32,347 nt of DNA from NCBI GenBank assembly GCA_017551505.1, contig JAFZLL010000007.1, positions 1-32,347 of the forward strand, in the 5' to 3' direction. Positions 1-32,347 of the stretch are shown in pieces; position 1 is the first letter of the stretch; each line of letters begins with the position of its first letter. Below the pieces are notes generated by a model. It was given only the letters and a program-made list of their open reading frames with translations. It was not told the DNA's origin and did no database searches. The stretch comes from Eubacteriaceae bacterium (GTDB taxonomy: Bacteria > Bacillota > Clostridia > Eubacteriales > Anaerofustaceae). The translations under genes were made by a program, and so were the position numbers.

Positions 1-342
1 GCAGACAGCAAGAGCAGTCTCTATACAAAAAATAACGCCGTAAGACTGGATGAGCGACCTCCAAAAGACTAGCTTTTGGAGGTCAGTTTCACTTTTCAGG
101 CGTTTTTTTATTTCTTAAACTAGCAACCATCTGTCTATTTCCGTCTCTCGATCTCGAGTGCTCATACCGCCTGCAGTATGGCGAGCTCCATTATGCACGG
201 ATCATGCCGTTCAGATGCGGTCCGTGATGTCAGTTTTCCATATCTGCGGATCCCCGTCGCACTGCTGCTGTCATTTCATTAGGGCATTATTGACATCAAA
301 AGGGCGAAACCATCGAAAAAACTCATTTTTCCAAAAAATATA
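1..342. other. Gene-poor leader region before the dcw cluster
   Basis: No convincing gene is visible. The first bases may be the 3' end of an upstream gene: one frame reads to a TAA at 33-35, another to a TAA at 41-43, and a third to a TAG at 70-72. I cannot choose between them. After the terminator, bases 111-342 hold only weak inverted repeats, for example CATAC 163-167 with GTATG 176-180, and CACGGA 196-201 with TCCGTG 221-226 (with CCG/CGG pairing inside). These could form a small structured leader, but no known RNA family is recognised. An 83-codon open frame at 158-409 has no ribosome binding site and an implausible composition. Confidence 0.5.
34..110 (+). terminator. Strong intrinsic terminator, nested stems
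   Basis: A perfect 12-bp stem (56-67 with 73-84, loop ACTAG) is enclosed by a second helix pairing AACGCC 34-39 with GGCGTT 99-104. A run of T residues follows at 103-109. It ends the transcription unit lying upstream of the window and isolates the dcw promoter. The stem carries GACCTCC/GGAGGTC, a core shared with the terminator after ftsZ. Confidence 0.8.
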
Positions 343-372
343 TTGCAAAGACCATCTGCTGCATGCTATATT
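343..372 (+). promoter_or_regulatory. Promoter of the dcw cluster (mraZ)
   Basis: The -35 is TTGCAA (343-348). After an 18-base spacer the -10 is TATATT (367-372), preceded by TGC, giving an extended -10. It lies about 50 bases upstream of mraZ and is the only good promoter before that gene. This is a match to the housekeeping sigma-factor consensus read by eye, not a mapped start. Confidence 0.65.
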
Positions 373-401
373 CCATATACGCACTATAAAAACCCATAAA
401 A

Positions 402-416
402 TGGGATGAAGTGGTA
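402..416 (+). promoter_or_regulatory. Candidate MraZ operator repeats
   Basis: TGGGA (402-406) and TGGTA (412-416) are spaced by five bases, the 10-base period expected for MraZ boxes, which are TGGG-type direct repeats in the mraZ leader of other bacteria. CCCAT at 393-397 forms an inverted partner to ATGGG at 401-405. The repeats overlap the region where the ribosome binds, because the mraZ ATG is at 422, so MraZ binding could repress its own cluster. Only two repeats are visible and one is imperfect. Confidence 0.45.
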
Positions 417-421
417 AAGAG

Positions 422-850
422 ATGTTCATCGGAAGGTACAGACACACGATCGACGAAAAGGGAAGAGTCAGCATACCGGCCAAGTTCCGCGAGGAACTGG
501 GCGAGACTGTCGTCATCACGGAAAGTGTTGACGGCAGATGTCTGTATGTATTCTCCATGGACGAATATGCGGTGAAATTCAAGAACATGAACGACATCGC
601 TTTTTCCGATGATGATGAAAACAAGGCTGCCCGTTACATGGGCGCCCTGTCCACATATTCCGATATCGATAAACAGGGGAGGATCATCATTCCCCAGGAA
701 TTCCGCAGCGACGTCGAACTCGTCAGAGATGTAGTTATCCTTGGAGCCTTTTCCAGGGTCGAGATCTGGAACTCCGATAAATGGGAAGAGTATTTCAAGG
801 AAACGTCGAATTCCGATATACGCTCAGCGTTTAAAAAGGTCGGCCTGTAA
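422..850 (+). CDS. mraZ: Transcriptional regulator MraZ
   Basis: 142 residues, the usual length. It is the DNA-binding regulator that heads the division and cell-wall cluster and controls it from repeats in its own leader. It contains two SpoVT-AbrB half-domains, each with the D-x-K-G-R-(V/I)-x-I-P signature: DEKGRVSIP near residues 11-19 and DKQGRIIIP near residues 83-91. The family forms ring oligomers. The start at 422 gives the canonical MFIGRY N-terminus, although the ribosome binding site (GGTAAAGAG) is weak, which fits self-regulation. The stop codon overlaps the rsmH start by one base, so the two are translationally coupled. Identification is firm from sequence and position. Confidence 0.97.
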   Translation: MFIGRYRHTIDEKGRVSIPAKFREELGETVVITESVDGRCLYVFSMDEYAVKFKNMNDIAFSDDDENKAARYMGALSTYSDIDKQGRIIIPQEFRSDVELVRDVVILGAFSRVEIWNSDKWEEYFKETSNSDIRSAFKKVGL

Positions 851-1779
851 TGGCGCATATACCTGTGCTGTTGAAGGAGGCGGTGGATATCCTGGATATC
901 AAACCGTCAGGGACCTATCTGGATATGACCCTCGGAGGTTTCGGCCACGGAAGGGCGATATGCGAGAGATTGAATGAGGATGGAAGATATATCGGACTGG
1001 ATCTGGATGATGACGCGATAAAACGGGCTGAGGCTTTGACCGGAGGGCTCAGGTGCGAAACGCGTTTCGTCAAATCGGATTACTGCGATCTGGATAAAGT
1101 GCTGGATGAGCTTGATATCGGAAAGATCGACGGCTGTCTGGCTGACCTGGGTCTTTCGTCCTTCCAGATAGATGATCCGAAGCGCGGGTTCTCTTATATG
1201 GAAGACGGCCCTTTGGACATGAGGATGGATCCCGAGGGAGCCCTTACGGCAGAGACCGTGGTGAACACCTACAGCGAAGAAGCGCTGAGAAAGCTGCTGA
1301 GTGAATACGGCGAGGAAAGATACGCTGCTTCCATTGCCCGGGGCATAGTAAGGGAACGTGCCCGCGGCAGGATCGATACTACCGCAAAGCTCGTCAGCGT
1401 GATAGAGAATAATATACCCGCCTCTTACAGGTACAGGGGAGGAAATGCCAGCGCCAGGACGTTCCAGGCGGTCAGGATAGAGGTAAACGGGGAGCTCGTA
1501 AATCTATCCGGAGCGATAGAGAAAGCAGCGTCAAGGCTCGATCATGGAGGGGTGATCGCAGTGATATCCTTCCACAGCCTTGAGGACAGGATCGTAAAGA
1601 AGACCTTTGCGGGTCTGACCCGCGTTGACGACGGGGATAAGAATCTTCCGCTTCCGACGGATTACGTTGCTCCGGAATACGTTCCGGCAACGAGAAGCCC
1701 GATCACGCCGGGAGATGAGGAGATCGCCGCAAACCCGAGAAGCAGAAGCGCGAGATTGCGGGCGGTAAGGAAAAAATAA
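850..1779 (+). CDS. rsmH: 16S rRNA (cytosine(1402)-N(4))-methyltransferase RsmH
   Basis: 309 residues, typical for the MraW/RsmH family, which transfers a methyl group from S-adenosylmethionine to N4 of C1402 in the decoding centre of 16S rRNA. The N-terminus MAHIPVLLKEAVDIL is a family hallmark. The SAM-binding loop DMTLGGFGHG lies near residues 26-35, and the motifs DLGLSSFQIDDPKRGFSY and ISFHSLEDRIVK are present. It is the second gene of the cluster and starts within the mraZ stop codon (TAATG). The gene end is 20 bases before ftsL. Its place between mraZ and ftsL is the conserved order in most bacteria. Nothing unusual is seen. Confidence 0.97.
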   Translation: MAHIPVLLKEAVDILDIKPSGTYLDMTLGGFGHGRAICERLNEDGRYIGLDLDDDAIKRAEALTGGLRCETRFVKSDYCDLDKVLDELDIGKIDGCLADLGLSSFQIDDPKRGFSYMEDGPLDMRMDPEGALTAETVVNTYSEEALRKLLSEYGEERYAASIARGIVRERARGRIDTTAKLVSVIENNIPASYRYRGGNASARTFQAVRIEVNGELVNLSGAIEKAASRLDHGGVIAVISFHSLEDRIVKKTFAGLTRVDDGDKNLPLPTDYVAPEYVPATRSPITPGDEEIAANPRSRSARLRAVRKK

Positions 1780-1799
1780 AAGAGCGGAAGGCTTTGAAG

Positions 1800-2183
1800 A
1801 TGAAAAGAAAGACTGTTGAATCAAAGAAAAGGACCAGACGGACCAGGGGAAACTTCGCCGTAACGATGCTTATCATTATGGTTTTGGTTTATTCTGTCGT
1901 TATGGTATACTTCAGGAGCAGCATCAATGCTCTGGATACCGAGATCAGGCAGCTGAAGGAAGAGTATTCCGCTTTAGTTAAGATCAACGACGATCTGCAG
2001 GGCAGGATCATCGAGGCTCATAACCTTAACGAGATCGAGGAATACGCAGTAAACAAGCTGGGCATGATACGGCCTACGGATTCATATGTATCGTATGTTG
2101 CTTATGAACGGAATGACACCGGTGTGCAGACTGCGAAGGCAGATGCGCAGATTATAGCCTGGATAAAGGGACTGTTTAAGTGA
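1800..2183 (+). CDS. ftsL: Cell division protein FtsL (FtsL/DivIC-like)
   Basis: A 127-residue bitopic membrane protein. It has a strongly basic N-terminal cytoplasmic segment, one membrane helix near residues 20-38, then a coiled-coil-like stretch (LDTEIRQLKEEYSALVKIND) outside the cell. FtsL pairs with FtsB/DivIC and FtsQ to regulate the FtsW-PBP synthase at the septum. The assignment rests on topology and position, because FtsL sequences diverge widely. An upstream in-frame TTG at 1794 is possible, but GGAAGG (1786-1791) is correctly spaced (8 bases) only for the ATG at 1800. The next gene begins one base after this stop. Confidence 0.85.
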   Translation: MKRKTVESKKRTRRTRGNFAVTMLIIMVLVYSVVMVYFRSSINALDTEIRQLKEEYSALVKINDDLQGRIIEAHNLNEIEEYAVNKLGMIRPTDSYVSYVAYERNDTGVQTAKADAQIIAWIKGLFK

Positions 2184-2184
2184 T

Positions 2185-4350
2185 ATGGCAATAAAAAGGA
2201 AGAGCAGACATAAAAACCTCAAGCGATCCTCTGTATTGAGGATCATTTTCTGTGTAGGGCTGCTGATAGTCATGTTTCTCGGCCTGTCAGCAAGGCTCGT
2301 CATCCTTCAGATCTTCCAGGCTGACGAGCTTGCGGATAAGCAGACCGATTTCATGTATCAGAACATACCCATCACAGCTTCGCGCGGGGATATCTATGAC
2401 TGCAACATGAATATACTCGCCAAAGACGCTTCCTGCAGCAAGATATACGTCTTTCCGGGCAGCATCAAGGATGATAAAGCGGTTTCCGAGTTTCTCAGCG
2501 AGAAGCTCGGTTTGTCTTATGATGAGGTATATGAAAAAGTCTCAAACAAAGAGAACAAGTACGTGCTGCTCAAGTCCGGCGTTGACAATACCACGGCCCT
2601 GGAGATAAAGGAATCGGGTTATGCCGGCATCGAGATAAACGAAGACAAGAAGCGCTATTATTCCGACAGCAGTTTTGCGCAGTACATACTTGGTTTCACG
2701 GGAGTGGACCATACCGGCCTGTACGGCGTTGAGGCGATATTCGATGATGAGCTTTCAGGCGTAGACGGTGTCAGGACGGTACTCACTGACTCCGGCAACC
2801 AGGTGATCGAGTCCTCGTCCACGATCAAGGCGACCGCACAGCAGGGCGAGAGCGTGGTCCTGGCCATGAACAGCGTGATCCAGTATTATGCCGAGAGCGC
2901 CGCTTACGAGGCTTATCTCAAGAACAATGCAAAAAGGATAATCATAATCGTCAGCGACCCTAATACGGGCAGCATACTCGGCGCTGCGGCTTATCCCGCC
3001 TATTCGCTGGACGATCCGTGGAAAGTCGACAAGGATTACTACAACAGCTTTTACAGCGGCACGGATACCCCGTTGGGCGACCAGCAGCTGGGCATGTGGT
3101 CCAATCCCTTCACTTCGTTCATCTATGAGCCCGGCAGCACCTTCAAGACCATCACTGTTTCCAGTGCCCTGGAAAACGGTAATGTCAAGATGGAGGACAC
3201 TTTCTACTGCTCCGGGTCGACCGTCGTTTCAGGCGTGACGATAAAATGCCATATCTATCCGAGCGGTCACGGTTCGGAAGATCTTTCGCATGCGGTGGCA
3301 AATTCCTGCAACCCGGCTATGATCGTGATAGCGAACCGTATGGGGCCGGAGAATTTCTATCACTATATCCATGACTACGGTTTCGGAGAAGTCACGGGAG
3401 TGATGCTCGACGGGGAAGAGAGCGGGATAGTGAAACACGACGATAACGTCAACCCTGTGGATTTTGCGACGATATCCTTCGGCCAGGGGATCGGCGTCAC
3501 GCCGATCCAGATGATCCAGGCGGTCAACGCCGTCATAAACGGCGGGTATCTTATCACTCCGCGCCTGGTCGATAAGGTGATAGATACGCAGACCAAGGAA
3601 GTCATCACTGAATATCCTGTAACTGTTGTGCGCCAGGTCGTCAGCGAGGATACGTCCGCAAAGATGCGCGATATACTCTACAACACCGGTATCTCATATT
3701 ACGCGCTGAGGGATTATAAAGACCTCAAGATCATGGGCAAGACCGGTACGGCGCAGAAATACATCGGAGGCAAATACGCTCCCGGAAAGTATGTCGCCAG
3801 CTTTTACGGAGCTGCTCCGTACGACAATCCCCAGCTTTCCGTTCTGGTAATAGCCGACGAGCCAAAGGGCGGCAGCATCTTCGGCTCTGCAGTCGCAGCT
3901 CCCGTGGGAGCCAAGGTGCTTCAGAACGTGTACAACTACATGGTCTCAAAGGATAAGATAACCATAGATACGATATTTGAGCAGAAAGTCTCGGTTCCCG
4001 ACGTGCGCGGAAAACAGTTCAGCGAGGCGGTGCTCGCCTTTGAAAAGCTCAATATCAAGTATCATGTGACGGGGACCAGCACAGGCACCGTCACCAATCA
4101 GGATATCTACGGAGTCGATTATATGGAAGGTATGGTCATCGAGATAACGGTATCCTCCGATACTGAAGATACGGTGATCATGCCCAATGTGCTGGGCCTC
4201 TCGGTGCAGAGCGCCAGAGAGCTTCTCGAGAGCGTGGGGCTCAGCATAGACGCGCAGGGAAGCGGCATCGCCGTTTCTCAGAGCGTCAGGGACGGGGAGA
4301 AGGTCGAAAAGGGCAGCGTGATAACTGTAACCTTTGAATATGTGGAATAA
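2185..4350 (+). CDS. ftsI: Class B penicillin-binding protein with two PASTA domains
   Basis: 721 residues. This is the septal peptidoglycan transpeptidase (FtsI/PBP2B/SpoVD type) that cross-links glycan made by FtsW. A short cytoplasmic tail and a membrane helix (about 18-40) precede the class B dimerisation domain. The transpeptidase domain has S318-T-F-K321 (nucleophile serine), S374-C-N376 and K519-T-G521. Two PASTA domains follow at about 601-657 and 663-720. Two PASTA repeats match vegetative PBP2B/PBP2x better than SpoVD, which usually has one. It starts one base after the ftsL stop. All catalytic motifs are intact, so it should be active and a beta-lactam target. Confidence 0.95.
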   Translation: MAIKRKSRHKNLKRSSVLRIIFCVGLLIVMFLGLSARLVILQIFQADELADKQTDFMYQNIPITASRGDIYDCNMNILAKDASCSKIYVFPGSIKDDKAVSEFLSEKLGLSYDEVYEKVSNKENKYVLLKSGVDNTTALEIKESGYAGIEINEDKKRYYSDSSFAQYILGFTGVDHTGLYGVEAIFDDELSGVDGVRTVLTDSGNQVIESSSTIKATAQQGESVVLAMNSVIQYYAESAAYEAYLKNNAKRIIIIVSDPNTGSILGAAAYPAYSLDDPWKVDKDYYNSFYSGTDTPLGDQQLGMWSNPFTSFIYEPGSTFKTITVSSALENGNVKMEDTFYCSGSTVVSGVTIKCHIYPSGHGSEDLSHAVANSCNPAMIVIANRMGPENFYHYIHDYGFGEVTGVMLDGEESGIVKHDDNVNPVDFATISFGQGIGVTPIQMIQAVNAVINGGYLITPRLVDKVIDTQTKEVITEYPVTVVRQVVSEDTSAKMRDILYNTGISYYALRDYKDLKIMGKTGTAQKYIGGKYAPGKYVASFYGAAPYDNPQLSVLVIADEPKGGSIFGSAVAAPVGAKVLQNVYNYMVSKDKITIDTIFEQKVSVPDVRGKQFSEAVLAFEKLNIKYHVTGTSTGTVTNQDIYGVDYMEGMVIEITVSSDTEDTVIMPNVLGLSVQSARELLESVGLSIDAQGSGIAVSQSVRDGEKVEKGSVITVTFEYVE

Positions 4351-4367
4351 TCATCGGAGAGAATGAA

Positions 4368-5732
4368 ATGAAGGAAATGTCTGTAATCGAAGCTGCGCAG
4401 ATAATGAAAGGCAAGATCCAGGGGAGGACAGACGGCATCATCACCGGTATCTGCGTGGATTCGCGTGAAGCCAGGGAAGGATCGCTGTTTTTTGCTTTAA
4501 AGGGGGAGACCACGGACGGGCACAGATACGTGCCAATGGCATATGAGAACGGTGCTGTCGCAGCTGTGACCAGCAGTGCCGGTACCGTAGCCGACAATTG
4601 TCCCATCTGCCGGATAGTCGTGGAGGATACCTTCAAAGCCCTGCAGGATCTTGCCCGTGCATACAGGAACCGTTTTGACATTCCTTTCGTGGGAGTCACC
4701 GGCAGTTCCGGCAAAACAACCACAAAAGACCTGATCGCATCCGTGCTCTCGCAGAAATACAATACTCACAAGACTATCGGGAATCAGAACAGTACGACAG
4801 GCGTCCCTCTGACGATCTTCAATCTGAAGGATGAGAACGAGATCTCAGTTATGGAGATCAGCATGGACGCACCCGGGGAGATACTCGGCAATGCGGAGAT
4901 CGTGCGACCGAACACGGCCGTAATGACCAATATAGGCATGTGCCATATAGAGTTTTTGAAGACAAGGGACGCGATCTTCAAGGCCAAATCGGAAATACTG
5001 ACCTATCTTACAGATAAGGATGCCGCCATCGTGAATGCAGACGACGACAAACTTGCAACGATCGCTTCCGACACGTACAAGGTCATAAGAGTCGGCATCG
5101 ATAACGGGGAGAAAAAGGCGTATGATATCGAGCAGACCGCAGACGGTGTTGCCTTCAGGACAGTGTTCAACGGACAGGAGGCCGGTTTCCGTTTCCGGCT
5201 TCCCGGACTGCATAACGTGACCAACTGCATGCTGGCGATCGCAGTTGCGGAAAGATACGGACTTACCGCAGAGATGGTGCAGGCAGGTTTCGATGCCTTC
5301 GAATCAAGCAACAACCGCATGAAGGAGATCGAATACGACGGATTGACGCTGATAGATGACTCATACAATGCCAACCCGGATTCCATGAGAGCTTCCTTCG
5401 ATTTCCTTTCCCATAAGGCGAAAGGCAGGAAAGTCGCCGTAGTCGGCGATATGCTGGAGCTGGGTGATTACTCTTCTTCGCTTCATGAACAGGTCGGCGA
5501 GGCCGCATCGAGATACGGAATAGAAGTCGTACTGTACTGCGGAAGCTTTGGCAATGATTTTCTCAGGGGATATAATAGATCGTCCGCAGGCGGAGAATGT
5601 CATATTTTCGGGGACAGCGCTTCCCTCAGTGAGAACATCGGGCGCTACCTTAAAGAAGGGGACACGGTAATCTTCAAGGCATCCCATGCTGTCGGTCTGG
5701 ATAAGGTATTTAAAGAATTTATCGGAAGGTAG
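4368..5732 (+). CDS. murF: UDP-N-acetylmuramoyl-tripeptide--D-alanyl-D-alanine ligase MurF
   Basis: 454 residues, the normal family length. In the cytoplasm it uses ATP to add D-Ala-D-Ala to the UDP-MurNAc-tripeptide, completing the pentapeptide precursor. Visible features are the Mur ligase N-terminal domain, the ATP-binding loop TGSSGKTTTKD near residues 111-121, NSTTGVP, and the C-terminal domain motif DDSYNANPDSM. GGAGAG at 4356-4361 serves the ATG at 4368. MurE, which would normally be the gene just upstream and makes the substrate of MurF, is not in this cluster and must be encoded elsewhere. Confidence 0.96.
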   Translation: MKEMSVIEAAQIMKGKIQGRTDGIITGICVDSREAREGSLFFALKGETTDGHRYVPMAYENGAVAAVTSSAGTVADNCPICRIVVEDTFKALQDLARAYRNRFDIPFVGVTGSSGKTTTKDLIASVLSQKYNTHKTIGNQNSTTGVPLTIFNLKDENEISVMEISMDAPGEILGNAEIVRPNTAVMTNIGMCHIEFLKTRDAIFKAKSEILTYLTDKDAAIVNADDDKLATIASDTYKVIRVGIDNGEKKAYDIEQTADGVAFRTVFNGQEAGFRFRLPGLHNVTNCMLAIAVAERYGLTAEMVQAGFDAFESSNNRMKEIEYDGLTLIDDSYNANPDSMRASFDFLSHKAKGRKVAVVGDMLELGDYSSSLHEQVGEAASRYGIEVVLYCGSFGNDFLRGYNRSSAGGECHIFGDSASLSENIGRYLKEGDTVIFKASHAVGLDKVFKEFIGR

Positions 5733-5740
5733 ATTGATCG

Positions 5741-6745
5741 ATGAAGACCCAAATCTTTGCCACGCTCATTTCGTTTACGGTTACTGTATTGGTGTGCCCT
5801 GTTCTGCTGCCTATACTTAAGAAACTGAAGTTCGGACAGGCGGAAAGGGCGCTGGGCCCCGAAAGCCATTTCAAGAAGGCCGGTACGCCTACTATCGGAG
5901 GGATATCTTTCATCGCCGGCATGATCGCATCATGCGCTGTGCTTGGGCTGACCCGCAGTTTTGACCTGGTCTTTGCACTGGTCATATCGCTGTTGTTCGG
6001 GCTGATAGGTTTCCTGGATGATTATATGAAGATAATCCAGAAAAATGCCCTTACAGATACGAAAAACCTGTCCAGCGCTTCTCTCGGTATGAGGGGGAGG
6101 CACAAGATAGTCATGCAGTTCAGCGTTGCGGCCGCATTGGCCGTTTATGCTGCTTATCATCCGAATATAGGCACTGACGTACTGATCCCGTTCCTGTCGA
6201 TTAACTGGGATATGGGGCTGCTCTTTATCCCGTTCGTGATATTTGCAGCCGTAGCCGTAGTCAACGCATCGAACCTGACCGACGGGCTGGACGGCCTGGC
6301 CGCAGGTGTGGCGATGATAATAATGGTCTTCTTCCTGATATTCTCCGGTGCGAAGGGATACAGTGAGATAAGCATATTGTCCGCCTCGACTATAGGCGGA
6401 TGCATGGGCTTTATCTGCTACAACTTCAACCCCGCAAAGGTATTTATGGGAGATACCGGGTCGATGGCGCTGGGCGGTGCTGTGATCGTCTGCTCGGTGC
6501 TTACGAAGACAGAGTTCTTCATACTCATCGCAGGAGCCATCTACGTCATCGAAGCCCTATCGGACATCATCCAGGTGGCATACTTTAAGGCGACCCATGG
6601 CAAAAGGTTCTTTAAAATGGCTCCGATCCATCATCATTTCGAGCTGTCCGGCTGGCCGGAGACGCGTGTGGTGATAGTATTCTGGACATTTACCGCGGTC
6701 TGCGTCATGCTTTCGGTCCTGGCCGCAGGCCTGAATATTTACTGA
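5741..6745 (+). CDS. mraY: Phospho-N-acetylmuramoyl-pentapeptide transferase MraY
   Basis: A 334-residue polytopic membrane enzyme that moves phospho-MurNAc-pentapeptide from UDP to undecaprenyl phosphate, forming lipid I. About ten hydrophobic helices are evident. Conserved motifs include FLDDYMK, the central NLTDGLDGLAAG loop, FMGDTGSMALGG with a metal-binding aspartate, and the MAPIHHHFE histidine loop near the C-terminus. The gene begins 8 bases after murF, with its AAGG-type ribosome binding site overlapping the murF end. Length and motifs are standard. Confidence 0.97.
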   Translation: MKTQIFATLISFTVTVLVCPVLLPILKKLKFGQAERALGPESHFKKAGTPTIGGISFIAGMIASCAVLGLTRSFDLVFALVISLLFGLIGFLDDYMKIIQKNALTDTKNLSSASLGMRGRHKIVMQFSVAAALAVYAAYHPNIGTDVLIPFLSINWDMGLLFIPFVIFAAVAVVNASNLTDGLDGLAAGVAMIIMVFFLIFSGAKGYSEISILSASTIGGCMGFICYNFNPAKVFMGDTGSMALGGAVIVCSVLTKTEFFILIAGAIYVIEALSDIIQVAYFKATHGKRFFKMAPIHHHFELSGWPETRVVIVFWTFTAVCVMLSVLAAGLNIY

Positions 6746-6762
6746 TAGAAGGTGGTAAACAA

Positions 6763-8109
6763 ATGGAAAAGAAAAAGTACATGATCATCGGCGCGGCAAG
6801 GAGCGGGATATCAGCAAGCCGTTTCCTGAGGAAAAACGGCTGCGATGTGATCCTTACCGACACAAAAAGCTATGAAGAGCTCTGCAGGGAGGATTACGGA
6901 CTTCCCGAACTGCTGACTGATAAAGGGATAGTCACTGTTTTCGGCCGGCAGCCGAGCGATGAAGAAGTATTATCCTGCGGAGAAGTGATCATAAGCCCGG
7001 GCGTGCCTCCCGATATCAAGCCTCTCCAGACAGCCTCAGCGAACGGCATCCCCGTCGTCAGCGAGGTCGAATTCGCATTGCGCTTTTTCAGGGGACGCAT
7101 AGCAGCGATCACCGGCACCAACGGAAAAACGACCACGACGTATCTGACCGCGGCACTGCTTAAAGCCGCAGGTTTCGATTCCTTCGAATGCGGCAATATA
7201 GGCATTCCTTTCATAGACAGGGCAGGAGCTTCTGAGGACAGCATCGCGGCTCTGGAGATTTCCAGCTTCCAGCTTTCCATGACAGAACATATGCGTCCTA
7301 AAGCGGCTGTGGTCACGAATATTACTCCGGATCACCTCGACCGCCATAAGACCATGGAGAACTACATCGCTGCCAAAGCCAGGGTGTTCATGAACATGAA
7401 GGACGACGACGTCCTGATACTGAACCATGATGATCCGGTGGTACGCGGATTCAAGGACAAAGCTCAATGCAGAGTCAAATTCTTCTCCATCAAGGACACC
7501 GACACCGACGCATACCTTCTGGACGGAGCTATATATCTTAAAGATTACGGCAAGGTCATAGACACGAAGGATATGAAGATCATCGGACCGCATAACGCCG
7601 CCAACGCGATGTGCGCTCTGCTCGTATGCGAAAGTTTCGGCGCCGATATAAAGAAATGCGCCGAAGAGCTCAAGGTCTTCTCACCGGTCGAGCACAGGGT
7701 TGAATTCGTACGCGAGGTCAACGGCGTAAGATTCGTAAACGATTCCAAGGGGACCAACCCGGACGCTACCATCACAGCCATCAATTCCTTCGACTGCCCG
7801 CTCGTTATGATCCTCGGCGGTTATGATAAGCATAACGATTTTGATGAGATGTTCGAGCTGCTGGTGAAAAAGGCCAGGGGATTCGTGGCGATCGGGCAGA
7901 CAGCCGAGAAGATCATCGAGACAGCCGAAAAGTTCGGCTTTAAGAACTACCAGAGAGCCGAGACCTTCGAGGAAGCGATAGATAAAGCGTACGGGATGGC
8001 CCAGGCAGGCGACTGCGTACTCCTTTCACCGGCATGCGCCAGCTGGGGCATGTTCGATAATTTCGAGCAGAGGGGCGAGATCTTTAAGGATTACGTAAAC
8101 AAAATGTAA
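6763..8109 (+). CDS. murD: UDP-N-acetylmuramoylalanine--D-glutamate ligase MurD
   Basis: 448 residues. It adds D-glutamate to UDP-MurNAc-L-alanine in the cytoplasm using ATP. An N-terminal Rossmann-like UDP-binding domain with the G-A-A-R-S-G-I-S loop (about 10-17) is followed by the central ATPase domain with GTNGKTTT (about 118-125) and EISSFQL. The C-terminal domain has HRVEFV, NDSKGTNPDA and LSPACASWGMFDNFEQRG, which are strongly diagnostic of MurD. A good GAAGGTGG ribosome binding site precedes the ATG at 6763. Confidence 0.97.
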   Translation: MEKKKYMIIGAARSGISASRFLRKNGCDVILTDTKSYEELCREDYGLPELLTDKGIVTVFGRQPSDEEVLSCGEVIISPGVPPDIKPLQTASANGIPVVSEVEFALRFFRGRIAAITGTNGKTTTTYLTAALLKAAGFDSFECGNIGIPFIDRAGASEDSIAALEISSFQLSMTEHMRPKAAVVTNITPDHLDRHKTMENYIAAKARVFMNMKDDDVLILNHDDPVVRGFKDKAQCRVKFFSIKDTDTDAYLLDGAIYLKDYGKVIDTKDMKIIGPHNAANAMCALLVCESFGADIKKCAEELKVFSPVEHRVEFVREVNGVRFVNDSKGTNPDATITAINSFDCPLVMILGGYDKHNDFDEMFELLVKKARGFVAIGQTAEKIIETAEKFGFKNYQRAETFEEAIDKAYGMAQAGDCVLLSPACASWGMFDNFEQRGEIFKDYVNKM

Positions 8110-8121
8110 GGAGTGAGCGTC

Positions 8122-9279
8122 TTGAAGTACTTGAACGCCTTAACATCACTGCTCGCGGACATTCCCAGGCAGAGCAGGAAAAAGCTGGACAGAGGGATAC
8201 TCCTGCTCGTATGCGCTCTGTGCGCATTCGGAACGATCATGATCTGGTCGGCCAGCATGTACAACGCCGGTCAGAGCCAGATAGGGGACAGCCTGTACTA
8301 TGTACGCAAACAGGCCGTATTCTTCGCTGCAGGGCTGATCCTCATGCTTACGGTGTCCGTGTTCAACTACCGTTATCTGAAGGTATTTTCGAATCTCATC
8401 ATGGTCATTTCAGCTGTACTGCTGGTCGCATTGATGCTGCTGCCGAAAAGCGAAGGTGCAAACGGTGCGGTCAGATGGCTGAGGATAGCCGGGATCACGG
8501 TACAGCCCGCCGAACTGGCGAAGATAGCCGTGATGATGTTCATGAGCTACCATCTGGAAAAGCTGTCATACAACGTATCCGGGATACAGGTGTTCGGCCT
8601 GGTGCTTCTTTACTGTGCCGCAGTATGCCTCCTGATCTACGCTCAGCCGGCGCTCAGCACTGCCATCATCGTAGCTGTCATCATAATAGGCATGTACTTC
8701 ATAGCAGGGGGGAATATCCTCTATATCCTTTCGCTGGCGGGGCTTGGCGGAGCTGCCGTATATCTTTTCATCCGCAGCAACGAATGGAGGATGAACAGGT
8801 TCTTCGCTTTTCTGGATCCGTTTTCCGATATCCTGGGGGAGGGCTGGCAGCCTGCGCAGTCACTGATGGCCCTAGGTTCCGGCGGATTATTGGGCAAAGG
8901 GCTTGGTGCGGGCAGCGCGAAATTCGGTTTCCTTCCATTCTCGGAAAACGACTATATCTTTGCCGTGATAGGCGAGGAACTGGGTCTGGTCGGATGTCTG
9001 GCGCTGCTCTTTACGTATTTCCTGCTGATCCTAAGGATCGCGAGGATCGCGATATCGGCGCAGGATGCTTTTTCCAGGCTGTTCTGCTCGGGCATGGCCA
9101 TCCTTTTCGGCATACAGGTCTTCCTGAATGTCGCTGTCGTCACCAATATAATGCCTTCGACCGGGATCATCCTTCCGCTGGTCTCATCCGGAGGCTCTTC
9201 TTTGCTGACGCTGATGATCGGAATGGGGATCGTACTGAACATATCCAGAAACTGCAATGAAAAACTTCAAGGGAGGTAA
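8122..9279 (+). CDS. ftsW: Septal peptidoglycan polymerase FtsW (SEDS family)
   Basis: A SEDS-family glycosyltransferase of about 385 residues that polymerises lipid II together with the class B PBP encoded upstream. It has about ten membrane helices, the WLRIAGITVQPAELAK motif, the conserved loop SENDYIFAVIGEELG and PSTGIILPLVSSGGSSL. Start choice: a GTG at 8113 would lie inside the only ribosome binding site (AAGGAG 8108-8113). The TTG at 8122 has a correct 8-base spacing, so a TTG start is preferred. The stop lies 3 bases before murG. It could equally be named spoVE; the division cluster context favours FtsW. Confidence 0.94.
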   Translation: MKYLNALTSLLADIPRQSRKKLDRGILLLVCALCAFGTIMIWSASMYNAGQSQIGDSLYYVRKQAVFFAAGLILMLTVSVFNYRYLKVFSNLIMVISAVLLVALMLLPKSEGANGAVRWLRIAGITVQPAELAKIAVMMFMSYHLEKLSYNVSGIQVFGLVLLYCAAVCLLIYAQPALSTAIIVAVIIIGMYFIAGGNILYILSLAGLGGAAVYLFIRSNEWRMNRFFAFLDPFSDILGEGWQPAQSLMALGSGGLLGKGLGAGSAKFGFLPFSENDYIFAVIGEELGLVGCLALLFTYFLLILRIARIAISAQDAFSRLFCSGMAILFGIQVFLNVAVVTNIMPSTGIILPLVSSGGSSLLTLMIGMGIVLNISRNCNEKLQGR

Positions 9280-9282
9280 CAG

Positions 9283-10401
9283 ATGAGAATACTGATAGCC
9301 TGCGGAGGTACAGGAGGACATGTTTATCCCGGCATAGCCGTTGCAGACGAGCTTAAAAGACGCAGCAGCGATTATCAGATCGAATTCGTCGGTTGTTCCA
9401 ACCCGAAGACCATCGAGAATACGCTTATACCGCAGACTCCCTATCCGCTGCGCCTGATAGATGTGGATTCCTTCGAGACCTTCTACAGCTTTTTCAAAAA
9501 GGTAACGGTAGCTCTGTCACTGTTCAGGAGCCTGAGCCAAAGCCTCAGGATAGTCAGGGACTATGATCCGGATATCGTCATCGGCACAGGCGGTTACGTC
9601 TGCGGCCCGGTCGTGCTCGCAGGCAGGCTGAGGGGCAAAAAGACTCTTATCGCAGAGCAGAACGTGATACCGGGCAAGACGATCAGGGTATTATCCCAAT
9701 TCGCAGATAAGGTGTGCGTTTCCTTCGAGGATTCCGCACAGCATATGGGCCATCCTGACAGATGCGTCATGACAGGCAATCCGCTTCGCCAGGAATTCGA
9801 GACCTTAAACAGGGAGATATGCCGCAGTGAAGCCGGACTTGACGATAAAGTCAAATACGTGCTCATCTTCGGAGGAAGCCAGGGAGCCGTAAATATAAAT
9901 AAAGCCGCAGTTGAACTGATCGCCGGGAACGCTTCCCGCGATGATATCTTCTTCCACTTTGTTACCGGGGCGAAAAACTATGATGACTGCATGGCGGCTT
10001 TTGAGAAGCTTGGCTTTGATCCCGCAGCACACAAAAACGTGAAAGTCGAGGCTTACTGCAATCAGATGCCGAAGGCAATGTACTGCGCGGACGTGTGCAT
10101 CTGCAGAAGCGGCGCTACCACGATGGCAGAGGTGAACTATATCGGCATACCAACGATCTATGTCCCCCTCAACCATGCGGCAAACGACCATCAGCGCAAA
10201 AATGCGATGGCAAGCGTCAGCAACGGGGCGGCACTGATCTCTCCTGACGATGAGAATCTTCTTGAATCGCTTAACAGCAACATGCATATGCTTATCGATG
10301 ATGATGAAAAGAGAAATGAGATGGCCAGGCGTTCCGCATCGATGGGGATAAAGAATTCGACCGAGATCCTGGTCGACGAGATCGAGAAGCTGCTGTCCTG
10401 A
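9283..10401 (+). CDS. murG: UDP-GlcNAc:lipid I N-acetylglucosaminyltransferase MurG
   Basis: 372 residues. This peripheral membrane glycosyltransferase adds GlcNAc to lipid I to give lipid II, the substrate flipped out for FtsW. The N-terminal GGTGGHVYPGIA loop (about 8-19), GTGGYVCGP and IAEQNVIPG are classic MurG features. GGSQGAVNIN begins the UDP-GlcNAc-binding C-terminal domain, and ICRSGATTMAE is the family signature. A strong GGGAGG ribosome binding site lies before the ATG at 9283. The stop codon lies in the loop of an 8-bp hairpin (10389-10409). Confidence 0.96.
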   Translation: MRILIACGGTGGHVYPGIAVADELKRRSSDYQIEFVGCSNPKTIENTLIPQTPYPLRLIDVDSFETFYSFFKKVTVALSLFRSLSQSLRIVRDYDPDIVIGTGGYVCGPVVLAGRLRGKKTLIAEQNVIPGKTIRVLSQFADKVCVSFEDSAQHMGHPDRCVMTGNPLRQEFETLNREICRSEAGLDDKVKYVLIFGGSQGAVNINKAAVELIAGNASRDDIFFHFVTGAKNYDDCMAAFEKLGFDPAAHKNVKVEAYCNQMPKAMYCADVCICRSGATTMAEVNYIGIPTIYVPLNHAANDHQRKNAMASVSNGAALISPDDENLLESLNSNMHMLIDDDEKRNEMARRSASMGIKNSTEILVDEIEKLLS

Positions 10402-10427
10402 ACAGCAGCGTGCATGCATCCGGATGC
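10389..10427 (+). other. Hairpin and palindrome at the murG-ftsQ junction
   Basis: GCTGCTGT (10389-10396) pairs perfectly with ACAGCAGC (10402-10409) across loop CCTGA, which contains the murG stop. It is followed by the 12-base palindrome GCATCCGGATGC (10416-10427). No T tract follows, so it is not a standard terminator. It could be an mRNA processing, stability or operator site. This is the only gap over 100 bases inside the + strand cluster. The rest of the gap (to 10530) shows only the small GGCCT/AGGCC hairpin near 10500. Confidence 0.45.
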
Positions 10428-10530
10428 GTACATTCTAAGTGATTCCGGTACCTGTCACATGGTCGATCTGATCGTTCCGGTCAGTGGATACATACAAGGC
10501 CTTTCAGGCCGTAACAAGTAAAGAATCCGT

Positions 10531-11277
10531 ATGAAAAGACTGAAAAGAACCAAACGCAGGACTTCAAGAAAAGCCGAGATAATCATCATACTGACGATAA
10601 TGACCGTAATTGCGGCTTTTTTCATCATGCGCGGGAGCAGGTTTGATGTCATGAAGATCACTGTCAGGGGAACGGTCCGTCTGAGCGAGGCGGAGGTCAT
10701 ATCTGCCAGCGGCCTTACCGAAGGGGAGAATATCTTTTCAGTCAATGCATCCAAGGTCGAGAAGAGGATAGAAAAACTGTTCCTTGTCGAGAATGCGTCG
10801 ATCGTCAAGCATTATCCGGACAGTATCGAGATCGTCGTGACGGAAAAATCACCGTTTTTAACTGTGGTGATCGGAGGAAGATACTATGCCATGGATAAAA
10901 ACGGAACGGTGATACATTCGTCTGACGCTCTGGAGAGCGATTACGGCATCCTTCTTACAGGTGTGGATGAACTTGACCTGAGCGTCGGGAGCACGTACTC
11001 CTTTATCCAGAATGCCAGGACCGCCGTTGCATATGAGGTGGTGCAGAAACTGATGGAACAGGGCTATACGAGATTCATCTCCGAGATACATTGTTCCGAA
11101 AAAGGGTATTACTATCTGTATACGAAAAAGTCGAATGTCATAAAGTTCTACTCCCTCAGCGGCTTCACTTCAAATCTTGATTTTATCGAGTTATTCCTTG
11201 AAAATGAGGACAGACATATAATGGTCGAAGTTGTTGAGGGGAGCGAGCCCGTATATAAAGTTATTGATATTAATTGA
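10531..11277 (+). CDS. ftsQ: Cell division protein FtsQ/DivIB
   Basis: A 248-residue bitopic protein. It has a very basic N-terminus (many K/R in the first 15 residues), one membrane helix at about 15-34, a POTRA domain at about 37-106 starting with FDVMKITVRGTVRLSE, then a beta-rich extracytoplasmic domain. FtsQ/DivIB scaffolds FtsL and DivIC at the septum. Sequence identity in this family is low, but architecture and position before ftsZ make the call good. The ribosome binding site is weak (GTAAAG). An in-frame TAA lies just upstream, so the start cannot be further upstream. Its own promoter is not obvious. Confidence 0.9.
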   Translation: MKRLKRTKRRTSRKAEIIIILTIMTVIAAFFIMRGSRFDVMKITVRGTVRLSEAEVISASGLTEGENIFSVNASKVEKRIEKLFLVENASIVKHYPDSIEIVVTEKSPFLTVVIGGRYYAMDKNGTVIHSSDALESDYGILLTGVDELDLSVGSTYSFIQNARTAVAYEVVQKLMEQGYTRFISEIHCSEKGYYYLYTKKSNVIKFYSLSGFTSNLDFIELFLENEDRHIMVEVVEGSEPVYKVIDIN

Positions 11278-11286
11278 ATAAAACCC

Positions 11287-11315
11287 TTGTTACACGCCAG
11301 TTTTCATAATAAAAT
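11287..11315 (+). promoter_or_regulatory. ftsZ promoter
   Basis: TTGTTA (11287-11292), a 17-base spacer and TAAAAT (11310-11315) lie in the 65-base ftsQ-ftsZ gap, 28 bases before the ftsZ start. Extra transcription of ftsZ over the rest of the cluster is usual. Read by eye only. Confidence 0.6.
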
Positions 11316-11342
11316 AAAGTCAACCTTAAAGTGGAGGTGGAT

Positions 11343-12419
11343 ATGCCCTACGAATTCGATGTTACACAGAATAAAGCACAGGCAGTTATAAAGGTATTCG
11401 GTGTCGGCGGTGGCGGCAATAACGCAGTCAACCGGATGATCGACAGCGGACTGCAGGGTGTTAACTTTTATGCGATTAATACAGACAGTCAGACGCTTGC
11501 TGTATCTCTGGCTGAAAACAAGATCCAGATCGGTGTCAATACCACCAAAGGATTAGGCGCCGGCGCGAACCCCGAACAGGGTGAGAAATCAGCCGAGGAG
11601 AACGCCGAAGATCTGAAGAAAGCTCTGGAAGGCGCGGATCTGGTCTTTATAACAGCAGGTATGGGAGGCGGCACCGGAACAGGAGCTTCTCATGTGATCG
11701 CAAAGCTGGCCAAAGAGATGAATATCCTCGTGATCGGGGTCGTCACCAGGCCTTTCCATTTCGAAGGAAAAGTCCGCAAGATCAATTCGGATCTGGGTAT
11801 CAGGCTCTTAAAGGATTACGTCGATGCTCTCGTCGTGATCCCCAATGACAGATTGCTGCAGGTCGCGAACACGAATACTACGTTCAAGGATTCATTCCGC
11901 ATGGCCGATGAAGTGCTTCTCATGGGCGTCAAGGGCATTACGGATCTTATTTCTACACCCGGTCTTATCAACCTGGACTTCGCGGATGTAAAGACTATTA
12001 TTCAGAATGCCGGTCTGGCCCATATGGGCATGGGCGTCGGAACAGGCGCGGATAAGGCTACGGATGCGGCGAAACAGGCTATCGAGAGCCCCCTGCTGGA
12101 GACGTCGATCCAGGGCGCCACAGGCGTGCTGCTCAATATCACCGGAGGAGAAGGACTCACCCTCTTCGATGTTGAGAAGATCGCGACGGTCATAAGGGAA
12201 GAAGCTCATCCGGACGCCAATATGATCTTCGGCGCCTGCACGGATCCGGATCTGGACGATGTGATAAAGGTCACTGTCATCGCCACCGGATTTACAGGGA
12301 ATCAGGAAACAGCTGAGAAAAAGCCTCAGACGGCTCCCTTAAAGCCTGCTTCGACCGGAGGCAGCGGCGTATGGCCGCCTTTCCTCGATGAAGAGGATTA
12401 CATCTCCAAAAAGAAATAA
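11343..12419 (+). CDS. ftsZ: Cell division GTPase FtsZ
   Basis: 358 residues. A tubulin-like GTPase that polymerises into the Z-ring and places the septal machinery. The nucleotide motif GGGTGTG is at 108-114, with an N-terminal [13 protein letters not shown] loop and the T7 synergy loop NLDFAD at 210-215. A short linker rich in P, T and K leads to a C-terminal peptide ([11 protein letters not shown]), probably the tail that binds membrane tethers. A GTG at 11331 is in frame, but it contains the ribosome binding site; GGAGG (11333-11337) points to the ATG at 11343. ftsA is not adjacent, so the membrane tether (FtsA or SepF) is encoded elsewhere. Confidence 0.97.
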
Positions 12420-12454
12420 TCATTAAAGATCCATCATATAAAACAGATCTATAT

Positions 12455-12504
12455 GAAATGACCTCCTTGAGTTAGGCCGAGAATCTAACCAAGGAGGTCA
12501 TTTC
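12455..12504. terminator. Bidirectional terminator between ftsZ and the M23 gene
   Basis: A perfect 15-bp stem (12455-12469 with 12490-12504) is extended inward by GTTAG (12471-12475) with CTAAC (12485-12489), giving about 20 bp and a 9-base loop. It lies between two convergent genes. The flanking T tract is poor on the + strand. The stem contains GACCTCC/GGAGGTC like the terminator at 56-84. Confidence 0.75.
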
Positions 12505-12530
12505 GTTTATGGATGATATGAGGTTACTAA

Positions 12531-13688
12531 CTATTTAGTGACATAATTGACCGGGTTCACTCGCGTGTTGTTTATGCGTATCTCAAAGTGCAGATGATAT
12601 CCTGTGGATAATCCTGTCGTGCCGACATAACCGATGACCTGTCCCTGTGTCACTATGTCTCCGACACTTACGGCATAGCCGTTCAAATGCGCATATACTG
12701 CAGCGTAAGAGTTGCCTTTGCTGTCCTTGCCCAGATCGAGGATGATGCAATTCCCGTAACCGCCGTTCCACGATGCGTAGATAACTTTTCCATTGGCAGT
12801 GGCGACAGCCCTTGCGTTCTTCGGTGCGCCGATATCTATCCCTCCATGGAAAGCCCTGACATGCGAGATAGGATGGATGCGGTATCCGAACGGACTGGTT
12901 ATCGAATAATAACCCGGTGTCGGCCAAATGAAAGTTTTGTAGGTATTGGCATAATTGGAATTTGAGCTTTCGCTTGCGATCTTGTTGCGGATAGTTGCTG
13001 CTTCCTTTTCTTCCTCTTTGACCAGCGCATCCCAGTAGGCTTTCGTCTGCTCTATCTTTTTAAGAGATTCGTCCTTGGATCTTTTTTGAGAGGCCAATTG
13101 TTTTTCCTGAGAGGTTTTCGAGGCTTTGAGAGTTTCGAGCTTGGCCTTCTGTTCCTCTATCTGGCGCTTCATCTCGGTGATAAGAGCTTCGTTTTCCTTC
13201 AGCTTCTGCGCCATCAGATTGTCGTATTCGATGATAGAGGCTATGGCATTCGCTCTGCTGATGAAGTCGGAAAAATCCTGTGCTCCGAAAAGGACCTCGA
13301 GGTATTCGGTATCCCCGTACATATACATTACGGTGATGCGTTTTTCAAGCTGTTCCTGATAGGCTATCCTGTCTGCTTCCGCCTGTTCCAGGCTCTCGGA
13401 TGCCTTTTCGATCCTCAGCTCGACTTCGGCGATCTCATTATTCAAAGCCTTGATCTGCTCCTCGACAGCCGATATCTGCTGATCGATCAGATACAGTTCC
13501 TTGCGCAGCGCTTTAGCCAGCTCAGACTGTTTGTTCGCGTTGTTTCTGTATTCCTCTATCTGCTTCTCCAATTCGGCAAGCTGTTCCTGCAGGGTCGCTG
13601 CCCCGGCAGTATTGACAGGCACGATAGAGAAGAACAAGAAGAATAGAAGTATAAAGGTTATTATGCGGTTTAGTCGTTTGCTTTTCAA
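12531..13688 (-). CDS. Secreted coiled-coil M23 (LytM) peptidoglycan hydrolase
   Basis: 385 residues. A signal peptide (about 1-30, ending near NTAGAA) is followed by a long coiled coil (about 31-245, rich in E, K, Q and A) and a LytM/M23 metallopeptidase domain (about 253-385). Zinc and catalytic residues are visible: H281 and D285 in HGGIDIG, H334 in YAHL, H365 and H367 in HLHFE, so it should be active. This architecture (EnvC/PcsB/CwlO-like coiled coil plus hydrolase) and its position 12 bases after ftsX indicate a cell-wall hydrolase switched on by FtsEX during division. It starts with TTG preceded by an AGAGG ribosome binding site. The exact family name is not certain. Confidence 0.92.
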   Translation of the reverse strand: MKSKRLNRIITFILLFFLFFSIVPVNTAGAATLQEQLAELEKQIEEYRNNANKQSELAKALRKELYLIDQQISAVEEQIKALNNEIAEVELRIEKASESLEQAEADRIAYQEQLEKRITVMYMYGDTEYLEVLFGAQDFSDFISRANAIASIIEYDNLMAQKLKENEALITEMKRQIEEQKAKLETLKASKTSQEKQLASQKRSKDESLKKIEQTKAYWDALVKEEEKEAATIRNKIASESSNSNYANTYKTFIWPTPGYYSITSPFGYRIHPISHVRAFHGGIDIGAPKNARAVATANGKVIYASWNGGYGNCIILDLGKDSKGNSYAAVYAHLNGYAVSVGDIVTQGQVIGYVGTTGLSTGYHLHFEIRINNTRVNPVNYVTK

Positions 13689-13700
13689 TTGATACCTCTT

Positions 13701-14603
13701 CTAAACATTCAGGAATTTCTTAATGGAGAACGCGCTTCCCATCGTTCCGAGCAGGATGCCGTAAATGACGAATACTGCAGATATCTGTTTCATGACCATA
13801 TCTGCCGGAGCAAGGGACTGGCCGAGCGGAAGCACGGAAGTCGTCCCAGCCAGTGCGCCGACGATGAAGTAATAAAGGTTCCTTAAGATAAGTACGGCAC
13901 AGCATGCGCCGAAAACTCCGAGCAGCATGCCTTCAATGATGAACGGGAAACGAATGAAAGTGTTCGTTGCGCCGATGTATTTCATTATGGAGATCTCGTT
14001 CCTTCTGGAAAAGACCGTAAGCTTTACCGTATTGAAGATGATGAATACAGCGATAAGACTGAGTATCGCAAGTACGACCCAAGTCGCCAGATGGATGAAC
14101 TTGTTGAAGGAAAGAAGCGCCTTGACGGTATCTTCACCGTACACCGTATCCATCACGCCGTCCAATTGCTTGATCTGAGTGCTGGCGCTCTCGATCTCAG
14201 AAGCCTCGCTGAATCTGACGATGAACGCCGCGGGCAGGGGGGAATTGCTCTCATCGTATCCTGAGATGATGATGGAATTCTCTTCTCCGAGAGTCTCCCG
14301 GAAACTGTTCAGTGCATCCAGCTTGGACTGATATTTGATATCGGATACACTTTCCATGCCGTCTATGGAATCGTATATTGCCTTCTGCTGCTCATCAGTT
14401 ATGCTGTCCTCAAGGTAGACCTTCAGTTCAAGGCTCTCTTCGACCTGGTCGGTTATGTAGTTGACATTGATCGCGATCGCCATTACGACGCCGACTATTA
14501 TAAGAGCACTGATCACTGAAAGTACGGAAGCGATGCTCATCACTGAATTGCGTTTGATGCTGTTGACGGCATCTCTTAAAAATACGCCGAATGTCTCCAT
14601 CAT
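13701..14603 (-). CDS. ftsX: Cell division ABC-like membrane protein FtsX
   Basis: 300 residues. The membrane half of the FtsEX complex, which transmits ATP-driven changes to an extracellular hydrolase. One N-terminal helix (about 20-45) precedes an extracytoplasmic loop of about 120 residues, then three helices form the FtsX/MacB-type C-terminal domain (SRRNEISIMKYIGATNTFIR marks the cytoplasmic coupling region). The start is within the ftsE stop region (ATGATG, 4-base overlap), with GGAGG in the ftsE 3' end. The neighbouring M23 gene is the likely partner. Confidence 0.95.
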   Translation of the reverse strand: MMETFGVFLRDAVNSIKRNSVMSIASVLSVISALIIVGVVMAIAINVNYITDQVEESLELKVYLEDSITDEQQKAIYDSIDGMESVSDIKYQSKLDALNSFRETLGEENSIIISGYDESNSPLPAAFIVRFSEASEIESASTQIKQLDGVMDTVYGEDTVKALLSFNKFIHLATWVVLAILSLIAVFIIFNTVKLTVFSRRNEISIMKYIGATNTFIRFPFIIEGMLLGVFGACCAVLILRNLYYFIVGALAGTTSVLPLGQSLAPADMVMKQISAVFVIYGILLGTMGSAFSIKKFLNV

Positions 14604-15280
14604 TTGTAGTATCCTCCGACTCTGTCGCTCACGAGCTCACCGTCTTTAAGTGATACGACTCTCTTTTTCATCCTGTCGACCATAGTCATGTCATGCGTTG
14701 CTACCAGGATCGTAGTTCCAAGGCTGTTTATATCCAATAGAAGGTTCATGATGCCTGCGCTGGTAACCGGATCGAGGTTCCCGGTAGGCTCATCGCATAT
14801 GAGTATCTTTGGATTGTTGACGATGGACCTGGCTATCGCCACGCGCTGCTGTTCGCCTCCGGCCAATGCCGACGGGTATTTCCTTGCCTGATTCCTCAAT
14901 CCGACCATGTTGAGTACTTTGGGCACGACTCTCTTGATGGTCCGTCTCGGTGTCTGGATAGCTTCCATTGAGAAAGCAACGTTCTCGAATACGGTCTTTG
15001 TTTCCAGCAGACGGTAATCCTGGAAGACGACACCGACTTTTCTTCTGTAATAGGGAAGATCCCTTTCCTTGATCTGTGACAGGTCCGTGCCGGAAACGAG
15101 TATCTTTCCGGAAGTAGGGACTATCTCCTTTAAGAGGAGCTTGATGATGGTCGATTTGCCTGCCCCGCTCTTGCCGACCAGGAAGACGAACTCGCCTTCG
15201 TCGATAGACAGCGTGAGATCCTTAAGTGCAAATTCGCTGTCGCCGTCATATATCTTCGTCACATTTACAAAATCGATCAT
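14600..15280 (-). CDS. ftsE: Cell division ATP-binding protein FtsE
   Basis: 226 residues, typical. The cytoplasmic ATPase of FtsEX. The Walker A GKSGAGKST is at 36-44, the Q-loop VFQDYRLL at about 85-92, the signature LAGGEQQR at 139-146, Walker B ILICDE at 159-164, and the switch histidine in VATHDM. The signature has alanine where LSGGE is usual, a small deviation probably still compatible with activity. The ribosome binding site is weak (AGAAG). A strong promoter lies about 35 bases upstream. Confidence 0.96.
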   Translation of the reverse strand: MIDFVNVTKIYDGDSEFALKDLTLSIDEGEFVFLVGKSGAGKSTIIKLLLKEIVPTSGKILVSGTDLSQIKERDLPYYRRKVGVVFQDYRLLETKTVFENVAFSMEAIQTPRRTIKRVVPKVLNMVGLRNQARKYPSALAGGEQQRVAIARSIVNNPKILICDEPTGNLDPVTSAGIMNLLLDINSLGTTILVATHDMTMVDRMKKRVVSLKDGELVSDRVGGYYK

Positions 15281-15313
15281 GACTGTTCTTCTTATGCATT
15301 TTAATCTTTAGAT

Positions 15314-15342
15314 ATTATATCCCAATCAAGTAAAAATAGCAA
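15314..15342 (-). promoter_or_regulatory. Promoter of the ftsEX-M23 operon
   Basis: On the - strand: TTGCTA (15337-15342), a 17-base spacer and a perfect TATAAT (15314-15319), about 33 bases before the ftsE ATG. It is the best consensus match in this part of the window. Confidence 0.75.
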
Positions 15343-16088
15343 GCTTTCGAACGGAAATAATCTCAAAATAATGCCTTTTTAATGCACTTTTTGGCTGTGG
15401 GTGCAGGCGCTGCTTCGAACTGATAGTTCCGTATGGAATATGCGGTTCGAAATGTAAATATTGAATGATTTATACATGTTGGACCGGCTGTATGTGCTCT
15501 GCAAAAGGGTATGGCCGGAAATGTCAAAGGTATCAATTTGAGAATAAGATCACGGGATCAGACAGATAGCATATACATAAATGACGTCGTTGAGACAGAT
15601 GTTACAGTCAGGGAATATCTGAAAGGCGGAGCTTATGATCTGATAAACTGTAAGGGTATGAGGGCACCGTATCTATCGTCATGATCCGGTGATATGGAAC
15701 GTCCAATAGCAATCGGTGCAGGGTATGCCGACCTGCCGCAGGTAAAGATGCCCACAAGACAATACGTCACTGTAAGGTATTTCGGGGACTGATATTACTG
15801 CAAATAAGTCAAATATTTCCGTAGGATGTAACAAACATGACAAATATACAGATATTATTACGCAAAATATTGTTATATGTGTAATGATATCAGGACAGTC
15901 TCAAAAAGGAAATGCCCGTCATTTCCTTATATTGCTGTTCCGTTCGGGGCCTGTTGACTGCCGGAGTGCTGTATTCAGCTGATGTACGGAGCTGCTGGAT
16001 ATGACGGTGTAGATGCAGATTGGATCGAATGAGGCAGAAACCAGGGTAGATTATAATGCGCTTAGAATGAAATGAAGAGTTTACTTGA
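15343..16088. other. Gene-poor stretch between divergent ftsE and sortase genes
   Basis: About 750 bases without an intact gene. It contains the decayed frame described at 15469-15792 and, near the right end, a TATAAT at 16052-16057 that may serve the sortase gene. The stretch 15793-16050 shows no repeat, RNA or gene that I can support. Confidence 0.5.
15469..15792 (+). pseudogene. Decayed reading frame, unrecognised
   Basis: One frame runs from 15469 to a TGA at 15790-15792 with a single in-frame TGA at 15682-15684, giving 57 codons from the ATG at 15511 and then 35 more codons. The translated pieces (for example TDSIYINDVVETDVTVREYL and IGAGYADLPQVKMPTRQYV) look protein-like, with charged and hydrophobic alternation, but I recognise no family. 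There is no well-spaced ribosome binding site. Most likely a gene remnant; it could be chance. Confidence 0.35.
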
Positions 16089-17300
16089 ATGGCCTTATTG
16101 AAGTATAATTGCATCATGAGAGAAAAGAGACGCGTCGTAGTCAAAAGTGCGGGCACGTATTATGAATCCTTCGTTGAAAACGCGGGTCCGTTTTTTAATA
16201 AAATAAAAGACAGACTTGCTGAGGCTTTCCCCAAAAGAAAGGTGAGCAAGAAGACCGAGACTCAAAGGGAAAACAAGACGTCTGAAAAGACCGTTGAAGC
16301 CGCCAGGAAAACAAAAGCTCCCGAAAAGGCTTTAAAAGTCGTCAAAAAAAACAGGGCACCGAAGATGTCCGCCCCTGTCAGGACGCAAAAAGCGGTCAAG
16401 ACCCCTGAAGTAAATAGCCGTTCGGGCAAAGCACGTGTCAGGGATGCCTCAGCTGCCGGCAGCAGGATAAGAAGCGAAAAAGAGCGTGCCGGGATCAATG
16501 TCAGACCAGCCCGCAAAAGTGTAGCGGCCAGACCGGGCAAAGGCTCTAAGAGAAGCAAGACATATGATATGCTGATTGCACTGTGCGCCACTGTAATGGC
16601 CGTATGCGCGATTTATATCATCATAGATAATGTCAATCGTTCAAGGGGAAGCGGGGATATAAAGACCGTACAGCAATTCAAGACGCAGACTCTCCAGTCG
16701 CCGGGAGAAAGCCTTTCGTCCTTCTATGATTCGATGAAGGGCATCAACGGAGACTATGTGTTCTGGCTGACTATACCCGATACGGATATCGACCTGCCTG
16801 TCGTACAGGGAAATGATAATTCCTATTATCTGACCAAGACGATCTACAGGACAAGAAGCAACACCGGCACACTGTTTCTGGACTGCAATAACGCAAATGA
16901 CCTGTCAGATCAGAACACTGTCATCTACGGACACACGCTGTACGGCGGCGGCATGCTGTCGTCATTGAAGGGATATAAAAAGCAGTCATTTTATGAGAGC
17001 CATCCTTTCATAATCCTGACAACCGGAGAACATGTCTATTATTACCAGATAGTCTCGTGCTCTTACGTATCAGCCTATGCAGATTACAGGAGCAGGAGCT
17101 ACGGGTCCGGGATAATCGATTTCATCGCGCAGATGCGTGCTGATTCATTTATCAGGACAAGGGCAAAAGTCGATGCGGGCAGCCACATAATCACTTTATC
17201 CACCTGCGGAACAGGCGATAAACAAAAGCGCACGGCGGTGATCGCTGTGCTGCTGAATCCGAACGGGGAAGAAATAGATCTGTCTCAGATCGAATTGTGA
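16089..17300 (+). CDS. srtB: Class B sortase with long basic N-terminal extension
   Basis: 403 residues. Sortases cut a sorting motif and attach proteins to the cell wall or to each other. The catalytic domain (about 205-403) has H282 in YGHTLYGGGMLSSL, C373 in LSTCGTG and R381 in KRTAVIAVLL; the spacing and long insert are class B. A membrane helix lies at about 160-180. Unusually, about 155 residues before the helix are rich in K, R, A and S, low in complexity, and should be cytoplasmic. Two starts are possible. ATG 16089 has GAAGAG at 16074-16079 and a TATAAT at 16052. ATG 16116 lies 6 bases after another TATAAT (16104-16109) and would be leaderless. No substrate gene is adjacent. Confidence 0.9.
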   Translation: MALLKYNCIMREKRRVVVKSAGTYYESFVENAGPFFNKIKDRLAEAFPKRKVSKKTETQRENKTSEKTVEAARKTKAPEKALKVVKKNRAPKMSAPVRTQKAVKTPEVNSRSGKARVRDASAAGSRIRSEKERAGINVRPARKSVAARPGKGSKRSKTYDMLIALCATVMAVCAIYIIIDNVNRSRGSGDIKTVQQFKTQTLQSPGESLSSFYDSMKGINGDYVFWLTIPDTDIDLPVVQGNDNSYYLTKTIYRTRSNTGTLFLDCNNANDLSDQNTVIYGHTLYGGGMLSSLKGYKKQSFYESHPFIILTTGEHVYYYQIVSCSYVSAYADYRSRSYGSGIIDFIAQMRADSFIRTRAKVDAGSHIITLSTCGTGDKQKRTAVIAVLLNPNGEEIDLSQIEL

Positions 17301-17308
17301 TATAACAG

Positions 17309-17337
17309 TTGCGGATATACAAAAAAGGTGTTATAAT
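17309..17337 (+). promoter_or_regulatory. Promoter of the 63-residue gene
   Basis: TTGCGG (17309-17314), a 17-base spacer and a perfect TATAAT (17332-17337), 37 bases before the ATG at 17374. It makes this small gene a separate unit from the sortase. Confidence 0.65.
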
Positions 17338-17373
17338 GTATTAATCAGATCCGATGAAATGAGGTGAAATTCC

Positions 17374-17565
17374 ATGAATGCCGAAACATTGATAGCAAAA
17401 AAGAAGGAACTTGCAAAGCTCCAGAAACAGTTGGGCCGTGAACTTGCAATGGGCAAATACAAAGATTCCGGAAAGATAGTCGACCTTAAGAAGGAGATCA
17501 AAACCAAGAAACTCGAGATAGGCGATATCACCAAGAATATGATCATGCAGATCACAGCTGAATAA
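17374..17565 (+). CDS. Small coiled-coil protein of unknown function
   Basis: 63 residues, highly charged and lysine-rich, with heptad-like leucine/isoleucine spacing predicting two helices around a short turn (KYKDSGK). No signal peptide, membrane helix, cysteine or known motif. I do not recognise the family. It superficially recalls the helical hairpin of ribosomal L29, but a canonical L29 sequence is not present and the locus is not ribosomal. The gene is convincing: a consensus promoter, a GAGGTGA ribosome binding site 6 bases before the ATG, and its own terminator 14 bases after the stop. It is monocistronic and probably well expressed. Confidence 0.75.
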   Translation: MNAETLIAKKKELAKLQKQLGRELAMGKYKDSGKIVDLKKEIKTKKLEIGDITKNMIMQITAE

Positions 17566-17579
17566 TATCGGGCGCTTCG

Positions 17580-17609
17580 GACAGGCTCTGTGTGAGCCTG
17601 TCTGTTTTT
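17580..17609 (+). terminator. Intrinsic terminator after the 63-residue gene
   Basis: A perfect 9-bp stem (17580-17588 with 17594-17602, loop TGTGT) is followed by TGTTTTT. It ends only 6 bases before the AGGAGG of the next gene, so read-through would be the only way to express that gene from the upstream promoter. Confidence 0.85.
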
Positions 17610-17624
17610 CGTTTAGGAGGAAAT

Positions 17625-18842
17625 ATGACAGACTGCATAGTTATCGGAGCCGGTCCAGCGGGAATGACGGCTGCTTACGCAGCGTCAGCGCGCGGCAAAA
17701 GCGTGGTATTACTGGAGAAGAATGAAAAAACAGGCAAAAAGATCTATCTCACGGGAAAGGGAAGGTGCAACCTTACGAATAACTGTGACGAAAAGACCTT
17801 TTTGGATAATATATTCGTCAACAGGAGCTTCCTCTATTCTGCCGTCTATGCCTTTCCTCCGGAAAGAGTGATGGACCTTCTCGGCGAAGGCGGGCTGAAG
17901 ATGAAGACAGAAAGGGGAGGCAGGGTCTTTCCCGTTTCGGATAAGGCTTCGGACGTTACGAGATCCCTCAACAGGCTTATGATCGAAGCCGGAGTCGAGA
18001 TCAGACTGAACAGCGAAGTAAGCGAGATCCTGTTTGAGAACGGGAGCGTCAGAGGCGTAAAGCTCAAGGGAGGGGAAACGCTGGAATCCGAAAACGTTAT
18101 CCTTGCCACCGGCGGGGAAAGCTATCCGTCCACTGGCTCGGACGGCTTCGGATACAGACTGGCCGAGTCGGCAGGCCATACCATCGACGCAACACGGCCT
18201 GCGCTTGTTTCTATGTTATCCGATGAAAAGTGGATAGAAGGATTGGCAGGTCTGTCGCTGAAAAACGTAGGCGTCACTTTATATGAAAAAGGGCGCAAGC
18301 CGGTCAGCGAATTCGGTGAGATGCTGTTTACGCATAGGGGCGTTTCCGGGCCGGTGATCCTGACGCTCAGCTGCCTGGTCGAAGAATTCATGGATACATA
18401 TATAACGATCGACCTCAAACCGGCTTTGGATGAGCAGACTCTGGATAGCCGGATCCTGAGGGATTTCGGGGAATTCTCAAATAAGGATTTCAAAAACAGT
18501 CTTGATGAACTGCTTCCCGGCAGGCTCAGGGATAAGATAGTCGCTCTGGCCGGGATCAGACCGGATAAAAAAGTGAATCAGATCACCGCCGAGGAGAGAA
18601 AGAGACTCGTGACACTGTTAAAACAGCTCAGACTCAACATCAATGGTACCGGAGGTTTCGACGAAGCTATTGTTACCCGCGGAGGGATCAATGTGAAGGA
18701 GATAGATCCGAAGCGGATGGCTTCAAAGCTTGTAAAAGGTCTGTATTTCGCAGGGGAGATAATAAACGCCCACGGTTATACGGGGGGATTTAATATGCAG
18801 CAGGCTTTTTCCACCGGGTATCTGGCCGGATCGAGCGTGTGA
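17625..18842 (+). CDS. HI0933-family FAD/NAD(P)-dependent oxidoreductase
   Basis: 405 residues. The N-terminal dinucleotide loop IVIGAGPAGM (about 5-14) binds FAD, with GKGRCNLTN, ILATGGESYPSTGSDGFGY and the C-terminal LYFAGEIINAHGYTGGFNMQQAFSTG being signatures of the HI0933/YhiN/BaiN-like flavoproteins. The physiological substrate of most members is unknown. AGGAGG (17615-17620) sets the ATG at 17625; an in-frame GTG at 17592 would lie inside the terminator stem. In related bacteria this gene is often directly followed by cmk. Here about 5.4 kb of accessory DNA separates them. Confidence 0.92.
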   Translation: MTDCIVIGAGPAGMTAAYAASARGKSVVLLEKNEKTGKKIYLTGKGRCNLTNNCDEKTFLDNIFVNRSFLYSAVYAFPPERVMDLLGEGGLKMKTERGGRVFPVSDKASDVTRSLNRLMIEAGVEIRLNSEVSEILFENGSVRGVKLKGGETLESENVILATGGESYPSTGSDGFGYRLAESAGHTIDATRPALVSMLSDEKWIEGLAGLSLKNVGVTLYEKGRKPVSEFGEMLFTHRGVSGPVILTLSCLVEEFMDTYITIDLKPALDEQTLDSRILRDFGEFSNKDFKNSLDELLPGRLRDKIVALAGIRPDKKVNQITAEERKRLVTLLKQLRLNINGTGGFDEAIVTRGGINVKEIDPKRMASKLVKGLYFAGEIINAHGYTGGFNMQQAFSTGYLAGSSV

Positions 18843-18995
18843 AGTTATAGGGCTAAATAAAACCGTACTGAAGCCCAATGATGTCTGTTATTTATATGAT
18901 GACCAGTCGGTATTGACAAATGAAAGTAGGCACTCTTTTAGTACGTAATGAAATGAAGACACTAGCATTTTAGCTGTTGCTTTTGTAGTTTGAGA

Positions 18996-19680
<685 letters not shown>

Positions 19681-19696
19681 TAACGAGAATTTGGAA

Positions 19697-19841
19697 AAGT
19701 GTACCTTTTGAAAGTGTACAATCCATAAATATTTTACCAAGACACGTTGTATTTTACAATGAAGGACATTTCAAATATACAAAAAAACATCATATATTCC
19801 CATGCCGATTTTAATTCTTGAAATTATCAAAAGGTACACTT
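19697..19841. repeat. 145-base segment bounded by perfect 15-bp inverted repeats
   Basis: AAGTGTACCTTTTGA at 19697-19711 is the exact reverse complement of 19827-19841. A further direct AAGTGTAC half-copy lies at 19712-19719. The segment lies between the serine recombinase gene and the start of the zinc-ribbon gene. It contains a - strand promoter (19731-19759). The simplest readings are an invertible promoter segment, a recombinase binding/crossover region, or a MITE-like element. Confidence 0.7.
19731..19759 (-). promoter_or_regulatory. Promoter inside the inverted-repeat segment, pointing left
   Basis: On the - strand: TTGTAA (19754-19759), a 17-base spacer and TAAAAT (19731-19736). As drawn it fires toward the recombinase, antisense to it. 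If the segment flipped, the boxes would fall near 19779-19784 and 19802-19807 and drive the gene at 19867. A weaker + strand candidate (TTGAAA 19818-19823, TAAAAA 19841-19846) spans the right repeat. Confidence 0.5.
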
Positions 19842-19866
19842 AAAAAAAGAAAGGAATAGAATTGAT

Positions 19867-20760
19867 ATGGCCCTGATTAAATGCAATATCTGCGGGGAAC
19901 AAGTAAGCGATAAGGCAAAGGTCTGCCCTCATTGCGGTACGGAACTAATTGAAGAAACTACTCCTGACCCACTTATTTGTGAAGAGTGTGGAAATGAAAT
20001 ACCTGGAGGGAAGGATCACTGCCCAAAATGTGGATGCCCTGTTTACCAAGAGAAAGAGGAAGATGAAATGAGGGACGAGTTTAATGAGGAGATTAAGAGA
20101 GGCAACAGTAAGAAAAAGCTAATCCCGATTATTACTGGTGCTACTATTGCGGTTTTATTTCTTGTCCTTTTATTAATTCTGCGTGGCATTCCGGTGTCTG
20201 AAGTATCTCTTAATAAAAAATCTTTGACTATAACTGAGGGTAAAACGATGATGCTTGTATGTACAGTGACTCCTGATAATGCCAAGAACAAATCGCTCAC
20301 TTGGAAGTCTTCAAATGAAGCGGTTGCAAGAGTAGATGAGGTTGGCACTGTTACTGCTGTGTCTGAGGGAACCTGTAAAATCACAGTAACTTCTTCTAAT
20401 GGGAAATCGGATGAGTGCGACATCACCGTGGAAAAAGCTGGACCAGATTTTAAAGCATTATATAACAAATATTGCAAATCAACATGGTCATCTTATGGAT
20501 CTGACGGGAGTTTTTTATTTATTGATACGAATCCATACGATATTGATGATACAGGGATTGCTTATATTGAAGCGTATTTGGCAATTAGAAATATTAATAC
20601 TGCATTAGGACTTCCATCTTCATTAATTAATGATATGGGGAATACAACTGCCTTAATGGGTAGACAGTCGGAGACTTTTAGTAACGTTGGAGTCACTGTA
20701 ACTTGGACATATCATCCAGATAAAGGACTTGAAGTGACTTATAAAGCAATTAACAAATAA
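19867..20760 (+). CDS. Zinc-ribbon membrane protein with Ig-like (BIG2) domain
   Basis: 297 residues. Two zinc ribbons at the N-terminus (C6, C9, C20, C23; then C38, C41, C52, C55) are followed by an acidic linker, one membrane helix (about 85-106), a BIG2-type Ig-like domain (about 108-190, with LTITEGKTMMLVCTVTP and WKSSNEAVARVDEVGTVTA) and a C-terminal domain of about 100 residues that I do not recognise. With the basic KKK just before the helix, the zinc ribbons should be cytoplasmic and the Ig domain outside. The ribosome binding site is mediocre (AAAGGA, about 12 bases). Function unknown; possibly a sensor or surface protein. Its composition is A+T-richer than the core genes, which suggests transfer. 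Confidence 0.85.
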   Translation: MALIKCNICGEQVSDKAKVCPHCGTELIEETTPDPLICEECGNEIPGGKDHCPKCGCPVYQEKEEDEMRDEFNEEIKRGNSKKKLIPIITGATIAVLFLVLLLILRGIPVSEVSLNKKSLTITEGKTMMLVCTVTPDNAKNKSLTWKSSNEAVARVDEVGTVTAVSEGTCKITVTSSNGKSDECDITVEKAGPDFKALYNKYCKSTWSSYGSDGSFLFIDTNPYDIDDTGIAYIEAYLAIRNINTALGLPSSLINDMGNTTALMGRQSETFSNVGVTVTWTYHPDKGLEVTYKAINK

Positions 20761-20784
20761 ACAGAGCATTAGATGTTGCGTCGG

Positions 20785-20807
20785 CGATATATGACTGTAT
20801 CGTTTTT
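20785..20807 (+). terminator. Weak intrinsic terminator
   Basis: CGATATA (20785-20791) pairs with TGTATCG (20796-20802), including one G-T pair, loop TGAC, followed by TTTTT. It lies between the two zinc-ribbon genes, so the second may be only partly co-transcribed. Confidence 0.45.
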
Positions 20808-20839
20808 ATTGTACAGATTGTTTAGTATAGGAGGTAAAA

Positions 20840-22642
20840 ATGCTTATTAATTGCCCAAACTGCAGTAAGGATTATTCTAATACCGTAGACGAATGTCCTC
20901 ACTGTCATTTTCATCCAGTTGCTTTTATTTGCAATGAATGCTCAGAAGTATTCTATGGGCCTGAAGGACACTGTCCCAAATGTGGCAACTTAATACAGAA
21001 TGCTATTCCTGCAAATAAGGATATTCTTGAAGATATCCGCACAGAAATCATAGAACGTGTTGAAAATGCACAGAACACGGAAGAAATGGCGTCCTTTAAA
21101 AGCAAATACTCTCTTTTGAAGGGATACAGAGACATAGATGAACTTGAGGCATCATTTATAGCCAAGATGAATCAGTTGCAGGAGATAGAGGATAAACATC
21201 ATCAGTATGATGAAGCTCTTGCTGCATTTGAGAACGCTGAAACTGTAGCTGATTACGAGAAGCTCAAAGAAGTCTTTGAATGTGTTATCGATATGGAAGA
21301 CGCTGAAAAGTACGTCTCAGAGTGTGCGGAAAAGATTACCATGCTGAAGTACGAAGACTCTTGCGCCAGAATGTTGAAAGCGAAAAAGAAAAAGGAGTGG
21401 AAAGAACTTCAGAAAACGTTCGCTTCTATTTCGGATTATCTTGACGCTTCGGAAATGGCGGATAAATGTGGATTGGAGCTGAAAAACAGAAAAAAGAAAA
21501 GTGCGATAACAACCGCGTCAGTCTTATGCTGTGTATTGATTCTTGCTTTTTTGACATATTTCGTTTTTATCCCTGGGTATCATTATTTCAGTGGAATGAA
21601 ACTGTATAAATCCGGCTCGTATGAGGAAGCGATTGATCAGTTTACTTCCGCTGGAGGATTCAAGGATGCAGAGGAATCGATAGGCATGTCATACTATGCA
21701 TGGGGTAGCGAAGATCTCGACGTCAAGCACAGTTATCAAGATGCTGTGGATCATTTCACTGCTGCGGGAGAATATGAAGATGCTTCCAATCGTATCCTTG
21801 AGACCTACTATAAATGGGGAATGAGCATAGTAGGAAAACCCGACAGTAAATCTGATGATGATTATCAGCAGGCAATCAATCTTCTCAAAAAGGCAGGAGA
21901 CTATCCAGATGCCAAAGAACAATACTATAAATGTAATTACGACTATGCTTTGAAACTATACCTGTCGGAGAACAATGAAAAGGTACTTAAAGCAGAGTCG
22001 TATTTCAAGATTGCTGTTCCACTTTTTGAGGATGCCTCTATGATGGCAGATAACTGCAAATATGCATCTCAGTTTATAAAAGCTATGGACGAGTACAAGA
22101 AGGGCAATCTAAATAAGGCGCAGACTGCTTTCGCAGATATCCCCTCAGATTTCACGTACAAGAACTATAAAAGCACTGGTATATATAAATCCCTACTCGA
22201 AAAAAACTCAGTCTTTGTCAAAATGTGCGGGAGATGGGAAGCGACAGGCGATAACCTTGCGTATGTATGGCAGATTTCTAAAAGCAGCGGATACTATTAT
22301 TACTGGTACACAACATACACCGATCCTTCAGATTATCTGGACATCAAATGCGTCATTAACGATGATGGTACCGTTACGATAAAAGGAAGTGCGGAATACT
22401 ATGTGCAGACAAGATATTCATCCATCGCAGAGGGTCTTAGAGAAGCTCACAAGAGCGTCTCATTTGAAAAAACAGTATCCTCAACTCCTTCAAAACTATC
22501 AATATACGACAATGTGAAACTGTCATATACGGGAAAAGGATTCGATCTGACATATTCATATGTTGATAATTCGTCGAGCGTATATTTCAAATATAAGTAT
22601 GAGAGTTTTTGGCATTACAAAAACAAGAAACAGTCATATTAA
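20840..22642 (+). CDS. Double zinc-ribbon membrane protein with TPR-like repeats
   Basis: 600 residues. The N-terminal zinc ribbons (C5, C8, C19, C22; C31, C34, C45, C48) precede a charged helical cytoplasmic region (about 60-218), KKK and a membrane helix (about 222-244). Outside the membrane come TPR-like repeats (about 250-420) with recurring patterns such as GSYEEAIDQF, HSYQDAVDHF and DDDYQQAINLL, then a tyrosine-rich beta-type C-terminal domain (about 450-600, GRWEATGDNLAYVW onward). A strong AGGAGGT lies 5 bases before the ATG. It shares its layout with the preceding gene and with the DUF6273 remnant. Such proteins are common in Clostridia without known function; a sensory or envelope role is inference. 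Confidence 0.85.
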   Translation: MLINCPNCSKDYSNTVDECPHCHFHPVAFICNECSEVFYGPEGHCPKCGNLIQNAIPANKDILEDIRTEIIERVENAQNTEEMASFKSKYSLLKGYRDIDELEASFIAKMNQLQEIEDKHHQYDEALAAFENAETVADYEKLKEVFECVIDMEDAEKYVSECAEKITMLKYEDSCARMLKAKKKKEWKELQKTFASISDYLDASEMADKCGLELKNRKKKSAITTASVLCCVLILAFLTYFVFIPGYHYFSGMKLYKSGSYEEAIDQFTSAGGFKDAEESIGMSYYAWGSEDLDVKHSYQDAVDHFTAAGEYEDASNRILETYYKWGMSIVGKPDSKSDDDYQQAINLLKKAGDYPDAKEQYYKCNYDYALKLYLSENNEKVLKAESYFKIAVPLFEDASMMADNCKYASQFIKAMDEYKKGNLNKAQTAFADIPSDFTYKNYKSTGIYKSLLEKNSVFVKMCGRWEATGDNLAYVWQISKSSGYYYYWYTTYTDPSDYLDIKCVINDDGTVTIKGSAEYYVQTRYSSIAEGLREAHKSVSFEKTVSSTPSKLSIYDNVKLSYTGKGFDLTYSYVDNSSSVYFKYKYESFWHYKNKKQSY

Positions 22643-22710
22643 GTCGTATTTCAATGTAGTTGGAATGTGTCCTGGTTGTGTGATTTGATAATTACAAAGC
22701 TCAAGCGTAA

Positions 22711-22854
22711 TCTGGAAAGAATAATGCATTCGGATTTCATTCGGCATCCATTGTTCCCTTCACCAAAAAGAAATATGACTTTCATCATTATTGCATCGTG
22801 TTACTGGTTCTAATAGTTTTGATTTTTATATTACCTGGAGAAACAACAAGTTGA
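22711..22854 (+). pseudogene. Relic N-terminal membrane anchor of the DUF6273 gene
   Basis: In the same frame as the next gene, codons from 22711 read through KKKYDFHHYC and a clear membrane helix (IVLLVLIVLIFIL) and end at a TGA (22852-22854) directly before that gene's ATG. An in-frame TAA at 22708-22710 blocks extension upstream. A basic KKK, a helix and then a repeat/DUF6273 region mirrors the intact neighbour at 20840, so this is most likely the lost front end of a zinc-ribbon/TM protein. Confidence 0.55.
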
Positions 22855-23670
22855 ATGAGTGGATTGTTACTTAAGGAAATCGGTAAAAACGATATAATTG
22901 TTTCAAACAAATATGATAGGGCAATGGCTTTGATCGATTCCGGTGATTACGAAGAAGCTTTTGTTTTATTGAAAGGTCTTGATTATCGAGACAGCGCTGA
23001 TAAACTGGAAAGTATTAAGACGCAATATGAAATAAGTAAGCTGTCAAAGGCACAGGTTGGCGATTATGTGATTTTTGGGTCATACGAACAGAACAACAAT
23101 ACATCCGATGGTAAAGAGGAGATAGAATGGCTGGTACTGGCAAGAGAAGGAGATCGAGTATTACTAATCAGCCGGTATGCGCTTGATTATCAGTCTTACA
23201 ACTCTTGGAAAAGCGTGACCTGGGAAAAATGCTCTTTACGTAAATGGCTAAATGGGACTTTTATCAATAACGCTTTCAGCACTAACGAACAAGCAATTAT
23301 CCAACGTACAACTGTTACAGCGGATAAAAATCCGCAATACAATACTTCTCCGGGGAATAGTACAACGGATAAAGTATTTCTTTTGAGCATTAAGGAAGCC
23401 AATAAGTATTTCAGTTCTGACAAAGCAAGACAATGCGAACCAACAGCGTATTGCAAATCAGCAGGAGCATTTAAAGATTATCAGTTCAATTGCAATTGGT
23501 GGTTGCGATCGCCTGGTGATGGTTCTGAAAATGCTGCTATTGTACAAGATGACGGTTCTATCAAATACGACGGTATTATTGTCGAAAACGTTAATTTAAA
23601 CTTCGGTTACCTTGTCACCGTAACAACTGGCACTGTCCGCCCCGCTTTATGGGTAAATCTTGAGCAATAG
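22855..23670 (+). CDS. DUF6273-domain protein, probably 5'-truncated
   Basis: 271 residues. A short helical TPR-like start (YDRAMALIDSGDYEEAF, about 19-35) leads to a DUF6273 domain (about 65-271) with its hallmarks: IEWLVLAREGDRVLLISRYALD, LRKWLNGTFINNAF, WWLRSPGD and VRPALWV. The domain is lectin/formylglycine-like in appearance, and its function is unknown. No ribosome binding site fits the ATG: GGAG is 14 bases away and the preceding codon is TGA. Without its membrane anchor (see 22711-22854) it may be silent or a cytoplasmic fragment. Confidence 0.65.
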   Translation: MSGLLLKEIGKNDIIVSNKYDRAMALIDSGDYEEAFVLLKGLDYRDSADKLESIKTQYEISKLSKAQVGDYVIFGSYEQNNNTSDGKEEIEWLVLAREGDRVLLISRYALDYQSYNSWKSVTWEKCSLRKWLNGTFINNAFSTNEQAIIQRTTVTADKNPQYNTSPGNSTTDKVFLLSIKEANKYFSSDKARQCEPTAYCKSAGAFKDYQFNCNWWLRSPGDGSENAAIVQDDGSIKYDGIIVENVNLNFGYLVTVTTGTVRPALWVNLEQ

Positions 23671-23815
23671 CTTTTGAAATCTGAACGGAAACCAACTGAT
23701 GCTTGTTATAAGAATTATTACCAGCGACATCAGCGAATGAATGAATTATTGTCTTATGATACTAAATAGTATTGAGGCGTCTGAGTTTTACATGGGGTTT
23801 TATTGATGAGCCAGT

Positions 23816-23920
23816 AAAGATGACCGAAAAACGGAAAAGAGACGTTCTTTCAGTCATCTTTCAGTTAATGAAAAAACAGGAAGATAAGATGGAAAACACG
23901 GTCTAAGGATACGTGAGGAA
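23816..23920 (+). repeat. Direct repeat, right copy (degenerate recombinase leader)
   Basis: It repeats the order found at 18996-19099: AAAGATGACCG, a hairpin (ATGACCG at 23820-23826 with AGTCAT at 23852-23857, now imperfect), AATGAAAAAA, a purine-rich AGGAAG, ATGGAAAACA and GGATACGTGAGG. Many substitutions and a few small deletions separate the copies. Confidence 0.7.
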
Positions 23921-24023
23921 TAAGCTGACGAAGATTAAAAGTAAATGCATAAAAATAGATGATTTTATAGACAAGACAAAATTGAGAAATCTCATTGAAA
24001 ACAGTGTCGATCAGCTTAGATGA
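23889..24023 (+). pseudogene. Remnant of a second serine recombinase
   Basis: The frame begins ATG-GAA-AAC like the intact recombinase ([10 protein letters not shown]) but reads MENTV, then TAA, then GYVRNKL. It continues 38 codons past the stop to a TGA (24021-24023) with weak resemblance (IDDFIDKT against IYMDKLSG). The catalytic RVS serine and everything after the first 30 residues are missing. The upstream leader is also duplicated, so this is homology and not chance. Confidence 0.65.
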
Positions 24024-24188
24024 AATATAATCTTTCCTGAATGTGATAAGGTTGCCTGAGAGATCAGACTACTGGACAGGAACAGATTCAAAAGTATATT
24101 TATGATTTAATATCCCTTTGCCCGTGATTTGAATGGACTGGATGTCGGTTTTATTATGGCAAATGATACAATGGTTTTCATTTTCGTT

Positions 24189-24216
24189 TTGTAGCGCATC
24201 TGCGGTAGGATATAAT
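24189..24216 (+). promoter_or_regulatory. Promoter of cmk-plsC-ispH/rpsA
   Basis: TTGTAG (24189-24194), a 16-base spacer and a perfect TATAAT (24211-24216), about 38 bases before cmk. A hairpin TGCATC/GATGCA (24221-24235) lies right at the expected transcription start and could be an operator. Confidence 0.65.
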
Positions 24217-24253
24217 GAGATGCATCGCGGATGCAAACGGAGTATAGTGTTTT

Positions 24254-24940
24254 ATGGAACGCAGCAGCGAATTGGACAGGATCAGGATAGCTATTGACGG
24301 CCCTGCAGGAGCCGGCAAAAGCTCGGTAGCCCGCGCTATAGCAGAGAAGCTCGGTATTTTGTACCTTGATACAGGTGCGATGTACCGGGCGTTTGCGTAT
24401 TATGCCGAAAATCGGGCAAAAGCCGAGGAGATAGATGAGGAAAAGGCTGAGGATCTCTTCAGGGATTTCGACCTGAGATTCTCTGAGGGAAAAGTGCTGC
24501 TGGGCGATGAAGATATCACGCAGGTCATACGCACTCCAAGGATCGACAAGGCCGTTTCCCCGTATGCCTCAAATCCCTTCGTCAGAAAACAGATGGTGTC
24601 GCTTCAGCGCAGCATAGGGGAGGGCACCGACATCGTGATGGAAGGCAGGGATATCTGCACTGTGGTATTGAAGGACAGCCCCTATAAGTTCTATCTCGAC
24701 GCCTCCGTTGAAGAGAGAGCTCGCAGGAGGTTCCTGCAGAATGAGCAGAAGGGGATCTCGGAAGACATAGAGGCCATCAAAGCCGACATTATCAGGAGGG
24801 ATGAAGCCGATATGAACCGGGAGGCCGATCCCCTGAGAAAAGCCGAAGACGCTTTCGTCGTGGACAGTACTCATATGAGCCAGGATGAAGTCGTCGATGA
24901 GATCATCAGAAAGACATTAGAGATTAAAAATGCTTTATAA
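24254..24940 (+). CDS. cmk: Cytidylate kinase
   Basis: 228 residues. It phosphorylates CMP and dCMP with ATP in the cytoplasm. The P-loop IDGPAGAGKSS lies at about 14-24, followed by LYLDTGAMYRA, the NMP-binding region DITQVIRTPRIDKAVSPYA, and the family signature EGRDICTVV with the LID RRDEADMNREADPL. GGAG (24239-24242) precedes the ATG by 11 bases. The 3' end overlaps plsC by 11 bases, so the two are coupled. The cmk-plsC-ispH/rpsA order is common in Clostridia. Confidence 0.96.
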   Translation: MERSSELDRIRIAIDGPAGAGKSSVARAIAEKLGILYLDTGAMYRAFAYYAENRAKAEEIDEEKAEDLFRDFDLRFSEGKVLLGDEDITQVIRTPRIDKAVSPYASNPFVRKQMVSLQRSIGEGTDIVMEGRDICTVVLKDSPYKFYLDASVEERARRRFLQNEQKGISEDIEAIKADIIRRDEADMNREADPLRKAEDAFVVDSTHMSQDEVVDEIIRKTLEIKNAL

Positions 24941-25508
24941 TATAGCGAGAGCTTTAAGCTGGTTTTATTTGAGGGTCATATGCGGGATGAAGACCGAAGG
25001 CAGGGAGAACCTGCCCAAGGACGGCGCTGCTCTCATATGCGCAAATCATATCCATCTGCTGGATCCTGCGGCCCTGTGCATTAATCTGAACAGGTATGTA
25101 AGTTACCTCGCAAAAAAAGAGATATTCGAGAATAGGTTCTCCAGATGGATGTTCACAGGGCTCCATGCCATACCCGTCGAGAGGGACGGCACCGATACCG
25201 CAGCGGTCATGAAGGCCTTAAGGATACTGAAAAAGGGCGGACTGCTCGGGATATTCCCCGAAGGGACCAGGGAACGCGGAAGAGGCATGCTGGAATTCAA
25301 ACCCGGTGCTGCCTTCCTCTCGATCGTCTCAAAAGCCCCGGTGATACCTGCGTACATAGAGGGGAGATATATGCCTTTCGGCAAACTGAGAGTCGTTTTC
25401 GGAAGCCCCATAATGCCGCCGGATATAAAGAAACCGGACGCTGAAGATCTGAAGGAATTCAGTGACAGGCTGGCTCAGACTATTAAAGGCCTGAAGGAGA
25501 AGCAATGA
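24930..25508 (+). CDS. plsC: 1-acyl-sn-glycerol-3-phosphate acyltransferase
   Basis: 192 residues. It acylates lysophosphatidic acid to phosphatidic acid at the membrane. The catalytic HX4D motif is H40 to D45 (NHIHLLD), and the substrate-binding FPEGTR motif is at 109-114. The N-terminus has one weakly hydrophobic segment for membrane association. The start lies within cmk, and the stop overlaps the next ATG (ATGA, 25505-25508), so translation of the three genes is coupled. Confidence 0.94.
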   Translation: MLYNIARALSWFYLRVICGMKTEGRENLPKDGAALICANHIHLLDPAALCINLNRYVSYLAKKEIFENRFSRWMFTGLHAIPVERDGTDTAAVMKALRILKKGGLLGIFPEGTRERGRGMLEFKPGAAFLSIVSKAPVIPAYIEGRYMPFGKLRVVFGSPIMPPDIKKPDAEDLKEFSDRLAQTIKGLKEKQ

Positions 25509-27514
25509 GAAACATCACGGTCGCCGGGAGCGCCGGATTCTGCTTCGGTGTGGAACGTGCTGTAAATCTCGCCATGGAGCTTGCCAGGCAGCACAAAGGT
25601 GAGCCGATCTTCTCGCTTGGAGAGCTCATCCATAATCCGGGCGTCGTGAAAGACCTGGAAGAGATGGGCGTAAAAAAAGCGGACGGTATCGACGGGATCA
25701 CCGGCGGATGCGTGATAATCAGATCCCACGGCGTAGGCAGGGATGTATACGACGTTCTTGCCGCAAAAGGCATCACGATAGCTGACGCCACATGCCCTTA
25801 TGTTAAATCAATACATAAAAAAGTTGAAAAATACAGCAAAACAGGGTATAATATCGTACTTGTGGGCGATGCTTCTCATCCGGAGGTCATCGGGACAGCC
25901 GGATGGTGCGAAGAAAGCCCCATAATCGTAGACAGTGCCGAACAGGCCGAAAGCATCTCCGTTGCCGGGAATGTATGCGTCGTCGCCCAGACGACGTTCA
26001 TAAAGGCGAAATTCGATGAGATATGCACAGTCATAAAAGCCAGGTATCCGGACTGTCTGATATTCGATACCATATGCTCGGCAACAGCCTTAAGGCAAAG
26101 CGAGGCGGAAAAGCTCTCTAAAGAGTGCGACGCGATGGTAGTGATAGGCGGGACGAACAGTTCCAATACGAAAAAGCTCGCCGAGATATGCGCAAAGCAC
26201 TGCAAGAACGTTATTCTCACGGAATCGGCAGATTCCTTTGAAGAATATAAACTGAAAGGCGCCGAAAAGGTCGGCGTCACAGCGGGCGCATCAACGCCCA
26301 GGCAGAACATTATGGAGGTGGTTCACAAAATGGAGAACACAACGGGCAATGAAAATCTTGAAAAATCCCTGGAGGAGTTCAAGAGACTGAAAGTAGGAGA
26401 CATCGTAAAGTGCAGAGTCATTGCTGTCAACGAAGAGGAAGTCTACGTTGATATTTCCTACAAATCTGACGGTATCATAAAGAAAGCCGATTTCGTTCAG
26501 GATCTTTATACCGATCTTCCCACGACAGTCGCTATGGGTGATGAAGTCGATGCGATGATTACCGATATGAATGACGGTGTGGGGAATGTCATCCTGTCCA
26601 AACTCAAGGTCGACGAAATGGAGGCCGTCAAGGTCACCCAGGAGAAATTCGAAAGCGGCGAGACACTCAAGGGCAAAGTCGTCAAGGTCGTCAAAGGCGG
26701 ACTTATCGTTGACATCGGAATAGCGCAGGCCTTCATGCCGGCCAGGCAGTATGCTTTGAGGTATGTGGAAGACCTTAATACCCTGCTCGGCAAGGAAGTC
26801 GAAGGAAGGATAATAGAGTTCGACAAGGACAAGAACAAGATCATCTTCTCGCGCAGAGTTATCCTTCAGGAACAGCTCGACGCTCGCCGTGCTGCCGAAG
26901 CACAGAGGAAGGAAGAAGCCATGGCCAGGATCGAAGAGGGAATGGTCGTGGAAGCCCCGATAAAGAACGTCACCAATTTCGGCATCTTCATCGATCTCGA
27001 CGGCGTTGACGGATTCGTGCATGTATCCGATCTTTCTTGGAAGAGAGTAAACAGGCCTTCCGACCTTTATAAAGCGGGGGATGTCGTTCAGGCAAAGATC
27101 GTATCCATCGACAAGGAGAACAATAAAGTCAAGTGCACTATCAAGGGACTGACCGAGGAACCGTGGGCCGTCTTCACAAAGACCTACAGGGAAGGCGATA
27201 CGGCGCAGGGAGTCGTCAAGTCCATCACCAAGTTCGGCGCTTTCGTGGAAGTCGTTCCGGGAGTCGAAGGCCTTGTCCATATCTCCAATATATCCTATGA
27301 TAAGGTCGAAAGCGTGGAAAGCGTCCTCAAGGTCGGCGATACGGTCAAATTCAAGATAATGTCGATCGACAACGAAAAACGCAAAATCGGCCTGAGCATC
27401 AAGGATCTTTCCGAAGCACCGAAGAAGAAACCGGTGCAGAATAAGCTGTTCTACAAGGAAGACAGCAATTCATCGATGGCGGAAGCCTTCAATAAATACC
27501 TCAACAATCACTAA
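25505..27514 (+). CDS. ispH: Fused HMBPP reductase (IspH) and ribosomal protein S1
   Basis: 669 residues. Residues 1-275 are IspH, the iron-sulfur reductase making IPP and DMAPP in the MEP pathway: cluster cysteines C13, C97 and C191, active-site motifs SHGVGRDV and ASHPEVIG, and TAGASTPRQNI. Residues 276-669 carry four S1 RNA-binding domains (about 296-366, 385-452, 478-548, 565-635); the last two have the FGIFIDL/FGAFVEV plus HVSDLS/HISNIS pattern. IspH-S1 fusions are known in Clostridia. An in-frame ribosome binding site and ATG sit exactly at the joint (26314-26332), so free S1 may also be made. A terminator follows. Confidence 0.96.
   Translation: MRNITVAGSAGFCFGVERAVNLAMELARQHKGEPIFSLGELIHNPGVVKDLEEMGVKKADGIDGITGGCVIIRSHGVGRDVYDVLAAKGITIADATCPYVKSIHKKVEKYSKTGYNIVLVGDASHPEVIGTAGWCEESPIIVDSAEQAESISVAGNVCVVAQTTFIKAKFDEICTVIKARYPDCLIFDTICSATALRQSEAEKLSKECDAMVVIGGTNSSNTKKLAEICAKHCKNVILTESADSFEEYKLKGAEKVGVTAGASTPRQNIMEVVHKMENTTGNENLEKSLEEFKRLKVGDIVKCRVIAVNEEEVYVDISYKSDGIIKKADFVQDLYTDLPTTVAMGDEVDAMITDMNDGVGNVILSKLKVDEMEAVKVTQEKFESGETLKGKVVKVVKGGLIVDIGIAQAFMPARQYALRYVEDLNTLLGKEVEGRIIEFDKDKNKIIFSRRVILQEQLDARRAAEAQRKEEAMARIEEGMVVEAPIKNVTNFGIFIDLDGVDGFVHVSDLSWKRVNRPSDLYKAGDVVQAKIVSIDKENNKVKCTIKGLTEEPWAVFTKTYREGDTAQGVVKSITKFGAFVEVVPGVEGLVHISNISYDKVESVESVLKVGDTVKFKIMSIDNEKRKIGLSIKDLSEAPKKKPVQNKLFYKEDSNSSMAEAFNKYLNNH
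26314..26332 (+). promoter_or_regulatory. Internal ribosome binding site and start inside ispH-rpsA
   Basis: GGAGGTG (26314-26320) is followed after 9 bases by ATG (26330-26332), in frame, encoding residue 276. It lies exactly between the IspH domain and the S1 repeats. Translation from here would give a separate S1 protein of about 394 residues. Confidence 0.55.
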
Positions 27515-27540
27515 CCAGCAGTTCCTTGTGAACCGCCATT

Positions 27541-27570
27541 AAAAAACGCTCCTTTTCAGGAGCGTTTTTT
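27541..27570. terminator. Bidirectional terminator between ispH-rpsA and trxA
   Basis: A perfect 12-bp stem AAAAAACGCTCC (27541-27552) with GGAGCGTTTTTT (27559-27570), loop TTTTCA. The T tract is built into both strands, so it ends transcription of both convergent genes. Confidence 0.92.
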
Positions 27571-27594
27571 AAATATCCTTAGATTCAGATATCC

Positions 27595-27924
27595 TTACTT
27601 AAGCATTTCGTCCAGCTGTGCTTTCAGGGCTGTTTTGGTGATCGTGCCGATGTGCATGTCTACAAGCTCTCCACCCTTGAAAAAGAGCAGTGTGGGTATG
27701 GACATGATGCGGAACTGTTCGGAAAGAGCTGTGGCTTCATCCGTATCGACTTTCCCTATCTTGATCTTTCCAGTGTATTCCTCGGCAACTTCATCTACAG
27801 TAGGCATCAGTGCTTTGCAGGACGGGCACCATTCTGCCCAGAAATCCAGCATTACGGGCATCTCAGAATGGATCACTTCATTCTCGAAATTATCATTCGT
27901 GATCTTGACTGTATATTCGGACAT
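27595..27924 (-). CDS. trxA: Thioredoxin with CPSC active site
   Basis: 109 residues, a single thioredoxin fold. This cytoplasmic disulfide reductant has its redox motif at residues 32-36 (WCPSC, cysteines C33 and C36) instead of the classic WCGPC. The cis-proline is P77 (SIPTLL), and FDFWAEW-like residues and VDTDEA are conserved. The proline/serine order in the CxxC loop should shift redox potential, so an oxidant-response or specialised reductase role is possible. A strong AAGGAGGG lies 6-7 bases before the ATG. No thioredoxin reductase gene is adjacent. Confidence 0.93.
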   Translation of the reverse strand: MSEYTVKITNDNFENEVIHSEMPVMLDFWAEWCPSCKALMPTVDEVAEEYTGKIKIGKVDTDEATALSEQFRIMSIPTLLFFKGGELVDMHIGTITKTALKAQLDEMLK

Positions 27925-27950
27925 TTCCCCTCCTTAAGGTTTATGCTCCA

Positions 27951-27959
27951 AGTATATCA
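27951..27959 (-). promoter_or_regulatory. trxA extended -10 promoter
   Basis: On the - strand, TGATATACT (an extended -10 with TATACT at 27951-27956) lies 26 bases before the trxA ATG. No good -35 is seen, as tolerated with an extended -10. Confidence 0.4.
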
Positions 27960-28087
27960 TCACATCCGGCACAATAATGCATGAAAAAACAAATAAAAAA
28001 AGAACGACCTCGAGGCAGCACGTCGGGCACCTCAGTTCACAAAATGGTAACTTGATCCTAAACACAATGAAAAAGGAGATTCATACT

Positions 28088-28414
28088 ATGAAAAACACTA
28101 TTACTCGTAAAGACATCGGTTATTTCGAATGCCTGTATGCAGGATATTTGAAAGAGTATTATCCGGAAGCGTATGAGCAGTTCATTGCCAGGGAAGATCA
28201 TATAGATCTTCTGAAAAAGTATCATGTTTATTACCATGAGCACATGACGCTGCTACTGGAAATACTTCGAAACGATGCGGGCTTTGGCCCCCGAAAAGAT
28301 TTTCGTGAAGGTCTTCAACAGGATCTCTATGAACGAATCATCGCGAAAACGAAGAGATTTGTCTTTGAAGGACTGACGGATCTTCTGGCGGAAGCCAGCT
28401 GGATGTCCGCCTAA
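28088..28414 (+). CDS. Small protein, weakly TnpV-like
   Basis: 108 residues from the ATG at 28088, chosen because AAGGAG (28073-28078) is 9 bases upstream; in-frame starts at 27977 and 28067 are less supported. The protein is helical and charged, without cysteines, signal or membrane helix. The pattern YLKEYYPEAYEQFIAREDHIDLLKKY followed by an amphipathic helix recalls TnpV, a small transposon-encoded protein of Clostridia. That is resemblance by eye only, and the function of TnpV itself is unknown. No transposase is visible nearby. Its position at the edge of the restriction module suggests mobile-element debris. Confidence 0.6.
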   Translation: MKNTITRKDIGYFECLYAGYLKEYYPEAYEQFIAREDHIDLLKKYHVYYHEHMTLLLEILRNDAGFGPRKDFREGLQQDLYERIIAKTKRFVFEGLTDLLAEASWMSA

Positions 28415-28445
28415 GCGGACTACCCCTGTCATGATGGCAGGGGTA
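28405..28445 (+). terminator. Tandem hairpins after the TnpV-like gene
   Basis: GTCCGC (28405-28410) pairs with GCGGAC (28415-28420) around the stop codon. TACCCCTG (28421-28428) then pairs with CAGGGGTA (28438-28445). Both stems are perfect. No T tract follows, so termination efficiency is uncertain. Confidence 0.45.
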
Positions 28446-28491
28446 TACATATTCAAGCGCTCATAAATGCTCATCTTGCTGCATCTGACCG

Positions 28492-28520
28492 TTGAGAAAT
28501 GTGCATTTTTGTGCTATAAT
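28492..28520 (+). promoter_or_regulatory. Promoter of the restriction-modification operon
   Basis: TTGAGA (28492-28497), a 17-base spacer and TATAAT (28515-28520) with TGC before it (extended -10). It is the strongest promoter in the window by eye. The leader of about 90 bases holds a small hairpin CCATC/GATGG (28542-28555) overlapping a GATC site at 28539-28542. If GATC is the target, methylation or binding there could feed back on expression. Confidence 0.7.
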
Positions 28521-28620
28521 ATCATGACTATGTCTACTGATCCATCGTCTGATGGTGTTCAAACTATTTGGGCATAGAAATACAAGTGAGATGGCATATA
28601 AAAATGCCAAGGAGGACTTT

Positions 28621-29841
28621 ATGCAAAAGACGATTTGCGAGTTATTCGCAGGCGTCGGTGGTTTTCGATTAGGATTCGACCGACTTAACTCCGGCTGGGA
28701 GACAACATGGTTCTCTCAGTGGGAACCCGGTGCTAAGACACAATGGGCACACGATTGCTACGTTAAACATTTCGGAGATTCACCTGATCTTGTAGGTGAG
28801 TACCACACTTGCGAAGATATTGCTGATGTAAATAAAGAGAATATTCCGGACCATACGCTTCTTGTTGGTGGGTTCCCTTGTCAGGATTATAGTGTGGCAC
28901 ATACTCTCGCTTCTTCCAAAGGTATCGAAGGGAAAAAGGGTGTTCTCTGGTGGCAAATCAGAGACACGATGATTGCTAAAAAGCCGCCTTTCTGCATCTT
29001 TGAAAATGTAGATAGGCTTCTTAAGTCGCCTGCAAAACAGAGAGGCCGAGATTTTGGAATGATCCTTGTCTGTCTGTATGAACTGGGCTATTCAGCTGAG
29101 TGGCGTGTTATCAATGCGGCTACTTATGGGGCTGCCCAAAGAAGAAGGCGGACTTTCATTTTCGCATATAAAAACGATACCGAATTTGGTAAAAGCCAGC
29201 TCGGAAAAACTGCTTCAGAGATTCTCCTTACAGAAGGAATGATGGCTAAAGCATTCCCAATCAGTGCTATCCTCTCTTCAAAGGAGACTGTTTTAAGCAC
29301 GGATCTTGTAGATGTTTCTGATCATTTCGCGTTCGATTTTAGGCAAGCTGGTTTTATGACCGAAGGAAAGGTCTTCACAGCAGATGTGAACGAAATCGAA
29401 GAACAACCTATCCTTCTTGGAGAGATTTTAGTAAAGGATGCCGATGAGCAGTTCTTTATCACTGATGATGAGCGCATGGCGAAATGGGTCTATCTGAAAG
29501 GGGCCAAGAAAATTCCCAGAAAATCCGCAAACGGCCATGAGTATATCTTTTCTGAAGGACCTATCGCATTTCCGGATCCATGGGACAGACCGAGTAGAAC
29601 GATGCTTACAAGCGAATCCACGTTGAATAGAAGTACGCATGTAGTGGCAGACCCTCGGACAGGAAAGCTCAGAATCCTGACCCCGGTCGAAGCTGAAAGG
29701 CTTCAGGGCTTTGATGACAACTGGACAGACACCGGAATGCCCCAAAGGATGCGCTTTTTCTGTATGGGTAATGCATTGGTCGTACCTATGATTACACGGA
29801 TGGGAAACGTCCTTGATTCGATTATCGAAAAAGAAAATTAG
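28621..29841 (+). CDS. DNA (cytosine-5-)-methyltransferase, Sau3AI type
   Basis: 406 residues. It methylates C5 of cytosine in a short DNA target and protects it from the cognate nuclease. Motif I is ELFAGVGGFRLGF (about 7-19), motif IV GGFPCQDYSVA with catalytic C87, motif VI FENVDRLLKSP with ENV at 128-130, motif VIII QRRRRTFIF, then the target-recognition region, RLQGFDDNWT and the C-terminal GNALVVPMITRMG. The overall pattern (KGVLWW, LLKSPAKQRGRDFG) resembles the GATC-type M.Sau3AI/M.LlaKR2I group as I recall it, so GATC is the likely target by inference. AAGGAGG (28609-28615) sets the ATG at 28621; in-frame ATGs at 28552 and 28594 lack such a site. Confidence 0.93.
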   Translation: MQKTICELFAGVGGFRLGFDRLNSGWETTWFSQWEPGAKTQWAHDCYVKHFGDSPDLVGEYHTCEDIADVNKENIPDHTLLVGGFPCQDYSVAHTLASSKGIEGKKGVLWWQIRDTMIAKKPPFCIFENVDRLLKSPAKQRGRDFGMILVCLYELGYSAEWRVINAATYGAAQRRRRTFIFAYKNDTEFGKSQLGKTASEILLTEGMMAKAFPISAILSSKETVLSTDLVDVSDHFAFDFRQAGFMTEGKVFTADVNEIEEQPILLGEILVKDADEQFFITDDERMAKWVYLKGAKKIPRKSANGHEYIFSEGPIAFPDPWDRPSRTMLTSESTLNRSTHVVADPRTGKLRILTPVEAERLQGFDDNWTDTGMPQRMRFFCMGNALVVPMITRMGNVLDSIIEKEN

Positions 29842-29857
29842 TAACTGAGGTGGGCTT

Positions 29858-30985
29858 ATGGCAGGCTATCTAATCACACTTAATGATGAGAGCTCTCTTG
29901 CTGAAATCGTGAAAAGCGGCTTTTATAGCACTATCATGAGCTCGCCACAGTATTCTTCGTGGGGAATTTCTCATGAGGGGACTTTTGCTGATTACTTAAG
30001 TATGAAAGCTGGAGATTTTGTTTTCTTTTTCGTAAAAAGAAAGATATATGGCTGCGGCAAGCTGGTGAATGTCGGAAGTGATTGCAAGTATCTAAACTAT
30101 ACTAAAGCGGGAATACCAAAAGGTGATCAAACCGATAGTTATGCAAATACTCGACTGATTGAATCCGGAAATAGCGGGAATAGGTGCTTTTGTACGTTTG
30201 TTCCTAATCCTGCTTTTTTCAAAAAAGGCATTGATATGGATGCCATTCTCCAAAACAAAGACAATCCTTTTAGATCTGTCCGCACTCTCTGGAAACTATC
30301 TTTTATAAAGATGGATGATGATGAAAGTGATGCGCTTTTTCGCGTTTTGATGAAAGTCAACGAGGACAATATCAATAACACGGAAGCTCAGTTTGCTTTT
30401 AATCAAGCATTCCATTCCAGATTATCTCGTCTTGTTCTTTATGAATACAAGCTGCAAAGACAATTCCTCATTTCTTCCTGTAAAGACGCAAGAACTAATC
30501 GTCTTAAGCATGAAATGGCATTAGAAGCTGCATTATGCGAAATCCTTTCAAATGAAGAGCGAGAGCCCTTTGGAAAATGGGATTATATCTCACATCAAGT
30601 CGCCGCTTCTCCTTTTAAGCCTATAGATTACATGGACAAAATGGATGTTTTCGGGTATCGATACATTCCCGGATATGACGTTAAGTCCAAATATCTGATT
30701 GCAGAATTAAAAAAGGATTGTGCATCTACCGACATCGTTGAGCAAATCATGAAGTATGTAGATTGGGTATCGAATGAATATGCAAACAAGGACTATTCCA
30801 TGATAGAGGCCTATATCATTGCTTCGGATTTTGATGACGAGGTAAAAGCACTGGTCAAAGAGCATTGTATCAGGAACTTCACAAAAGGCTTCAGGCCAAC
30901 AGAGTTCTGCGTGTGGAATAATCTTAAGATGGTCAGATACGAAGTCGTCGATGATGACATTGCTTTTTCGGTTGTTGAGGCTTAA
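29858..30985 (+). CDS. Probable modified-base reader fused to a PD-(D/E)XK nuclease
   Basis: 375 residues, co-operonic with the methyltransferase (16-base gap, GAGGTGG ribosome binding site). The N-terminus (about 1-150) looks EVE/PUA-like: MAGYLITLND, then AGDFVFFFVKRKIYGCGKLVNVG, the strand pattern of modified-base or RNA readers. The C-terminus (about 215-340) looks like a NucS/DUF91-type PD-(D/E)XK nuclease: E219 or E223, MDVFG with D263, LIAELKKD with E283 and K285, and EQIMKYVDW with a Q296-x-x-x-Y300 motif as in RecB-type nucleases. No membrane segment is present. I infer a second, possibly methylation-sensing, nuclease of the operon. Domain calls are by eye and moderately sure. Confidence 0.7.
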   Translation: MAGYLITLNDESSLAEIVKSGFYSTIMSSPQYSSWGISHEGTFADYLSMKAGDFVFFFVKRKIYGCGKLVNVGSDCKYLNYTKAGIPKGDQTDSYANTRLIESGNSGNRCFCTFVPNPAFFKKGIDMDAILQNKDNPFRSVRTLWKLSFIKMDDDESDALFRVLMKVNEDNINNTEAQFAFNQAFHSRLSRLVLYEYKLQRQFLISSCKDARTNRLKHEMALEAALCEILSNEEREPFGKWDYISHQVAASPFKPIDYMDKMDVFGYRYIPGYDVKSKYLIAELKKDCASTDIVEQIMKYVDWVSNEYANKDYSMIEAYIIASDFDDEVKALVKEHCIRNFTKGFRPTEFCVWNNLKMVRYEVVDDDIAFSVVEA

Positions 30986-31000
30986 TAGGGGGATTTATAA

Positions 31001-32347
31001 GTGGAAGGCACTGAGTACAAAACAAAAGAAGATGTTTTGAAAAGGGCACAAGAAGCTGTCGGCATTCCTTTGAAAAACATCGACAAGACGGGGCGACTCA
31101 GTACAGGAAAAGGTGCTATTGGAACGGTCCTTGAAGAGAGTTGGTTTGGCTATACTCCAAACAGCGAATCTGAGCCTGATTTTCCTGAGGCGGGCGTTGA
31201 GCTAAAAGCAACTCCTTATTTGAGAACCCATTCTGGAATACGTGCGAAGGAACGCCTGGTCTGTAATATCATCAATTACATGACGGAATATCAAAAAACG
31301 TTCAAGACTAGTGATTTTTGGCATAAGTGTGAGACTCTACTGATTATGTCCTATGAGCATAAGGAGGATGTTTCAAAAGGCGAGTATACGATTGACAAAG
31401 CGATTCTTTTTAGCTATCCGACAGAGGACCTGATAATCATTGAGCAGGACTGGCAGAAGATTATTAACAAGATACGGGCCGGCTTAGCGCATACGATAAC
31501 GGAAGGCGATACGCTTTATTTAGCGGCGTGTACAAAAGGTGTAAATGCATCTTCTGTTAGGCAACAACCTTTTAGTGATATCCCAACAAAGCAGAGAGCT
31601 TATTCGCTGAAATCCTCTTACATGACCAGGATACTGAACAGCTATATCTTTGGCTGTGAGGAAGATGAGCACATCATAAAAGACTGGCACGTACTTACTC
31701 ACAGTACATTTGAAGATTTCATCATAGAAAAGCTGAAGCCCCACTATGGGAAAACGGTTGCTCGCCTGTCTGTTTATTATGGGCTTATAACTGGAGCCAA
31801 AAATGCAAACGAACTTCTCTTATCAAAGATGCTTGGAATTGAAGGACGTGCTTCTCAAACAAACGAGTTTAAGAACGCCAATATCGTTCCGAAAACGATA
31901 CGTATTCAGAAAACCGGGACAATAAAAGAAAGCATGTCGTTCCCAACATTCAAGTTTACTGAAATCATCAAAGAGGATTGGGAAACTTCCGAGTTGCGGG
32001 ATATACTTGAGCCGACGAAGTTCATGTTTGTGATCTTCAAGGAGAATCAATCTGGTGAGTATGTATTTGAACGTGTAATGTTTTGGAATATGCCTGTTCA
32101 GGATCTTGAAGAAGTTCAAAGAGTATGGAACAGAACGGTGGCTGTTATCAAAGAGGGAGTCCAACTGAGCTTTGACGGAAAAGTAACACGAAACAATCTT
32201 CCAAAACAGAGCGAGAGCCGCGTTGCGCACGTCCGACCTCATGGAAGGGACTCTCATGATACATATCCTCTTCCAGATGGAAGGAGCATGACAAAGCAGT
32301 GTTTCTGGCTTAATAGAGAATATATTGAAGCAGTCGTAGGCGCAAAA
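31001..32347 (+). CDS. Sau3AI/MutH-family restriction endonuclease (partial, runs off end)
   Basis: 449 codons are present with no stop; Sau3AI itself is about 490 residues, so perhaps 40 are missing. It starts with GTG, with AGGGGGA 8 bases upstream and 15 bases after the previous stop. The N-terminal MutH-like catalytic core has D60 in EPDFPEAG and E67-x-K69 in GVELKATP. The C-terminal half (about 220-449) is the second, allosteric MutH-like domain of this group, ending in RVAHVRPHGRDSHDTYPLPD and TKQCFWLN. Sau3AI and LlaKR2I cut GATC and pair with a C5 methyltransferase, as here. Target GATC is inferred. Confidence 0.88.
   Translation, partial: MEGTEYKTKEDVLKRAQEAVGIPLKNIDKTGRLSTGKGAIGTVLEESWFGYTPNSESEPDFPEAGVELKATPYLRTHSGIRAKERLVCNIINYMTEYQKTFKTSDFWHKCETLLIMSYEHKEDVSKGEYTIDKAILFSYPTEDLIIIEQDWQKIINKIRAGLAHTITEGDTLYLAACTKGVNASSVRQQPFSDIPTKQRAYSLKSSYMTRILNSYIFGCEEDEHIIKDWHVLTHSTFEDFIIEKLKPHYGKTVARLSVYYGLITGAKNANELLLSKMLGIEGRASQTNEFKNANIVPKTIRIQKTGTIKESMSFPTFKFTEIIKEDWETSELRDILEPTKFMFVIFKENQSGEYVFERVMFWNMPVQDLEEVQRVWNRTVAVIKEGVQLSFDGKVTRNNLPKQSESRVAHVRPHGRDSHDTYPLPDGRSMTKQCFWLNREYIEAVVGAK

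Follow-up and report, generated by a model that had tools for sequence, protein, structure and literature searches.

The window analysed here is a stretch of 32,347 nucleotides from a gut-type Clostridia genome of the Eubacteriaceae (contig JAFZLL010000007.1). Within it, a small serine recombinase gene is followed by a pair of inverted palindromes with a promoter between them, and then by genes that probably form one three-gene transcript (19867–23670). The features are as follows.

18843–24253, plus strand: 5.4-kb block of low GC inserted between an HI0933-like gene and cmk, delimited by comparison with genomes G001 and G006.
19069–19680, plus strand: small serine recombinase of 203 aa (Pfam Resolvase, 1e-26), the proposed invertase of the adjacent site pair.
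19690–19713, unstranded: left recombination site TTTGGAAAAGT-GT-ACCTTTTGAAA, a palindrome matched to the family site; core GT at 19701–19702.
19703–19835, unstranded: proposed invertible segment between the cores, whose 135-bp spacing lies on a family helical-phase peak (134–138).
19710–19719, plus strand: additional GAAAGTGTAC half-copy, seldom present in relatives.
19731–19759, minus strand: sigma70-type promoter TTGTAA-17-TAAAAT; -35 at 19759–19754, -10 at 19736–19731, TG before the -10.
19825–19848, unstranded: right recombination site TATCAAAAGGT-AC-ACTTAAAAAAA; core AC at 19836–19837, inverted relative to the left core.
19867–20760, plus strand: proposed phase-variable gene 1, with a DZR double zinc ribbon and a Big_2 Ig-like domain (Pfam) and a transmembrane segment (by inspection).
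20840–22642, plus strand: gene 2 of the probable operon, with a zinc-ribbon-like N-terminus and a transmembrane segment (by inspection).
22855–23670, plus strand: gene 3 of the probable operon, DUF6273 (Pfam).
23677–23918, plus strand: second, decayed copy of the region that spans the recombinase leader and start codon (64.6% over 246 bp to 18859–19098, E 7e-17).

The recombinase, the switch and the three genes all lie on the insertion, which has a GC content mostly of 0.34–0.42, compared with 0.44–0.53 around it. The corresponding gap between the HI0933-like gene and cmk is ~0.57 kb in the same-genus genome G001, with no recombinase match, and less than 0.1 kb in G006. Gene 1 begins 25 bp past the right repeat and carries the zinc-ribbon and Ig domains that the first-pass annotation had read in it; gene 2 had no Pfam match. 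The decayed leader copy sits at the end of the insertion, just before cmk, and contains a hairpin resembling the one upstream of the intact recombinase (18994–19044). Another contig of the same genome (L002; G000:C49:37594-40741) carries, at 1310–1648, a decayed recombinase 3' end and a switch with cores TT/AA, in the same orientation as the window segment and followed by zinc-ribbon-like and DUF6273-type genes. These decayed copies show that duplication and loss of the recombinase-switch unit have taken place in this genome. Elsewhere in the window (28552–30985), an ORF resembles by eye a C-5 cytosine DNA methylase and is followed by a possible restriction-type partner.

The presence of two short inverted repeats in a 5.4-kb block that is itself a low-GC insertion might suggest a MITE or the end of a mobile element with terminal inverted repeats, and a MITE had been offered as an alternative in the first-pass annotation. 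However, the segment does not lie at the ends of the insertion, a check of its own genome for scattered copies found just two, the second beside the decayed recombinase, and in relatives the site pair adjoins a recombinase gene, all of which makes this explanation highly improbable.

The ORF directly upstream of the segment is, as had been proposed, a serine recombinase gene. Its product combines a Resolvase domain, catalytic Ser and Arg residues and a C-terminal helix-turn-helix (HTH), the last seen by inspection, and so fits the small serine recombinases; residues S12, R10, R70 and R73 are invariant among 11 relatives. The closest solved structures are the Sin and gamma-delta resolvases, and the protein is nearer to Sin of Tn552/Staphylococcus aureus (2r0q, 5e-27) than to the solved DNA-invertase entries (2e-14). 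The NCBIfam model of the Mpi master invertase (NF009949) gave 41.4 bits, below its curated cutoff of 272.

Perfect 15-bp inverted repeats were found at 19697–19711 and 19827–19841, in agreement with the earlier description. The window contains three perfect 15-bp inverted pairs no more than 320 bp apart, compared with one in 60 dinucleotide shuffles of the whole window. The functional unit, however, is larger than these 15-mers. When 30 related recombinase loci were set side by side, the 15-mers proved to be the common part of two longer palindromes, TRTCAAAARGT-NN-ACYTTTTGAYA, of which the window has two 24-bp copies with cores 135 bp apart. This is the form of a dimer site at which a serine recombinase crosses over within a central 2-bp core. 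In this class of enzymes, rejoining follows the polarity of the cores, and the inverted cores GT and AC therefore predict inversion rather than deletion. The segment is intergenic and bounded by inverted recombinase sites, the arrangement expected of a promoter inverton. The outer half-sites, TTTGGAAAAGT and ACTTAAAAAAA, are the weaker ones and fall below the family consensus. The extra AAGTGTAC half-copy reported at the left end is indeed present, and a similar sequence occurs in the decayed copy L002; among 116 loci, though, only the window itself (L008) and L081 carry it, and given this rarity the suggested accessory site is not a general one.

Related recombinases, 48–79% identical and from other Clostridia, very often have the same site pair right after the stop codon. 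A first set of loci was used to build the site model and later loci formed a held-out set, from which any copy matching an earlier locus at 99% identity or more was removed; a pair was counted if it passed the score threshold and lay no more than 450 bp from the recombinase stop. The pair score of the first scan included a bonus for inverted similarity, which was dropped in the held-out test, and the result held. A site pair lay just 3' of the recombinase in 73 of 130 held-out loci, compared with 3 of 685 control stretches drawn from both sets. The adjacency of the recombinase and its sites is thus kept in relatives at the level of sequence. Counts made over relatives lack phylogenetic independence. 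Under this site model, about 44% of the related recombinase loci have no pair; different site sequences or loss of the switch may account for some of them. A close relative of the recombinase was present in 69 of 400 and 51 of 397 genomes of two families, whereas viral contigs were a poor source, yielding two site pairs with two spacing patterns. At one locus (L168; G822:C1:1979026-1980438), two convergent recombinase genes flank a single switch segment. The segment DNA alone, used as a query among relatives, retrieved only the copies of its own genome and two matches of ~30 bp, and none of the 13 genomes of family f1 was close enough for comparison of the window segment.

The orientation of the cores bears on a second alternative. 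The first-pass annotation had named a resolvase binding site; in the fuller form considered here, the site pair is a regulatory or resolution site of a Sin-like resolvase, no inversion occurs and the leftward promoter serves antisense or autoregulatory transcription. The structural kinship with Sin and gamma-delta resolvases speaks for it, as does the prevalence of the leftward promoter described below (67 loci vs. 8). Instead of directly repeated crossover sites, however, the 73 held-out pairs comprise 62 with inverted asymmetric cores, 1 symmetric, 2 direct and 8 mixed, and the two sets together yield 110 inverted and 5 direct cores among 115 informative cases, which predicts inversion (binomial p ~8e-27, to be taken as a guide since related sequences are not independent). 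Resolution or deletion is accordingly unlikely. The mirror-image promoters presented below also count against this alternative, and the inversion between L009 and L171, with breakpoints in the sites, largely refutes it, leaving it very little probability.

The distances between cores are also ordered. Core-to-core spacing peaks at 115, 126, 136, 147, 157, 167 and 177 bp, close to one of which lies the 135 bp of the window. A period of 10.5 bp was recovered in 50 loci thinned at 80% recombinase identity (R=0.63) and in the held-out set (R=0.78, compared with a maximum of 0.39 in 5000 jittered sets). Such helical phasing is what a requirement for face-to-face contact of the two sites across a short loop would produce.

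The leftward TTGTAA-17-TAAAAT promoter described inside the segment is present on the minus strand. Scored with approximate matrices written for this analysis, it is modest (score 8.6, nine of 12 consensus positions), but it is predicted to be active, and its -10 ends 28 bp from the left core, the position typical of the family. The best-placed promoter of the window as assembled faces away from the operon, which on this reading of the sequence is the OFF state. By coordinate arithmetic, inversion would bring the -10 to 19802–19807, ~60 bp before the ATG at 19867, so that in one orientation the inner promoter could read into the neighboring gene. Across the family, a sigma70-type promoter directed toward the recombinase and placed 25–32 or 35–42 bp from the left core was found in 67 of 116 loci (shuffle null ~1.6), with the end of the -10 mostly at 28–29 or 37–39 bp, while a mirror-image promoter directed toward the downstream gene was found in eight of 116. 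This excess of OFF orientations in assembled genomes is greater than expected for a freely equilibrating switch; a possible reason is that transcription runs antisense into the recombinase gene.

Opposite orientations have been found among relatives, in the mirror-image promoters and in the pair L009 and L171, while the window species is represented by one assembled orientation. The genome with L009 belongs to the window's family, that with L171 to another. Their flanks are collinear, with 82% identity over 2151 bp on the upstream side, a stretch that takes in the recombinase, and again over 36 bp on the downstream side, whereas the DNA between the cores is 95.8% identical but reversed, so that the promoter points leftward (OFF) in L009 and rightward (ON) in L171. 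The breakpoints lie inside the sites because the inner half-sites have exchanged places. A MobA/MobL relaxase gene lies just upstream of the recombinase in L171, with homologous DNA in L009, and the recombinase-switch unit therefore probably moved horizontally. The genes downstream differ between the two loci, which, together with the relaxase upstream, suggests that the switch stands at the edge of a mobilizable element. Orientation is the same within groups of close relatives (L024/L025, L044/L049/L052/L064, L149/L155 and L089/L182).

A further explanation is that the segment is a former inverton now locked OFF by decay of its outer half-sites. Their divergence from the consensus fits this idea, and the related copy L002 and the tail of the island are clearly decayed. 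The recombinase ORF, on the other hand, is intact with its catalytic residues, the core and flanking positions fit, and neither the spacing nor the promoter position departs from the family norm, so that locking is improbable, though less so than the alternatives considered above. The interpretation proposed at the outset, that the segment is an inverton, is instead supported by the recurrence of the layout in relatives, including the held-out set, by the L009/L171 inversion and by published inversions of the same layout. Counting against it are the single orientation seen for this segment, shared by the decayed copy L002, the modest promoter, the weak outer half-sites, the ~44% of loci without a pair, the OFF bias and a nearest solved relative that is a resolvase. 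On balance, we assign a probability of roughly 0.88 to the window segment being an inverton, a promoter-inversion switch assembled in the OFF orientation and acted on at its 24-bp palindromes by the recombinase of 19069–19680. The neighboring recombinase is very probably able to flip the 135-bp promoter segment and so to turn the small operon on or off. In the proposed mechanism, recombinase dimers would bind the two palindromes and synapse over the 135-bp loop, both sites would be cut at the 2-bp core, and the inner 133 bp would be rejoined in the opposite direction. The OFF promoter would point left, antisense into the recombinase 3' end; in the ON state, the inverted promoter would read rightward across the right site into 19867–23670.

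In the relatives, the first downstream gene is co-oriented in 101 of 110 loci. Recurrent Pfam families among 91 first genes are TnpB-like proteins (TldR group), BspA-type leucine-rich repeats, zinc ribbons, MBOAT and other acyltransferases, AMP-binding enzymes and glycosyltransferases; flagellin, cohesin and a DNA methylase are examples of products that occur once. A simple heuristic called a signal or membrane segment at the N-terminus somewhat more often in first genes (36 of 95) than in neighboring ORFs (16 of 68), which is weak evidence. TnpB-like proteins with altered RuvC motifs, of TldR type by eye, directly follow the switch in L044, L064, L091, L139, L204, L226 and other loci, and csrA and flagellin genes come next in several of these. 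In a subgroup with 115-bp spacing near csrA-tldR-flagellin genes, a pattern search found FliA-like promoters, leftward in L044, L049 and L064 and rightward in L091; that of L208 is rightward by eye.

The closest known counterpart is in Flavonifractor plautii, in which inversions of ~120 bp follow ‘hin’ genes in the layout seen in the window, with a small serine recombinase gene and a short invertible promoter segment immediately downstream; csrA-associated TldRs with hin are already published, and the idea of a phase-variable TldR is not new (2026 paper, PMC13418256). The Oscillibacter-like loci L044, L049, L052, L064, L091 and L208, likened to that system by its description, share its architecture and type of site and have 113–115 bp spacing. 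The published system uses a FliA-dependent promoter and csrA-tldR-flagellin targets, whereas the window has a sigma70-type promoter, a zinc-ribbon/Ig/DUF6273 operon and 135-bp spacing. Salmonella Hin and phage Gin, the flagellar and tail-fiber invertases, resemble the proposed system in that a serine recombinase inverts the DNA between two palindromic sites in inverted orientation, each with a 2-bp core. The Hin segment is ~1 kb and contains hin and the Fis enhancer; in the window, unlike Hin/Gin, the recombinase lies outside a segment of ~135 bp. Sin, the closest solved structure, is a resolvase; the window, by contrast, has inverted sites, and its relatives show inversion. Mpi of Bacteroides is a serine invertase of surface-gene promoters, from which the window recombinase differs in its position beside its own switch and in matching the NCBIfam model only weakly. 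The RecV switches of Clostridioides difficile and hCom2 inverton group 139 are likewise short intergenic invertible segments near surface or regulatory genes in Clostridia, but they depend on tyrosine recombinases, unlike the serine class of the window (PMC11892184; PMC5903667), and the best recombinase link reported for Clostridia is of the tyrosine type (PMC11892184). Searching the literature for the site sequence brought up nothing of relevance, and no description of the family-wide anatomy (helical phasing and OFF bias) was found.

These comparisons allow a broader and more tentative proposal, which we regard as possible but short of probable, that the widespread Sin-like recombinases of Clostridia and their helically phased mini-switches constitute a horizontally moving phase-variation cassette that is OFF-biased by its own design and is placed before unrelated surface and regulatory genes. 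In such a cassette, the OFF promoter would be antisense to the recombinase and might, for example, slow further flipping. For the locus itself, an inverted repeat that looked like chance can now be tested as an ON/OFF switch, and such switches become predictable from assemblies alone by means of the site consensus and the spacing rule. The recombinase-plus-switch unit recurs in gut Clostridia before genes for surface proteins, glycan- and acyl-transfer enzymes, flagellin regulators and a DNA methylase.
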